Notes: a model not told the origin generated them from the letters alone. DNA of 64,000 bases from Geothrix terrae (GCF_022808775.1 NZ_JAKZLA010000004.1:248001-312000), one strand, 5' to 3'; positions 1 to 64,000 are shown, counted from the stretch's first letter. Program-made: numbers and translations.

Positions 1-292
1 CCGCGTGGGTCTGCGGCGAGGGGCCCGCGAGATAGAGCAGGCGCTCGGCGCGCCCCAGCAGGAGGGCCTGGGAGTACGGCGTGCCCTGGCCGCGGTCCGC
101 CTCCAGGCGCCAGCCCCCCATGCGGGGCTTCTTCACGCGGTTGTGGCTGGTGGTGCCCTCGGTGGCCACGAGGCGGAACCGCGTCTCCAGCGGCGCGGTC
201 TCGCCGCGCAGCCACATCTGCATGCGGTACCGGAGGCCTTCCTGTGCCGTCGCGGGAAGGGAGAGAGCCAGAAGGAGCGCCAATCGGATCAA
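1..292 (-). CDS. Exported protein of unknown function (3' end outside window)
   Basis: Partial gene; its C-terminal part lies beyond the left edge. The visible N-terminus is a clean Sec signal peptide (hydrophobic LALLLALSLPATA, likely cleavage after ATA), followed by mature sequence beginning QEGLRYRMQMWLRGE. I chose the TTG start at 292 because a GGTGAGG-type ribosome site lies about 10 bases upstream; an in-frame ATG at 319 would add nine residues. It is divergent from the HAD gene that follows. The visible 97 residues match no family I recognise; periplasmic or outer-membrane location is inferred from the signal peptide only. Confidence 0.6.
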   Translation of the reverse strand, partial: MIRLALLLALSLPATAQEGLRYRMQMWLRGETAPLETRFRLVATEGTTSHNRVKKPRMGGWRLEADRGQGTPYSQALLLGRAERLLYLAGPSPQTHA

Positions 293-342
293 GGAACCAC
301 CATCCTCACCTTCGAGCATGCCATCTCATGCGATCCTGGGCC

Positions 343-978
343 ATGCCGCTCTGCTTCGACCTCGACGGAACCCTGGGCCACTTCAGTTCCGGATTCGTGC
401 TGCTGAGGGAGGCCCTGGGCGATCTCTGGGGCGCGCCGCCCACCGCGGAGGACCTGGGCCGCTGCTCGGGCTCCACGGACTGGGAGATCGTGGACGAGCT
501 GCACCGGATGCGCTTCGGCCGGGGACTGGACGAAGCCGGATACGAGGCCTACCAGGCCGCCTGCGTGGGCCGCTTCCGGGCGGCCTTCGCACCCGGCGGA
601 CGGGAGGCCGTGGCCTATGGCGGCATCCTCGCCGCTTTGCACCGCCTGGCGGAGCGCCACTCCGTCTGGGTGGTCTCTGGGAACGCCCCGGATCTGCTGG
701 CCTTCAAGGCTGACACCCTGGGCATCGACCCGGCCATCCCCCGCCTGGGCTCCCTGCCCCGCCACGACCGCACGGACCTGCTGCGGCGGGCCCTCCAGGG
801 CTGCCCCGGCCCCCACCTCTACGTGGGGGACCGTCCCCACGACCTGGCGGCCGCCCAAGCCGCGGGTTTGCCCTTCCTGGGCGTGGGGCCCGCCGTTCCC
901 GGGGACCACGTCAGCCTTTCTCCGGATGCCGCGCTCGAGCAGGTCATCGCGTCCGTGACCGGGCAGATGAGGACCTGA
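343..978 (+). CDS. HAD-superfamily hydrolase (phosphoglycolate phosphatase-like)
   Basis: 211-residue cytoplasmic HAD-fold phosphohydrolase. Motif I is FDLDGTL at residues 5-11 (nucleophile Asp6, acid/base Asp8), motif II is VVSGN, and motif IV is YVGDRPHD near residue 165; a helical cap lies between motifs I and II as in the phosphoglycolate phosphatase/Gph subfamily. The substrate cannot be named. Start chosen at ATG 343 because family members usually begin 3-6 residues before the first Asp; ATG 328 would add five residues (MRSWA). No good ribosome site precedes either start. It is divergent from the cut exported gene to the left. Confidence 0.8.
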   Translation: MPLCFDLDGTLGHFSSGFVLLREALGDLWGAPPTAEDLGRCSGSTDWEIVDELHRMRFGRGLDEAGYEAYQAACVGRFRAAFAPGGREAVAYGGILAALHRLAERHSVWVVSGNAPDLLAFKADTLGIDPAIPRLGSLPRHDRTDLLRRALQGCPGPHLYVGDRPHDLAAAQAAGLPFLGVGPAVPGDHVSLSPDAALEQVIASVTGQMRT

Positions 979-1052
979 AGCCCGAGGCCTCACCGGGCGC
1001 GGGCCGGGCATGGACCGGGCGCGACACTTCCTCGGCTCAGCGGGCCGCCACG

Positions 1053-1598
1053 TCAGTGGCCCTGCAGGGCCTCGTCCAGCGCCCGCTTTGCCATGCCTTC
1101 GCCGTAGCCCACCCAGCGCTTCACCACCCGGCCCTCACGGTCGATGAGGAAGGTGGTCGGAATGCCGCGAATCTCGCCCAGGGGTTCCAGCCCCCCCTTC
1201 CCGTCGGGCACGTAGGCCTTGAGCCCCAGCTGGGGATTCTTCGCGAGGAAGGGCGTCACGTCGGCCCAGCCGCGCCGGTCCACCGAGATGGGCAGGACCA
1301 CGTAGCGGTCGCCGCCGGCCTTCTGGAGTTCCGCCACCTCCGGCAGGGACTTGCGGCAGGGCGGGCACCAGGTGGCCCACACGTCCACCAGCACCACCTT
1401 GCCCTTGTACTCGGCCACGGTGTGTCGCACTCCATCGGCGTCGAGGAAGGCCACCCGGCTCACGTCCGTGCCCGCGGGCGCCCCCTCCCCGCGGAGGGTC
1501 CGGAAGCCCATCACCCCCGCCAGCAGCAGGCCGCCACCCACCAGGGCCACCGCGGCGGCCGTGCGCCAGCGCGATTCGGGGACGTAGGCATCGGACAT
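1053..1598 (-). CDS. TlpA-like membrane-anchored thiol-disulfide oxidoreductase
   Basis: 181 residues. One N-terminal transmembrane or uncleaved signal segment (about residues 13-31) is followed by a thioredoxin fold with the active site WATWCPPC (Cys78, Cys81), typical of TlpA/ResA/CcmG proteins. The likely role is reduction of disulfides outside the cytoplasmic membrane, for example apocytochrome c cysteines before haem attachment; that fits the multihaem cytochrome elsewhere in the window but is not linked by operon. Start at ATG 1598 is supported by GGGAG six bases upstream. It is divergent from the sulfurtransferase gene, and a TACCCT box on this strand lies further upstream. Confidence 0.88.
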   Translation of the reverse strand: MSDAYVPESRWRTAAAVALVGGGLLLAGVMGFRTLRGEGAPAGTDVSRVAFLDADGVRHTVAEYKGKVVLVDVWATWCPPCRKSLPEVAELQKAGGDRYVVLPISVDRRGWADVTPFLAKNPQLGLKAYVPDGKGGLEPLGEIRGIPTTFLIDREGRVVKRWVGYGEGMAKRALDEALQGH

Positions 1599-1647
1599 GG
1601 GAGCTCCCGCCATCAAGTCTTCAGGGTACTGTCCCGCCCCGGGACTT

Positions 1648-1653
1648 CATACT
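1648..1653 (+). promoter_or_regulatory. Candidate -10 box (CATACT), leaderless start
   Basis: CATACT followed by GG, exactly six bases before ATG 1660 of the sulfurtransferase. That spacing would place transcription start at the start codon. There is no Shine-Dalgarno sequence and no recognisable -35. Five other genes in the window share the same six-base spacing. Confidence 0.4.
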
Positions 1654-1659
1654 GGTTCG

Positions 1660-2502
1660 ATGCCGCTGATCTCCGCTTCCGACCTCCGCGACCGCTTCGC
1701 TTCGATCCGCCTCCTGGACGCCCGCCAGGATCCCGCCGGCTACGCGGCCGGCCATCTGCCTGGAGCCTTCCACGCGGACCTGAACCGCCACCTCAGCGCG
1801 GCCTGCGACCCGGGCCACGACCCGGCCCGGGGCGGGCGCCATCCCCTGCCGCCTCTGGCACGCTTCGCCGCCCAGCTCGGGGCCTGGGGCATCGGACCGG
1901 ACACCGAGGTAGTGGCCTACGACGCCGCGGGCGGAAGCAACGCCGCGGCGAGGCTCTGGTGGATGCTGCGGGCGCTGGGCCATGAGCGGGTCGCCGTCCT
2001 GGACGGGGGCTTGCCCGCGGCCCTGGAGGCCGGCTTGGCATTGACTGCCGACATTCCCGCCGCGAGCACCCTTCCGCCCCATCCTGCGGACCGCTGGCGC
2101 CTGCCCCTGGTGGACGCGGAGACGGTGGAGGCGATCCGCCGCGACCCCGCGCGGAAGCTGATGGACGCCCGCTCCCCCGAGCGCTGGCGCGGCGAGAACG
2201 AAACCCTCGATCCCGTCCCCGGCCACATCCCCGGCTCCGTGAACCTCTACTGGGCCGACAACCTGGGTCCCGACGGCCGCTTCAAGGCCCCGGAAACCCT
2301 GCGGGCCCAGTACGAGGCGGCCCTGGGCGGCGTGTCTCCCGAGCGCCTGGCCGTCCACTGCGGCAGTGGCGTCACCGCCTGCCACAACCTGCTGGCCATG
2401 GCGGTGGCCGGCCTCCCCGGCGCGGCCCTCTACGTGGGGAGCTGGAGCGAGTGGTGCCGGTCACCCAGGGAGAAAAGCGGATCCGCGAAGGACACGAAGT
2501 AA
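1660..2502 (+). CDS. Two-domain sulfurtransferase (3-mercaptopyruvate/thiosulfate type) with altered C-terminus
   Basis: 280 residues with two tandem rhodanese domains. The N-terminal domain (LLDARQDPAGYAAGHLPGA near the start) is the inactive partner; the C-terminal domain carries the persulfide-forming cysteine in HCGSGVTA (Cys234). The CGSGVTA loop is the form usual in 3-mercaptopyruvate sulfurtransferases. Family members generally end WSEW followed by a short PVA-type tail; here WSEWC is followed by SPREKSGSAKDTK, encoded by the edge of a CACGAAG-type repeat (2479-2602). The mature fold is probably intact. The start has no ribosome site but lies six bases after a CATACT box. Ends before an MFS gene. 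Confidence 0.87.
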   Translation: MPLISASDLRDRFASIRLLDARQDPAGYAAGHLPGAFHADLNRHLSAACDPGHDPARGGRHPLPPLARFAAQLGAWGIGPDTEVVAYDAAGGSNAAARLWWMLRALGHERVAVLDGGLPAALEAGLALTADIPAASTLPPHPADRWRLPLVDAETVEAIRRDPARKLMDARSPERWRGENETLDPVPGHIPGSVNLYWADNLGPDGRFKAPETLRAQYEAALGGVSPERLAVHCGSGVTACHNLLAMAVAGLPGAALYVGSWSEWCRSPREKSGSAKDTK

Positions 2503-2602
2503 AGAAGGCATGGCCACGAAGAAAGGCCGACGCCACGTGCTCCACCTGCCCCGATCTCCTTCGTATTCTTGATTCATGTCTTGGTGCCCTTCGTGGAGAT
2601 CC
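2479..2602. repeat. Diverged CACGAAG-type inverted repeat, copy A
   Basis: Imperfect inverted repeat of about 45 bases per arm. The left arm begins GGATCCGCGAAGGACACG at 2479; the right arm ends in the complementary CCCTTCGTGGAGATCC at 2602. It belongs to the same sequence class as the copies at 27486-27559 and 31315-31406 but is more degraded. Its left edge encodes the last residues of the sulfurtransferase, and its right edge ends 8 bases before the MFS start, supplying the only GGAG-like sequence upstream of it. Confidence 0.65.
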
Positions 2603-2610
2603 TTAAATCT

Positions 2611-3801
2611 ATGAACCCCTGGCGCGGCCTCCGAGGCCTCCCCCGCGAAGTCTGGCTGGTCTGCGCCAGCACCCTGGTGAACCGGCTGGGCACCATGGCC
2701 CTGCCCTTCCTGGTGCTCTACCTCACGGAAGCCCGCCGCTGGACGCCGGAGCAGGCGGCCTTCGGCATGATGGTCTATGGCACCGGAGCGCTGACGGCGG
2801 GCCCCTTCGCGGGCCGGCTGGCGGACCGGCTGGGCCACGTCCGAGTGCTGAAGGCCAGCCTCTGGATCTCCGGCGCGCTGATGCTGGTGCTGCCCTTCGC
2901 CAATGCGAGGCCCCTGCTCTTCGTGCTCATCTTCCTCTGGGCCGCCTTCACCCAGGCCTTCTGGCCCAGCGCCATGGCCCTGCTGGCGGACCTCGCCGCG
3001 CCGGAGCAGCGCAAGGCGGTCTACGCCCTGCATCGGCTTTCGGTGAACCTGGGCATGGCCGTGGGCCCGGCCCTTGGGGGCGTCATCGCCCACCACAGCT
3101 ACACCTGGGTGTTCTGGACCGATGGCCTCAGCACCCTGGCCGGTGCCGTGCTGCTGGGCCTGCTGCTCACCTCGGCCCCGCGCCCCGCCGCTCCCCATGG
3201 CCATGCGCCGGGCGCGAGCCCCTGGCGGGACCGCCGCCTGGCCTTCCTGCTGCTGCCCTTCATCCCCATGCTGATGGTGTTCTTCCAGATCGAGGGCACG
3301 CTGCCGCTCTGGGTGGTGCGCGACCTGGGCCTGGGCAGCCGCTTCTACGGCCTGCTGTTCACGGTGAACACCCTGCTCATCGTGGCCCTGGAGGTGGCCC
3401 TCAACCTGGCCATGGCCCGCTGGCCCCATGGGCGGCAGCTCTTCCTGGGCTCGCTGTTCCTCGCCTTCGGCTTCGGCCTCACGGCCTGGGCCACGGGGCA
3501 CATCATGCTGATCCTCACCACGATGATCTGGACCTTCGGCGAGATGACGCTCTTCCCGGCCATGAGCGATGCCGTGGCCACCCTGGCCCCGCCGGACCGG
3601 CGGGGCGAGTACATGGGCCTGCTCTCGCTCTGCTTCGCCGTGGGCCTGGCCCTGGGCCCCTGGCTGGGCGTGCTGGCCTACGCCAAGGCCGGGCCGCGGG
3701 CCCTGTGGATCGCCACCTTCGGCATCTCGCTCGCCGCCGGCCTGATGCTGGCGAGGTTCCGGACGCCGGCGGCCCAGAAGGTGGCTGGACCGACCGGCTA
3801 G
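2611..3801 (+). CDS. MFS transporter (12-TM, drug/sugar efflux type)
   Basis: 396 residues, highly hydrophobic, with about 12 predicted membrane segments split by a central cytoplasmic loop (PRPAAPHGHAPGASPWRDRR). The signature loop between TM2 and TM3, GRLADRLGHVRVL, matches the MFS GxLaDrxGrrxxl motif. The family moves small solutes with proton symport or antiport; the substrate is unknown and a multidrug/MdtH-like exporter is as plausible as any other. Start ATG 2611 was chosen over an upstream in-frame start that lies within repeat sequence. The last bases overlap a TAGAAT box preceding the next gene. Confidence 0.85.
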   Translation: MNPWRGLRGLPREVWLVCASTLVNRLGTMALPFLVLYLTEARRWTPEQAAFGMMVYGTGALTAGPFAGRLADRLGHVRVLKASLWISGALMLVLPFANARPLLFVLIFLWAAFTQAFWPSAMALLADLAAPEQRKAVYALHRLSVNLGMAVGPALGGVIAHHSYTWVFWTDGLSTLAGAVLLGLLLTSAPRPAAPHGHAPGASPWRDRRLAFLLLPFIPMLMVFFQIEGTLPLWVVRDLGLGSRFYGLLFTVNTLLIVALEVALNLAMARWPHGRQLFLGSLFLAFGFGLTAWATGHIMLILTTMIWTFGEMTLFPAMSDAVATLAPPDRRGEYMGLLSLCFAVGLALGPWLGVLAYAKAGPRALWIATFGISLAAGLMLARFRTPAAQKVAGPTG

Positions 3802-3804
3802 AAT
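3799..3804 (+). promoter_or_regulatory. Candidate -10 box (TAGAAT) for the MacB-type permease
   Basis: GGCTAGAATGG overlaps the stop codon of the MFS gene and lies 39 bases before ATG 3844. It matches the recurrent GGCTANNCTGG box of this window; here the gene has a normal leader with a GGGAGG ribosome site. No clear -35 is seen. Confidence 0.35.
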
Positions 3805-3843
3805 GGTCTCCAGCGGGAAGACAGCGGGATTCGGGAGGCGCCC

Positions 3844-5067
3844 ATGGGGGTTCTCGAATTGGTCAAGGAAGCCCTGGTAGCCACTGCGCGGAACAAGCTC
3901 CGGGCCATCCTGACCATGCTCGGGATCATCATCGGCGTGGGCGCCGTCATCGCGATGATCGGCATCGGCGAGGGGTCCAAGCGGGCCTCCGTCGCGATCA
4001 TCCGGAACATGGGTTCCAACATGCTGACCATCTTCCCGGGAGTCCCCGGAACCCACACCCACCATGGACCGCAGGCCATGGGCAGCGGCGAGATCCTCAA
4101 GGACGACGATGCCGCGCTGATCCAGACGGAGCTGCAGGACTCCAGCGTGCGGGCCGCGACGCCCCAGGTCCAGACCACGCGGCCGGTGATCTACCAGAAC
4201 GCCACCTTCATCACCCATGTCCAGGGGACCGGGCCCGAATTCCAGACCATCCGAGCCTGGGAACTGGAGGCCGGGCGCTTCTTCACCGAGGGCGAGGTGA
4301 GGGGCCAGGCCCTGGTCTGCGTCATCGGCCAGACCGTCAAGGCCACCCTCTTCCCGTACGGGGATGATCCGCTGGGGCAGACCATCCGCATCGGCACGCT
4401 CCCCTTCCAGGTCGTCGGGCTGCTGGAGCGCAAGGGCGCCGGCATGTGGGGCGACCAGGACGACCTCGTCGTGGCCCCCTACACGACCGTGATGCGCAAG
4501 GTCATGGGGCGGACCACCATCCAGCGGATCGTGGTCAGCGCGCACGAGGGCGAGACCGGCCTCGCCGAGGCGGAGATCACCGCCCTGCTCCGGCAGCACC
4601 TGAAGGTGCCCCTCAGCCAAGTGACGCCCTTCAACATCCGGAAGCAGGATGAGATGGTCCAGGCCATGGAGCGGCAGGCGGGCATCCTGACGGCCCTTCT
4701 CGCGGTCGCCGCGAGCATCTCCCTGGTGGTCGGAGGCATCGGCATCTCGAACATCATGCTGGTGAGCGTGACCGAGCGGACCCGGGAGATCGGCATGCGA
4801 CGGGCCGTGGGCGCCACACGACGGGCCATCCTCTGGCAGTTCCTCTCTGAAACCGTGGCTCTCGCGGGGCTTGGCGGCATCCTCGGCGTCGCGCTGGCAT
4901 TCATGGCCATCGCCCTCCTGGCCCGCATGCAGGTCCCGGCGGTCACGGAGGGATGGGCCATCCTGCTGGGCCTGGGCTTCAGTGCCGGGGTCGGCCTTGT
5001 GGCCGGCCTGCTGCCCGCGCTGAAAGCCGCCCGCCTGGACGTGATCGATGCGCTGAGATATGAGTGA
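3844..5067 (+). CDS. MacB/FtsX-type ABC transporter permease (orphan)
   Basis: 407 residues. An N-terminal TM (ILTMLGIIIGVGAVIAMI) is followed by a large periplasmic MacB core domain (about residues 50-260) and three C-terminal TM helices of the FtsX domain, ending in the family-typical ALRYE. Such permeases work with a separate ATPase and often a MacA-type adaptor in lipoprotein or small-molecule export or mechanotransmission. Neither partner is encoded next to it. Good GGGAGG ribosome site 6-7 bases before ATG. Convergent with the acyl-CoA synthetase, with six bases between the stop codons. A paralogous permease lies at 12133. Confidence 0.88.
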   Translation: MGVLELVKEALVATARNKLRAILTMLGIIIGVGAVIAMIGIGEGSKRASVAIIRNMGSNMLTIFPGVPGTHTHHGPQAMGSGEILKDDDAALIQTELQDSSVRAATPQVQTTRPVIYQNATFITHVQGTGPEFQTIRAWELEAGRFFTEGEVRGQALVCVIGQTVKATLFPYGDDPLGQTIRIGTLPFQVVGLLERKGAGMWGDQDDLVVAPYTTVMRKVMGRTTIQRIVVSAHEGETGLAEAEITALLRQHLKVPLSQVTPFNIRKQDEMVQAMERQAGILTALLAVAASISLVVGGIGISNIMLVSVTERTREIGMRRAVGATRRAILWQFLSETVALAGLGGILGVALAFMAIALLARMQVPAVTEGWAILLGLGFSAGVGLVAGLLPALKAARLDVIDALRYE

Positions 5068-5073
5068 CCGGGG

Positions 5074-6711
5074 CTAACTGAGGGCGTCTGTGGACTTCAT
5101 GCGCTGGCGCAGGACGTACTTCTGGATCTTGCCCGTGGAGGTCTTGGGGATGGATCCGAACACCACCATGGGCGGCACCTTGAAGCGCGCCAGGTGCGTC
5201 CGGCAGTGGGCGATGATGTCCTCCTCCTTCGCCGTGGCGCCCTCCTTCAGCTCCACGAAGGCGCAGGGCACCTCGCCCCACTTGGGATCGGGCTTGGCCA
5301 CGATGGCGGCCACCAGCACGTCGGGATGGCGGTAGAGCACGTCCTCCACCTCCAGCGAGGAGATGTTCTCGCCGCCGGAGATGATGATGTCCTTGCTGCG
5401 GTCCTTGATCTTCACGTAGCCGTCGGGCTCCAGCACGGCCAGGTCCCCGGTGTGGAACCAGCCGCCGGCGAAGGCCTCCTCGGTGGCCGCGGGGTTCTTG
5501 AGGTAGCCCTTCATGACGATGTTGCCGCGGAACATGATCTCGCCCATGGTCTGGCCGTCGGCGGGCACGGGCTGCATGGTGGCCGGGTCCATCACGGTCA
5601 TGGCCTCCTGGAGAAGGTAGGGGATGCCCTGGCGACCGTTCAGGCGGGCGCGCTCCCCGAGGGGCAGCTCGGCCCACTCCTCCCGCTTCACGCAGACCCC
5701 CGCGGGACCGTAGGTCTCCGTGAGGCCGTAGACATGGGTGATGCTGACGCCCAGCTTCTCCATCCCTTCGATGATGGCGGCCGGCGGCGCGGCCCCGGCC
5801 ACGGCGGCGGACACTGGGTGGCCCAGCCCTTCGGGGATGAGGTGGGCAGCGTTGATGAGCATGCCGAGGACCACCGGGGCGCCGCAGAAGTGGGTCACGC
5901 CGTGGCGCTGGATCAGCTCGAAGATGGCCTTGGGATCCACCTGGCGCAGGCAGACATTGACGCCGGAGAGGGCGGCCACGGTCCAGGGGAAGCACCAGCC
6001 GTTGCAGTGGAACATGGGCAGGGTCCAGAGGTAGACCGCGTGCGGCGGCATGTTCCAGCTGAGGACGTTGGCCACCGCGTTGAGGTAGGCGCCCCGGTGG
6101 TGGTAGACCACGCCCTTGGGGTTCCCCGTGGTGCCCGAGGTGTAGTTGAGGGAGATGGCGTCCCACTCGTCTGCCGGCAGCTGCCAGGCGAAGTCCGGAT
6201 CACCCTCCCGGAGGAACTGCTCGTACTCGATGGAACCCAGCAGGTCGCCCTTGGCGGCGGGGTCATCCACGTCCACCACCAGGATCTCCTGGTCCTCCAG
6301 CAGCTCCAGGGCGCGGCGGATGGTGGGGGCGAAATCCCGGTCCGTGAGCAGCACCTTGGCCTCGCCGTGCTTGAGCATGAAAGCGATGGACTCCGCGTCC
6401 AGGCGGGTGTTGAGGGTGTTGAGCACCGCCCCGGCCATGGGCACGCCGAAGTGGGCCTCGAACATGGCGGGCACGTTGGGCAGCATGGCCGCCACGGTGT
6501 CCCCGGGCTTCACCCCGCGGCGGACCAGGGCCGAAGCCAGGCGGCGGCAGCGGGCGTAGGTCTCGGACCAGGTGATGGCCCGGTCGCCGTGGACGATGGC
6601 CTTCTTGCGCGGGAAGACCATGGCGGCGCGCTCCATGAAGGTGAGCGGCGACAGCTGGACGTGGTTGGCCTGGTTCTTGTCTAGACCCGTGGCGAAGGGA
6701 CTGCGGCCCAT
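5074..6711 (-). CDS. Acyl-CoA synthetase (AMP-forming fatty acid-CoA ligase)
   Basis: 545 residues, full length for the class I adenylate-forming enzymes. The phosphate-binding P-loop YTSGTTGNPKG starts at residue 190, HVYGLTETYG is the adenine motif, HTGDLAVLEPDGYVKIKDRSKD holds the hinge, and GKIQK near the end has the catalytic lysine. It should activate a carboxylate (probably a medium- or long-chain fatty acid) to acyl-CoA through an acyl-AMP, feeding beta-oxidation. Start ATG 6711 is preferred over ATG 6717 because GGGAGG lies six bases before 6711 but directly abuts 6717. Cytoplasmic or peripheral membrane. Substrate length cannot be read from sequence. Confidence 0.9.
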   Translation of the reverse strand: MGRSPFATGLDKNQANHVQLSPLTFMERAAMVFPRKKAIVHGDRAITWSETYARCRRLASALVRRGVKPGDTVAAMLPNVPAMFEAHFGVPMAGAVLNTLNTRLDAESIAFMLKHGEAKVLLTDRDFAPTIRRALELLEDQEILVVDVDDPAAKGDLLGSIEYEQFLREGDPDFAWQLPADEWDAISLNYTSGTTGNPKGVVYHHRGAYLNAVANVLSWNMPPHAVYLWTLPMFHCNGWCFPWTVAALSGVNVCLRQVDPKAIFELIQRHGVTHFCGAPVVLGMLINAAHLIPEGLGHPVSAAVAGAAPPAAIIEGMEKLGVSITHVYGLTETYGPAGVCVKREEWAELPLGERARLNGRQGIPYLLQEAMTVMDPATMQPVPADGQTMGEIMFRGNIVMKGYLKNPAATEEAFAGGWFHTGDLAVLEPDGYVKIKDRSKDIIISGGENISSLEVEDVLYRHPDVLVAAIVAKPDPKWGEVPCAFVELKEGATAKEEDIIAHCRTHLARFKVPPMVVFGSIPKTSTGKIQKYVLRQRMKSTDALS

Positions 6712-6841
6712 GGACATCCTCCCGGAGGTCAGATCGTGGTGATGGTTGTGGGGAGATCTTTTCCCAGGCTACTCCCGGGCCCGGGTCCCCACAGCGCCAT
6801 CGGTCACAACTCCGGGCCGCCACGGACCCGCCGTTCCGGCT

Positions 6842-7022
6842 GGACCGGGAGAGGGCGGCCCAGAGGACGAGGTGGCCGCCCGCGGAAAGTCCCGTGCCAC
6901 ATCCGCATCAGCGGAAGGGGCCCGTCTGAGGCCGGCAGCCACAGGTCGGCCACCTGGTCCGGGTGGGCCCCGTAGGCCAACGTACGCCCGGGAGACGGGC
7001 GTCCCTGCGCGGGTTCGGACAT
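6842..7022 (-). pseudogene. Deleted and frameshifted alpha/beta-hydrolase relic
   Basis: From ATG 7022 (AGGGG ribosome site intact) the frame reads about 48 residues resembling the N-terminus of a dienelactone/acyl-peptide-hydrolase-like protein: LAYGAHPDQVADLWLPASDG, then GPLPLMRMWHG, the strand and HG oxyanion motif. Directly after this, the neighbouring frame reads SAGGHLVLWAALSRS, matching the nucleophile elbow GHSAGGHLALWAA of the same family. The sequence between HG and the elbow and everything after the elbow is missing, so an internal deletion plus frameshift killed the gene. It lies 24 bases downstream of the MDR oxidoreductase on the same strand. The remaining gap 6712-6841 shows nothing I can identify. 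Confidence 0.6.
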
Positions 7023-7046
7023 GGGGTTCCCCTGGGAGCGGACCGG

Positions 7047-8057
7047 CTACAGGTCGATGACCACCTTCCCGAAGTGGCGGCCGGACCGCAAGTGCTCGTA
7101 GGCCTCCCGGGTCTGGGCGAAGGGGAAGGCCCGGTCGATCACGGGCCGGACACCCGTGGCGGAGAGGAAGCGGCCGAGATCCTCCGACATGGCCCGGTTG
7201 CCCACGAAGATGCCGGCGAGGCGCTTCGCGCCGCCGATCACGGCGAAGGGGTCGAAGGCGCCGGCCCAGCCGCTGAGGCCGCCGATGATGGCCACGGTGC
7301 CGCCCATGCGCGTGCTGGCCATAGAACGCTCGAAGGTCCCGAGACCCCCCACCTCCAGCGCCAGGTCGACGCCCTCCCCGCCGGTGAGGCGCCGCACCTC
7401 GTCCTGCCACTCCGGGATCTCGCGGTAGTTGAGGGTTTCGTGGGCGCCGAGGGCGCGGGCCCGCTCCAGCTTGGCGTCGCTCGACGAGGTGAGGATGGTG
7501 CGCAGGCCGGCGGCGCTGGCGATCTGCAGGGCCCAGATGGAGACGCCGCCCGTGCCCAGCAGAAGCACGCTGTCCCCGGCCTTCAGGCGTCCTTCCACGA
7601 AGAGGCTGTTCCAGGCCGTGACGCCGGCGCAGGGGATGGATGCCGCCTCGCGGAAATCCAGGTGGGCGGGCACTTCCACAAGGGCCTCTTCGTGGAAGAG
7701 CGCCGCTTCGGCCAGGACGCCGTCCGCCACGGCTCCCAGGGCGCCGGCGGTGTTGGCCGGAGTGGGTCGCCCGTGGATCCACCGCGGGAAGAAGGTGCTG
7801 GCCACGCGGTCGCCCACTCGGAAGCGGGTGACGCCTGGGCCCACCGCCACCACCTCGCCGGCGGCGTCCGAGGCCGGCACCACCGGCGCGGGCGAGGCGC
7901 TCAGGTAGGTCCCGTCGGCGATCATGAGGTCACGGTAGTTCAGGGCCACGGCGCGGATGCGCACCCTCACCTGGTTCGGACCCGGCGCCGCAAGCTCCCG
8001 CTCGACCAGCTCCAGGCTGGTGATCCCGCGGCCTGACGTGATTTGGTAGGTCTTCAT
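7047..8057 (-). CDS. NAD(P)-dependent MDR oxidoreductase (zinc-free, quinone-reductase-like)
   Basis: 336 residues of the medium-chain dehydrogenase/reductase superfamily. It has a GroES-like N-terminal domain (VRIRAVALNYRDLMIADG; PASDAAGEVVAVG) and a Rossmann domain with the dinucleotide loop LLLGTGGVSIWALQIA. The Cys-rich structural-zinc lobe of classic alcohol dehydrogenases is absent, which fits quinone/enoyl reductase-like members. The reaction is hydride transfer between NAD(P)H and an enone, quinone or alcohol; the substrate is unknown. Start ATG 8057 has GGAGGAG four bases upstream. A dead alpha/beta-hydrolase gene follows it, suggesting a former two-gene operon. Confidence 0.85.
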   Translation of the reverse strand: MKTYQITSGRGITSLELVERELAAPGPNQVRVRIRAVALNYRDLMIADGTYLSASPAPVVPASDAAGEVVAVGPGVTRFRVGDRVASTFFPRWIHGRPTPANTAGALGAVADGVLAEAALFHEEALVEVPAHLDFREAASIPCAGVTAWNSLFVEGRLKAGDSVLLLGTGGVSIWALQIASAAGLRTILTSSSDAKLERARALGAHETLNYREIPEWQDEVRRLTGGEGVDLALEVGGLGTFERSMASTRMGGTVAIIGGLSGWAGAFDPFAVIGGAKRLAGIFVGNRAMSEDLGRFLSATGVRPVIDRAFPFAQTREAYEHLRSGRHFGKVVIDL

Positions 8058-8179
8058 GGCTGCTCCTCCACGCTCCTCCCGCGTCCGGCGGGGACGACCC
8101 ACCATGGGATCGGGCAGGCGGAAGCGGAAGGAGGCACTCTCGCGAGCGGTAGGCACCCCCGGGTGAGGCATGCGCAGGG

Positions 8180-8198
8180 CGCGGCCCACAGGGCCGCG
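8180..8198 (-). terminator. GC-rich hairpin just past a stop codon
   Basis: Perfect 8-bp stem CGCGGCCC/GGGCCGCG with an ACA loop, one base past the stop codon of the small exported gene at 8200. There is no T-tract, so it may be a transcript-stabilising hairpin rather than an intrinsic terminator. Confidence 0.4.
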
Positions 8199-8199
8199 T

Positions 8200-8604
8200 T
8201 CAATCGCGGACCAGGTCGCGCCGGTCCACCAGGCGGAAGACCTCGCCCTTCCAGCGGACCGCCTCGGGTTCGACCTGGAGGCTGGCCGGCGCGATGCGCT
8301 CCACCTTCGCCTTGCCCCTCTCCTTCGGGTAGAGGAAGACCTGTTCGATCTCCCGGAACTCCTCCCGCCCCTCCGGAAACATCACGTACCGCACCAACCA
8401 CTGGGCCTCGCCCGCATAGACCTCGTAGCCGTAGTGGCGGCAATCCGGGTCGGCCAGGGCGTGCGAGTCCAGCCGCACCCAATCCGGGGGCGCGGGTTCC
8501 CCTCGGTACGCGGGGATGGTCCCGGAGAGGTGGACCCCGGCCGGCTCCAGGGGCGGAGCGGCCTGCGCGGAAGCCAGGAGGCAGGTCAGGAGGAGCTCGA
8601 GCAT
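8200..8604 (-). CDS. Small exported protein of unknown function
   Basis: 134 residues with a signal peptide (MLELLLTCLLASAQA), leaving a mature domain of about 118 residues containing a charged stretch FPEGREEFREIEQVFLYPKE. I recognise no family; the alternating hydrophobic/charged pattern suggests a small beta-rich periplasmic protein. Start ATG 8604 is supported by the signal peptide and a GAGG seven bases upstream; a longer frame to 8682 has no such support. It lies between the ornithine aminotransferase and the MDR oxidoreductase, same strand, about 100 bases from the former, so co-transcription is possible. Confidence 0.65.
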   Translation of the reverse strand: MLELLLTCLLASAQAAPPLEPAGVHLSGTIPAYRGEPAPPDWVRLDSHALADPDCRHYGYEVYAGEAQWLVRYVMFPEGREEFREIEQVFLYPKERGKAKVERIAPASLQVEPEAVRWKGEVFRLVDRRDLVRD

Positions 8605-8705
8605 GGGAAGGCCTCGTCGAGGGATGTGAAATTCCCGTCTCAGAGGCCTATTTTCCCATTTCCCCGGGACCATGTCAGTCACGGGGGTGTGACTTCGGGG
8701 TCCAA

Positions 8706-9917
8706 TCAGGCCTGGAGCACGGCCTCGAGCTGGTCCACGGCCCAGTCGACCTGCTCTTTGGTGATGACGAGGGGGGGCGCCAGGCGGATGGTGTCCACGT
8801 GGGTGTCCTTGCAGAGCATGCCGCGGTCCTTGAGCAGGTAGCAGTACTTGCGGGCGCCGCCGGCCTCGGGCTTGAGCTGCACGCCGGCCCAGAGGCCGAT
8901 GACGCGGACCTCCTTGAGCTTGTCGGTCTTCATGCCCTTGAGGCGGGCCTCCAGGTGCCTGCCCAGCTCGGCGGTCTTCTCCACCAGCTTCTCGTCCACG
9001 AGGACATCGAGGGCGGCGCTGGCCACGGCGCAGGCGAGCGGGTTGCCGCCGTAGGTGCTGCCGTGGATGCCGGGGGTGAAGACGTCCATCACCTCGTCGT
9101 TGGCCAGGAAGGCGCTCACGGGGTAGTAGCCGCCGCTGAGGGCCTTGCCGATGGTGACGCCGTCGGGGCGGATGCCCTCGTGCTCGAAGGCGAAGAGCCT
9201 GCCCGTTCGGCCCAGGCCGGACTGGATTTCGTCCAGCACCAGGAGGAGATTGTTCTGGTCCGCGACCTCACGCAGGCCCTTGAGGAAGCCCTTGGGCGGG
9301 ATGATGACGCCGCCCTCGCCCTGGATGGGCTCCATGAAGATGGCGCAGGTGTTCTTGGTCACGGCCTTCTTCACGGCCTCCAGGTCGCCGTAGGGCACGA
9401 TGACGAAGCCGGGGGTGAAGGGGCCGAAGCGGCTGGTGCTGTCGGGATCGGTGCTGAAGCCCACGATGGTGGTGGTGCGGCCGTGGAAGTTGCCGTCGGC
9501 CACGATGATCTCGGCCTTGCCGTACTCGATGCCCTTCTTGTCGTAGCCCCACTTGCGCATGGCCTTCAAGGCCGTTTCGACCGCTTCGGCGCCGCTGTTC
9601 ATCATCAGGGCCTTTTGGAAGCCGGTGAGCTTGCAGAGCTTCTCGAGCAGGGGCGGGAACTGGTCGTTTCGGAAGGCGCGGCTGGTGAGGGCCAGGGTCT
9701 TCACCTGGGCGATCATGGCCTCGCCGATCTTCGGGTGGTTGTGGCCCTGGTTCACGGCGGAGTAGGCGGCCAGGAAGTCCATGTACTTCTTGCCGTCCAC
9801 GTCCGTGAGGAAGACGCCTTCGCCCTTGGTGCAGACCACATCCAGCGGGTGGTAGTTGTGGGCGCCGAACTGGTTCTCCTGCTGGATGAGGGCTTCGGAC
9901 TTGGTGGAAGTGGCCAT
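8706..9917 (-). CDS. rocD: Ornithine--oxo-acid aminotransferase
   Basis: 403 residues, class III PLP aminotransferase. The N-terminal stretch GAHNYHPLDVVCTKGEGVFL is characteristic of ornithine aminotransferases; the PLP lysine is Lys258 in TIGKALSGG, with LVLDEIQSG (cofactor Asp) upstream. It converts L-ornithine and 2-oxoglutarate to glutamate-5-semialdehyde and glutamate, linking arginine breakdown to proline and glutamate. Length and motifs are intact. Start ATG 9917 follows a CGGAGATCCC ribosome site. No arginase or proline gene is adjacent. Cytoplasmic. Confidence 0.93.
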   Translation of the reverse strand: MATSTKSEALIQQENQFGAHNYHPLDVVCTKGEGVFLTDVDGKKYMDFLAAYSAVNQGHNHPKIGEAMIAQVKTLALTSRAFRNDQFPPLLEKLCKLTGFQKALMMNSGAEAVETALKAMRKWGYDKKGIEYGKAEIIVADGNFHGRTTTIVGFSTDPDSTSRFGPFTPGFVIVPYGDLEAVKKAVTKNTCAIFMEPIQGEGGVIIPPKGFLKGLREVADQNNLLLVLDEIQSGLGRTGRLFAFEHEGIRPDGVTIGKALSGGYYPVSAFLANDEVMDVFTPGIHGSTYGGNPLACAVASAALDVLVDEKLVEKTAELGRHLEARLKGMKTDKLKEVRVIGLWAGVQLKPEAGGARKYCYLLKDRGMLCKDTHVDTIRLAPPLVITKEQVDWAVDQLEAVLQA

Positions 9918-10144
9918 GGGATCTCCGAAAGGGGAAGGATGGGGAGGCTCTGGGGGAAAAGGCTCATTTTAGGCCCGGCGGGCCAGTCCACCAGGATTCC
10001 CCGGAAGGTCTTGACGAAGTGTCATTCCCGGAAAGATCGGCTCCTGCACCATGGACGGGAGATGGACGGGAGATCTGGCCATCACAAGAAGAGGTGAGAC
10101 AATGCCGTCTTCTATCCCTGCCGCCGCACCCCCTGGAGACTCCC

Positions 10145-10885
10145 ATGACTGAGCAGCCCTCCTCCCTGTACGGCACCCAGCCCGAGTCACCCCGACCCCA
10201 GCCACCAGGCCTGGTGGACCAGATCGCCGGCGTGTTCACGGCCCCTGTGGAGCTCTTCCAGCGCCTCAACAAGGCCCCCAGCTGGGGCTGGGCCCTGGGC
10301 GCCATCATCGTCGCCAGCCTGGTGGTGGCCGTGATCTGGGGCCTGAAGGTGGACGTGGACGAGATGCTGCGACCCATCCTGGAGCGAAACCCCCAGGTCC
10401 AGTCCGCGCAGATCGACACGATCATCGAGATGCAGAAGAAGTTCATCATGCCCTTCGGCATCCTGGGCGCCCTGTTCGGCACGCCCGCGGTGCTGGCGGT
10501 GCTGGGTCTCTTCTACTGGCTGGTGGGCAAGGCCCTGCCCCAGGATGAGAGCCCCACCTACCTCCAGGCCTTCAGCGCCGCGGTGGTGCCCGGCCTGGTG
10601 AAGCTGCCCCTCATGCTCCTCATCGCTGCGGTCTGCCTGATGCGACCCATCGGCGGCCTCACGCCCGATCGGATCGCGCCGACATCCCTGGGCTACTTCC
10701 TGCGCCCGGAGAGCCTGCGCCTCCAGGCCGCCCTCTTCAATGTGGAGCTGTTCCGGCTGGCCGAGGCGGTCCTGGCCTTCCTGGCGCTCCGCTACCTGGT
10801 CCGCATGAAGACGGCTGGCGCCCTGATCTGCGTGCTGCTGCCCCTGCTCCTCTCCCTCGGCTTCGGCTTGATGAGGGCGCAGTAG
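10145..10885 (+). CDS. Yip1-domain integral membrane protein
   Basis: 246 residues. An N-terminal cytoplasmic stretch (MTEQPSSLYGTQPESPRP) is followed by LVDQIAGVFTAPVELFQRL, the typical entry of Yip1 family proteins, and about five TM helices. Function is poorly known in bacteria; such proteins often sit beside MacAB-like exporters. Start ATG 10145 has GGAG six bases upstream. The stop codon at 10883-10885 directly abuts the start of the adaptor gene, so the two are translationally linked, and they likely form one operon with the permease at 12133. Confidence 0.78.
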   Translation: MTEQPSSLYGTQPESPRPQPPGLVDQIAGVFTAPVELFQRLNKAPSWGWALGAIIVASLVVAVIWGLKVDVDEMLRPILERNPQVQSAQIDTIIEMQKKFIMPFGILGALFGTPAVLAVLGLFYWLVGKALPQDESPTYLQAFSAAVVPGLVKLPLMLLIAAVCLMRPIGGLTPDRIAPTSLGYFLRPESLRLQAALFNVELFRLAEAVLAFLALRYLVRMKTAGALICVLLPLLLSLGFGLMRAQ

Positions 10886-12132
10886 ATGGCTTCCAGGAAC
10901 ACCAAGCTCCTCCTCAGCGGCGGCGCCGCCCTCGTGGTCCTGATCGTCCTGGGTCTCGCCTTCGGCGGCGCCCGGGACGAGGACAGCGCCTACTCCTGGG
11001 ACGCGGTGGGCCGCGGCGACATCCGCGAGACCATCAGCGCCAGCGGCGAGATCCGCGCCAAGACCCAGATCAACATCGGCACTTCCGTGGCCGGCGAGAT
11101 CAAGGCCATCCACGTGAAGGACGGCCAGGACGTGAAGGCCGGCGACCTGCTCGTGACCATCGACCAGGAGCGCTTGAAGCAGGCCATGGTCCAGGCCCAG
11201 GCCGCCGTCGAGGCCGCCCGCCAGGATGCCTCCCGCCTCGAGGCCGCCATGAAACGCTCCGTGGACAGCTTCCCCCGCTACGAAGCCCTGCGCCGGGATG
11301 GCCTCATGTCCGACGAGGACTTCCGCCAGCAGAAGCTCGCCAAGGAGAGCGCCGTGCTGTCCTACAGCAGCGCACGCGCCGCCGTGGCCCAGAGCGAGGC
11401 CAACCTGAAGGGCATGCAGGACGGCCTCTCCAAGGCCACGCTGCGCGCTCCCATCACGGGCCGAGTCACGAGCCTGAAGGCCGAGAAGGGCGAGACGGCC
11501 ATCCCCGGCATGAGCAACCTGCCCGGCGCCACGCTCATGATCATCTCCGACATGAGCGAGATGCAGGCGGAGATCAAGGTCAACGAAAGCGAAGTCGTCC
11601 GCACCAAGGTGGGGCAGACCGCCCAGGTGACGGTGGAATCGCTGCCCGGCAAGCTCTTCCAGGGCTCGGTCATCGAGGTGGCCACGGGCACCGAGAAGAC
11701 GGGCACCGACGCCAACCTCTACAAGGTGAAAGTGGTGCTCCAGGGCCATCGGGAGGATCTGGACAACCTGCGGCCCGGCATGAGCGCCCGCGCCGTCATC
11801 CTCACCCACGAGGTCAAGGGCGCCCTGCGCGTGCCCCTCCAGGCCGTGCTGGAGCGCGAAGGCAGCCTGGAGGAGGCCCAGAAGCAGGGCCTTCTGGCCC
11901 CGGCTTCGCGCAACATCGTGATGGTCTTCCGGAGCGGCAAGGCTGAGGAGCGCACCGTGCAGGTGGGCATCGCCAACACCCAGTTCTTCGAGCTGAAGGA
12001 GGGCCTGGCCGAGGGCGACAAGGTGCTCACGGGCCCCATCCGCAAGCTGAAGGAGCTGAAGGACAAGGCCTCCGTGAACCTGCGAGTCAGGTCCGACAGC
12101 GAGCTGGCCCGGACCAAGGACGTGAAGAAGTA

Positions 12133-12133
<1 letters not shown>
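10886..12133 (+). CDS. MacA-like periplasmic adaptor (membrane fusion protein)
   Basis: 415 residues: N-terminal anchor (residues 8-27), biotinyl/lipoyl half-motifs (GTSVAGEIKAIHVKDGQDVKAG and LRAPITGRVTSLKAEKGE) flanking a coiled-coil hairpin (about residues 100-170), then beta-barrel and membrane-proximal domains. Adaptors of this kind connect an inner-membrane ABC permease to an outer-membrane channel for export. It starts on the base after the upstream stop and its TAA overlaps the permease ATG by one base. The ATPase normally found between adaptor and permease genes is absent, and no TolC-like gene is nearby. Confidence 0.9.
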
Positions 12134-13356
<1,223 letters not shown>

Positions 13357-13401
13357 CTCCGCACCTCTGGATCCCTCGGCTTCGCCGACAACCCCCAGAT
13401 C

Positions 13402-13423
13402 GGACACGCCCCCGGGCGTGTCC
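13402..13423. terminator. Perfect hairpin after the permease operon
   Basis: 10-bp perfect inverted repeat GGACACGCCC/GGGCGTGTCC with a two-base centre, 46 bases after the permease stop. No T-tract follows. It may end the adaptor/permease operon or be part of the decayed sequence up to 13485. Confidence 0.4.
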
Positions 13424-13458
13424 TCCCGTTCGGCTTTGCCTGGCGGATGGAGCCCCGT

Positions 13459-13485
13459 CCCATCGAGGCGCTTCGCTACGAGTGA
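13459..13485 (+). pseudogene. Remnant of a second MacB permease C-terminus
   Basis: 27 bases reading PIEALRYE-stop, identical at 24 of 27 positions to the real permease end at 13330-13356. Upstream in the same frame, VLPFGFAWRMEPR loosely mirrors LLFGLYPAAKASKLD. This looks like the tail of a tandem permease paralog of which almost nothing else remains; a small local duplication is the alternative. Confidence 0.45.
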
Positions 13486-13497
13486 CCGCTCCTCAGA

Positions 13498-13503
13498 TAG
13501 ACT
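13498..13503 (+). promoter_or_regulatory. Candidate -10 box (TAGACT) for the AtuA-family gene
   Basis: AGATAGACTGG 27 bases before ATG 13531 matches the window's recurrent TANNCT-GG box. The gene has a normal leader with GGAG. No -35 consensus is visible. Confidence 0.35.
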
Positions 13504-13530
13504 GGTCATCCGTCTCGATCGGAGTTGAAT

Positions 13531-14889
13531 ATGTCGAAGGTTGTGCGCATCGCCAACGGGCAGGGTTTCTGGGGGGATAGCATCGATGCCCCCGTGCGGC
13601 TGGTGGAGGCCGGCCACATCGACTACCTCACGCTCGACTACCTCGCGGAAGTGACGCTCTCCATCATGCAGAAGCAGCGGCGGAAGGACCCGCAGCTGGG
13701 CTACGCCACGGACTTCGTGGACCTCATGAAGCGGGTGCTTCCCCAGCTAAAGGCCAAGGGCATCCGCGTGGTGGCGAACGCCGGAGGCGTGAACCCCGAG
13801 GCCTGCCGCACGGCCGTGCTGGAGGTGGCGCGGAAGCTGGGCGTGAAGGGCGTCAAGATCGCCACGGTGACCGGCGACGACGTGCTGGCCCGGCTGCCCG
13901 AGTTCAAGGAGAAGGGGCTGAAGCTGGCCAACATGGACACGGGCGAGGGGCTCTTCGACGCGCCCCGGGAGATCCTCAGCGCCAATGTCTACCTCCAGAC
14001 CCAGGCCATGGTGGAGGCCCTCGACACCGGTGCGGACATCGTGCTCACGGGCCGCTGCACGGACCCCGGCCTCACCCTGGCGCCCCTCATCCATGAGTTC
14101 AAGTGGGCCGCCGACGACTGGAACCGGCTCGCCGCGGGCACCGTGGCCGGCCACATCCTGGAGTGCGGGGCCCAGAGCACCGGCGGCAACTTCACCCGCT
14201 GGTGGGAGGTGCCCGAGCTCTGGAACGTGGGCTACCCCATCGCTGAAGTATCGGAGGACGGCACCTTCGTCATCACCAAGCACGCGGGCACCGGCGGCAT
14301 GGTCACCGTGGACACCGTCAGCGAGCAGCTGGTCTACGAGATGGGGGATCCCCAGAACTACATCACCCCCGACGTGGTGGCGGACTTCACCAGCATCCGC
14401 CTTGAGCAGGCCGGCCCCGACCGGGTGCGTGTCTTCGGCGTGACCGGCAAGCCCCGCACACCCTTCCTCAAGGTGAGCGGCGCCTACCTCAAGGGCTACA
14501 AGGCCTCGGGCCAGCTGACCCTGTGCGGCCCCCGCGCCCTGGAGAAGGCCCGGCTCTGCGCGGACATCGTGTGGAAGCGCCTGGAGGCGGCCGGCTTCGT
14601 CTACGAGCACACAGACGCGGAGTTCCTGGGCGCCAGCACGGTCCACGCGGGCATCGCCCCCGCCCCCGAAGAACCCGCCGAGATCGTCCTGCGCCTGAGC
14701 GTCAAAGACCCGGATCGGAAAAAAGTGGAGCGCTTCGGCCGTGAGATCGCCCCCCTGGTCACCGCCGGCCCCGCGGGCGTCACCGGCTTCGCCGGGGGCC
14801 GCCCCAAGGCCCAGGAGATCGTGGCCTACTGGCCCGCCCTGCTGCCCAGGGAGCTGGTCCAGTGGAAGGTGAGCATCGAGGCGGTCTGA
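13531..14889 (+). CDS. AtuA-family (DUF1446) acyclic-terpene-utilisation-like protein
   Basis: 452 residues. The N-terminus VRIANGQGFWGDSIDAP and the region ANAGGVNPEACRTAVLEVAR are typical of the AtuA family, named from acyclic terpene (citronellol) catabolism in Pseudomonas. The biochemical role of the family is not established, and many relatives occur in acyl-CoA or amino-acid degradation clusters instead. Here no terpene-pathway genes adjoin it. Start ATG 13531 has GGAG seven bases upstream; a TTG two codons earlier is less likely. Cytoplasmic, full length. Confidence 0.85.
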   Translation: MSKVVRIANGQGFWGDSIDAPVRLVEAGHIDYLTLDYLAEVTLSIMQKQRRKDPQLGYATDFVDLMKRVLPQLKAKGIRVVANAGGVNPEACRTAVLEVARKLGVKGVKIATVTGDDVLARLPEFKEKGLKLANMDTGEGLFDAPREILSANVYLQTQAMVEALDTGADIVLTGRCTDPGLTLAPLIHEFKWAADDWNRLAAGTVAGHILECGAQSTGGNFTRWWEVPELWNVGYPIAEVSEDGTFVITKHAGTGGMVTVDTVSEQLVYEMGDPQNYITPDVVADFTSIRLEQAGPDRVRVFGVTGKPRTPFLKVSGAYLKGYKASGQLTLCGPRALEKARLCADIVWKRLEAAGFVYEHTDAEFLGASTVHAGIAPAPEEPAEIVLRLSVKDPDRKKVERFGREIAPLVTAGPAGVTGFAGGRPKAQEIVAYWPALLPRELVQWKVSIEAV

Positions 14890-14989
14890 AGGCTCAACCG
14901 CGGGACCTCTCCCGGGGTCCATTCTCAAGCCTTCTTGCAAGTCCGTGGTTCATCGCACATCTTTGTCCCCACAGGTTCACGGAGCCGCC

Positions 14990-16189
14990 ATGCGCCCACT
15001 CCCCTCCCTCATCCTCGGGTCCCTCGGCATCCTTGCCCTGCTCGGCTGTTCAGGCTCGGACTACCATGACGGCCCCTCCTCCAGCTACCTGGTGAACGCC
15101 ATCGCCGTGGCGGACATCGACGCCAACGGACAACCCGACATCCTGGGCCTGGTCTCCACGGACCTTGGCGGCGTGGCCACCCAGGGCTATGTGTCGACCC
15201 GCCTCCAGGGGCCCGCCGGCGCCTTTGCCCTCCCCACCCGCTTCGGCGTCGGCACAGAGCCCGCCAACCTGGTGGTGACGGACGTGGATGGGGACGGCCG
15301 GCCCGATCTCGTGGTGGCCAACGCAACGGACCAGACCGTGAGCGTGCGGCTGGGGGACCCGGCCAAGCCTGGGTTCTTCCTGCCCGCCGTCCTGCTGTCC
15401 ACCCCGGGGCGGACCCCGCTGGACGTGGCCGTGGGCGACCTGAACGGCGACGGGAAGATGGACATCGTGGTGGCGGCCAGCGGCGCCAATAACGTCATGG
15501 TTTTCCTTCAGGGATCCACCCCGGGGACCTTCCTCGCCCCCGTCACGTTCCCCGTGGGCGGCGATCCCCAGGCGGTCACCGTGGCGGATCTGGATGGCGA
15601 CGGCCAGCCGGATATCGCCGTGGCCACCACCGCGAACACCGTGTCGGTCCTATGCAAGATCCTGTTCTCCCCGACCCTCGTCGCCCAGAGCGCCGTGGAC
15701 TACGCCACCGGCGTCCAGCCCGTGGCCATCAAGGCCGCGGACCTCAACGGCGACGGCAAGCTGGACCTGCTCACCACCAACTACGGCGCCACCCTCAGCC
15801 CCGGCACCCAGGGCCTGAGCGTCCTCCTGCAGGGAGCGACGGCCGGCACCTTCCAGGCGCCCGTCCACTACGCCACCGGCTACCGCTCCACCGCCCTGGT
15901 GGTGGGGGATCTCAACGGCGACGGCAAGCTGGACGTGGCCGTGGCGAATTCCGGCCTGCCCGGCGACCCCGGCAGCGTGTCCGTGCTCCTCCAGGATCCC
16001 ACCACCCCCGGCGCCCTCCTGACACCCACGAGCTACCGGGGCGCATGGGGCCCCATGGGCGTGGCCCTCGGCGACATGAACGGGGATGGCCTCCCGGACC
16101 TGGTGCTGGCGGACGGTGACATCGTGGTGCGCTTCAACAACCCGGCCGCTCCCGGGACCTTCGGTCCCCCCCAGTTCTTCTACAACTGA
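14990..16189 (+). CDS. FG-GAP/VCBS-repeat lipoprotein
   Basis: 399 residues. A lipoprotein signal peptide ends in the lipobox LALLGC, so the protein should be lipid-anchored. The mature part is built of seven repeats carrying calcium-binding-like DxDGDGxPD or DLNGDGKxD loops at roughly 50-60 residue spacing (for example DVDGDGRPDLVVAN and DLNGDGKLDVAVAN), consistent with a seven-bladed integrin-like beta-propeller. Such proteins act in surface binding or adhesion; the ligand is unknown. Start ATG 14990 has GGAG seven bases upstream. A strong hairpin terminator begins within its stop codon. Confidence 0.88.
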   Translation: MRPLPSLILGSLGILALLGCSGSDYHDGPSSSYLVNAIAVADIDANGQPDILGLVSTDLGGVATQGYVSTRLQGPAGAFALPTRFGVGTEPANLVVTDVDGDGRPDLVVANATDQTVSVRLGDPAKPGFFLPAVLLSTPGRTPLDVAVGDLNGDGKMDIVVAASGANNVMVFLQGSTPGTFLAPVTFPVGGDPQAVTVADLDGDGQPDIAVATTANTVSVLCKILFSPTLVAQSAVDYATGVQPVAIKAADLNGDGKLDLLTTNYGATLSPGTQGLSVLLQGATAGTFQAPVHYATGYRSTALVVGDLNGDGKLDVAVANSGLPGDPGSVSVLLQDPTTPGALLTPTSYRGAWGPMGVALGDMNGDGLPDLVLADGDIVVRFNNPAAPGTFGPPQFFYN

Positions 16190-16226
16190 CACGAAGAGGC
16201 CCCGGAAACCGGGGCCTTTTCGTGTC
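16188..16226. terminator. Long hairpin terminator after the FG-GAP gene
   Basis: 18-bp stem with one G/T wobble and an AAA loop (core GGCCCCGG-AAA-CCGGGGCC), starting in the stop codon of the FG-GAP gene. A TTTT run sits in the descending arm. It lies between convergent genes and could stop transcription from both sides. Confidence 0.75.
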
Positions 16227-16237
16227 GTATAGGAAAA

Positions 16238-16339
16238 GCGTAGGCCCAGCTTTGCCGGGCCTACGCGGGGGACCGGGGGTGTGCGCGCCAGCGCGGCCTC
16301 AGATCCTCGCAACGCGCGCGTTGCGAGGGAAACCCCCGG
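16238..16339. repeat. Cluster of palindromes between convergent genes
   Basis: Three structures follow the terminator. 16238-16266 is a 10-bp perfect stem (GCGTAGGCCC/GGGCCTACGC) with a nine-base loop. 16273-16280 and 16332-16339 pair as CCGGGGGT/ACCCCCGG. Enclosed by this pair, 16305-16328 is a 24-base perfect palindrome (half-site CCTCGCAACGCG). No coding potential is apparent. This could be an Hsp20-side terminator, a structured RNA end or a protein-binding site. Confidence 0.55.
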
Positions 16340-16345
16340 ACAGCA

Positions 16346-16807
16346 TCAGCCCAGGTGGACGCTGATCTTGCGCGGCCGCACCTCGGGCCGCTTGGGCACC
16401 ATGAGGGTGAGCACGCCGTTGCGGAGCTCGGCCACCACCTTCTCGCCCTCCACATCCTCGGGAAGGGTGAACGTGCGGCTGAAGCGGCCGTGGCTGCGCT
16501 CGGCGAGATGGATGCGCTCGCCCTCCTTCACGGCCTCCTCCTCGCGCTTGCCCGCGACGGTGAGGCGGGTGCCTTCGAGGCTGATCTCCAGATCCGCCTC
16601 AAGGATGCCGGGCAAGTCCGCCCTGAATTGGTAGGCATCCGGCGTTTCCTTCACGTCGAAGCTCGGCATGAAAGCGGCTGTCGGGGCGCCGAGGTCGTAG
16701 TCCCGGAGCGGGTCCCAGCGCATGAAGTCGCGCATGAAGCGGAAGGGTTCCAAAGTGGCGGCCGTGGCGGGCAGCGCCTGGGGGTTGCGGGTGCGAAGGA
16801 TGGTCAT
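16346..16807 (-). CDS. Hsp20/alpha-crystallin small heat-shock protein
   Basis: 153 residues. After an N-terminal arm (FRFMRDFMRWDPLRDYD) comes the alpha-crystallin domain (about residues 45-140): AFMPSFDVKETPDAYQFRADLPGI, GTRLTVAGKREEE, and the conserved LRNGVLTLMVPK. A short C-terminal tail follows. It is an ATP-independent holdase that keeps unfolding proteins soluble. Start ATG 16807 is fixed by AGGAGG five bases upstream. A sigma70-like promoter lies at 16885-16912. The divergent neighbour is a DegP-like protease, so the pair looks like a protein-quality-control locus. Confidence 0.93.
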   Translation of the reverse strand: MTILRTRNPQALPATAATLEPFRFMRDFMRWDPLRDYDLGAPTAAFMPSFDVKETPDAYQFRADLPGILEADLEISLEGTRLTVAGKREEEAVKEGERIHLAERSHGRFSRTFTLPEDVEGEKVVAELRNGVLTLMVPKRPEVRPRKISVHLG

Positions 16808-16884
16808 GAGTTCCTCCTGTGTGAATGAGGGCCCCGTACATCCATGCGCCTGAGACGCAGGCCATGATGACGTTCCCGAATAAA

Positions 16885-16912
16885 ATCTTAGTGCATTCAA
16901 GTCATGTGTCAA
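16885..16912 (-). promoter_or_regulatory. Sigma70-like promoter of hsp20
   Basis: TTGACA (16912-16907), 16-base spacer, TAAGAT (16890-16885) on the minus strand, about 78 bases before the Hsp20 start in a locally AT-rich stretch. Directly repeated CTTGACA/CTTGAAT half-sites overlap it. These are not in the inverted arrangement of an HspR (HAIR) site, so specific heat-shock control is not shown. Confidence 0.6.
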
Positions 16913-16954
16913 GGCCTGGCTTCACGAAAAACATAACTATTCGATTGCATGGGG

Positions 16955-16982
16955 TTGACCTATCTCCAGAAACGGATAGATT
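16955..16982 (+). promoter_or_regulatory. Sigma70-like promoter of the DegP-like protease
   Basis: TTGACC (16955-16960), 16-base spacer, TAGATT (16977-16982), ending 21 bases before ATG 17004. It is divergent from the hsp20 promoter, with 42 bases between the two -35 elements, so one regulator could act on both. Confidence 0.5.
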
Positions 16983-17003
16983 GGGGTCCGCCCTGGAGGT
17001 CCC

Positions 17004-18098
17004 ATGCGTCGGAACGTCCTCATCCTCGGCCTGTTGTCCGCGGGCCTCCTCGCCGGCTGGTGCAGCCACGCCCTCACACCCAGCCTCGCCAGGCCCCGGT
17101 CCGTGGAGGCCCGGGGGGCCCTCTACGAGTGGGAGAAGATCCAGGTCCAGCGGTTCAAGGAGGCGGCGCCCAGCGTGGTCTACATCACCACCACCGAAGA
17201 GCGGGCCCGGGACTTCTTCGGGCTCGATGTGGTGGAGGTTCCCGCGGGATCCGGCACGGGCTTCATCTGGGATGCCGAAGGACACATGGTGACGAACTTC
17301 CACGTGATCCAGGGCGCGACCCGGGCCTTCATCACCCTCTCCGATGGCAGCCGCCACGAGGCCGCCTACGTGGGGGGCGCCCCGGACAAGGACCTGGCCG
17401 TCCTCCTCATGACGAAGACCCCACCCAAGCTGCGGCCCATCCCCCTGGGCACCAGCGCGGACCTGCAGGTGGGCCAGGCCGTCCTGGCCATCGGCAACCC
17501 CTTCGGGTTGGACCAGACGTTGACCACCGGCGTGGTCTCCGCCCTTGGCCGCGAGATCCAGAGCGTCACCCAGCGCCGCATCTCCGGCGTCATCCAGACC
17601 GACGCCGCCATCAACCCCGGCAACAGCGGCGGCCCCCTGCTGGACAGCGCGGGCCGGCTCGTGGGCGTGAACACGGCCATCCAGAGCCCCAGCGGGGCCA
17701 GCGCCGGCATCGGCTTCGCCGTGCCCGTGGACACCGTGAACCGCGTCGTCCCCCAGCTCATCGCCCGCGGGAAGCTGGAGCGGCCGGACCTGGGCTTCGA
17801 GCCTGTGGCGCCCCGCCTGGTGGAGCGCGCCTTCGGCCCCCAGAGGGGCGTGATGGTGGGAAAGGTCTACCGGGGCGGGCCCGCCGCGCGGGCCGGTCTC
17901 CAGGGCGTTGGCGCCGAAGGCCGCCGCGTCGTCCCCGGCGACCTCATCCAGTCCGTGAACGGGAAGACTGTCGAGGACTGGGATTCCCTGCTGGACGCCA
18001 TCGAGGCCCTGCCCCTGGGCGGCACCGCCCAGCTGGACATCCAGCGCGAAGGTCGGCGGATGCGTGTGCCGATCCGGCTGGAGGCGGCACGGGATTAG
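17004..18098 (+). CDS. DegP/HtrA-like serine protease (S1C) with PDZ domain
   Basis: 364 residues. An N-terminal signal anchor (VLILGLLSAGLLAGW) is followed by a trypsin-like domain with a complete triad: His100 in TNFHVI, Asp130 in DKDLAVL and Ser208 in GNSGGPLLD. A single PDZ domain follows (about residues 265-360; GDLIQSVNGKTVEDWDSLLDA). It should degrade or sense misfolded proteins in the periplasm, anchored like DegS or one-PDZ HtrAs. Start ATG 17004 has GGAGG 5-6 bases upstream. Divergent from hsp20; convergent with the SRPBCC gene, with six bases between stops. Confidence 0.92.
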   Translation: MRRNVLILGLLSAGLLAGWCSHALTPSLARPRSVEARGALYEWEKIQVQRFKEAAPSVVYITTTEERARDFFGLDVVEVPAGSGTGFIWDAEGHMVTNFHVIQGATRAFITLSDGSRHEAAYVGGAPDKDLAVLLMTKTPPKLRPIPLGTSADLQVGQAVLAIGNPFGLDQTLTTGVVSALGREIQSVTQRRISGVIQTDAAINPGNSGGPLLDSAGRLVGVNTAIQSPSGASAGIGFAVPVDTVNRVVPQLIARGKLERPDLGFEPVAPRLVERAFGPQRGVMVGKVYRGGPAARAGLQGVGAEGRRVVPGDLIQSVNGKTVEDWDSLLDAIEALPLGGTAQLDIQREGRRMRVPIRLEAARD

Positions 18099-18104
18099 GC
18101 GTCT

Positions 18105-18539
18105 TCAGCGGCCGTTCTCGAGCGCCTCGGCGATCCGCTTGGTGTGCATCACCGAGCTGCGGATGAGGGCCAATGGTTCCTCGGGATCGCGATCATCCAC
18201 ACAGCCCGGACGGGCCGTCCAATCGAGTTCGAAGGTCAGCCCCACCTCACCCCCCGGCGAAACCTGGAGCCGGTTCACCACCGTCCCTTCGTAGACTGGG
18301 TGGTCCAGCAAGGTGAAGGTGACGGTCCGCCTGCGGGAATCCGCGGTGATGCGCTCCCGGAAGGCCACGCCCCCGGGCAGCACCAGCTGCCGCACCACGC
18401 TCGAGGCGCCCCGCTCCAGGATCTCGGCGTCCAGCGCGTCCTCGATGTAGCGCTGGGGGTGCTCCATCTTGTCCAAGAGCACCGCCCACACGGTTTCGGG
18501 CGAGGCGTCGACGCGGCTGGTGACCCGGTGCCTGGGCAT
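18105..18539 (-). CDS. SRPBCC-superfamily protein (AtaL/DUF1857-like)
   Basis: 144 residues matching the AtaL-like/DUF1857 branch of the START/SRPBCC helix-grip fold: VTSRVDASPETVWAVLLDK at the N-terminus, MEHPQRYIEDALDAEILERG, and a long C-terminal helix (PEEPLALIRSSVMHTKRIAEAL) that would close a hydrophobic cavity. The family binds small hydrophobic ligands; no ligand or reaction can be assigned. Start ATG 18539 follows GGGGATCCC. It lies between the DegP-like gene (convergent) and mqnD (same strand, upstream). Confidence 0.75.
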   Translation of the reverse strand: MPRHRVTSRVDASPETVWAVLLDKMEHPQRYIEDALDAEILERGASSVVRQLVLPGGVAFRERITADSRRRTVTFTLLDHPVYEGTVVNRLQVSPGGEVGLTFELDWTARPGCVDDRDPEEPLALIRSSVMHTKRIAEALENGR

Positions 18540-18633
18540 GGGATCCCCGGAAGGGACCCCAGGCTACGCCCACCGGTCTCCCCGTGCCAGGGCCTGCCCC
18601 CGGGATCCTACTCCTGCATCCTGGCCCTGGATC

Positions 18634-19443
18634 CTAGCCCTGGATCCACACGGGCTCGAGGCCCAGCAGCTTCTCCACGGCTTCGCGCCCGCGGGGGCCC
18701 GGGTCCACGGTGAAGTCGTTCACCCAGGCATTCACGTAGCGGCCGATCATCTCGCGGTCCATGCCGCGGCCGAAGGACTGGCTGTAGTCCACGCTCTCCC
18801 AGTGGCGCGCGCGGGCCATCTCCACGCTCTTGCGCATGAGCACGGCGAAGCGCTGCTTCACGTCCGCGGGCAGGTCGCGCCGGATGGCATTGCCGCCCAT
18901 GGGCAAGGGCAGGTCGTAGGCGTGCTTCCACCAGGCGCCCAGATCCACCACCAGGCGCAGGCCCGCGTCGTGGTACATGAGCTGGCTCTCGTGGATGAGC
19001 AGGCCCGCCTGGAAGCGGCCCTCGGCCACGGCGGGCAGGATCTGGTCGAAGGGCACCAGCTCGACCTTGGGTTCGAAGCCCAGAGCCTTGCACCAGATCC
19101 GCATGGCCAGGTAGGCGCTGGTGCGCCGGCCGGGAATGGCGATGGTGAGCCCCTTCAGCGCCGCGGGCTCCAGGGGCTTGCCGCTCACCACCAGGGGGCC
19201 CGTGCCCTCCTGGATGCTGGAGCCCGCCGTCAGCAGGTCGTAGCGGCCCAGGAGTTCCGGGTAGGCCCCGAAGCTGATGGCCGTGACGTCGTAGCGGCCC
19301 TCCGTCGCCTCGGCGTTGAGCGTCTCGATGTCCTTGCGGACGAAGGTGATCTCGAATTCCTCGGGATCCAGCCACCCCAGGGCCAGGGGAGCCATCATGT
19401 AGGCGTCGTCGGAATCCGGGCTGTGGGCGATGGTGAACTTCAT
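18634..19443 (-). CDS. mqnD: 1,4-dihydroxy-6-naphthoate synthase (menaquinone, futalosine pathway)
   Basis: 269 residues, a periplasmic-binding-protein-like fold acting in the cytoplasm. The N-terminus IAHSPDSDDAYMMAPLALGW and the middle SFGAYPELLGRYDLL and SSIQEGTGPLVV are diagnostic for MqnD. It converts cyclic de-hypoxanthine futalosine to 1,4-dihydroxy-6-naphthoate, so menaquinone is made by the futalosine route rather than the MenFDHCEB route. Start ATG 19443 has GGAG five bases upstream. Other mqn genes are not in the window. A TATGCT box lies at 19470-19465. Confidence 0.93.
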   Translation of the reverse strand: MKFTIAHSPDSDDAYMMAPLALGWLDPEEFEITFVRKDIETLNAEATEGRYDVTAISFGAYPELLGRYDLLTAGSSIQEGTGPLVVSGKPLEPAALKGLTIAIPGRRTSAYLAMRIWCKALGFEPKVELVPFDQILPAVAEGRFQAGLLIHESQLMYHDAGLRLVVDLGAWWKHAYDLPLPMGGNAIRRDLPADVKQRFAVLMRKSVEMARARHWESVDYSQSFGRGMDREMIGRYVNAWVNDFTVDPGPRGREAVEKLLGLEPVWIQG

Positions 19444-19464
19444 GGCGTCTCCGGCCTCCAGTTC

Positions 19465-19470
19465 AGCATA
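19465..19470 (-). promoter_or_regulatory. Candidate -10 box (TATGCT) for mqnD
   Basis: TATGCT on the minus strand, 21 bases before the mqnD start, followed by a short leader with a GGAG ribosome site. It is a member of the recurrent TANNCT box class. No -35 is evident. Confidence 0.35.
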
Positions 19471-19655
19471 GATCCACAGGGTCCGATCCAGAACCCGGCC
19501 CAGAAGGTCACGGGACAGCTGGACCCGGGAGTGGACAAGGATTGGAAGGGCATTCCCGATGCCCTAGTCTATGATGATCCATTCCCCGCTTTGGAAACGG
19601 CCGTCGATCGCCGCCGGACTTTCGTTCCTCCGGAGCCTGCTTATGCCCGGACCCC

Positions 19656-21482
19656 ATGATCAGACGCATCTCCGCCTTCCTCCTCGCCTTCAGTGCCCTG
19701 ACGGTCGCCTCTGCCGCGGATGGCCCGGACCTTTCCTATTCGAAGACGATCCACTACCAGATCAAGGGAGGGCCGGCGGGCTACCGTCTGAGCTCTGAAA
19801 CCACGGTCCAGCGGACGGCGCTGACGGAGCGGGCCGCCCGGGCTCATGCCTTTGACGTGGTGGAGCAGCCTTTCACCACCGTCAGCGGGCTCAGGGGAGA
19901 GAGCCGGGGACGTGAACTGAAGCAGGACCGCATCACCTTCCATTTCCCGAGGCTCGAAGACACCTTCATCCCGCCTGCCCGGGTGCATGAGCTCGAGTTC
20001 CCGGCCGATCTCAAGATCGGCGACACGATCACCTACTCCTGGCATGAGGACTACAAAGACCTGGCATTCCTCCCGATCGCGAGCATCCCGGCGATCGACC
20101 AGGTGGTCCGTTTCGAGATCAGGATCGACCATCCGGCCGATCTCCAGATCACCTTCGCGCCATTCTTCCCGCACGGCGATCTTCCGTTCAAGGAGGACCG
20201 GAGCGCTCCCACCCGGACCGTCCTCGTGTTCCAGAACCTCCCCCGGACAAGCCTGCTCCCCTGCGACCCCTATCAGGGTCTGCAGGCGGCGGTGTTGGTG
20301 GGCATCCACAAGGGGGCCGCGCCCCTCACGCCCGGTACACCAAGCGCCTTCTCGGCCTGGTACCTGGGGCTCCTGCGCGACATGCCCCAACCCAGCGCGG
20401 CCATGAACCAGCTGCTGTCCGAGGAGCTCCGCCGGGCCGCGACCCCCCGGGAGAAGGCCCGGATCCTGTTCGACTACGTGAAATCCGAGATCCGGTACAT
20501 CGCGGACGAAGGCGCCATGCACGCCTTCATCCCTCACGACCCGGCCTCGGTACTGGAGAAGAAATATGGAGACTGCAAGGACAAGGCTTGGCTCCTGACG
20601 GCCCTGGCCCGAATCCATGGCCTGTCCATCCATCCCGTTCTGCTATCCACGGTCCCTCCGCCGGATTTTCACGAGCTGGCGCCGGGACTCTTCAACCACG
20701 TGATCTGCGCCCTGGAGGAGCAGGACCAGCTGACCTTCATGGACCCCACGGCCACCTACAGCGAGATGGGAGACCTTCCAGATCTCGATCTGCAGGTAAA
20801 AGCCCTGGTGCTGGACCCCGCCCGGCCCCGCCTGGTCACCATCCCCTCGCAGCAGCGGTCTGAAGGGGTCGAGATTCAGATCGAAGGCGACCTGGCGAAA
20901 CCGCGGGAGGCCAAGGCCAGGATCACCCTCCGCCACAGCTGGCGGGCCCAGGCCATCCGGTCCCGCAGGGACCTGAAATCCATGGACCTGGAAAACACCC
21001 TCTCCAACCGCCTGAACCGGCTGCTGGCCAGGCTGTCGCTGGACGGCTTCCGGTTCAAGGATGTGGATCGGGAGAAGGTCATCCTCGAGGCGAACGCGGA
21101 CCTGACGGATTTCTTCATCCGCACCGACCTTCGTGTCTATGCCCCATCCGCGCCCTTCCGCGCCATCTCTCCGGACTACCTCGAGCGGGAGGGGGACACC
21201 CACCCGCTGGATGCCCAGGGACCCGACTCCTATCGCCTCGAGCTTGACCTGAAGCCGGATGGCCTGCGGCCGCGGCCGGATCGCCTTTCGCTGGGTCGCG
21301 CGGATGCGGCGAGCCACACCGCCACTTGTTCAGGCAAGGCCGGAAACATCCGTCTCTCCTACACCTTCAGGCAGCCGTTCCGGCTGGTGCCCAAGGGGGC
21401 CAGGGCGGAATTCATGGCGTTCTGCACACAGTACCTCCAGCTGAACCGCAGGCTCTTCGTCCTCCAAAGGAGCGAATCGTGA
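19656..21482 (+). CDS. DUF3857/transglutaminase-like protein, catalytically complete
   Basis: 608 residues with a Sec signal peptide (SAFLLAFSALTVASA). An N-terminal DUF3857 beta-domain (about residues 25-230) is followed by a transglutaminase-like papain-fold domain with a plausible full triad: Cys307 in YGDCKDKA, His348 in FNHV and Asp363 in FMDPT. A C-terminal beta-rich domain follows. It is probably periplasmic or surface-located. The reaction (peptide cleavage or amide exchange) is unknown for this family. Its TGA overlaps the GTG start of the next gene, so the two are translationally coupled. Confidence 0.85.
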   Translation: MIRRISAFLLAFSALTVASAADGPDLSYSKTIHYQIKGGPAGYRLSSETTVQRTALTERAARAHAFDVVEQPFTTVSGLRGESRGRELKQDRITFHFPRLEDTFIPPARVHELEFPADLKIGDTITYSWHEDYKDLAFLPIASIPAIDQVVRFEIRIDHPADLQITFAPFFPHGDLPFKEDRSAPTRTVLVFQNLPRTSLLPCDPYQGLQAAVLVGIHKGAAPLTPGTPSAFSAWYLGLLRDMPQPSAAMNQLLSEELRRAATPREKARILFDYVKSEIRYIADEGAMHAFIPHDPASVLEKKYGDCKDKAWLLTALARIHGLSIHPVLLSTVPPPDFHELAPGLFNHVICALEEQDQLTFMDPTATYSEMGDLPDLDLQVKALVLDPARPRLVTIPSQQRSEGVEIQIEGDLAKPREAKARITLRHSWRAQAIRSRRDLKSMDLENTLSNRLNRLLARLSLDGFRFKDVDREKVILEANADLTDFFIRTDLRVYAPSAPFRAISPDYLEREGDTHPLDAQGPDSYRLELDLKPDGLRPRPDRLSLGRADAASHTATCSGKAGNIRLSYTFRQPFRLVPKGARAEFMAFCTQYLQLNRRLFVLQRSES

Positions 21483-23449
21483 AATCCGCCCTCGTCCTCC
21501 TCGCCGCGCTCGCCATGTTGGCAGTCGGCTGCCAGACCTCCGAGCGCCTCGTCACGTTCCCCACCCAGACCGTCGCCGAAGTCAAAGCACCGCTCGATGT
21601 CCCGGCCCTCGAGAAGCGCTTCCCCGGGCAGGATGGCGTCTACCTTCAACGTGACACGTCCTTCGAACACGTCACCAGCGATGGGTGGCCAGTCGGCATC
21701 ACCTGGACGTTCTTCGAGACCCAGACTCGCAGCTACGTCGTATTCAACCCCGACGCGAAATGGCTCTCCACCTTTGAAGTCCAGGTATCCCCCGGCTCCG
21801 AGCTGGAACGGGTGGCCCTCGAGATCCGCGGAACAGATGGGAAGAGCCACCAGTTCGGCGCGGGGGATCTCAAGCAGGAGCAGGACTCCAAGGGTCTCGT
21901 GACCTACAAGCTGGCCTACCCGGATGTCCGGAAGGGATGCGTCATCACCGAGGCCTACGTCATCAAGAAGACGAACTGCTGGGCCGCCCCTCCGCTCCAC
22001 CACGAAGTCCCGCTGCAATTCTCGATCCCCTGCCTGCAGGCGAGCTACCGGTTCCTCTACCCCAACTGGTGGGCAACCAAGGTGAAGGCCCTCGGCCAGG
22101 GCCGGGCGCTTCCCGTGGAGGTGAAGAAGGAGGAGCAGGCGAAAAAGACGATCATGACCTACACCGCCAAGGACATCCCGGCCGTCGAGAAGGAGCCTTT
22201 CTCACCCTTCTTCAAGGAGGTCTCCAATTACGCGGAGATCATGGTCACCCAACTGAGCCTCGGCAAAGCCTATTACGCAGCCCCCTTGACCTGGGATGCC
22301 TATGCCAAAGAGTTCAAAGGCTACGTCATGGACAAGAACCCCATCTTCTCGCAGCGGGTGGACCGGGCCACCGTCGAGGCCACCCAATCCTGCAAGACGG
22401 ATCGCGAGCGTCTCGAAGCCCTGGTGGGCTGGATCCAGGCCAACATGGAGATTGGCGCCACCAAAGGGAATTTCGCGGACGTGCTGGCCGCCAAGAGGGG
22501 ATCGGTCTATCAGCTCACGGGGCTGGCGCAGAGCATGCTCCGGAAGGCGGGGATCAACAGCCGCTTCCTGCTCATCCACTCCGCGGAAGACGGCTACTTC
22601 GACAAGGATTTCATCTCCAGTGAAGAGCTCTACATCCCGGCCCTGATGGCCGACCTCGGGGGCCGGTCCTACGTGGTGCTCCCCTACGCGAAGAACCTCC
22701 CCGTGGACATCATCCCCGAGCGGTTCCAGGGGCAGACGGCCCTTGCCATCGAGCCATCCGGGGCGGCCCAGCTCATCACGGTCCCCACCGGCAACCTGGC
22801 CACCAACGAAGTGTCCGAGGACTACGCGCTCACCTTCTCCGAAGACGGCAAAGTCCGGGTCACCGAAGAGAAGACCTTCCAGGGGCCCAACGCCTACAGC
22901 GTGCGGCGGAGCCTTGCCGACCTGAACCGGGAGGAGACCGAGAAGCTGCTGAAGGGCCTGCTGACCTACACCGAAGGCAAGGTCGAGTTCACGAAGTACG
23001 AATTCGTGGACCAGAGCGACTACAAGAAGCCGCTGAAGGTGCACCTGGAATATGTCATCGACAATCTGGTGACCCTCACCCCGGAGGAGGTGCTCTTCAA
23101 TACGGGCGGCCTCTTCGCCCCCGCCTCGCGGCTGAAGACCAAGGTGGCCCCCAAGGATCGCCAGAACCCGGTCCGGATCTACTACGACGAGGCCTCCAGG
23201 AAGAACATCCTCCTGACCTTCCCCGCATCCTGGAGGCTCTCCCGTGTCCCCCAGGACTTCCGGTTGGAGAACCGTTTCGGATCGATCAGCGGCTCCTACA
23301 AGAGCGGCCCCCGGAAACTCCAGGTCCAACAGGCTCTGACGCTGAAGAAGAGCTTCGAGCCCAAAGAGCGGATCGAGGACCTCCTGGAGCTGACCGGTAA
23401 CCATTCCAAGCTCTATGTCCCCACCCTGGTGTTCAAAGTGAAGGGGTGA
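21479..23449 (+). CDS. DUF3857/transglutaminase-like lipoprotein lacking the catalytic Cys
   Basis: 656 residues from a GTG start at 21479, fixed by AGGAG upstream and by a four-base overlap with the preceding gene. The signal peptide ends in lipobox LAVGC, implying a lipid anchor. Domain order follows its neighbour: DUF3857, transglutaminase-like, C-terminal beta domain. The segment that should hold the active-site cysteine reads AAKRGSVYQLTGLA, with Val343 aligned to Cys307 of the neighbour, and no HV/MDPT pair is found. It is therefore probably a pseudoenzyme, perhaps a binding or regulatory partner of the upstream protein. Confidence 0.83.
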   Translation: MKSALVLLAALAMLAVGCQTSERLVTFPTQTVAEVKAPLDVPALEKRFPGQDGVYLQRDTSFEHVTSDGWPVGITWTFFETQTRSYVVFNPDAKWLSTFEVQVSPGSELERVALEIRGTDGKSHQFGAGDLKQEQDSKGLVTYKLAYPDVRKGCVITEAYVIKKTNCWAAPPLHHEVPLQFSIPCLQASYRFLYPNWWATKVKALGQGRALPVEVKKEEQAKKTIMTYTAKDIPAVEKEPFSPFFKEVSNYAEIMVTQLSLGKAYYAAPLTWDAYAKEFKGYVMDKNPIFSQRVDRATVEATQSCKTDRERLEALVGWIQANMEIGATKGNFADVLAAKRGSVYQLTGLAQSMLRKAGINSRFLLIHSAEDGYFDKDFISSEELYIPALMADLGGRSYVVLPYAKNLPVDIIPERFQGQTALAIEPSGAAQLITVPTGNLATNEVSEDYALTFSEDGKVRVTEEKTFQGPNAYSVRRSLADLNREETEKLLKGLLTYTEGKVEFTKYEFVDQSDYKKPLKVHLEYVIDNLVTLTPEEVLFNTGGLFAPASRLKTKVAPKDRQNPVRIYYDEASRKNILLTFPASWRLSRVPQDFRLENRFGSISGSYKSGPRKLQVQQALTLKKSFEPKERIEDLLELTGNHSKLYVPTLVFKVKG

Positions 23450-23521
23450 GTCACCGAACGGCCGGCCGGCCGCCCAGCTCCGCTCGGGAGCCTGGGCGGC
23501 TTCGCCGGACGGCGGCGACCC

Positions 23522-24043
23522 TCAGCCGATCGTCTCCGGGTCCTTTGGCGCCAGCTTGCCCTTGACCCGCTCCACGGCCTTGGCGGCCAGGGTGTAGCGG
23601 GGGTTCTCCTCCAGGGCCTTCCGGTAGTGCTCCAGGGCCTTGTCCAGCTGGCCCTTGGCCTCGAAGACGCGGCCCAGGTTGAAGTGGGGGAAGCAGTAGC
23701 TTTCGTAGCGCTTCGCCTTCAGGGCCATGCGCAGCCAGGGGATGGCCTCGTCAGGCTCCCCCTGCTCCACGTAGTAGGCGCCGATGTCGTTGTAGGGGTT
23801 CCCGAACTCGGGATCCAGGTCGATGGCCCGGTGGCAGTCCTCGATGGCCGAGGCGTAGTCCTTCTCGAAGGACCGCGTCCAGCCCCGGAAGGTGTAGGCC
23901 TCCGCGGTGGGACAGATCTCGATGGACTTCGTGTAGAGGGCGATGGCCTTCTGGATCTCCCCCTTCATCTGGAGCTGGTAGGCCTTGCCCACCCACTCCA
24001 TGGCCTCCTGCCGCTTGTCCTGGCGTTCCTGCTCGTCGCTCAT
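23522..24043 (-). CDS. TPR-repeat protein
   Basis: 173 residues, almost entirely tetratricopeptide repeats (about four), for example AIALYTKSIEICPTAEAYTF, AIEDCHRAIDLDPEFGNPYN and AIPWLRMALKAKRYESYCF. No signal peptide, so cytoplasmic. TPR arrays mediate protein-protein contacts; no partner is indicated. Start ATG 24043 follows GAGGGCGGCCC. It is divergent from the larger TPR gene at 24107; on the minus strand a TATCCT box about 20 bases upstream could be its -10 element. Confidence 0.82.
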   Translation of the reverse strand: MSDEQERQDKRQEAMEWVGKAYQLQMKGEIQKAIALYTKSIEICPTAEAYTFRGWTRSFEKDYASAIEDCHRAIDLDPEFGNPYNDIGAYYVEQGEPDEAIPWLRMALKAKRYESYCFPHFNLGRVFEAKGQLDKALEHYRKALEENPRYTLAAKAVERVKGKLAPKDPETIG

Positions 24044-24094
24044 GGGCCGCCCTCGCGGGCATCAGGATAAAACCTTCAGCCCGCTGGGGCCAGC

Positions 24095-24100
24095 TATCCT
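24095..24100 (+). promoter_or_regulatory. Candidate -10 box (TATCCT), leaderless start
   Basis: AGCTATCCTGG, with TATCCT exactly six bases before ATG 24107 of the zinc-ribbon TPR gene, which has no Shine-Dalgarno sequence. An AACCTT 18 bases upstream is the nearest thing to a -35. Confidence 0.45.
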
Positions 24101-24106
24101 GGAATC

Positions 24107-25960
24107 ATGGCCAACGACCTGCCCGGTTCCTATTGCCAGAACTGCCTGACCTGGAACCCCGGGGATCGGGAGACTTGCGTGAAGTGCGGCACTCGCCTGC
24201 TCATCCTCGCCGGGGACCAGACCTGGGAGGACGAGCCCGAGGAGACGGAGGGCGGCGAGGACCTGGAGGAGCACCTCCTGGAGCGCATCACGGGGCTGGA
24301 GGAGACCCTCCGCCGGGTGGAGACCTACCTGGAGACCGTGTCGGACCAGCTGGGCAAGCTGGAGCGCAGCGAGGTGATGCTGCGCAATGGCCTGATGGCC
24401 CTGGTGCAGGAGATGGAGCAGAAGCGCCAGCTCGACGCCCACGCCTTCTCGGAGCGGTGGGAGAGCCTCGTCGAGGAGAACCTCCACCTCATCAGCGCCC
24501 GGGAGCTGTTCACCCGCTACCGGGCCCGCATCCTGCCCATCGCCCGGCCCAAGTCCATGTCCCAGCTCAAGCGCGCCCTGCTGGAGACCACGGCCCTCCT
24601 GGAGGCCGCGGACCTCCCCGGCGCCGCCCAGCGCCTGGGCCAGGCCCTGCCCCTGGATCCGAAGAACTACGAGCTGATCTTCACGGCCGCCTCCCTGCAC
24701 GAGGCCGCCCAGAACTTCGAGGAGGCGGAGAGCCTCGCCCGCAAGGCCGTGGGCCTGAGCCCCCGCCACTTCGAGGCCTGGATGCTGCTGGCCAAGCTGC
24801 TCCAGGAATTGCCCGAACACGCGGACCAGGCCATCGAGGCCCTGCACCAGGCCTCGGACCTGCGGCCCGAGGATGCCGAGCCCCGCATGCTGCTGGCGGA
24901 GCTGCTGCTGGACGAGGAGGATCTCCAGGGCGCCCTGGAGGCGGCCCAGGAGGCCGTGGCCCGCCGCAAGGACGGGGAGACCCTGCTGCTGCTGGGCCAG
25001 GTCCATCTGGCGCGGGGCGAGAGCGGCATGGCCGTCCCCGCCCTCAAGGAGGCCAGCTCCTACCTGCCCGGCGACCTCCACGTGCGCGAGTCCCTGGCCG
25101 AGGCCTACCTCCTCCAGGGCGACCGGTCCAAAGCCTTCGCCATCCTCCAGGAGCTGCTCACGCAGAACCCCGGCGATCCCCACCTCCTCCTCATGGTGGA
25201 CGCCGAGGACCACCTCCAGCTGCGCGAGGCCCGGGACGGCAAGGCCGGCACCCAGGTTCTGCTGGACGAGGCCGAGACCCTGCTGGACGAGAACCAGCTG
25301 GAATCCGCCGCCATGCTCCTCAAGCGCGCCCGGCGGAAGGGGAAGAGCCAGCGCTCCGAGTGGCTGGACCTGCGCCTCTCCTTCCTCCAGGATCCGGAGA
25401 AGACCCTGCGGTCCGCCCTGGCCTTCGCCTGCTCGGACCGCCACCCGCGCCTCTGCTTCCTGGCCCTGCGCCTGGCCCTGGAGCACCTCATGGCCCAGAA
25501 GCGCGAGGCCGAGATCGCCCGGACCTTGGACGCCTTCCTCACCCGCCACCCCAAGAGCACCGGCGCCTGGGAGGCCGCCCTCATGCGCCAGGCCTACCGC
25601 CTGATGAACGGCCAGGCCACCGAACAGGACCTGATCGAGGTCCGCCGCCTCCATGCCCACCCCCTGCCCGGCATGGAGCCCCGCGCCCGCACCCTGCTGG
25701 GCCAGTACCTCCTGGCCCTCAAGCGGCACCAGGAGGTGCTGGAGCTGATCGATCCCCTCATCGAGAAGGAACCCACCCTCATCAACCACTTCCAGCTCGG
25801 CGCCGCCCTGGCGGGCCTGGGGGAGCGGGAGGAGGCCCGGGTCCTGCTCAAGGCCGGGCTGGATGCCGAGGCCGGCGATCTCAACGACAGCCAGGCCAAG
25901 GGTGTGAAGAACCAGATCCGCGGCCTGTTGAAGGAATTGAGCGGGGCCGGCGAAGCCTGA
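24107..25960 (+). CDS. Zinc-ribbon and TPR-repeat protein
   Basis: 617 residues, no signal peptide. The N-terminus has a rubredoxin-like zinc ribbon (Cys10-x2-Cys13 and Cys24-x2-Cys27), then an acidic linker, a coiled coil (about residues 55-125, LLERITGLEETLRRVETYLE), and a long TPR solenoid to the C-terminus (about 10-12 helical hairpins such as AAQRLGQALPLDPKNYELIF). The design suggests a cytoplasmic scaffold. No function can be assigned. There is no ribosome site; a TATCCT box six bases before the ATG suggests a leaderless transcript. The suf operon follows after 80 bases. Confidence 0.82.
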   Translation: MANDLPGSYCQNCLTWNPGDRETCVKCGTRLLILAGDQTWEDEPEETEGGEDLEEHLLERITGLEETLRRVETYLETVSDQLGKLERSEVMLRNGLMALVQEMEQKRQLDAHAFSERWESLVEENLHLISARELFTRYRARILPIARPKSMSQLKRALLETTALLEAADLPGAAQRLGQALPLDPKNYELIFTAASLHEAAQNFEEAESLARKAVGLSPRHFEAWMLLAKLLQELPEHADQAIEALHQASDLRPEDAEPRMLLAELLLDEEDLQGALEAAQEAVARRKDGETLLLLGQVHLARGESGMAVPALKEASSYLPGDLHVRESLAEAYLLQGDRSKAFAILQELLTQNPGDPHLLLMVDAEDHLQLREARDGKAGTQVLLDEAETLLDENQLESAAMLLKRARRKGKSQRSEWLDLRLSFLQDPEKTLRSALAFACSDRHPRLCFLALRLALEHLMAQKREAEIARTLDAFLTRHPKSTGAWEAALMRQAYRLMNGQATEQDLIEVRRLHAHPLPGMEPRARTLLGQYLLALKRHQEVLELIDPLIEKEPTLINHFQLGAALAGLGEREEARVLLKAGLDAEAGDLNDSQAKGVKNQIRGLLKELSGAGEA

Positions 25961-25991
25961 GCAGGCGTGACCGACCGCACGGGGTATTAAG

Positions 25992-26019
25992 TTGACAATT
26001 TTAGTCGAGATTCCAGAAT
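25992..26019 (+). promoter_or_regulatory. sufB: suf operon promoter with possible Rrf2-type operator
   Basis: TTGACA at 25992-25997, a 16-base spacer and CAGAAT at 26014-26019, in the only AT-rich stretch before sufB. The -35 is embedded in a partial palindrome, TTGAC-N7-GTCGA (25992-26008), resembling operators of Rrf2-family iron-sulfur regulators (IscR/SufR). No such regulator gene is in the window. Confidence 0.5.
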
Positions 26020-26040
26020 GGGATGTCTCGGGAGTGGTGT

Positions 26041-27480
<1,440 letters not shown>

Positions 27481-27485
27481 AAAGA

Positions 27486-27559
27486 ATGAACCACGAAGAC
27501 AGGAAGACCACGAAAAGAGCATGTCTTCCTTCGTGGTCTTAGTGGTCTTCGTGGTTCAT
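27486..27559. repeat. CCACGAAGAC hairpin repeat, copy B
   Basis: Near-perfect inverted repeat with arms of about 31 bases (left arm from 27486, right arm ending 27559), sharing ATGAACCACGAAGAC ends and a loop of about 10-14 bases. Each arm holds three CCACGAAGA-like units. It lies between sufB and sufC and would form a strong mRNA hairpin. Copy C at 31315-31406 is the same element in opposite orientation: the left arm of B and the right arm of C share 25 identical bases when complemented. Confidence 0.85.
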
Positions 27560-27579
27560 CTGTTTGTTTTGGAGATGGA

Positions 27580-28340
<761 letters not shown>

Positions 28341-28344
<4 letters not shown>

Positions 28345-29617
28345 GCACGGCGGTTGTCGGTTCCAGCCTGCTGGCGGATCTGCTCAGCGGGCCCAGGCCC
28401 GCCGAGTGGGCTTCGCTGCGCGAGGCGGCAGAGCTGCGGCTGGCGGGACGCGAACTGCCCGCGACTCGCGAGGAGGACTGGAAGTACACGGACCTGAAGG
28501 CTCTGGCCACCAGCACCTTCGAACCCGCCCCCAAGGTCACCGTGGACATCTCCAGGCACCTGCTCCCCGAGATGGTGGGCACGCGCCAGGTCTTCGTGAA
28601 CGGGCACCATGCCCCCCACGCCAGCTGCGCTTCCGCGGTGCCGGCGGGCGTGCGCTACTTCCCCATGTCCCACGCCAGCGAGGCCTGCCACGCGCTGGGC
28701 AGCGTGGGCAACGGCGCGGCGAAGGGCCTCTTCGAGGACCTGAACACCGCCCGCTTCCAGGACGGCGCCGTCATCCTCGTGCCCAAGAACCTCAAGGTGG
28801 CCCTGCCCCTGCACGTGCTCTTCGTGACGAAGGCCGAGACCCCCGTCGCCGTGTTCCCCCGCCTTCTGGTGGTGCTGGAGCGGGGCGCGGAGCTGGAGCT
28901 CGTGGAAGAACACCACGGCGAGGGCGCCTACCTGAGCTGCCCCGTGGTCGAGGTGCATGTGGCCGAAGGCGCCATCCTCCGCCACGAGCGCGTGCAGCGG
29001 GAGAGCCCCGAGGCCTTCCACCTCGCCACCCTCCGGGCCGAGGTCGGCAAGGGCGGCCAGTACCATTCCCGCACCCTCAGCTTCGGCGCCCGCCTCTCCC
29101 GGCAGGAGCCCCGCGTGCGGCTGGCCGAGGGCGCCGAGGCCAGCCTCGACGGCCTGGCCCTCCTGGATGGCAGCCAGGTGGCGGACACCCACAGCTTCCT
29201 GCACCACGCCGAGCCCGGCGCCACCAGCCGCCAGCTGCACAAGTGCATCGTGGATGGGAGGGCCCGCGCCATCTTCAACGGCCAGGTCCTCGTGGCCAAG
29301 GGCGCCCAGGGCACGGACGCCCAGCAGCAGAGCCGCAACCTGCTGCTCTCGGAGGCGGCCCGGGTGGACACCAAGCCCCAGCTGGAGATCTACGCCGACG
29401 ACGTCAAGTGCAGCCACGGCGCCGCCGTGGGCCAGCTCGATCCCGAGGAGCTGTTCTACCTCCAGAGCCGCGGCATGAACGCCGACGACGCCCGCAACCT
29501 CCTCACCTACGGCTTCGCGGCGGACGTGCTCACCCATGTCCCCGTGGCCAGCCTGCGCCGGAGCCTCCGCCAGCTTGTCATGGCCCGCACCCAGGCTGGT
29601 TCGCTGGGAGACCTGGC

Positions 29618-29621
<4 letters not shown>
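28341..29621 (+). CDS. sufD: Fe-S assembly protein SufD
   Basis: 426 residues, SufB/SufD superfamily beta-helix protein. Diagnostic segments are TREEDWKYTDLKALATSTFEPA near the N-terminus, LNTARFQDGAVILVPKN, the conserved core KCSHGAAVGQLDPEELFYLQSRG (a Cys-Ser-His in DDVKCSHG), and a C-terminal helical domain. It is the non-identical partner of SufB in SufBC2D. Start overlaps the sufC stop by four bases; its own stop overlaps sufS in the same way, so translation is coupled. Confidence 0.94.
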
Positions 29622-30861
<1,240 letters not shown>

Positions 30862-30865
<4 letters not shown>

Positions 30866-31311
30866 CCGACCCGCGCGAGCTCTACCAGCAGGTGATCCTG
30901 GAGCACAACAAGAAGCCCCGGAACTTCGGGAAGCTGGCGCCCTGCACGCACCACGCGGAAGGCCACAACCCCCTCTGCGGGGACCAGCTGGACCTGACGC
31001 TGGTGGTCGAGGACGGCGTGGTGAGGGACGTGAAGTTCGAGGGCAGCGGCTGCGCCATCGACGTGGCCAGCGCCAGCCTCATGACCGGTGCCATCAAAGG
31101 CCGGCCCGTGGCCGAGGCCGAGGCCATGATCGAGCAGTTCCGCGGCATGGTTCGTGGCGAGCTGGATCCCGCCACCCAGACGCCCCTGCTGGGCAAGCTC
31201 ACCCTCTTCAGCGGCGTCAGGGACCTGCCCAGCCGCGTGAAGTGCGCCATCCTTCCCTGGGCCACCCTCCACGCCGCGCTGAAAGGCGAGGAAGAAGCGA
31301 GCACCGAATGA
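30862..31311 (+). CDS. sufU: SufU sulfur-transfer protein
   Basis: 149 residues of the IscU/SufU fold with all zinc/sulfur ligands: Cys39 in NPLCGDQ (and the adjacent Asp41), Cys64 in GSGCAID, and Cys128 in RVKCAILPW. The 18-20 residue insertion (GRPVAEAEAMIEQFRGM region) between the second and third cysteines marks SufU rather than IscU. It accepts persulfide sulfur from SufS by zinc-ligand swapping. Start overlaps sufS. The TGA is followed almost at once by repeat copy C. Confidence 0.94.
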
Positions 31312-31314
31312 AAT

Positions 31315-31406
31315 TAACCACGAAGACCACCAAGACCACGAAGGGGAGCTTCAGCGCATCCCCTTTTGACTCGGGTATTTCTTCGTGGTCTTCCTGTCTT
31401 CGTGGT
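31315..31406. repeat. CCACGAAGAC hairpin repeat, copy C
   Basis: Inverted repeat with arms of about 30 bases separated by a loop of about 35 bases, between sufU and the nfu-like gene. Arms carry AACCACGAAGACCAC and its complement pattern. Compared with copy B (27486-27559) the two arm types are swapped, i.e. the element is inverted, and the loops are unrelated. The right arm runs to within 12 bases of the nfu start and contributes the GGTGAGAG that stands in for a ribosome site. Confidence 0.85.
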
Positions 31407-31417
31407 GAGAGTCTCTG

Positions 31418-31978
31418 ATGCCAAAAATCGCCGAAATCGAATACACCCCCAACCCCAATGCCGTGAAGTTCGTGCTGAAGGAGCCCGTGGCCCTGGGCTT
31501 CCCCAAGTCCTTCCCCAACGCGGAGACGGCCGAGCAGGACGAGCTGGCCAAGAACCTCTTCGCCGTGGGGAACGTCACCTCGGTGTTCATGCAGGACAAG
31601 TTCCTCACCGTCACCAAGACCGACGACAAGGGCTGGCCCGAGATGTTGCCCCTGCTGGCCGCGCCCATCCGGGCGGCGGCCAGTGCGGGCGGCGGCCAGG
31701 CTCCGCCTCCGGGAGGCCCCAGGGTCTTCAGCAAGGTGGATGACGAGAACGACCCCATGCTGAAGGACATCCGCCTGGTGCTGGAGAGCGCCATCCTGCC
31801 CGCCCTGGCGGCGGACGGCGGCGGCCTGGAGCTCATCGGCCGGCATGAAAAGCAGGTGATGATCCGGTACATGGGCGCCTGCGGCTCCTGCCCCGCCAGC
31901 CTCACGGGCACCCTGGTGGCCATCGAGGGCATGCTCCAGAAGGAAGTGGATCCGGAGATCGTGGTCATCAGCGTCTGA
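31418..31978 (+). CDS. NfuA/Nfu-like Fe-S cluster carrier
   Basis: 186 residues. An N-terminal Nfu_N domain (PNPNAVKFVLKEPVALGFPKSF, VGNVTSVFMQDKFLTVTK) is joined by a Gly/Pro-rich linker (about residues 88-102) to a NifU C-terminal domain with CxxC in GACGSCPAS (Cys155, Cys158), which holds a bridging 4Fe-4S cluster in a dimer. It delivers clusters to client proteins. This Nfu_N-plus-NifU order is like eukaryotic Nfu1. Start ATG 31418 has only a weak GAGAG upstream, in the repeat. Last gene of the suf unit; an intrinsic terminator follows immediately. Confidence 0.92.
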   Translation: MPKIAEIEYTPNPNAVKFVLKEPVALGFPKSFPNAETAEQDELAKNLFAVGNVTSVFMQDKFLTVTKTDDKGWPEMLPLLAAPIRAAASAGGGQAPPPGGPRVFSKVDDENDPMLKDIRLVLESAILPALAADGGGLELIGRHEKQVMIRYMGACGSCPASLTGTLVAIEGMLQKEVDPEIVVISV

Positions 31979-31997
31979 GGGCTGCCCAGCCCTTTTT
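31979..31997 (+). terminator. Intrinsic terminator of the suf operon
   Basis: GGGCT-GCCC-AGCCC stem-loop followed by TTTTT, starting on the base after the nfu stop codon. This is the clearest rho-independent terminator in the window. Confidence 0.85.
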
Positions 31998-32106
31998 CCT
32001 GGCCCGTCAAGGCATTCCCCGGTAACCTGGGCGTTCTGCCGGACTTCGTGTGCCGGGATTCCAGCGCACCGCCAGAGAGCGGGCGCAACCAAACGAGGTG
32101 GACTTC

Positions 32107-33861
32107 ATGTCCAAGCTAGAAGCAATCATCAAGGGCCAGGCCCGCAAGCAGGTGGGCCGCATCAGCGTGCTCGACGCGGCGTTCGAAGAGGACAGCCCTG
32201 AGAACCAGGAGTTCCTGGCCGCGCTGCAGGGTGAGACCCGGGGCCTCCGCGAGGAGGAGGTCGTCCGTGGCGTCGTCGTGGAGATCCGCGGCAAGGACGT
32301 CATCGTCGACATCGGCTACAAGGGGTCGGGCACCGTCAATCTCGACGAGTTCAACAACCCCGACGGCACCCAGGGCGTCCAGGTGGGCGACGTGGTCGAA
32401 GTGCTGCTCGAGATGCTCGAGGACGCCCACGGCAACGTGCGCCTCAGCCGCGAGCGCGCCGAGAAGATGAAGATCTGGGACGAGGTCGAGAAGGCCTTCC
32501 GTTCCAACATGACCGTGCACGGCACCGTGCTCGAGAAGGTCAAGGGCGGCCTGGCCGTGGACATCGGCATCCGCGCCTTCCTGCCCGGCAGCCAGGTGGA
32601 CATGAAGCCCGTCCGCAACCTGGACCCCTACCTCGGCAAGTCCTTCGACATGAAGGTCATCAAGGTCAACCGCCGCCGGGGCAACATCGTCCTGTCCCGC
32701 AAGCTGTTCCTCGAGACCATCAACGCGAGCCTGAAGGAAGAGACCCTGGCGGGCCTCGAGGAAGGCAAGCTGGTCGAGGGCACCATCAAGAACATCACCG
32801 AGTACGGCGCCTTCGTCGACCTCGGCGGCGTGGACGGCCTGCTGCACATCACCGACATGTCCTGGGGCCGGCTCAACCACCCCAGCGAGATGTTCCAGGT
32901 GGGCGACAAGGTCGAAGTGGCCGTGCTCAAGTACGACAAGGACACCGAGCGCGTCAGCCTCGGCTACAAGCAGAAGTTCCCGGATCCCTGGCTCTCCGTC
33001 GAGGAGCGCTATCCCATCCAGGCCACCGTCAAGGGCAAGGTCGTCTCCATCACCGACTACGGCGCATTCGTGGAGCTGGAGCCCGGCATCGAGGGCCTGG
33101 TCCATGTCTCCGAGATGAGCTGGACCAAGAAGGTCAAGTCCGCCAAGGGCATGGTCAACCTGGGCGACCAGGTCGAAGCCCTGATCCTGCAGGTGGACAG
33201 CGAGAACCGCCGCATCAGCCTCGGCATGAAGCAGATCACCCCGAACCCCTGGATGGCCATCGCCGAGAAGTACCAGCCCGGCATGATCGTCACGGGCACC
33301 GTGCGCAACATCACGGAGTTCGGCGCCTTCGTGGAGCTGGAAGAGGGCATCGACGGCCTCATCCACGTCTCCGACTTCAGCTGGACCAAGAAGATCAAGC
33401 ACCCCGGCGAGATCGTGAAGAAGGGCGACAGCGTCACCGCCAAGGTCCTCAACCTGGACCCCCTGGCCCAGCGCATGAGCCTCGGCGTGAAGCAGATGGA
33501 GCCCAACGTCTGGGAGATCTTCTTCGAAGGCCACCACGTGGGTGACGTCCTCACCGGCAAGATCGCCCGCCTGACCGACTTCGGCGCCTTCGTCGACCTC
33601 GGCGACGGCATCGAGGGCCTGGTCCACGTCTCCGAGCTCTCCCGCAAGCGGGTGGAGGACATCCAGAAGGAGTTCGCCGCCGGCCAGGATCTCACCATGA
33701 AGATCGTGAAGCTCGATCCCACCGAGCGCCGCATCGGCCTCTCCGTCAAGCAGCTGGAGCAGGATCAGGAGCGCGGTGACATGGAAGCCGCCAAGGCCCG
33801 CCAGCCCGAATTCAAAAAGGCGACGCTGGCCGACGCCTTCAACAAGGCCGAGCGCGAGTAG
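32107..33861 (+). CDS. rpsA: 30S ribosomal protein S1
   Basis: 584 residues with six S1 OB-fold domains in a row: two divergent N-terminal ones (VVRGVVVEIRGKDVIVDIG; TVHGTVLEKVKGGLAVDIG) that bind the ribosome, then four canonical RNA-binding ones with ITEYGAFVDLGGVDGLLHI-type cores. Six domains and this length match Gram-negative bS1. It brings mRNA to the 30S subunit and helps initiate on weak or structured leaders. Start ATG 32107 has GAGG nine bases upstream. Monocistronic, between the suf terminator and its own hairpin at 33878. Confidence 0.96.
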   Translation: MSKLEAIIKGQARKQVGRISVLDAAFEEDSPENQEFLAALQGETRGLREEEVVRGVVVEIRGKDVIVDIGYKGSGTVNLDEFNNPDGTQGVQVGDVVEVLLEMLEDAHGNVRLSRERAEKMKIWDEVEKAFRSNMTVHGTVLEKVKGGLAVDIGIRAFLPGSQVDMKPVRNLDPYLGKSFDMKVIKVNRRRGNIVLSRKLFLETINASLKEETLAGLEEGKLVEGTIKNITEYGAFVDLGGVDGLLHITDMSWGRLNHPSEMFQVGDKVEVAVLKYDKDTERVSLGYKQKFPDPWLSVEERYPIQATVKGKVVSITDYGAFVELEPGIEGLVHVSEMSWTKKVKSAKGMVNLGDQVEALILQVDSENRRISLGMKQITPNPWMAIAEKYQPGMIVTGTVRNITEFGAFVELEEGIDGLIHVSDFSWTKKIKHPGEIVKKGDSVTAKVLNLDPLAQRMSLGVKQMEPNVWEIFFEGHHVGDVLTGKIARLTDFGAFVDLGDGIEGLVHVSELSRKRVEDIQKEFAAGQDLTMKIVKLDPTERRIGLSVKQLEQDQERGDMEAAKARQPEFKKATLADAFNKAERE

Positions 33862-33877
33862 CGTTCCTTCGACTCAC

Positions 33878-33911
33878 CACGACGAGGCCCCCGCAAGGGG
33901 GCTTCGTCGTG
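33878..33911. terminator. Hairpin terminator after rpsA
   Basis: 15-bp stem with one mismatch and a GCAA tetraloop (CACGACGA-GGCCCCC / GGGGGC-TTCGTCGTG), 17 bases past the rpsA stop. No free T-tract; like the hairpin at 16188 its T-rich part lies within the descending arm. Confidence 0.7.
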
Positions 33912-33953
33912 ATGGGATGCGATACTCGGAGCCACGCCTTCCTCCGGACCCCC

Positions 33954-35075
33954 ATGCGCTTCCTCCACACCTCCGACTGGCACCTCGGCAAGACCCTCTG
34001 CAACGCGAACCTCCTGGAGGACCAGGCCCACGCCCTGGACCAGGTGGCGGCCATGGCGAAGGAGACCCGCGCCGAGGCCCTGGTGGTGGCCGGGGACCTC
34101 TACGACCGCGCGGTGCCCCCCAAGGAGGCTGTGGCCCTGCTGGACGACGCCCTCGACCGCCTCGTGCGGGGCCTGGGCGTGCCCGTGCTCATCATCGCGG
34201 GGAACCACGACAGCCCGGAGCGCCTGGGCTTCGCCTCCGGCTTCCTGGGGGCCCAGGGCCTCCACATGGCCGGGCCCCTGGGGGCGGCGCAGCCTGTCCT
34301 CATCGGCCACGCCGCCTTCCACCTCCTGCCCTACACGGACCCCGTCATGGCCCGCCATGCCTTCCAGGACGAGGGCATCCGCACCCACCAGGACGCCCTG
34401 GCGGCCCAGCTGGCCCGGGCCCGCGCCGCCCACCCGGCGGGCCGCCGCTTCGTCGCCGTGGCCCATGCCTTCGTGGCCGGGGGTGAAGGCTCGGACTCGG
34501 AGCTGGGCCTGGCCGTGGGCGGCACCGGCGAGGTGGACGCGGCGCTCTTCGGGGATTGCGATTACGCGGCCCTGGGGCACCTCCACCGCCCCCAGGTGGC
34601 CGGCTTCCCCCACGTGCGCTACGCCGGCAGCCTGCTCAAATACAGCGCCTCCGAGGCCACCCACACCAAGGCCGTGACCCTGGTGGAGCTGCCGGAGCGC
34701 GGCCCCGCCCACACGGAGTCCCTGCCCCTCACGCCCCGCCGCGACCTGCGGCGCCTGCGCGGGCACTTCGACGACTTGATGCGCGGCCCCCAGGGGAATC
34801 CCGACGACTACCTGTTCCTGGACCTGCTGGACGAGGGTCCGGTGCTGGACGCCATGGCCCGCCTGCGCCAGGTCTATCCGAACATCCTCGGCATCCAGCC
34901 CGCTCCGCCGGCGGCAGCCCCCCGGGAGGCCGTGCGCGCTGCGGACCGCGACCTGGATCCCGCCCTCCTCTTCGAGGCCTTCTTCCAGGACACCACCGGC
35001 CGCGGGATGGATGACGAGGAACGGGCCCTCTTCCAGGACGTGGCCGGAAGGCTGCTCGCCGGGGAGGCCGAATGA
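33954..35075 (+). CDS. sbcD: SbcD DNA repair exonuclease subunit
   Basis: 373 residues, Mre11-like metallophosphoesterase. Metal-binding motifs in order: HTSDWHLGKTL at the very N-terminus, VVAGDLYDR, IIAGNHDSPERL, AVAHAFVAG and GHLHRPQV, followed by a C-terminal capping domain. With SbcC it forms the nuclease that opens hairpins and trims protein-blocked DNA ends. Start ATG 33954 was chosen because MRFLHTSDWHLG is the family N-terminus; an upstream in-frame ATG would add 15 unrelated residues. The stop overlaps sbcC (ATGA). Confidence 0.94.
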   Translation: MRFLHTSDWHLGKTLCNANLLEDQAHALDQVAAMAKETRAEALVVAGDLYDRAVPPKEAVALLDDALDRLVRGLGVPVLIIAGNHDSPERLGFASGFLGAQGLHMAGPLGAAQPVLIGHAAFHLLPYTDPVMARHAFQDEGIRTHQDALAAQLARARAAHPAGRRFVAVAHAFVAGGEGSDSELGLAVGGTGEVDAALFGDCDYAALGHLHRPQVAGFPHVRYAGSLLKYSASEATHTKAVTLVELPERGPAHTESLPLTPRRDLRRLRGHFDDLMRGPQGNPDDYLFLDLLDEGPVLDAMARLRQVYPNILGIQPAPPAAAPREAVRAADRDLDPALLFEAFFQDTTGRGMDDEERALFQDVAGRLLAGEAE

Positions 35076-37864
35076 AGCCCCTGCGCCTCACCCTGGAAGC
35101 CTTCGGCCCCTACGCCGGACGGCAGGAGCTCGACTTCGCGGACCTGGGGGACCAGTCCTTCTTCCTCATCCACGGCCCCACGGGCGCCGGCAAGACCAGC
35201 ATCCTGGACGGCATCAGCTACGCCCTCTACGGCCAGACCAGCGGCGGCCAGCGGGAGACCCGCGACCTGCGCAGCCACTTCGCCGCCGCGGACACCCCCA
35301 CCCGCGTGACCTTCGACTTCGCCCTGAGCGGGAAGGCCTACCGGGTGGAGCGCACGCCGGAGCAGCAGGTGCCGAAGCAGCGCGGCGGCGGCACCAAGAA
35401 GCAGCTCTACGCGGCGCACCTGTGGGAGCTGGTGGACGGCGCCGAAGTGCCCCTGGCCACGGAGAAGCCCACGGTGGTGGATGCGGCAGTGGCGGACCTG
35501 CTGGGCTTCAGGGCCAGCCAGTTCCGGCAGGTGGTCCTGCTGCCCCAGGGCCGATTCCAGGAGTTCATGCTGGCGGGCTCCGCCGAGCGCCAGGCCATCC
35601 TCCAGACCCTCTTCCAGACCACCCGCTACGCCGCCCTCGCCGAGGCCCTGGCGGAGCGCGAGAAGGCCCTGCGGGAGGCTCTGCTCTCGGCCCAGGCCGA
35701 GGAACGCCAGCTCCTCGCCCAGGCCGGCGTGGCCACCGCCCAGGAGCTGCCCAACCTCCTGGAGGCCACGGCCCTGCGCGTGAGGGAAAAAAGCCGCGAG
35801 CAGACGGAAGCCCGGGTCGCCTTCGATCAGGCGGAGACGGTCCTTCGCGAGGGGAAACATCTGGATGAGGCCCTCGCCCGGATCCACACGCTGAAACAGG
35901 AGGCCATCCGGCTGGCGGAGGCCACTGAATCGCGGGCCCTGGCCCTCACCAAGGCCGAAGGTGCCCTGGCCGAGGCGGAACGCGAGGAGCCCCGCCGCGA
36001 GGAGCTGCGCCGCGCCATCGACCGGCTGAAGGACCTTGAACCCAAGCTGGCAGCCCTCGAGCAGGCCAGGAAGGAAGCTGCGGAGGCCGCCCAGCAGGGG
36101 AAGCACCTCAAGAAACTGGCCGAGGAGCAGTCCCAGCGCCACAATGCCGCCGGCCTGGAGGCCACGCGCCAGAAAGCCCTCCTGCAGGAGCTGCGGACCG
36201 AAGCCTCCCAGTTGAAAGGCCGTGAGGGCCTGCTCCGCCTGGCCCGCCAGAAGCGGACCCAGCGCGAGCAGTTCGACCAGGCGGAGCAGCTGGTCGAGCA
36301 CGCTTCGGCCGACCATGACTCTGCCCAGGCCCGGTTGAAGGCCGCCGAACAATCGGTCCAGGCGGCCCGCGGCCATCTCCGGAACCTCCAAGGACGGCTC
36401 CTCGCCGCCCAGGCGGCCCATCTGGCCCAGAACCTGAACCCCGGCGAGCCGTGTCCCGTCTGCGGCAGCGAGGCCCATCCCCGGCTGGCGGCGCCTTCTG
36501 CGGACCATCCGGATGAGCAGGCCCTCCAGCGGGCCCAGGCCCAGCAGGACGAGGCCGAGGCGGCCCTGGGCCAGGCCCAGAAGACCGCCGCCGCGCGCTT
36601 CTCGGATCTGGAGACGGCCCGGGCCCGCCGCGAGGATCTCGCCCACCACCTGGGCGAGGACGCGCACGCAGATCCCGCCACCCTGGCAGCCGAGGAGACG
36701 CGGCACCTGGAGGCCCTGGAACGCAGCCGCCAGGCCGAGGGCAGCCTGACCCGGGCCGAGCGGATCCTGGCCGAGGCGGAAGAGGCCCAGCGGCAGGCGG
36801 AGGCCCAGCTCGCCGCCACCGCCCAGCGCCAATCGGAGGTGGCGCTCCTGGAGGCCGGCGCCCAGGCGGGGGTGAAGATCCACGAGGAGGCCCTGGCGGA
36901 GGACCTGCGGGTTCCCGGGGCACTCACGGCCCAGCGGCGGAAGGCAGAGGAGGAGCTGGCCCGATCTGAAGCCGGGCTGAAGGCGGCCCGCGCAACCCGG
37001 GGCACGGCTCAGACGGCAGCCATCGAGGCGGAGGCTGCCCTCCAATCACACGGAAACCGCCTGGAGGCCGCCCAAATGGAGGTTCAGAAAACCGGAGCCG
37101 AGTTCGCGGCGGCCCTGGCGGCGGCCGGTGGCGAGCCTCCGCCCGAAGACACGCCCCTCCCGGATCTGCCTGCCCTGCAAAGCTCCCGGGACAGCGCCCA
37201 GACCCGGTTCTCCCAGGCCGGCGAGGCCCTGGGCCGCGCCCGATCCGAACAGGCCGCCCTCCAGCGCCTGGAGGCGTCCCTGGCGGAGCTGGAGGCCCGG
37301 CAGGGCGCGGAGGAGCGCCGCCACCGCGCCGCGTCCAGCCTGGCCCGCGTGGCCCGGGGCGAGGACGGCGCCCGGATCTCCTTCGAGCGCTATGTGCAGG
37401 GCGCCCTCCTGGACGAGGTGCTGGTCTCCGCCTCGGAGCGCCTGCGCCGCATGAGCAAGCAGCGCTACGCCCTGCGGCGGGCCACCACCGGCGGCGATCT
37501 GCGCCGGGCCGGCGGTCTGGAGCTGGAGATCACGGACGCGCACACGGGCCGCGCCCGGGCCGTGAGCTCGCTCTCGGGCGGCGAGGGGTTCCAGGCCAGC
37601 CTGGCCCTGGCCCTGGGCCTCTCGGACGTGGTGCAGCGCCATGCCGGCGGAATCCGCCTGGACACCGTTTTCATCGACGAAGGCTTCGGCAGCCTCGACT
37701 CCGAGGCCCTGGACCTGGCCCTCCGCACCCTGGAGGAGCTGAACCAGGGCGGCCGCCTCGTGGGCCTCATCAGCCACCTGGACGACGTGAAGGCCCGCAT
37801 CCCGGCCCGCCTGGAGGTGACGCCCGGGCCCGGCGGCAGCCACGCCCGGTTCCGGGTCGATTGA
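35072..37864 (+). CDS. sbcC: SbcC SMC-like ATPase subunit
   Basis: 930 residues, Rad50-like. Walker A GPTGAGKTS is near residue 35; two very long Ala/Glu/Arg-rich coiled coils flank the zinc hook CPVCGSEAH (first Cys at residue 461); the ABC signature VSSLSGGEGFQASLALALGL and Walker B TVFIDEGFGSLD lie at the C-terminus. It forms the ATP-driven clamp of the SbcCD nuclease. Translation overlaps sbcD by four bases. Length is within the normal range for the family. Confidence 0.94.
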   Translation: MKPLRLTLEAFGPYAGRQELDFADLGDQSFFLIHGPTGAGKTSILDGISYALYGQTSGGQRETRDLRSHFAAADTPTRVTFDFALSGKAYRVERTPEQQVPKQRGGGTKKQLYAAHLWELVDGAEVPLATEKPTVVDAAVADLLGFRASQFRQVVLLPQGRFQEFMLAGSAERQAILQTLFQTTRYAALAEALAEREKALREALLSAQAEERQLLAQAGVATAQELPNLLEATALRVREKSREQTEARVAFDQAETVLREGKHLDEALARIHTLKQEAIRLAEATESRALALTKAEGALAEAEREEPRREELRRAIDRLKDLEPKLAALEQARKEAAEAAQQGKHLKKLAEEQSQRHNAAGLEATRQKALLQELRTEASQLKGREGLLRLARQKRTQREQFDQAEQLVEHASADHDSAQARLKAAEQSVQAARGHLRNLQGRLLAAQAAHLAQNLNPGEPCPVCGSEAHPRLAAPSADHPDEQALQRAQAQQDEAEAALGQAQKTAAARFSDLETARARREDLAHHLGEDAHADPATLAAEETRHLEALERSRQAEGSLTRAERILAEAEEAQRQAEAQLAATAQRQSEVALLEAGAQAGVKIHEEALAEDLRVPGALTAQRRKAEEELARSEAGLKAARATRGTAQTAAIEAEAALQSHGNRLEAAQMEVQKTGAEFAAALAAAGGEPPPEDTPLPDLPALQSSRDSAQTRFSQAGEALGRARSEQAALQRLEASLAELEARQGAEERRHRAASSLARVARGEDGARISFERYVQGALLDEVLVSASERLRRMSKQRYALRRATTGGDLRRAGGLELEITDAHTGRARAVSSLSGGEGFQASLALALGLSDVVQRHAGGIRLDTVFIDEGFGSLDSEALDLALRTLEELNQGGRLVGLISHLDDVKARIPARLEVTPGPGGSHARFRVD

Positions 37865-37886
37865 GGGTTTACCTCGCAAGAAGTGG

Positions 37887-37892
37887 TATGCT
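37887..37892 (+). promoter_or_regulatory. Candidate -10 box (TATGCT) for the S9 peptidase
   Basis: GTGGTATGCTCC, 24 bases before ATG 37917, between sbcC and the peptidase gene. It belongs to the recurrent TANNCT class; the leader carries a GGAG ribosome site. Confidence 0.4.
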
Positions 37893-37916
37893 CCTGGACA
37901 TCCTCCCGGAGTTCCC

Positions 37917-40268
<2,352 letters not shown>

Positions 40269-40307
40269 GGCCCGGGAATCCCATCGGTTGATTCACCTCG
40301 GAATGAC

Positions 40308-41972
40308 CTATTCCCCCACCGCGCCGCTATCGGACCAGCGCAGGGTGTCGGCGGCGCCTTCGGCCTGGCCGTGGCGCACCAGGATCACCTGGGCGCAGCC
40401 CTGCTTCGGGACGTCCTTGAGGGCATGGCCCATCTTCTTCAGGGCCTCCTGGGTGGCTGCGGGGAGGGTGGCCTCGACCTGGATGCGGTCCGGCAACCAC
40501 TGGTGGTGGATGCGCGGGGCGTCCACGGCGGCTCGGGCATCCATGCCGAAGTCCACCACGTTGAGCACGGTGGCCAGGACGGTGGCGGGGATGGTGCGGC
40601 CGCCGGGGCTGCCGCTCACCATGAGCACGGAACCGTCCTTCACGAGGATCACGGGGCACATGCTGGAGAGTGGCCGCTGGCCGGGCCGGGCCAGGTTTGG
40701 CGGCGTGCCGATGCGGCCCGTGGCGTCTGTGAGGCCGGGCACGGCGTTGAAGTCGCCGAGCTCGTTGTTCAGCAGGAAGCCCGCGCCGGGGACGATGCGC
40801 TTGAGGCCGTAGCTCTCCTCCAGCGTGTAGGTGAGGCTCACGGCGCTGCCCTCACGGTCGAGGACGGACAGGTGGGTGGTGTGCGGGCGATCCAGCTCCC
40901 AGGAGAACCGGGCCGGATCCGAGACCGAGGCCCGGTCGGGCTGGATGGTGGCGCGCAGCTCGGCGGCATGGGCCTTGGACAGCAGGCGGTCGAGGGGGAT
41001 GCCGGGGTTGAAGGCGGGATCGCCCAGGAACTGCGCCCGGTCCGCGAAGGCGCGGCGCAGGGCTTCCGCCGCCAGGTGGACCGCCGCGGGCGAACCGGGC
41101 CCCGCCGCCTTCAAATCGAAACCTTCAAGGAGGTTCAGGGACTCGATCAGCACCTGGCCACCGGAGCTGGGGGGCGGCGCGGCCAGCAGCTCGAAGCCGC
41201 GGTAGGTCCCGCCCAGGGGTTCCCGCCGCACGGGCCGATAGCCGCGCAGGTCTGCCGCCGTGATCGGGCCGCCGTTCGCCGCCATGTCTCGGGCAATCAG
41301 GGCCGCGGTCCGGCCGCGGTAGAAGTCGGTCCAGTCCTTCGCCAGCCGCCGCAGGGTGCGGGCCAGGTCCCGCTGCACCAGGCGGTCCCCGGCGCGGAGG
41401 GGCGAGCCCTTCCGGCTGAACTGGGCCAGGGTCGGCGCGTGGCGGGCGAAGGCGGGCAGCTGTTCCGCGAGGCTCGCGGCCTGGTTCTCCGAGAGCACGA
41501 AGCCCTCGCGCGCGAGCCGGATGGCGGGCTCCACCAGACGGGCCCAGGGCAGGCGCCCTTCGCGCCTCCAGGCCTCGCGCAATCCTGCGACGGTGCCCGG
41601 CACGCCCACGCTGGCCAGGCTGTCGTGATGCTTCGCCTCGTCGTAGGTGCCATCCGCCTTGAGCCACATGCGGGGGTGGGCGGAGGCCGGCGCGACCTCG
41701 CGGAAGTCGATGAACGAGGCCTGACCCCGGGTAGGCCGTGACAGCAGGAAGCCGCCCCCGCCCAGGTTGCCGGCGGCGGGATGGACGACCGCCAGGGCGA
41801 AGGCCGTGGCCACGGCGGCATCCACGGCGCTGCCGCCCTCGCGCAGCACCTCGGCGCCGGCCTCGGAGGCCAGGCGCTCCTGGCTCACCACCATGCCGCG
41901 GGGAGGCTGGGCGCCCAATGTCAGCGCGAGGGTCAGGGCGAGGACGAGGGCGAGAAAAGGGCGGAAGGACAC
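40308..41972 (-). CDS. ggt: Gamma-glutamyltransferase
   Basis: 554 residues, Ntn-hydrolase proenzyme. Signal peptide FLALVLALTLALTLGAQ; the large subunit opens with MVVSQERLASEAGAEVLREG and contains GGSAVDAAVATAFALAVVHP. The self-cleavage and nucleophile threonine is in HTTHLSVLDREG, with the donor-binding GRTIPA region near the end. It cleaves glutathione and gamma-glutamyl peptides in the periplasm. I placed the start at GTG 41972 (GGAGCTCCC directly upstream), which gives a proper signal peptide; an ATG at 42008 would add 12 polar residues. Divergent from the hemolysin-III gene. Confidence 0.92.
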   Translation of the reverse strand: MSFRPFLALVLALTLALTLGAQPPRGMVVSQERLASEAGAEVLREGGSAVDAAVATAFALAVVHPAAGNLGGGGFLLSRPTRGQASFIDFREVAPASAHPRMWLKADGTYDEAKHHDSLASVGVPGTVAGLREAWRREGRLPWARLVEPAIRLAREGFVLSENQAASLAEQLPAFARHAPTLAQFSRKGSPLRAGDRLVQRDLARTLRRLAKDWTDFYRGRTAALIARDMAANGGPITAADLRGYRPVRREPLGGTYRGFELLAAPPPSSGGQVLIESLNLLEGFDLKAAGPGSPAAVHLAAEALRRAFADRAQFLGDPAFNPGIPLDRLLSKAHAAELRATIQPDRASVSDPARFSWELDRPHTTHLSVLDREGSAVSLTYTLEESYGLKRIVPGAGFLLNNELGDFNAVPGLTDATGRIGTPPNLARPGQRPLSSMCPVILVKDGSVLMVSGSPGGRTIPATVLATVLNVVDFGMDARAAVDAPRIHHQWLPDRIQVEATLPAATQEALKKMGHALKDVPKQGCAQVILVRHGQAEGAADTLRWSDSGAVGE

Positions 41973-42005
41973 GGGAGCTCCGGGCGGGGGATGCCTCGAG
42001 TCTGT

Positions 42006-42011
42006 CATCCT
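42006..42011 (+). promoter_or_regulatory. Candidate -10 box (CATCCT), leaderless start
   Basis: CATCCT exactly six bases before ATG 42018 of the hemolysin-III gene; the six bases are TGGGGC. If used as a promoter the mRNA would begin at or next to the start codon. GGGG could alternatively act as a weak ribosome site. Confidence 0.35.
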
Positions 42012-42017
42012 TGGGGC

Positions 42018-42776
42018 ATGTCCCAAAGCGCCGTCATTCCCGGCTCGACGCCGCAGACTCCCCACGAGGAACTGGCCAACAGCCTCACTCACGGGCTGGG
42101 CGCGGCCCTCGCCATCGCAGGCCTCGTGCTCATGGTGGTGGAGGCGGCCCTCCACGGCACGGCCCGGGACGTGGTGGGCGCGGCCATCTTCGGCTCGGCC
42201 CTCATCCTGCTCTACGTCATGTCCACCCTCTACCACGCCTTCCGCGGCCCCCGGGTGAAGCTGGTCTTCAAGGTCTTCGACCACTCGGCCATTTTCGTGC
42301 TCATCGCCGGCACCTACACGCCCTTCTGCCTGTCGGCCCTGGGCCGCGTCAGCCCGGGCTGGGGCTGGACCGTCTTCGGCCTGGTGTGGGGCCTCGCCGT
42401 GGCGGGCATCACCTTCAAGGGCATCTTCTACGGCCGCATCGCCAAGGCCGCCCTACGTCCACCGCCGGTGGACCACCTGCACACCCCGCTGGTCACGCCC
42501 GTGGATCCCGCCTTCGTGAAACGCATGGGCTGGATCTCCACGGGCATCTACCTGCTCATGGGCTGGATCATCCTCATCGCCGCGGCGCCCCTGGGCCGCT
42601 CGCTCTCCGCCCACGGCCTCTACTGGCTCTTCGGCGGCGGTGTCTTCTACAGCGTGGGCGCGGCCATCTACAGCCTGAAGAAGCTGCCCTACCACCACGC
42701 GCTCTGGCATCTGTTCGTGGTGGCGGGGAGCGCCTGCCACGTCTTCGCCGTGCTCTTCCACGTGATCCCGGGCTAG
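42018..42776 (+). CDS. Hemolysin III/PAQR-family membrane protein
   Basis: 252 residues, seven predicted TM helices. Conserved PAQR/HlyIII signatures: EELANSLTHGLGAALA at the N-terminus, STLYHAF in the second helix region, and HHALWHLFVVAGSACHVFAVL at the C-terminal end; these give the three metal-site histidines of the family. Bacterial relatives include TrhA, linked to membrane energetics homeostasis; haemolytic activity should not be assumed. The final TAG is shared with the opposing stop codon of the methyltransferase gene (CTAG palindrome). Confidence 0.9.
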   Translation: MSQSAVIPGSTPQTPHEELANSLTHGLGAALAIAGLVLMVVEAALHGTARDVVGAAIFGSALILLYVMSTLYHAFRGPRVKLVFKVFDHSAIFVLIAGTYTPFCLSALGRVSPGWGWTVFGLVWGLAVAGITFKGIFYGRIAKAALRPPPVDHLHTPLVTPVDPAFVKRMGWISTGIYLLMGWIILIAAAPLGRSLSAHGLYWLFGGGVFYSVGAAIYSLKKLPYHHALWHLFVVAGSACHVFAVLFHVIPG

Positions 42777-43537
42777 GACCGGCGCGCCACCACCACCAGG
42801 TCCGCCGACGTGGGGCTCCAGGCCTCGCCGGTCATGGTGCCGAGGGCCTCGCGCACCTCGAAGCCCGCGGCAGCGAGCAGGGCCTCCACCTCGGCGCGCC
42901 GCCAGGCGCGCAGCTGGACCTCCTCGGCGGACACCACCTCCACGGGCGGCTCGGCGCCCGGGCACCAGCGCAGGCGCACGGGCGTGAAGGTCAGGCGGCC
43001 GCCGGGCCGGGCGGTCATCAGGCGCAGGAAGACCGTCTCCGCGCCGTCCTCCCCGGGCAGGACCACCGCGGGCAGGGCGCGCTCGCCGCGGTCCAGGATC
43101 CGATCGTAGTTCAAGGTCTGGAGCAGGAAGAGCCCGCCCGGCAGGAGCCGCGACGCCAGCCCCTCGAAGCAGCGGCGCAGGTCCGTGTCCTCCGTGAGGT
43201 GGGGCAGCGTGTTGCCCACGCAGAGGGCCCCGCCCTGGCCCGGATCCACCAGGCCCGCCAGATCCGTCAGGCTGCCCTGCACGTAGCGGCCGGCCGGATC
43301 GGCCTCGCGGGCCGCCGCGAGCTGGGCGGGCGAGGCGTCCACGCCCGTGGGCTCGAAGCCCAGCGAGGCCAGCAGACGGGCGTGCTCGCCCGTGCCGCAG
43401 CCCAGGTCCAGCACCCGTTGCGAGGGCGCCCCGGCCAGCACGCGCTGGAGGAGGGGCGCCTCGCGCTTCAGGCGCTGGGGCCAGTCGATGAGGCTCCGGT
43501 AGTCGATGCGGCCGTAGCGGTCGGGCTTGGGCTCCAC
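42773..43537 (-). CDS. SAM-dependent class I methyltransferase
   Basis: 254 residues from a GTG start at 43537 (AGGA about eight bases upstream). Motif I LDLGCGTGEHARLLA near residue 45, motif II GVDASPAQLAAAR, then GALCVGNTLPHL as post-I/motif IV. It is a Methyltransf_11/25-type small-molecule or lipid methylase; substrate unknown. Four bases separate it from the membrane-protein gene at 43542 upstream, so they probably form one transcript. Its stop codon overlaps the hemolysin-III stop in the opposite direction. Confidence 0.83.
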   Translation of the reverse strand: MEPKPDRYGRIDYRSLIDWPQRLKREAPLLQRVLAGAPSQRVLDLGCGTGEHARLLASLGFEPTGVDASPAQLAAAREADPAGRYVQGSLTDLAGLVDPGQGGALCVGNTLPHLTEDTDLRRCFEGLASRLLPGGLFLLQTLNYDRILDRGERALPAVVLPGEDGAETVFLRLMTARPGGRLTFTPVRLRWCPGAEPPVEVVSAEEVQLRAWRRAEVEALLAAAGFEVREALGTMTGEAWSPTSADLVVVARRS

Positions 43538-43541
43538 GGCG

Positions 43542-44105
43542 TCAGATCCTCGGCCAGAGCCATCCGAAGACGCCGGCGCTCAGCAGGCCGTAGATGAGGC
43601 CGTCGAGCAGGTCCTTGAGCACGCTGCCGCAGGGCTTGCCCATCCAGATCCCCGCCTGGACGCTGCCGCCCGCATAGGTGAGGAAGGACACCGTGCCCAC
43701 GACGCGGAACACCTGGAGGTAGTGGGTGCCGGCGCCCAGGGTGTGGCCCGCCACGTAGGCCGCCATGAAGGCCACGGCCGCGGCGAAGAGGAACCACTGG
43801 ATCATGGCTTTGCCCATCCTGGGCACGCCGTTGGGAACCAGCACCAGGAAGCCCACGGGGCCTTCCTTGTATTTCTGCTGGACCTCGGGCTTGCCCATGT
43901 CCTTCATGTCTCCGCAGCGCGGGATCACGTACTGGCCGGGGGTGGGCGAGTCCTTGCGGATGGCGGCGCGGACCTCATCCTCGTTGGGCAGGGCGCGGTA
44001 GTCCGAGTTGTGCCACTTGAGGACCATGTGGATGAGGCTGCTGGCCACGAAGACGACGACCGCGGACAGCACGATGGGCAGCCAGAGATGGGAGAGCGGG
44101 ACCAT
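43542..44105 (-). CDS. Integral membrane protein of unknown function
   Basis: 187 residues with about four TM helices (residues 8-28, 102-120, 130-150 and 165-184) and a cytoplasmic or periplasmic loop between TM1 and TM2 (WHNSDYRALPNEDEVRAAI, then PGQYVIPRCGDMKDM). Conserved-looking Gly and Pro residues suggest a real family, but I cannot name it or assign a role. Start ATG 44105 has AGGAG seven or more bases upstream. It is the first gene of a pair with the methyltransferase. Confidence 0.75.
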   Translation of the reverse strand: MVPLSHLWLPIVLSAVVVFVASSLIHMVLKWHNSDYRALPNEDEVRAAIRKDSPTPGQYVIPRCGDMKDMGKPEVQQKYKEGPVGFLVLVPNGVPRMGKAMIQWFLFAAAVAFMAAYVAGHTLGAGTHYLQVFRVVGTVSFLTYAGGSVQAGIWMGKPCGSVLKDLLDGLIYGLLSAGVFGWLWPRI

Positions 44106-44165
44106 GGGGTGGGCTCCTGTGAGAGGTTGGGGTGCCCGTAGGGTGGCCCTGCGCGCCCGGGCGCG

Positions 44166-44690
44166 TCAAGCCTTCGGCCGTCGCGGCTTCCGGGGCCCCG
44201 GCGCGGAGCGGTGCCCCGAATCCGCGTCCACGGCGTCGATCCACCCGGCGCGGGCTTTCGGAAAGGCGTCGGCATAGGGCACGTAGGGCTTCAGGTCCAG
44301 CACCGGCGTGCCGTCCAGCAGGTCCACGCCCCGCAGGCGCAGGGTGCGGCCCTCCACGGCCACCAGCTCCACGCAGGACAGGCCGATGGGGTTGGGCCGG
44401 TGGGGCGAGCGCGTGGCCAGCACGCCGCGCTTGGCCCGGGGTCCCCGAGGCGGCTGCACCAGCGGTGCCCAGCCTTCGCTCAGGTGGAAGGCGAAGAGGA
44501 TCCACACGCGCTCGAAGCCCTCCAGGTCGCGCAATACCGTTTCCGGCAGCGAGGGATCCAGCTCCAGCGTGGCCTCGGCGGGCGCGCCCGTCTCCGTGCC
44601 CTCGACCACCGTGGGCTGGTGGGGTGCGTCGATGCGCGTCATGTAGGGCGAGCGCAGGATTCCGATGGGATGGAAGGTGAAGGATGCCAT
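44166..44690 (-). CDS. trmO: tRNA m6t6A37 methyltransferase TrmO (TsaA-like)
   Basis: 174 residues with a TsaA-like beta-barrel. Signatures: FHPIGILRSPYMTRIDAPHQ at the N-terminus, GFERVWILFAFH, ATRSPHRPNPIGLS and DLLDGTPVLDLKPYVPYAD. TrmO N6-methylates t6A37 in tRNAs that read ACY codons, tuning decoding. The C-terminal tail (PGPRKPRRPKA) is basic. No ribosome site precedes ATG 44690; TACCCT ends six bases upstream on this strand. It is divergent from the hydrolase gene with only 37 bases between start codons. Confidence 0.9.
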   Translation of the reverse strand: MASFTFHPIGILRSPYMTRIDAPHQPTVVEGTETGAPAEATLELDPSLPETVLRDLEGFERVWILFAFHLSEGWAPLVQPPRGPRAKRGVLATRSPHRPNPIGLSCVELVAVEGRTLRLRGVDLLDGTPVLDLKPYVPYADAFPKARAGWIDAVDADSGHRSAPGPRKPRRPKA

Positions 44691-44696
44691 GCCCGA

Positions 44697-44702
44697 AGGG
44701 TA
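44697..44702 (-). promoter_or_regulatory. Candidate -10 box (TACCCT) of trmO, leaderless start
   Basis: CGCTACCCT on the minus strand, with exactly six bases (TCGGGC) before the trmO ATG. It is back-to-back with the TATCCT box of the divergent hydrolase; 13 bases separate the two, so both cannot be bound by RNA polymerase at once. Confidence 0.45.
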
Positions 44703-44715
44703 GCGTCCCGGCGGC

Positions 44716-44721
44716 TATCCT
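44716..44721 (+). promoter_or_regulatory. Candidate -10 box (TATCCT), leaderless start
   Basis: CGGCTATCCTGG with six bases (GGGGCC) before ATG 44728, the same geometry as the box at 24095. Paired divergently with the trmO box. Confidence 0.45.
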
Positions 44722-44727
44722 GGGGCC

Positions 44728-45564
44728 ATGGACGCCCTGAACTCCGCGCGCCGACCTGAGCCCATCGTGCGCCGACCTGAGCCCATGACGGGGGCCCTGA
44801 CGCACCTCACGGTCGCCGGCCTGCGCCTCGAAATCCGCGACTTCCCCGCCGCCGCCGAAGGGCGGCCCACCCTCCTGCTGCTGCACGAAGGCCTCGGCTG
44901 CGCGGCCCTGTGGCGGGACTTCCCGCGGAAGCTGGCGGAGGCCACGGGATGCCGGGTGGTGGCGGGATCCCGCGCGGGCTACGGCAGCTCCGACCCCTAC
45001 CCGGAGCCGCGCACGCCCCGGTACCTGCACCGCGAGGCGGAGGAGGCCCTGCCCGCCTTCCTCGCGGCCCTGGACATCGAACACCCGGTGCTCATCGGCC
45101 ACAGCGACGGCGGCAGCATCGCCCTGATCTTCGCCAGCGCCTTTCCGGACGCGCCTCTGGGTGTGGCCGTCCTGGCCCCCCACGAATTCGTCGAGGAGGA
45201 GACCCTGGCGGGCCTGCGGGCGGCCCGGAAGGCCTGGGCCACCACGCACTGGCCCCGGAGGCTGACCCACTACCATGCCGACGCGCCCCGGGTCTTCCGC
45301 GAGTGGAACGACACCTGGCTGTCGCCGGCCTTCCGCGACTGGAGCATCGAGGCCTGCCTGCGCGACATCCGCTGCCCGGTCCTGGCCATCCAGGGCGAGG
45401 ACGACGAGTACGCCACCCTGCGGCAGATCGACGTCATCGCCGAGCAGGTGAAGGGGACGCGGCTGCTCAAGCTGCCCCGGTGCGGGCATGCCCCCCACCA
45501 GGACCAGGAAGCCCAGGTGCTCGCGGCGCTGGCGGACTTCGTCGGCCAGCTGCCCCGGCGCTGA
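44728..45564 (+). CDS. Alpha/beta-fold hydrolase
   Basis: 278 residues, no signal peptide. Canonical fold: oxyanion motif LLLLHEGLGCAALW (HEG rather than HGG), nucleophile Ser in LIGHSDGGSIAL, acid in IQGEDDEYAT, and His in RCGHAPHQDQ. Relatives include prolyl aminopeptidase-like and haloperoxidase-like esterases; the substrate is unknown. Start 44728 fits the -10-to-ATG geometry; a second ATG at 44785 would skip a 19-residue leader containing a duplicated RRPEP motif encoded by an 18-base tandem repeat. Convergent with the kinase gene, with seven bases between stops. Confidence 0.82.
   Translation: MDALNSARRPEPIVRRPEPMTGALTHLTVAGLRLEIRDFPAAAEGRPTLLLLHEGLGCAALWRDFPRKLAEATGCRVVAGSRAGYGSSDPYPEPRTPRYLHREAEEALPAFLAALDIEHPVLIGHSDGGSIALIFASAFPDAPLGVAVLAPHEFVEEETLAGLRAARKAWATTHWPRRLTHYHADAPRVFREWNDTWLSPAFRDWSIEACLRDIRCPVLAIQGEDDEYATLRQIDVIAEQVKGTRLLKLPRCGHAPHQDQEAQVLAALADFVGQLPRR
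44748..44786 (+). repeat. 18-bp direct repeat across two alternative starts
   Basis: An identical 18-base unit (GCGCCGACCTGAGCCCAT) at 44748-44765 and 44769-44786, with a 21-base period. It encodes RRPEP twice and ends at ATG 44785, so the upstream start could be a product of a small duplication. Confidence 0.75.
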
Positions 45565-45571
45565 GGGCGGC

Positions 45572-47707
45572 TCACAGCCGGGACGTGGCGCCGCCGCTGG
45601 CGGCCAGCGCCTTCAGGATCTCCACCACCTCGGCGGCCGACTGGGGCCGGTCCTCCGGGCGCTTGGCCATGAGCCGGGCCACCAGGAGGCCCAGGTCCGG
45701 AGGAAGGTCCGGCACGGCCTCGGCCAGGGCCGGCGGCGCCGCGTCCAGGTGCAGGGCCAGCAGATCTTCGATGCGGGGGCTCTCGAAGGGCGGGCTTCCC
45801 GAACACAGCTCGAAGAGCATGATCCCCAGCGCGTAGAGATCGGCCCGGGCATCCACCCGTTCGCCGCGGATCTGTTCGGGGGACATGTACCGCGGCGAGC
45901 CGATGAGGTTCTCGGCGTCTCCCGGCGTGGCGCCGGCGGCCGGCGCGGCGAGGCCGAAATCCATGATCTTGGCGTCGCCCCGGGTGTCGAACAGCACGTT
46001 CGCCGGCTTGATGTCCCGGTGGACCACGCCCACGAGGTGGGCCGCCTCCAGGCCCTCCGAGACCTGGCGGGCGATGCGCAACACGAGCGGCAGCGGGAGG
46101 CGCCCCCGCCCTTCCAGCAGCTCCCGGAGGGTGGTGCCACGCAGGTATTCCATCGTCACGAAGGGGATGCCATCGCTCTCGCCGAAGTCATGGATGCGGA
46201 GCACGTAGCGGTGGGTGATCCGCCGGGCCAGCCGGATCTCCTGCTTGAGCCGGTCGAGGAAGGCCGGGACCGAGGCCAGGGCGGGCCGGACCACCTTCAG
46301 GGCCACCTCCTCGTCGAGCTGCAGGTCGCGCACCTGGAGGACCACGCCCATCCCGCCCCGGCCCAGCAGCCGTTCCACCCGGTAGCGGCCGGCGAAGGTC
46401 GCCCCGATCCGGAGCGGGCCGGGCAGCGGCTCGTCCGCCGGCATGGCCGCGGGCGGCGCCAGGCGCAGGGTGGCCTCATCGTCGCGGACCGGAGGAGAAG
46501 ACGCGGAAGGCCGCCGGGTCGCGGCCAGCAAGGCCAGGAGTTCATCCTTGGCCTTCAGCTCCGCCACCATCGACTTGAAGGTCCGGGTCAGCACGCCCAC
46601 CTCGTCCTGGCTGGGCGTCAGGGCCAGGGGCCCGGGATGCTCCCCGGCCGCCAGGGCCTCCGTGGCCGTGGCGAGTTCCTTCAGCGGGGCCGTCACCTTC
46701 CGGGCCGAGCGCAGGCTGAGGCCCAGCGTCACGAGAAGCCCCGCGGCCCCGGCGGCGAGGATGGCCCGCTGGAGGTTGCGGAACGGCGCCAGCAGGGGAT
46801 CCACGGGCATCAGCAGGACATCGGCCATCTCCAGGTCGAGGGCGTTCACGCCCCGGATGGGGGAGACCAGCCCCAGGTAGCTCAGCCCGCCCACCCGGAA
46901 GCGCAGCACGCCGGAGCCCTGGCCATCGAGGACCCGGCCCCGCACCGCCAGGAGGGACGGCTCCCGGGCGAGGAGACGGTCGAGCTCGCCGGAGCCCGGG
47001 AGGGTCGCGCCCAGGGTCTGGAAGCGGCTGAGCAGGACCAGGTGGGGCGCGGGGTCGCCCCGCTGCGGCCCGGCCACGGCCATGCGGCGCAGGTCCAGGG
47101 CGATCCGGTCATCCACCCGCACGCCCACCAGCATGGCCCCGAGCGCGCGGCCCCCGGGGGACCGCAGCGGCCGCGCCACCGCGTGGTAGACCCCGGGGCG
47201 GTTCCCCCAGTCCACGCGCAGGAAGCCCCGGTAGGAGGGTCCGGGATGACCGGCCGCCTCGGCCTCCTCGGGGGCCAGGGCCATCTGCAGGATCCCCGCC
47301 TCCGGGAAGTCCGTGCGCCCGCCGGGGCCGGTGGTGGCCAGCAGGGTGCCGTCGGGCTTCACCACCAGGGCGAGGTCGGCCCCGAGGCGCGGCAGGTTGT
47401 CCGCCAGCGTATCCGCCAGGCTCGCGGAGGCGCCCGATTCCAGCGCCTGCTCCACCAGGGCGACGTTGCCCGAGTACTCGGTGAAGACCTCCAGGCCCGC
47501 GTCCAGCGACCGCCCCTGCTGTTCGAAGGCGCGCTCCACGACGTACCGCCCGGCGGAGAGGCTCGCGGCCGCCGTGGCCCGCGCCCCGCGCTCCGCCTCA
47601 CTGTAGGCCACCCAGAGGATGAGCGCGATGAGGGCGGCGATGGCCGCCGCCTGCCGGAGGAAGAAGGTCCACGCCAGCGTTCGGTACCAGCTCATGGGCT
47701 GCGGCAT
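45572..47707 (-). CDS. Membrane sensor Ser/Thr protein kinase (Cache-like sensor, HAMP, kinase)
   Basis: 711 residues. TM1 (about residues 16-34), an extracytoplasmic sensor region of about 280 residues resembling a double Cache domain (YRGFLRVDWGNRPGVYHAVARPL), TM2 (about 318-338), a HAMP-like linker (KVTAPLKELATATEAL), then a Hanks-type kinase from about residue 435: GRGGMG glycine loop, EVALKVV, HRDIKPAN, DFGLA and YMSPEQI. All catalytic residues are present. Sensor-kinase layout is unusual because Cache and HAMP normally feed histidine kinases or chemoreceptors. Start has GAGGAAGG upstream. Divergent from the cupredoxin gene. Confidence 0.9.
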   Translation of the reverse strand: MPQPMSWYRTLAWTFFLRQAAAIAALIALILWVAYSEAERGARATAAASLSAGRYVVERAFEQQGRSLDAGLEVFTEYSGNVALVEQALESGASASLADTLADNLPRLGADLALVVKPDGTLLATTGPGGRTDFPEAGILQMALAPEEAEAAGHPGPSYRGFLRVDWGNRPGVYHAVARPLRSPGGRALGAMLVGVRVDDRIALDLRRMAVAGPQRGDPAPHLVLLSRFQTLGATLPGSGELDRLLAREPSLLAVRGRVLDGQGSGVLRFRVGGLSYLGLVSPIRGVNALDLEMADVLLMPVDPLLAPFRNLQRAILAAGAAGLLVTLGLSLRSARKVTAPLKELATATEALAAGEHPGPLALTPSQDEVGVLTRTFKSMVAELKAKDELLALLAATRRPSASSPPVRDDEATLRLAPPAAMPADEPLPGPLRIGATFAGRYRVERLLGRGGMGVVLQVRDLQLDEEVALKVVRPALASVPAFLDRLKQEIRLARRITHRYVLRIHDFGESDGIPFVTMEYLRGTTLRELLEGRGRLPLPLVLRIARQVSEGLEAAHLVGVVHRDIKPANVLFDTRGDAKIMDFGLAAPAAGATPGDAENLIGSPRYMSPEQIRGERVDARADLYALGIMLFELCSGSPPFESPRIEDLLALHLDAAPPALAEAVPDLPPDLGLLVARLMAKRPEDRPQSAAEVVEILKALAASGGATSRL

Positions 47708-47728
47708 CGGCCTTCCTCGGTCGGTGGC

Positions 47729-47734
47729 TATACT
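47729..47734 (+). promoter_or_regulatory. Candidate -10 box (TATACT) for the cupredoxin gene
   Basis: TGGCTATACTGG, 18 bases before ATG 47753, in the 45-base gap shared with the divergent kinase gene. Best match in the window to a TATAAT -10 within the recurrent GGCTANNCTGG box. Confidence 0.5.
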
Positions 47735-47752
47735 GGCTCGAATCTACCCCGG

Positions 47753-48448
47753 ATGCCCAGCATGATTCGAGTCCCCGTGAACGGCCTGCCGACCTTGGCC
47801 TTGGCCTTGGCCCTGGCCGTCCCCCTGCCGGCGGGCGGACTGGAGGGCCCCGTGCGGCTGCACGAGAAGGACGGCCGGATCCGCGCCTCCCTGAAGGACT
47901 GCGTGGCCATCCTGGAGCCCATCGACGCGCCGGTGCCGCCGCCCGGGCCCTCGCGGCCCGTGACCATCCGCACCCTGGGCAAGCAGTTCCACCCGCGGGT
48001 CTCCCTGGCCACGCCCGGAACCGAGGTGGCCTTCCCCAACCTCGATCACATCCTCCACAACGTGTTCAGCGTCACCCAGGGCAACCGCTTCGACACGGGC
48101 CAGTACCGGCCCGGGGACGCGCCGAAGGTGACGGTGGCCCGGCCGGGCCTGGTGAAGCTCTACTGCAATGTCCACCACCAGATGAACGCCTTCCTCTGGG
48201 TGGTGACGACGCCCTACGCCCAGGTGCTGGACGGCCGTGCCGGGGTGGCCTTCGACCGGGTCCCGCCGGGGACCTACCGGCTGCGCCTCTGGCATCCCGA
48301 ATCCGGCGAGAAGGCCTGGACCGTGCGGATCGGCGCCGAGGTGGCCCATGGCAGCTGGGACCTGGACCTGTCCCTGCCCGCCCTGGAGCCCCACAAGAAC
48401 AAGTTCGGGCAGGACTACCCGCCCCTGGCGGACGACCGGGCCTACTGA
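47753..48448 (+). CDS. Exported cupredoxin-like copper protein (MauL-like)
   Basis: 231 residues with a signal peptide whose core is the repeat LALALALAV. The mature domain has a type-1 copper pattern: His99/His102 in LDHILHNVFSVT and the loop YCNVHHQMNAFLWVV (Cys138, His141/142, Met144), as in plastocyanin-like proteins annotated as methylamine-utilisation MauL. A C-terminal carboxypeptidase-regulatory-like beta domain follows (VAFDRVPPGTYRLRLWHPES). It could carry electrons or bind copper in the periplasm. Start 47753 or 47762; neither has a ribosome site. It ends next to the opposing outer-membrane barrel gene. Confidence 0.8.
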   Translation: MPSMIRVPVNGLPTLALALALAVPLPAGGLEGPVRLHEKDGRIRASLKDCVAILEPIDAPVPPPGPSRPVTIRTLGKQFHPRVSLATPGTEVAFPNLDHILHNVFSVTQGNRFDTGQYRPGDAPKVTVARPGLVKLYCNVHHQMNAFLWVVTTPYAQVLDGRAGVAFDRVPPGTYRLRLWHPESGEKAWTVRIGAEVAHGSWDLDLSLPALEPHKNKFGQDYPPLADDRAY

Positions 48449-49507
48449 TCAGAACCGCTTCTGCACCACCAGCATCGTCCGGGTGACGGACTCATCCGTG
48501 CCGTCCGTCCGCTGCCGGAGGACCACGAGCGAGGCGATCCAGCGGTGGGGCAGCGGCAGGGACAGGTCGGCCCGGGGCCCGCGCACCCGGCGGTAGTACC
48601 ACCACTCGTCGCCGTTCACGGGATAGAGGGTGCCCGTGGAGGACAGCCGCTGCCAGGTGAGGGTGAGCTGGGGCCAGTAGACCCGCTCGCGGCTGCCCAG
48701 GGCGACCTGGGCCTCCTCCGACGTCTCGCCGGTCTCGCGGTTCCGGGCCCCGGACCACCCGGCTTCCAGGGGCAGGATCGCGTGCCAGGTGCCCGAGGCC
48801 CCGGCCGCGTCCACCACCAGGCGCTGGCGGGCCGCGGGATCATGGCCCGGCAACCGGCGGAGCCGCTCGTCGCCGGGATCCCAGGCCAGGTCCCAGCGCC
48901 CGGCATGGGCCGTCCAGGACCAGGGCCCGGTGTCGACCCGGAGGACCAGCTGTCCGGCGGCGAGGTCCACGCGTCCGCCCAGGAGGTCGCGGACCCGGCC
49001 CGCCGCCACGCGGAGGCCCGCCTCCTCGAGCGTGCCCCCGGCGCCGCGCAGCCCGAACCGCCCGCCGGCGCCCAGGAAGCGGAGGTCCGGATCCCACAGG
49101 GCCTGGGGAGCCAGGAGGCCGCTGCCCTGGAGCCCCAGGCTCAGGGAACCGAAGGCCCGCTCGGACACCCACGACGCGATCCCCCGCGCCACGTCCATCT
49201 GCGTCCCGTTGGAAGGCTGCTGGTCCCAGCGGGCCGCATTGAAGCGGTTGCCGTCGGAGCCCACCGCGGAGCGCGTGCCGGCCTCGACGCGCAGCGGGCC
49301 GGACTCCCAGGCCCAGCGGAGGCGCAGCTGTGCGTCCACGCGGCTGAAGGCCTCCTCCGGCGAGTCCGGAGCCGAGAGCCGGTCCCCCCGGAGGGTCAGC
49401 TCCCAGGCGGGCACCCAGGGGTCGGCAGCCTCCGGAGCGAAGGGACTGGACTCCTGGGCCCCGAGGACCAGGGCCACCAGGGGGAGGATCCAGCAGAGCG
49501 GTCTCAT
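48449..49507 (-). CDS. Outer-membrane beta-barrel protein of unknown function
   Basis: 352 residues with a signal peptide (LCWILPLVALVLGAQ). The mature chain has alternating polar/hydrophobic strands with many Trp, Tyr and Arg, Gly-rich turns, and a C-terminal phenylalanine (MLVVQKRF), the hallmark of BAM-assembled barrels. I cannot name the family; about 14-16 strands are plausible. Start ATG 49507 is fixed by GGAGG four bases upstream; a GGGCTACCAT box lies at 49540-49535. It is convergent with and abuts the cupredoxin gene, which suggests a shared process with the kinase. Confidence 0.78.
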   Translation of the reverse strand: MRPLCWILPLVALVLGAQESSPFAPEAADPWVPAWELTLRGDRLSAPDSPEEAFSRVDAQLRLRWAWESGPLRVEAGTRSAVGSDGNRFNAARWDQQPSNGTQMDVARGIASWVSERAFGSLSLGLQGSGLLAPQALWDPDLRFLGAGGRFGLRGAGGTLEEAGLRVAAGRVRDLLGGRVDLAAGQLVLRVDTGPWSWTAHAGRWDLAWDPGDERLRRLPGHDPAARQRLVVDAAGASGTWHAILPLEAGWSGARNRETGETSEEAQVALGSRERVYWPQLTLTWQRLSSTGTLYPVNGDEWWYYRRVRGPRADLSLPLPHRWIASLVVLRQRTDGTDESVTRTMLVVQKRF

Positions 49508-49534
49508 CAGCCTCCGAAGGAAGCGGTCCTGGCG

Positions 49535-49540
49535 ATGGTA
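49535..49540 (-). promoter_or_regulatory. Candidate -10 box (TACCAT) for the beta-barrel gene
   Basis: GGGCTACCATCG on the minus strand, 27 bases before ATG 49507. The same TACCAT form precedes rsmH. No -35 is seen. Confidence 0.35.
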
Positions 49541-49680
49541 GCCCACCCTGATCGCCCCCGAGGCACCGGAGGGTCTCCCATCTCCAGACCGGATCTGGAG
49601 GGAATCCGCCCCCGCCCCACGCTGGACCCATTCGACCCCGGGCCCCGACTCAGGGACCCGCCCGCGAACGGGAGGCACCC

Positions 49681-50820
49681 ATGCCCATGCACCCAGCCAA
49701 TCCCACCTTGCGTTCCCTCTCGACCGGCCTCCTCGGCGCGGCCCTGCTTGGCTTGGCGGCCTGCGGCGGAGGAGGCGGCGGCGGCACCAGCGCCCCGCCC
49801 CCACCTCCGCCCACCTACCAGGTCACCAGCCTCGTGACGGACCAGGCCACGACCGGCGCCACCACCGACACCCACCTGGTGAACCCCTGGGGGCTGGCTT
49901 ACGGCCCCACCACGCGGTTCTGGGTGGCCGACCAGGGCACCGCCACCGCCACGGTGTATGACGGGCTCGGCCAGATGCTGGCGACCCCCCTCGTGGTCTC
50001 CGATCCTCCCGCGGCGGGCCGCGCCGTGGGCGGCCCCACAGGCATGGTGTTCAACGCCAGCACCGGCTTCCAGGGGGACATCTTCATCATGGCCTCCCTG
50101 GACGGATGCATCTCCGGCTGGAGCGCGGGCACCGCGGTCACGCGCCGGGTGGACCACTCCGCCTCGGGCGCCATCTACACCGGGCTGGCCCAGGGCATCT
50201 CGGCCAGCGCGACCTACCTGTACGCCGCCAACCTGGCCGGGGGGACCATCGACGTCTTCGACGCCGCCTATGCCCCCGTGACCCTGGCGGCGGGCGCCCT
50301 CGTGGATCCGGCCCTCCCGGCCGGCTACTCGCCGTACAACGTCCAGGTGCTGGCCGGAAAGCTCTACGTGACCTACGCCCAGTACACCGCCGGGAACCCT
50401 CGGGAGACCACCGGTGCGGGGCTCGGCATCGTGAGCGTCTTCAACCTCGACGGCACCTTCGTCCAGCGCCTCGCCACGGGCGGCTCGCTCAACGCGCCCT
50501 GGGGCCTGGCCCTGGCGCCCGCGAGCTTCGGCCCCTTCGGTGGCGCGCTGCTGGTGGGCAACTTCGGGGACGGGCGCATCACCGCCTACAACGCCGCCAC
50601 CGGGGCCCTGATGGGACAGCTCATGGGACCGGCGGGCACGCCCATCTCCGTCAGCGGCCTCTGGGGCCTGGCCTTCGGGAACGACGCCTCGGCCGGAAAG
50701 TCCACCCAGCTCTACCTCGCGGCGGGCCCGCAGGGCCAGACCCACGGCCTCTTCGCCACCATCAGCTACGGCGCCACCGGAACGGGCGGTGGCACGGGCG
50801 GCGGCCCATACGGCTACTGA
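49681..50820 (+). CDS. TIGR03118-like beta-propeller lipoprotein
   Basis: 379 residues. The lipobox LAAC is followed by a poly-glycine and poly-proline linker, then NHL-like repeats: VNPWGLAYGPTTRFWVADQG, ATATVYDGLGQ, GGPTGMVFNA and the late NAPWGLALAPASFGPFGGAL are typical of TIGR03118 proteins. It is expected to be an extracytoplasmic lipid-anchored propeller; no activity is known. The C-terminus is a glycine-rich tail. Start ATG 49681 has CGGGAGG five bases upstream. Upstream-facing neighbour is the barrel gene; downstream is the MocR-like gene. Confidence 0.85.
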   Translation: MPMHPANPTLRSLSTGLLGAALLGLAACGGGGGGGTSAPPPPPPTYQVTSLVTDQATTGATTDTHLVNPWGLAYGPTTRFWVADQGTATATVYDGLGQMLATPLVVSDPPAAGRAVGGPTGMVFNASTGFQGDIFIMASLDGCISGWSAGTAVTRRVDHSASGAIYTGLAQGISASATYLYAANLAGGTIDVFDAAYAPVTLAAGALVDPALPAGYSPYNVQVLAGKLYVTYAQYTAGNPRETTGAGLGIVSVFNLDGTFVQRLATGGSLNAPWGLALAPASFGPFGGALLVGNFGDGRITAYNAATGALMGQLMGPAGTPISVSGLWGLAFGNDASAGKSTQLYLAAGPQGQTHGLFATISYGATGTGGGTGGGPYGY

Positions 50821-50870
50821 CCTTGACGGGGATAACTCCGAACCGGATGCTGGTCGTGACAGGGAGCCGG

Positions 50871-52343
50871 ATGGGCAGCTGGGACCTCGCCATCGCGCTG
50901 GACCGATCCAATGCCGAACCTCTGTACCTCCAGCTGGTGAAGGCCATCGAGGAGGGCATCCGCCACGGGCGCTTCAAGCCCGGGGATGCCCTCCCGGGGA
51001 CCCGGGCCATGGCCGAGCTCCTCGGCGTGAACCGCAACACCACCCTGGCCGCCTATCGCGAGCTCGAGGCCGAGGGCTGGATCGAGGCCTCCCCCGATCG
51101 CGGCACCTTCATCGCCCGGAACCAGCCCGTGGTCCTCGACGCCCCCGCGGGCATCGCCGCCCAGGACTCGGCCTCCTGGAAGCGGACCACGCCCCGGGAG
51201 GGTCCCTTCTTCCAGCCCGGGATGCCCGCGCCCGAGTCTTTCCAGCTCCTCCCGGACACCACGGATCTGCGGCTCACGCCCACGGAGGCCATCCACCGCG
51301 CCTACGGCCGGGTGCTGCGCCTGCATCCGGAGCGCCTGCTCCAGCCGGGCTGGGATCCCCGGGGCCTGCTGGACCTGCGGAACTCGCTCTGCAAGATGCT
51401 GCGCGACCTGCGCGGCCTCTCGGTGGAAGCGGGCAACCTCCTGCTCACCCGCGGCCTGATGAGCACCCTCAACCTGGTGTCGCGGGTGCTCTTCGCGCCC
51501 GGGGACGCGGTGGCGGTGGAGAACCCCGGGCAGTTCCGCGTGGCCGAGGCCTTCCGGGCCGCCGGCGCCCGGCTCTTCGCCGTCCCCGTGGACGCCCACG
51601 GCCTGGATGTGGAGGCCCTCGAGCACCTCCTGCGCCGGGAGCCCATCCGCCTCCTCTACCTCACCACGGCGCCCCAGCAGCCTACCCAGGTGAGCCTGGA
51701 TCCGGCCCGGCGCCAGCGGCTGCTCCAGCTCTCGGAGGCCCACGGCTTCCGCATCCTGGAAGGCGACCCGGCCCTGGGCTTCCACCGGGAGCGCAACCCG
51801 CGCCTCCCCCTCGCCAGCGAAGATCCCAAGGGCCGCGTGCTCTACTTCAGCAGCTTCGAGCAGATCCTCGCGCCGGGCATGCAGGTGGGCTTCCTGGCGG
51901 GCGAGGCGAGCCTCATCAAAGCGCTGGCCCAACAGCGCCAGCTGGTGGACTGGCCCGGCAACCTCGTGCAGGAGGCCACCATCGAGGAGACCCTGCGCGA
52001 CGGCGAGATCGTCCGGCACCTGCGCCGCGTGCGGAAGCTCACGGACGAGCGGCGGGAGACCATGGTGGACCGCCTGCTGCTGCACCTCCATCCGGCCATC
52101 TCCGTGAAGAACCCCCGGGAAGGCCTCTCGCTGTGGGTCCGCGTGGCCGAAGGCGTGCCCCTCGAGGCCTGGACCGAGCGCTGCCTCGCCCACGGCGTAG
52201 TGGTCTACCCGGGGAGCCTGTACGACCTCCACCACCAGCCCGTGCCCTACCTGAGCCTGGGCTTCGCCGCCCACGACCTGGATGAGCAGAACGAGGCCTG
52301 CCGCCGCATGGCCCTGGCCCTGACCGAGGCCAGAGCCAGCTGA
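50871..52343 (+). CDS. MocR-like GntR/aminotransferase regulator lacking the PLP lysine
   Basis: 490 residues. A GntR-type winged helix (PLYLQLVKAIEEGIRHGRF, LLGVNRNTTLAAYRELEAEG, GTFIA) is joined to a class-I aminotransferase-like domain. In MocR/PdxR proteins PLP binds the lysine of a TFSKxLAPG loop; here the loop reads SSFEQILAPG, with Gln331 at the lysine position. The usual DDYDSEF reads GDPALGF. DNA binding looks intact, but the effector domain should not form a PLP aldimine. Start ATG 50871 is preferred over 50847 because GGGAG lies four bases upstream. rsmH follows after 16 bases. Confidence 0.87.
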   Translation: MGSWDLAIALDRSNAEPLYLQLVKAIEEGIRHGRFKPGDALPGTRAMAELLGVNRNTTLAAYRELEAEGWIEASPDRGTFIARNQPVVLDAPAGIAAQDSASWKRTTPREGPFFQPGMPAPESFQLLPDTTDLRLTPTEAIHRAYGRVLRLHPERLLQPGWDPRGLLDLRNSLCKMLRDLRGLSVEAGNLLLTRGLMSTLNLVSRVLFAPGDAVAVENPGQFRVAEAFRAAGARLFAVPVDAHGLDVEALEHLLRREPIRLLYLTTAPQQPTQVSLDPARRQRLLQLSEAHGFRILEGDPALGFHRERNPRLPLASEDPKGRVLYFSSFEQILAPGMQVGFLAGEASLIKALAQQRQLVDWPGNLVQEATIEETLRDGEIVRHLRRVRKLTDERRETMVDRLLLHLHPAISVKNPREGLSLWVRVAEGVPLEAWTERCLAHGVVVYPGSLYDLHHQPVPYLSLGFAAHDLDEQNEACRRMALALTEARAS

Positions 52344-52347
52344 CGGC

Positions 52348-52353
52348 TACCAT
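52348..52353 (+). promoter_or_regulatory. Candidate -10 box (TACCAT), leaderless start
   Basis: CGGCTACCATGG, with TACCAT exactly six bases before ATG 52360 of rsmH and directly after the MocR-like stop codon. No ribosome site is present. Confidence 0.45.
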
Positions 52354-52359
52354 GGCTTC

Positions 52360-53385
52360 ATGAACGATCAGGATCCGCGGCCCCCGCGCCGACCCCGCTA
52401 CAAGGGCACCCACCCCCGGCGCTTCGATGAGAAGTACAAGGAGCTGGCGCCGGAGCGCTACGCCGAAGAGCAGGCCAAGGTGGCGGCCCGGGGGCACACG
52501 CCCGCCGGCACCCACCGGTCGATCATGGTGGACGAGATCCTCCGGGTGCTCGATCCCAAGCCGGGTGACGTGGCCCTGGACGCCACCCTGGGCTACGGCG
52601 GCCACGCCCGGGAGCTCCTGACGCGACTTCAGCCCGGCGGGCGGCTCGTGGGCCTGGACGTGGATCCCCTCGAGCTGCCCCGCACCGAGGCGCGGCTGCG
52701 GGCGCTGGGCTTCGACGAGGCCGCGCTGATCGTGCGCCGCACCAACTTCGCCAGCCTCGCCAAGGTGGCGGCGGAGCTCGGTCCCTTCGACCTGGTGCTG
52801 GCCGACCTGGGCGTGTCCTCCATGCAGATCGACAACCCGGCCCGGGGCTTCACCTGGAAGGCCGACGGCCCGCTGGACCTGCGCCTCAACCCCCAGAAGG
52901 GCCGTTCCGCCGCGGACCTGCTGGCCACGCTGGACGCGCCCGCCCTGGCGGAACTGCTGGTGGAGAACGCCGATGAGCCCCACGCGGAGGTCCTCGCACC
53001 GGCGATCGCGGGCCTGCGGATCCGCACCACGCGGGAGCTGGCGGACCGCGTGCGTGCGGCCCTGCCCGGCCTGGAGGTCGACGAGCTCAAGAAGGTCCTC
53101 CAGCGCACCTTCCAGGCCCTGCGCATCGCCGTGAACGACGAGTTCGGCGCCCTGGACCGCTTCCTGGCCCAACTGCCCGGCGCCCTGCGCCCGGCCGGCC
53201 GCGTGGCCATCCTCACCTTCCATTCCGGCGAGGACCGCCGCGTGAAGAAGGCCTTCCAGCAGGGGCTCCGGGAAGGCCTCTACGCGGAGGTCGCGCCCGA
53301 GCCCATCCGCGCCTCGCCCGAGGAGCGCCGCGCCAATCCCCGCTCCACCAGCGCCAAGCTCCGCTGGGCGGTGCGGGGTCTCTGA
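52360..53385 (+). CDS. rsmH: 16S rRNA m4C1402 methyltransferase RsmH
   Basis: 341 residues. SAM motif LDATLGYGGHARELL, then FDLVLADLGVSSMQIDNPARGF, QRTFQALRIAVNDE, and RVAILTFHSGEDRRVK, all diagnostic of RsmH/MraW. It N4-methylates C1402 in the ribosomal P site. A basic N-terminal extension of about 45 residues (RPPRRPRYKGTHPRRFDEKY) precedes the usual start region HRSIMVDEIL. It is not in a division-and-cell-wall cluster, where rsmH usually lies. Likely leaderless or coupled to the preceding gene. Confidence 0.93.
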   Translation: MNDQDPRPPRRPRYKGTHPRRFDEKYKELAPERYAEEQAKVAARGHTPAGTHRSIMVDEILRVLDPKPGDVALDATLGYGGHARELLTRLQPGGRLVGLDVDPLELPRTEARLRALGFDEAALIVRRTNFASLAKVAAELGPFDLVLADLGVSSMQIDNPARGFTWKADGPLDLRLNPQKGRSAADLLATLDAPALAELLVENADEPHAEVLAPAIAGLRIRTTRELADRVRAALPGLEVDELKKVLQRTFQALRIAVNDEFGALDRFLAQLPGALRPAGRVAILTFHSGEDRRVKKAFQQGLREGLYAEVAPEPIRASPEERRANPRSTSAKLRWAVRGL

Positions 53386-53389
53386 CATG

Positions 53390-53435
53390 AAGGGGGGACC
53401 GCCCGCTCGCCGAAGCTCGCTCTGCGTCCCCCCTT
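53390..53435. terminator. Two-way hairpin terminator between rsmH and the M28 peptidase
   Basis: 10-bp stem AAGGGGGGAC/GTCCCCCCTT around a 26-base loop, just after the rsmH stop and before the stop of the convergent peptidase. Ends in TTT on the plus strand. Confidence 0.55.
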
Positions 53436-53484
53436 TGACCCCCACGCGATGTCCGGGCCGAGCCCGGCCACCGCGTTTGATCCC

Positions 53485-55020
53485 TCAGCGCTCGGTCCCA
53501 GCCAGCCGGCCCAGCTCCAGCGCGAAGCGCACCTGCTGCATCAGGCCCGCCAGGTTCCAGGCGGGGTCATAGCGGTCCGAAGGGCGGTGGTAGTGGTTCA
53601 GGAAGTCCGAGGCCTTCGCCTGGGCCGCGGCCTTATCGCCCAGGTAGTCCCAGCCGCCGTCCAGCGAGAAGCCCGGCGACAGGGCGGGCACGCCCGCCTT
53701 CATGAAGGGGAAGTGGTCCGAGCGGAAGCAGAGGCCCGCGGGGTCCGCCTTCGGCGGCGTGATCACCAGGCCCGACGCGGCTGCCGCCCGGGCGCAGAGG
53801 GCGCGGGTGGCCGGATCATCCGACCCCAGCAGACCGATGTCGCGGGTGGGCCCCACCACGTTCAGGCTTTCGAGGTTGATGACAAGCCGGGTCTTCGCCA
53901 GCGGCCGCAGGGGCGAGGCCACGTAAGCCGAGGAGCCCAGCAGTCCCTGCTCCTCCCCGCACGGGAAGAGGAACAGCACGCTCCGCGGGAGGGGCTGGGT
54001 CGCCAGTGCCTTCGCCAGGGCCAGCACTGCGGCGCAGCCCGTGGCGTTGTCCACGGCGCCGCTGTAGATGGCCCCGTCCGGCGCCTTGCCGAAGTGGTCC
54101 CAGTGGGCCGAGTAGATCACGCACTCGTCGCGGAGGGCGGGGTCTGTGCCCGGCAGGAGGCCAGCCACATTCCACTGGTCCAAGGACCGGACAACGGAGC
54201 GCAGCGTCCCCTCGGCGCGAAGGGTCAGCGGCACGGGACGGAAGCCCTGGGCATCGGCGCTGGCGGCCAGGGCCCGGAAATCCTGGCCTGCCGCGGCGAA
54301 GAGACGGGTGGCGAAGGCTTCGGTGATCCACCCTTGCAGGGCGCCGGACTGGCCTGAACCCTGCTGCTGGAAGCGCTCGCCGGCCCAACCGTTCCGGACC
54401 ACGGTCCAGCCATAGCCGGCGGAGGCGTCCGTGTGCACCAGCAGCGCGCCTGCGGCGCCTCGGCGGCGGGCCTCCTCGAACTTGTAGGTCCACCGGCCCT
54501 CGTAGTTCTCGGGCTGGCAGCAGAGGGGCCTGGGCTGGCCCCCCTTGCGGTCGCCCACGAGCATGACCAGGATCTTGCCGCGCACATCCGTTCCCTTGTA
54601 GTCATCCCGGCGACCATCGGGGGCGGCGATGCCATGGCCCACGAAGACCAGGGAGGCGTCCACAGCGAGGCTGGGCTCGGCCCCGGCCGCGCCCACCACG
54701 AGATCAGCCCCTAGTACGGCCGCTGTGCCACCCTTCGGCGTCTCGAAGCTGAGACTGCTGGCAGCCGCGTCCAGGCGGACGCCCGCTAGCCGTACGGTCT
54801 GGCGGTAGCTGGTGCCATTGGCAGGCTGGAGACCCATCACCTGCAGCTGGGTTTCCAGATACCGCACGGCCAATTCCCCGCCGCGCTGGCCGGTGCCGCG
54901 GCCCTCCAGCACATCATCCGCCAGGAAGGCCAGGTGGGCGCGCAGGGCGCCTTCCTCCACCGGGGAGCGCTGGGCCAGCAGGCTCGAGCAGGCGAGGGCG
55001 AGGCAGAGGATGGTTCGCAT
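53485..55020 (-). CDS. M28-family zinc aminopeptidase, exported
   Basis: 511 residues with a signal peptide (TILCLALACSSLLAQ). N-terminal and inserted PA-like domain (about residues 95-240), then the M28 peptidase core with the full di-zinc set: YSAHWDHFG (His, Asp), VDNATGCAAVL (Asp), FPCGEEQGLLGS (Glu pair), NLES and RSDHFPFMKAG (His). It should remove N-terminal residues from peptides in the periplasm or outside the cell. Start ATG 55020 has GGAG six bases upstream. Divergent from the tricorn-like protease, with 130 bases between them. Confidence 0.92.
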   Translation of the reverse strand: MRTILCLALACSSLLAQRSPVEEGALRAHLAFLADDVLEGRGTGQRGGELAVRYLETQLQVMGLQPANGTSYRQTVRLAGVRLDAAASSLSFETPKGGTAAVLGADLVVGAAGAEPSLAVDASLVFVGHGIAAPDGRRDDYKGTDVRGKILVMLVGDRKGGQPRPLCCQPENYEGRWTYKFEEARRRGAAGALLVHTDASAGYGWTVVRNGWAGERFQQQGSGQSGALQGWITEAFATRLFAAAGQDFRALAASADAQGFRPVPLTLRAEGTLRSVVRSLDQWNVAGLLPGTDPALRDECVIYSAHWDHFGKAPDGAIYSGAVDNATGCAAVLALAKALATQPLPRSVLFLFPCGEEQGLLGSSAYVASPLRPLAKTRLVINLESLNVVGPTRDIGLLGSDDPATRALCARAAAASGLVITPPKADPAGLCFRSDHFPFMKAGVPALSPGFSLDGGWDYLGDKAAAQAKASDFLNHYHRPSDRYDPAWNLAGLMQQVRFALELGRLAGTER

Positions 55021-55113
55021 GGCGGACTCCGGGACCACCTTAGCGCGTCCAACGAGCCGGTGTTGTCCAAGGCAACCGTCCATCCACCCTCAACCTTCCG
55101 GCCTCCTCCTGCG

Positions 55114-55119
55114 TATGCT
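55114..55119 (+). promoter_or_regulatory. Candidate -10 box (TATGCT) for the tricorn-like protease
   Basis: TGCGTATGCTGCC, 31 bases before ATG 55151; AACCTT 16 bases upstream is a weak -35 candidate. Same TATGCT form as before the S9 peptidase. Confidence 0.4.
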
Positions 55120-55150
55120 GCCTGGACCCCTCAGGAACCCGGAGAGACGT

Positions 55151-58100
55151 ATGCGCCTGTTGCCCTTCTTCGCCACCGCCCTCGTCGTGGCGGCTTCCGT
55201 CAGCGCCTCGGCGCAGATCGACGCCCGCCTGATGCGCTATCCCGACGTGTCGGCGACGCAGATCGTCTTCACCTACGCCAACGACCTGTGGATCGTTCCC
55301 AAGGCCGGCGGCACGGCCCAGCGGCTGTCCACCCCCAAGGGCGAGGAGTCCTTCGCCCGCTTCTCACCGGACGGCCGGGAGGTGGCATTCAGCGGCAACT
55401 ACGACGGGAACCTGGATGTCTACACGCTGCCCGTGGCTGGCGGCATCCCTGCACGGGTCACCCACCACCCCATGGCCGATCGCATGGTGGACTGGACCCC
55501 CGATGGCAAGTCCCTGCTCTTCGCCTCGGGCATGGAGTCCGGCAAGGACCGCTTCAACAAGCTCTTCACGGTGGCGAAGGAGGGTGGCCTGCCGAAGGCC
55601 CTGCCCCTGCCCTACGCGGAATTCGGCGCCCTGTCCCCGGACGGCAAGGTCCTGGCCTACCAGCCCATCAGCACGGACTTCCGCACCTGGAAGCGCTACC
55701 GCGGCGGCATGGCTTCGGAGATATGGTTCTACGACCTGGAGAAGAAGACCGCCAGCCGCCTGCCCAGCGAGGGCGGTTCCAACGACTCCCAGCCCATGTG
55801 GTACGGCGGGAAGCTCTACTTCCTGTCGGATCGCGATGCCGTGAAGCGGGCCAACATCTGGTCCTACGATCTGGCCACGAAGGCCTTCAAGCAGATCACC
55901 TTCTTCAAGGACTACGACGCCCACTTCCCCGCCATCGGCCCCTCGGACATCGTGCTCGAGGCCGGCGGACTGCTCTACCGGATCGAGCTGCCTTCCGAGC
56001 ACCTCGTGGAGGTGAAGGTCGAGGTAGTGACGGACCAGGCCACCCTGAAGCCCCGGGAAGAGAACGCCAGCAAGCTCCTGAAGAATCCCACGCTGTCTCC
56101 CCAGGGCAAGCGCGCGGTCTTCGAGGCCCGCGGCGAGGCTTTCTCCGTGCCTGCGGACAAGGGCTACGTGATCAACCTCACGCGCACGCCCGGCGCCGCG
56201 GAACGCTACCCCGCGCTGTCCCCGGATGGGAAGCAGGTGGCCTATTTCAGTGACCGCAGCGGCGAGTACGAGCTGTGCGTACGGCCCGCGGATGGATCCG
56301 GCCAGGAACGCCAGGTCACGCACCTGGGCCCCGGCTTCCGCTACCGCATCTCCTGGTCCCCGGATGGCAAGCACGTCGCCTTCGCGGACCAGGCCATGCA
56401 CATCAACCTCTGCGACCTGGCCACTGGCAAGGTGCAGACGATGGACAAGGGCCTCTTCCTGTCCGATGGCCCCCTGGAGGCCTTCCGCGCCAGCTGGTCC
56501 CCGGACAGCCGCTGGGTCGCCTTCCCCCTCGACACCCCCAACCGCAACAGCGTGATCGCTATCTACGACACGAAGACTGGACAGCGGCACCAGGTGACGG
56601 CGCCCTTCTACAACGCCGGCGACCCCGCCTTCGATCCCGAAGGCAAGTACCTCTTCCTCAGTACCGGCCAGCAGTTCGCGCCCACCTACAGCGACCTGGA
56701 CGGCACCTGGGTTTATGCCGCCACCACCCGCCTGGCGGCCCTGCCCCTGCGCAAGGACGTACCCTCACCCCTGGCCCCCCGCAACGACGCGGACGCGACA
56801 AAGGATGAGAAGGCGAAAGACGAAAAGAAGGAAGCCGGCAATGGAGACGCCAAGAAGGACGCCGACAAGCCCGAAGCTCCCAAGGCCGTGGAGATCGACT
56901 TTGACGGCCTGGAGTCCCGCATGGTGCTGCTGCCTCCTGTGGCCGGCTACTACACGGACCTGGCCGCCACCAAGGGCAAGCTGGTCTACCGTCGCGCCGC
57001 GCAGCTCAACCCCATGGCCGAGACCTTCACGGGCACGCTCTACACCTACAACCTGGAGGAGCGCGAGGAGAAGGCAGTGCTGGCGGACGTGGACGGCGCC
57101 CTTCTCAGCGGGGACGGCAAGAAGGTCCTGGTGAATCGGAAGCAGGAGTACGCCCTCCTGGATCTGAAGCCCGACCAGAAGTTCGAGAAGAAGCTGCCCA
57201 CGGGCGAGCTGATGATGACCGTGGAGCCCCGCGCCGAATGGCAGCAGATCTTCAACGACGCCTGGCGCCTCGAGCGCGACATGTTCTACGACCCCGGCAT
57301 GCACGGCGTGGACTGGAAGGCCCAGAAGGCGCGCTACGGCAAGCTGCTGCAGGACTGCGTCACCCGCGAGGACGTGAACTTCGTCATCGGCGAGCTCATC
57401 TCCGAGCTGAACGCCTCCCACGCCTACCGGGGCGGCGGTGATCAGGAGATGCCGGCCCGGCTCGGTGTCGGCCTCCTGGGCGCGGACTTCGCTCTGGAGC
57501 ACGGCGCCTACCGCATCAAGACCATCCTGCGCGGCGCGGACTGGGACGCCGGCGTCCGCGGTCCCCTGGCCCAGCCTGGCCTCCAGGTGAAGGAGGGCGA
57601 CTACCTCCTGGCCGTGAACCGCATTCCCCTCGATCCCCGCGTGGACCCCTGGGCGGCCTTCCAGGGCCTGGCCGGCAAGACCGTGCTCCTCACTGTCAAT
57701 GACAAGCCCACCCTGGACGGCGCCCGCGACGTGGCGGTGGCGACCGTGGCCAACGACTACCCTCAGCGCTACTGGGCCTGGATCGAGGCCAACCGGCGGT
57801 ACGTGGAGAAGGCCTCCGGCGGCCGCATCGGCTACGTCTACGTGCCCGACACGGGCCTTGGCGGCCAGACGGACCTGGTGCGCCAATTCCGCGGCCAGTG
57901 GGATAAAGAGGGCCTGATCATCGACGAGCGCTTCAACAGCGGCGGCCAGATCCCCGACCGCTTCATCGAGATGCTGGGGCGGAAGACACTCAACTACTGG
58001 GGCGTGCGCGACGGCAAGGACTGGCAGTGGCCCCAGATCGCCCACAACGGCCCCATGGCCATGCTCATCAACGGCTGGAGCGGCTCCGGCGGCGACCTCT

Positions 58101-58426
58101 TCCCCCACTACTTCCGCCAGGCTGGCCTCGGCCCCCTCATCGGCCGGCGCACCTGGGGCGGCCTCATCGGCATCAGCGGCGCCCCCGCTCTCATCGACGG
58201 TGGCAGCGTGACCGTGCCCACCTTCGGCATCTACTCCAAGGAGGGCCAGTGGATCGTCGAGGGCCACGGCGTGGACCCCGACATCGAGGTGATGGACGAT
58301 CCCGCGCTGCTGGCCCAGGGCAAGGATCCCCAGCTCGACCGGGCCATCCAGGAGGTGGAAGCGGCAATCAAGAAACAGCCTGCCGCCACCCGCAAGCCGG
58401 CCTATCCTGACCGCTCCGGAAGGTGA
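55151..58426 (+). CDS. Tricorn-like S41 protease, exported
   Basis: 1091 residues, the usual length for tricorn relatives. Signal peptide (ATALVVAASVSASAQ), two N-terminal beta-propellers with repeated FSPDGREVAFSG/WSPDGKHVAFAD blades, a charged Lys/Glu/Asp-rich linker (about residues 545-580), a C1 domain, PDZ (VKEGDYLLAVNRIPL) and the S41 catalytic domain with nucleophile Ser979 in WSGSGGDLFP. Tricorn proteases cut peptides into short fragments. Start ATG 55151 has GGAG six bases upstream. One base separates it from the MetX-like gene. Confidence 0.94.
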   Translation: MRLLPFFATALVVAASVSASAQIDARLMRYPDVSATQIVFTYANDLWIVPKAGGTAQRLSTPKGEESFARFSPDGREVAFSGNYDGNLDVYTLPVAGGIPARVTHHPMADRMVDWTPDGKSLLFASGMESGKDRFNKLFTVAKEGGLPKALPLPYAEFGALSPDGKVLAYQPISTDFRTWKRYRGGMASEIWFYDLEKKTASRLPSEGGSNDSQPMWYGGKLYFLSDRDAVKRANIWSYDLATKAFKQITFFKDYDAHFPAIGPSDIVLEAGGLLYRIELPSEHLVEVKVEVVTDQATLKPREENASKLLKNPTLSPQGKRAVFEARGEAFSVPADKGYVINLTRTPGAAERYPALSPDGKQVAYFSDRSGEYELCVRPADGSGQERQVTHLGPGFRYRISWSPDGKHVAFADQAMHINLCDLATGKVQTMDKGLFLSDGPLEAFRASWSPDSRWVAFPLDTPNRNSVIAIYDTKTGQRHQVTAPFYNAGDPAFDPEGKYLFLSTGQQFAPTYSDLDGTWVYAATTRLAALPLRKDVPSPLAPRNDADATKDEKAKDEKKEAGNGDAKKDADKPEAPKAVEIDFDGLESRMVLLPPVAGYYTDLAATKGKLVYRRAAQLNPMAETFTGTLYTYNLEEREEKAVLADVDGALLSGDGKKVLVNRKQEYALLDLKPDQKFEKKLPTGELMMTVEPRAEWQQIFNDAWRLERDMFYDPGMHGVDWKAQKARYGKLLQDCVTREDVNFVIGELISELNASHAYRGGGDQEMPARLGVGLLGADFALEHGAYRIKTILRGADWDAGVRGPLAQPGLQVKEGDYLLAVNRIPLDPRVDPWAAFQGLAGKTVLLTVNDKPTLDGARDVAVATVANDYPQRYWAWIEANRRYVEKASGGRIGYVYVPDTGLGGQTDLVRQFRGQWDKEGLIIDERFNSGGQIPDRFIEMLGRKTLNYWGVRDGKDWQWPQIAHNGPMAMLINGWSGSGGDLFPHYFRQAGLGPLIGRRTWGGLIGISGAPALIDGGSVTVPTFGIYSKEGQWIVEGHGVDPDIEVMDDPALLAQGKDPQLDRAIQEVEAAIKKQPAATRKPAYPDRSGR

Positions 58427-58427
58427 C

Positions 58428-59495
58428 ATGCGCCCGATCCGTTCTGCCCTCCTGCTCCTGGCGACCCTGGCCGCCAGCCTGCTCCCGGCCCAGGCACCCA
58501 CAGAGGGCGACGCCCAGCTCCGCGACTTCCGGTTCCAGTCCGGCGAGACGCTGTCCGAGCTGCGTATCCACTACCGCACCTACGGCACGCCGCGGAAGGA
58601 CGCCTCGGGCGTGGTCCGCAACGCCGTGCTCATCCTGCACGGCACCACCGGAAGCGGGGCCCAGTTCATGGGCCCCGCCTTCGCGGGCCAGCTCTTCGGC
58701 CCCGGGCAACCCCTGGATGCCGCGACGTATTTCATCGTGCTGCCCGACGGCATCGGCCACGGGAAATCCAGCAAGCCCAGCGACGGGCTCCACGCCCGCT
58801 TCCCCCGCTACGGCTACCTGGACATGGTGGAGGCCCAGCGGCGCCTGCTGGCCGAGGCCCTGGGCGTGACGCACCTGCGGCTCGTCATGGGCACCTCCAT
58901 GGGCGGCATGCACACCTGGCTGTGGGGCCAGCTCCACCCGGACGGCATGGATGCCCTCATGCCCCTGGCCAGCCTGCCCACGCAGATCGCGGGCCGCAAC
59001 CGCGCCTGGCGGCGCACGGCCATCGACGCCATCCGTCAGGATCCGCAGTGGCTGGGCGGCGACTATAAGACCCAGCCGGGCTCCCTGCGCCTCGCGGCCC
59101 AGATGCTGTGGTTCATGAGCAGCAACTCCGTGCTGCGGCAGGCGGAGACGCCAACCCTGGTCCAGACCGACGCGGCCCTGGACGCCTTCGTGGCGCGCTA
59201 CACGAAGACCGCCGACGCCAACGATGTGCTCTACGCCCTGGAGGCCTCGAAGGACTACGACCCGGGACCGGGCCTGGAAAAGATCAAGGCGCCGCTCCTG
59301 GCCGTGAACTCCGCCGACGACCTCATCAACCCGCCGGAGCTGGGCATCCTGGAGCGCGAGGTCAGGCGAGTGCCCAAAGGCCGCGCCGTGGTGCTGCCGC
59401 TGAGCCCTGAAACGCGGGGCCACGGCAGCCACACGGTGGCGGCGCTGTGGAAGGACCTGCTGGTGGACCTGCTGAAGCGGTCGGAACGCCCGTAG
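58428..59495 (+). CDS. Exported alpha/beta hydrolase of the MetX (homoserine acetyltransferase-like) type
   Basis: 355 residues. The fold and motifs resemble homoserine O-acetyltransferase: LRIHYRTYGTPR, VLILHGTTGS, LPDGIGHGKSSKPSDG, nucleophile Ser in MGTSMGGMHTW, acid in AVNSADDLINPPE and His in RGHGSH. Unlike MetX it begins with a Sec signal peptide (LLLLATLAASLLPAQA) and so acts outside the cytoplasm, which excludes acetyl-CoA-dependent methionine synthesis. It is more likely an exported esterase or amidase. It starts one base after the tricorn-like gene, so the two are co-transcribed. Convergent with the cytochrome gene. Confidence 0.87.
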   Translation: MRPIRSALLLLATLAASLLPAQAPTEGDAQLRDFRFQSGETLSELRIHYRTYGTPRKDASGVVRNAVLILHGTTGSGAQFMGPAFAGQLFGPGQPLDAATYFIVLPDGIGHGKSSKPSDGLHARFPRYGYLDMVEAQRRLLAEALGVTHLRLVMGTSMGGMHTWLWGQLHPDGMDALMPLASLPTQIAGRNRAWRRTAIDAIRQDPQWLGGDYKTQPGSLRLAAQMLWFMSSNSVLRQAETPTLVQTDAALDAFVARYTKTADANDVLYALEASKDYDPGPGLEKIKAPLLAVNSADDLINPPELGILEREVRRVPKGRAVVLPLSPETRGHGSHTVAALWKDLLVDLLKRSERP

Positions 59496-59508
59496 GGCGC
59501 CATCCCGC

Positions 59509-59862
59509 TCAGGGCACCTTGAAGGTGAACCGCGTGTGGCAGGGCAGGCAGAGGTTCTCGCTGGCCTTGTGCTCGTGATGGCAGCGGGTGCAGTCCGTCT
59601 GGGTGCCGTAGTGCCGGTTCAGGTGGGGGTTCGTGGGCTTCGCCTGAGCTGTGCGGGCGGCCAGGTCCGCCGGGTCGTGGCAGCCCTGGCACTGGCGGAA
59701 GGGCACGGCCGTGGGCTTGCCGCTCTTGCCGTGGCACTGGACGCAGGTGACGCCGCGCGCCGCGTGCTTCGAGGTCCACGCCGCGGGAGCGGCGCCCAGG
59801 GAGGCTGCCAGCAGGCCGGCGAGGCCGAATCCCAGGATCCGGGAGGGAGTGAGGATGGTCAT
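59509..59862 (-). CDS. Small secreted tetraheme cytochrome c
   Basis: 117 residues with a signal peptide (ILGFGLAGLLAASLGA). Four CxxCH haem sites at residues 40-44 (CVQCH), 58-62 (CQGCH), 91-95 (CTRCH) and 105-109 (CLPCH) make a periplasmic tetraheme resembling the haem domain of Shewanella flavocytochrome c3 and the separate tetraheme Mcc of the methacrylate reductase system. Further histidines (His33, His80, His84, His96, His98) could be distal ligands. It should pass electrons to the flavoprotein whose gene ends 29 bases upstream. Start ATG 59862 has GGAG six bases upstream. Last gene of the operon. Confidence 0.92.
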   Translation of the reverse strand: MTILTPSRILGFGLAGLLAASLGAAPAAWTSKHAARGVTCVQCHGKSGKPTAVPFRQCQGCHDPADLAARTAQAKPTNPHLNRHYGTQTDCTRCHHEHKASENLCLPCHTRFTFKVP

Positions 59863-59891
59863 GTCGTCTCCGTTCGGGCGTCGTCCAGGGG

Positions 59892-61577
59892 TCAAAGGCG
59901 CGCGACGTGGCGGCCCGTCAGGTAGCCGAAGGTGTAGCAGCGCCCCAGGGAGAGGCCGAACACCGTGAGCGGGTAGTCCACGCCGCCGTAGAAGCCGCCG
60001 CCGAGGTTGCCGACGAGGAAGAGGCCCTTGATGGGCTTGCCGTCCGCGTTCAGGGCCTGGTGGTGCTCGTCCACCAGCATGCCGGAGCAGATGGCGGACA
60101 CGCGCACGCGGCGATGGATGCCGTAGAAGGGGGCCTTCAGGATGGGCGCGAGGAAGCTCGCGGGCTTGCCGAAGTCGCTGTCCTTGCCGGAGGCCACCAC
60201 CTCGTTGTACCGCCTCACCGTGGCCACCAAGGTGGCGGGATCCACCTCGAGCTTGCGGGCCAGCTCCTCCAGGGTGCCGGCCTTGTGGGTGTTGACCTGG
60301 GACTCGAACACCCCCTTCTTGGGGCCGGGCTCGTCGGGCATGTAGTTCTTCAGCCCCTCGGGTGGCACCAGCTTGCCCGGCCAGGTGGCCGCCTGGGTCA
60401 TGTAGTCGGCGTCGAAGACCTGCGAATAGTGCCCGGCGTTCTCCGCGTCTTTCAGGTAGTTGTTCAGCAAGGACATCTCCACCGTCTCGTTGACGAAGCG
60501 GCGGCCCTTGCGGTCCACGGCCAGGAAGGGCATGTCGCACATGGAGGCCGGCCCCGCGTCGAAGTCGTGGAGCATCTTGGTGTGCCCGATGGGCTCGAAG
60601 ACGCCGCCCGCCCAGTAGGCCAGCGCGAAGCCGTCCCCGGTCCTGTCCATCTGCTTGCGCTCCAGGTACTTCACGTCGGGGATGAAGTAGTCCGACATGG
60701 CCCTGTTGTTCTGGTAGTCGCCGGTGGCGAGGATGACGCCCTTCTTCGCCAGGAACTTGCGGTACTTGCCGTCGTGGCCCCGGGCGATGACGCCCTGCAC
60801 CTCGCCCGAGCGGCCCTGCACCAGCTGCACGGCGGGCATCTGGAAGAAGAACTTCACGCCCGCCTTCTCGGCCGTCTTGGCCAGGGCCCGCATGCCGTCG
60901 CCGGTGGTGTAGGGCTTCGGGCCGAAGAAGGAGGTGACGTAGCCCATGCTGTAGCCGTTCACCTTGAGAATGGCGCGCTGGGCCGGGCTGCCCTGGTCCA
61001 CCACCGTCGCGCCGCCCTGCTTCGCGCGGTCGATGACCCAGCGCACGGCCTCGCCGGAGTGGTAGGCCCACTGGCGGATCAGCTTGGGGTCGCAGCGGTG
61101 GTTGCTGTCGGCGATGAGGCGCGCCACCAGGGCTTCCACGCCGGCCTTCTCGCTGGCGGCCAGGTCGATGCCGGAACCCGTGTTGCCCTGGGACAGGGCG
61201 AAGGGCGCCTTCTGCACCACGGCCACCTTGGCGCCGTGCTCCGCGGCGGACAGGGCCGCGGGCACGCCCGAGGCGCCGGCACCCACCACCACCACGTCGA
61301 AGGTCAGGGTTTCTGAGATCTCGCGGTCGCGGATGGGCTTCGGCTTGGGCAGGAAGGTCAGCGTGGCGCCGCCGTCCGTGCTGGTGGCGAAGCCCTCCGC
61401 CTTGGGTTCCTTGACGGCCGCGGCCAGGGCCGGGGAAGCCCCCATGCCGAAGAGCCCCACGGCGGCGGCGCCTCCCGCCGCCCGGCCCAAGAAGCTCCGG
61501 CGTGACAGGCCCTGCTCCAGCACCCGGCGCGTGTAGGCGTCCGGCCCCTGCCCTTCCTCTCTCGGTTCATCGCTCAT
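59892..61577 (-). CDS. Tat-exported FAD-dependent reductase (fumarate-reductase-like flavoprotein)
   Basis: 561 residues. A twin-arginine signal (SRRSFLG, Arg26-Arg27, then a hydrophobic stretch to ASPALAAA) is followed by the FAD-binding domain VVVVGAGASGVPAALSAAEHG and the substrate-domain motif GRRFVNE, which holds the family's catalytic arginine. The C-terminal half departs from fumarate reductase: the usual HxTxGG reads SAICSGM and the GGNA region reads YPLTVFGLSLGR. It likely reduces an activated C=C bond in the periplasm, with electrons from the tetraheme protein; the substrate is unknown. Start has AAGGAG eight bases upstream. Confidence 0.88.
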   Translation of the reverse strand: MSDEPREEGQGPDAYTRRVLEQGLSRRSFLGRAAGGAAAVGLFGMGASPALAAAVKEPKAEGFATSTDGGATLTFLPKPKPIRDREISETLTFDVVVVGAGASGVPAALSAAEHGAKVAVVQKAPFALSQGNTGSGIDLAASEKAGVEALVARLIADSNHRCDPKLIRQWAYHSGEAVRWVIDRAKQGGATVVDQGSPAQRAILKVNGYSMGYVTSFFGPKPYTTGDGMRALAKTAEKAGVKFFFQMPAVQLVQGRSGEVQGVIARGHDGKYRKFLAKKGVILATGDYQNNRAMSDYFIPDVKYLERKQMDRTGDGFALAYWAGGVFEPIGHTKMLHDFDAGPASMCDMPFLAVDRKGRRFVNETVEMSLLNNYLKDAENAGHYSQVFDADYMTQAATWPGKLVPPEGLKNYMPDEPGPKKGVFESQVNTHKAGTLEELARKLEVDPATLVATVRRYNEVVASGKDSDFGKPASFLAPILKAPFYGIHRRVRVSAICSGMLVDEHHQALNADGKPIKGLFLVGNLGGGFYGGVDYPLTVFGLSLGRCYTFGYLTGRHVARL

Positions 61578-61624
61578 GTGTCGTCTCCTTGTCACTCGGA
61601 TGCGGGGATCGCCGCGCCCTCAGC

Positions 61625-61792
61625 TCACTCGGCGCGGTCCGTGGCCTCGGCGGTCAGCGCCCGCCCGGCCTTCTTGAATTCGTGGATGCTCTGGCCCAGC
61701 GACTTGCCCAGGCTGGGCAGGCGCGACGGCCCGAAGAAGATCAGCAGCGCGCAGCCGATCGTCAGGATCTCGGTCATGCCCAGGTTGCCCAT
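61625..61792 (-). CDS. tatA: TatA-family twin-arginine translocase subunit (55 aa)
   Basis: 55 residues: a short periplasmic N-terminus, one TM helix (EILTIGCALLIFFGPSRLPS), the hinge FGPSRLPSLGKSLG, and an amphipathic helix QSIHEFKKAGRAL with a brief acidic tail. This is the complete TatA layout, at the short end of the family. TatA forms the pore-like part of the Tat translocon. Start ATG 61792 has GAGGAG about seven bases upstream. It lies 47 bases upstream of the Tat-exported flavoprotein in the same operon; no tatB or tatC is in the window. Confidence 0.9.
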   Translation of the reverse strand: MGNLGMTEILTIGCALLIFFGPSRLPSLGKSLGQSIHEFKKAGRALTAEATDRAE

Positions 61793-61886
61793 GGCTTGCT
61801 CCTCGGATGGAAGCGGCCCCGCGGGAATGCCGGGCGGGAGGGGCCGGGCCGCTTCCAGGGGCCCATCCCGCCCGTTCCCCCCAGGG

Positions 61887-63140
61887 TCAGAAGGTGTAGA
61901 GGATGCCCAGGCCGAAGCCCGTGGTGGAGGCGCCCGGAGCCACGGTGCCCACGGGCGGGAACAGCGCGTAGCTCGCGGACCGCTCGTTGGTCATGCCATA
62001 GACCGAGGCGTAGAGGTCCGCGGACTTGGCGAGGCTGTAGCTGTAGCCCGCGCTCCACTGCGCGCCGCCCAGCCCGTTGGTGGTGGCGGGGCCACCGCCC
62101 ACCACGGTGACGCTGCCGGCGGCCGCCTTGCCGTAGGCGCCGAAGAGCTGGTGCTTCGCCCAGCGCTGCTGGACCAGGACGTACCAGGCGCCGCGCTCGT
62201 AGTGGTTGACCTTCCCGTCAACGGTGTCATCCGTGTCGTAGGCCAGGCGCTCCACGATGGCGGAGATCTTGGTACCCGTGGGGAAGGCGTAGCTGCCCAC
62301 CAGCTCGTGGGCCACGTCCCTGGACGAGGCGTTCGTGGGCGTCGCGCCCGCGGAGCCGCCGAGCTGGGCCAGGCCGAAGTAGTCCTTGTGCTGTTCGTAG
62401 CCGTAGCTGAGGGTGAAGGCGCCGCGCTTGTAGGACAGCAGGGCGGAATACAGCTCGGGGCTGATGGAGGGCACGGTGGCGGAGGCGGTGGTCTTGCCCT
62501 CGTTCACCGAGTAGGCCACGCGGCCCGAGAAGCCGTTCACCTCGGGGCTCCAGTACTGGATGCTGTTGCCCTGCCGCCGGTTGAAGGCGGCGTCGGCCTT
62601 GCCGCTGACGCGGCCGTTCTGGGTGGTGGTACCGGGCACGTTGAAGCCGGGGTTCGCGGTGAGCGCGTTGTCGAAGGGGTTCAGGCCGCGCAGGGCGCCC
62701 ACGAAGAGGATCGGGTACTTGTAGGGCGTGTCCCAGTTGCCGTAGAACACGCGGCCCCAGGGACCTTCCAGGCCCAGGCAGCTGTTGCGGCTGGTGAGGG
62801 AGTTGGGCGCGTCGCCGTCGGGACTCACGGCGCTCTCGATCTGCCAGATGATCTTCAGGTCGTCGCTGACCTTGAAGCTCCCGCGGAAGCCCAGGTTCGA
62901 CGTGCCCGAGGTCATGCGGTTCCGGGCGGCCAGGTTGCCCGCGTCGCCGGTATAGGCGGAGGCGACCACCTGCGTGGCCCCGCCCGTGGCGGGGGACAGG
63001 CCCGGCGCCGTGGCACCGCTGGTCCTGATGTGGTCCACGAAGGGCAGGAAGGTGCCGTAGATCTGCGCCTCGCTCGCCTGGGCGGCGAGGAGCGCGGGCC
63101 AGGCACAGGCCAGGGCGGCGGTGAGGGTTCGGAGCTTCAA
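61887..63140 (-). CDS. Gram-negative general porin
   Basis: 417 residues from a TTG start, supported by AGGAGG six bases upstream and a signal peptide (LTAALACAWPALLAAQA). The chain matches trimeric 16-strand porins of the proteobacterial Porin_4 type: AQIYGTFLPFVDHI as first strand, SNLGFRGSFKVSDDLKIIWQIES, and RVFYGNWDTPYKYP in the constriction-loop area, ending in a terminal Phe (GILYTF). It lets small hydrophilic solutes through the outer membrane. It heads the same-strand run porin-tatA-flavoprotein-cytochrome and may supply the reductase substrate. Confidence 0.9.
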   Translation of the reverse strand: MKLRTLTAALACAWPALLAAQASEAQIYGTFLPFVDHIRTSGATAPGLSPATGGATQVVASAYTGDAGNLAARNRMTSGTSNLGFRGSFKVSDDLKIIWQIESAVSPDGDAPNSLTSRNSCLGLEGPWGRVFYGNWDTPYKYPILFVGALRGLNPFDNALTANPGFNVPGTTTQNGRVSGKADAAFNRRQGNSIQYWSPEVNGFSGRVAYSVNEGKTTASATVPSISPELYSALLSYKRGAFTLSYGYEQHKDYFGLAQLGGSAGATPTNASSRDVAHELVGSYAFPTGTKISAIVERLAYDTDDTVDGKVNHYERGAWYVLVQQRWAKHQLFGAYGKAAAGSVTVVGGGPATTNGLGGAQWSAGYSYSLAKSADLYASVYGMTNERSASYALFPPVGTVAPGASTTGFGLGILYTF

Positions 63141-63174
63141 GACAGACCTCCTCTGTGTTGCCTAGTCGCAACAT

Positions 63175-63187
63175 TTCAACGGTTGAA
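63175..63187. promoter_or_regulatory. Palindromic operator candidate upstream of the porin
   Basis: TTCAAC-G-GTTGAA, a 13-base palindrome 35 bases upstream of the porin start in an AT-richer stretch. It could bind the AraC-type regulator encoded just upstream, although AraC sites are usually direct repeats. No convincing -35/-10 pair was found. Confidence 0.35.
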
Positions 63188-63305
63188 TCCATATATTGAC
63201 CTCTAGGTTTTCAATTCCCGAGGCAAGGCAAGCTTAGACCTCCCGCGTCCGTCCGGCCTGGTACGGAACGGACAATTTCTGGTGAATCCCGTCCTGGACT
63301 CGCCT

Positions 63306-64000
63306 TCAGGTCGCGCTCTCCAGCTGCCGGGTGCGTCGGAAGGCCGAAGGCGTCTCGCCCGTGGCCTTGCGGAAGGCCTTGGTGAAGTTCGAGTGCTCTT
63401 CGCAGCCCAGCAGGGACGCGATCTGCTGCACGCTCATGTCGGTATGCAGGAGCAGCCGCTTGGCCTCCAGCATCACGCGCTCGATGATCAGGGTCTGCGG
63501 CGTCTTGCCCAGTACGGCCTTGCAGGCGGTGCCCAGGCGGCGAGGGGTGCAGCGGAGCTTCCGTGCGTAGAACTCCACCTCCTTCTCCTCCTGGAAGCTC
63601 TTGTCCAGCTGGTGGAGGAAGGCCTGGAAGAGCTTGAAGTCAGCACCGCTCTGGGTCTGGGCCCGGGCCGCCTGTTCCCGGATGCGGGCCTGGAAGAGGT
63701 GCAGGAAGGCCGCCAGCAAGTGCCGGATGGCCGGCCGCGTCTCCTCCCGCGCCACCTGGCCCAGGTCCCAGAGGAGCCGGGCCAGGGCCGACGCCTGGCG
63801 CACCAGCGCGTCATCGTGCAGGGGCAGGTTCGGCGCCGCCAGGAAGTCCGAGAAGACCCAGGAGGCGTCGTCGTCCAGGAAGTCCTCGCCGAAGTCGAAC
63901 ATCCAGCCCTCCGCGGGCACGTCCGGCAGGAAGAGGTGTTTCTTCCCCTTGGCGATGAGCATGACCCAGGGCGCCTCCAAGCGCGTCTCGATGCCGTCCA
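63306..64000 (-). CDS. AraC-family transcriptional regulator (5' end outside window)
   Basis: At least 231 residues; the frame stays open to the right edge, so the N-terminus is missing. The C-terminal AraC DNA-binding domain has both helix-turn-helix units: EEKEVEFYARKLRCTPRRLG and DMSVQQIASLLGCEEHSNFT, ending FTKAFRKATGETPSAFRR. The preceding part contains LPDVPAEGWMFDFGEDFL, as in cupin-like sensor domains. It lies 165 bases upstream of the porin operon on the same strand and is the obvious candidate to control it. Confidence 0.88.
   Translation of the reverse strand, partial: DGIETRLEAPWVMLIAKGKKHLFLPDVPAEGWMFDFGEDFLDDDASWVFSDFLAAPNLPLHDDALVRQASALARLLWDLGQVAREETRPAIRHLLAAFLHLFQARIREQAARAQTQSGADFKLFQAFLHQLDKSFQEEKEVEFYARKLRCTPRRLGTACKAVLGKTPQTLIIERVMLEAKRLLLHTDMSVQQIASLLGCEEHSNFTKAFRKATGETPSAFRRTRQLESAT

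Follow-up and report, generated by a model that had tools for sequence, protein, structure and literature searches.

A conserved, partly exchangeable Geothrix cassette that joins a porin, an extra TatA and a putative periplasmic flavoprotein reductase

Introduction

What would a secreted flavoprotein and its cytochrome gain from a porin gene, a regulator and a Tat component of their own? This question is raised by a locus at the end of a 64,000-nucleotide stretch of Geothrix terrae DNA, which we call the window. A preliminary description had read the locus as a substrate-specific respiratory unit bringing its uptake pore and export component, with alpha,beta-unsaturated acids as the suggested substrates.

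Tat genes beside the genes of Tat substrates are known from phoD-tatAdCd of Bacillus and nosRZDFYL-tatE of denitrifiers. As in the present locus, a Tat component stands next to a Tat substrate, suggesting dedicated export, but the substrates are other ones, and the Geothrix cassette adds a porin, a regulator, a flavoprotein and a cytochrome. Bacilli also have Tat substrate genes beside tatC (PMC3827258). The flavoprotein and cytochrome have a parallel in the Mrd/Mcc methacrylate system of Geobacter sulfurreducens AM-1 and Anaeromyxobacter, where a Tat flavoprotein is likewise paired with a separate secreted tetraheme cytochrome and both genes form one horizontally spread operon; unlike in the cassette, neither tatA nor a porin is reported in the accessible part of that source (PMC4427408). 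Our literature search, beyond whose reach many subscription papers lay, found no paper describing the cassette.

From the sequence, we think it fairly probable that the locus is a periplasmic respiratory cassette, made up of an AraC regulator, a porin, an extra TatA, a FAD reductase and a cytochrome, for an aromatic or enone acceptor. The AraC-type regulator would control the porin, and the porin would admit the electron acceptor through the outer membrane. The secreted four-heme cytochrome would feed electrons to the divergent Tat-exported FAD reductase, so that the acceptor would be reduced in the periplasm. The extra TatA, accompanied in relatives by tatA2 and tatC, would raise or dedicate the capacity to export the reductase, folded and loaded with FAD, while the cassette is expressed.

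Results and Discussion

Gene content and regulation

Five genes occupy 59509-64000 on the minus strand, in the order AraC regulator, porin, tatA1, flavoprotein, cytochrome. The features of the locus and its flank are as follows.

63306..64000, continuing to about 64133 (-): AraC-family regulator, 275 aa at full length, HTH_18
63141..63305 (-): AraC/porin intergenic region, likely porin promoter/operator, from an alignment of 11 loci
61887..63140 (-): outer-membrane porin (Porin_4, PF13609), TTG start, 417 aa
61793..61886 (-): porin/tatA gap, 94 bp, with a strong GC-rich hairpin; hairpins likewise in relatives
61625..61792 (-): tatA1, 55 aa, PF02416
59892..61577 (-): Tat-exported FAD flavoprotein, type A, SRRSFL, 561 aa, PF00890
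59509..59862 (-): secreted four-heme cytochrome c (Cytochrom_c3_2, PF14537), 117 aa, four CXXCH
53485..59495: flank with M28-type peptidase (-), Tricorn-like protease (+) and MetX-like hydrolase (+)

All five genes named in the preliminary description are thus present, down to the TTG start of the porin and the 55 residues of TatA, and each has Pfam support (bits/cut-off: flavoprotein PF00890, 138.9/20.4; TatA PF02416, 55.7/21; porin PF13609, 97.6/27; AraC HTH_18, 82.6/33.6; cytochrome PF14537, 55.5/25). The split layout was also described correctly: the flavoprotein signal carries the Tat motif SRRSFL, and the separate cytochrome gene, encoding four CXXCH motifs, lies 29 bp away. The remaining gaps measure 47 bp (flavoprotein/tatA), 94 bp (tatA/porin) and 165 bp (porin/AraC). 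ATG 61577, which matches the starts in relatives, is a more probable flavoprotein start than GTG 61595; residue numbers of the flavoprotein below are counted from GTG 61595. The AraC gene overruns the window end and is complete at L003:5307-6134 (window about 63306-64133), where an AraC ligand-binding domain is present. Just beyond the window end, upstream of AraC and on its strand, a dienelactone-hydrolase-like gene was recognized by eye (L003:6213-7016).

Across the 11 aligned loci, the AraC/porin region contains conserved blocks, including a GTTGC-N6-GCAAC repeat and a GGAGGTCTGTC ribosome-binding region, which are likely the promoter/operator of the porin. The 94-bp porin/tatA gap folds into its hairpin without a T-run, and in relatives hairpins that differ in sequence occupy the matching place (z -1.8 to -4.8). 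This hairpin may end transcription, attenuate it or stabilize the porin mRNA, and it could divide porin and tatA into two transcripts. Scans for terminator and promoter consensus sequences found nothing, a result of little weight in a high-GC genome.

Distribution and chromosomal site

The flavoprotein class found in the window, type A, is present in 18 of 77 Holophagaceae genomes, where a few of the extra matches are more remotely related, as well as in one distant Acidobacteriota family. The window protein is 98-99% identical to the G. oryzisoli and G. paludis versions. Among named genomes, matches at 67-75% identity come from a Desulfobulbaceae MAG, Desulfosediminicola, a Desulfuromonas MAG and Shewanella fodinae, and more remote ones from Coriobacteriales (51%) and Anaerolineae (41%). 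Shewanella clusters with Desulfuromonas in the flavoprotein tree, which suggests horizontal transfer; a plasmid search returned one distant match (26.9%) and no plasmid carriage.

The complete five-gene order recurs in 12 of the 77 Holophagaceae genomes, spread over two genera (G000, G009, G010, G011, G012, G013, G020, G021, G022, G034, G035 and G070). Confinement to one strain is thereby ruled out, and the arrangement is more than chance, bearing out the expectation of synteny beyond the strain. The cytochrome gene is followed by tatA2 and tatC in G009, G022 and G034, by tatC in G010, G011 and G021, and by tatA2 in G020, G035 and G070.

In Geothrix the usual cassette site has a Tricorn-like protease gene on one side and an M28-type peptidase gene on the other (both named by eye). 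These two genes adjoin directly in the cassette-free genomes G004, G005, G006 and G047, which identifies an empty site. The window lineage has the Tricorn/M28 junction of the cassette-free species; its cassette lies beyond the Tricorn and hydrolase genes, and tatA2-tatC is absent.

Exchange of the reductase within a kept frame

At the usual site in G018 and G036, AraC (63-74%), porin (81-84%) and tatA-tatC are kept, and the flavoprotein is of a different type, B, with its own cytochrome and about 27% identity to type A. G031 has the type B arrangement too, but its contig ends within the cassette. Type A and type B cassettes share the conserved AraC/porin blocks in the 11-locus alignment and do not form two separate clades in the porin tree. 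About 16 bp separate porin and flavoprotein in type B cassettes, with no counterpart of the 94-bp gap. Another genus carries a type C cassette (porin, flavoprotein, cytochrome, tatA, tatC) and a type D cassette (flavoprotein, cytochrome, tatA). In G066 the type C cytochrome carries six CXXCH motifs rather than four (L117:2761-3234).

The locus is therefore a real, conserved and partly exchangeable cassette. The idea of a unit with its own porin and export component stands, the order being kept in relatives that add tatA2 and tatC, but the epithet "substrate-specific" is weakened: AraC, porin and the likely promoter are retained when the reductase is exchanged, so the regulator and the porin may not track the reductase substrate.

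The Tat components

The window genome has one other tatA, located beside its only tatC on a different contig. The cassette tatA is therefore an extra copy and not, as might have been supposed, the only tatA of the genome; a housekeeping tatA next to tatC had been looked for and was found. The window locus itself contains no tatC. Cassettes of relatives do, and those with both tatA2 and tatC carry what appears to be a complete second TatAC. The window TatA scores 46.8 bits against TIGR01411 (tatAE), below the cut-off of 53.9, and tatA1 matches the housekeeping TatA at 38 of the first 50 residues.

Other Tat flavoprotein-cytochrome pairs in Holophagaceae are also linked to tatA or tatA-tatC, several of them with a porin, so a Tat-exported flavoprotein with tatA is a recurring pattern in this family. 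The link is not exclusive, as some extra tatA genes sit elsewhere. Several Geothrix have one away from any flavoprotein cassette (L102, L104, L108 and L121, with a permease-like neighbour in L102 and L104), and in G051 a gene for a Tat-signal protein, a likely different substrate, precedes an extra tatA and tatC (L195:4764-7831). Desulfobulbaceae, Desulfosediminicola, Desulfuromonas and Shewanella retain the flavoprotein-cytochrome pair and have no tatA in its neighbourhood; the extra TatA is thus not essential for exporting the homologue.

The cassette tatC can be strikingly similar to the housekeeping tatC of the same genome, with DNA identities of 100% in G022, 99.2% in G021, 98.8% in G018 and 96.9% in G036. 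Cassette tatC genes of different Geothrix species are mostly about 82-91% identical, reaching 96.8% in the close pair G011/G021, and G009 and G034 lack such likeness to the housekeeping copy (87.9 and 89.5%). In G022 the near-identical tatA-tatC block spans about 1050 bp (L038:9204-10212 against L200:7018-8026); cassette tatA-tatC nearly identical to same-genome housekeeping copies were also seen in L181, L182 and L043. Because the cassette occupies one common site in these species, the likeness is most simply read as gene conversion, with repeated re-capture as a possible alternative.

This near-identity in four species, together with the absence of tatA2-tatC from the window lineage and of linked tatA from the outgroups, would suit an explanation in which the Tat copies are dosage duplicates or recombination-homogenized passengers with no special role for the flavoprotein. 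We consider that explanation unlikely, though a serious competitor, as tatA1 is kept and distinct from the housekeeping gene, the tatA link recurs with several flavoprotein types, and the type C TatC is clearly diverged (about 71%) and forms its own clade.

Active site and direction of the flavoprotein

When profile-aligned with solved structures, the window flavoprotein has Met374 where Fcc3 carries its proton donor Arg402, Ser500 in place of His504, and nothing that corresponds to Arg544. All 22 type A proteins agree, with Met at the first position, Ser (Thr in one) at the second and the third absent. The Arg/His/Arg set is kept in 10 of 10 sampled type B, C and D enzymes; Mrd, too, keeps its catalytic arginines R353 and R501, which type A is without. 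Against the flavocytochrome c flavin subunit family TIGR01813 (cut-off 285.45), the window flavoprotein scores 144 bits, below the cut-off, and types B, C and D score 426-440, above it. FccA and UrdA of Shewanella resemble the cassette enzyme in their FAD_binding_2 fold, multiheme electron donor and periplasmic location, but the heme domain of FccA is fused, its three active-site residues are replaced in the cassette protein, and identity is low.

What type A holds invariant in its 22 homologues is Asp540-Tyr541-Pro542 and Arg552-Cys553. Tyr541-Pro542 aligns with Tyr487-Pro of KstD, a motif that binds the keto group of the substrate, in a weak local alignment with weak E-values; the tagged chain 4c3x numbers this Tyr 507, from which an assumed tag of 20 residues was subtracted. 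The comparison covered Tyr487-Pro, one part of an active site that also includes Tyr119 and Tyr318. Beyond this common C-terminal motif the similarity is weak (118.4 bits against NF009478, below its cut-off of 789). The best NCBIfam match, nearly full length, is the vinyl phenol reductase VprA of Lactiplantibacillus plantarum (NF053717), at 153.2 bits far below the cut-off of 600; we know of no Tat signal or cytochrome partner for VprA. An AlphaFold2 model from 15 sequences reached pLDDT 63.7, with low confidence near the active site.

The KstD-like motif would also fit a dehydrogenase that desaturates its substrate as KstD does and passes electrons through the cytochrome to extracellular electron transfer, and among the hosts are Geothrix and Desulfuromonas, both known as metal reducers. 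We find this improbable: most characterized flavoproteins with multiheme partners are reductases (Mrd, FccA, UrdA), and the KstD match covers part of the site, from a sequence that itself gives no direction.

A further parallel is the Cgr1/Cgr2 cardiac glycoside reductase of Eggerthella lenta, also a Tat flavoprotein with a cytochrome and without fumarate reductase residues; a Tyr shared with KstD proved dispensable in Cgr2, and the backbone of a nearby Gly mattered (PMC5953540). Unlike the cassette enzyme, Cgr2 requires Fe-S clusters, and its closest homologues are less than 28% identical (PMC5953540). The match to the Cgr1-type cytochrome family NF051471 (cut-off 340) reached 26 bits, below the cut-off. 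In the distant Acidobacteriota family, type A is paired with a Cgr1-like cytochrome. This pairing was seen at L053:912-1514 and L053:3287-5344, with an adjacent aldehyde ferredoxin oxidoreductase family gene, and a similar cytochrome occurs in L054.

An ordinary split enoate reductase like Mrd/Mcc or FccAB, acting on an alpha,beta-unsaturated acid beside an incidental porin and tatA, would share the layout of Tat flavoprotein and separate multiheme cytochrome known from Mrd/Mcc (PMC4427408), and the replacement enzymes found at this site do keep the enoate residues, so the cassette frame can serve enoates; it is nevertheless doubtful for type A, given the loss of the residue set in 22 of 22 proteins, a score far under the flavocytochrome c cut-off, and an order, porin included, that is conserved across species. 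The earlier suggestion that the window enzyme reduces such acids in the manner of Mrd or FccA accordingly finds no support, and a simple enoate reductase was judged unlikely from the active-site residues.

Clues to the substrate class

Several neighbours point to an aromatic (or enone) substrate for the proposed reductase. In Desulfosediminicola and Desulfuromonas, sigma-54 activators with XylR_N/V4R, a domain found in sensors of aromatic compounds, are encoded divergently from the flavoprotein-cytochrome pair; the phenol regulator MobR is the best match of one and the second best of the other, both below cut-off. Desulfuromonas has an OprD porin downstream of the pair. The best NCBIfam match of the cassette AraC regulator, also below cut-off, is HpaA, the 4-hydroxyphenylacetate regulator. 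Porin paralogues have as neighbours UbiD/UbiX decarboxylases (best match VdcB/VdcC, hydroxyarylic-acid decarboxylase subunits), aromatic-acid/H+ symporters and URO-D methyltransferases; two others stand beside a riboflavin-type gene (by eye). Judging from these neighbours and the active-site residues, with the named matches lying below equivalog cut-offs, we regard an aromatic or enone-type acceptor as most likely. It might be a phenylpropanoid or vinylphenol from lignin; a simple unsaturated carboxylic acid seems less likely.

Implications

We infer the function throughout, and on that footing the cassette appears to encode a variant split flavin/multiheme respiratory reductase and is larger in relatives than in the window. 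A more elaborate picture, which we put forward tentatively and rate below an even chance, is a fixed frame of regulator, porin, promoter and recombination-homogenized private TatAC that hosts exchangeable reductase-cytochrome pairs, with type A as an undescribed class of aromatic/enone respiratory reductase.

The cassette would combine entry through the outer membrane, export of folded protein and respiration in the periplasm in one inherited, exchangeable unit, and it marks a widespread flavoprotein class, found in Holophagaceae, Desulfobulbaceae and relatives, Desulfuromonas, Shewanella and Coriobacteriales. The near-identical tatA-tatC copies provide a natural experiment on the reasons for Tat gene duplication in bacteria. 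If lignin-type aromatics are indeed reduced, the cassette would represent a route of respiration with relevance for soils and sediments.
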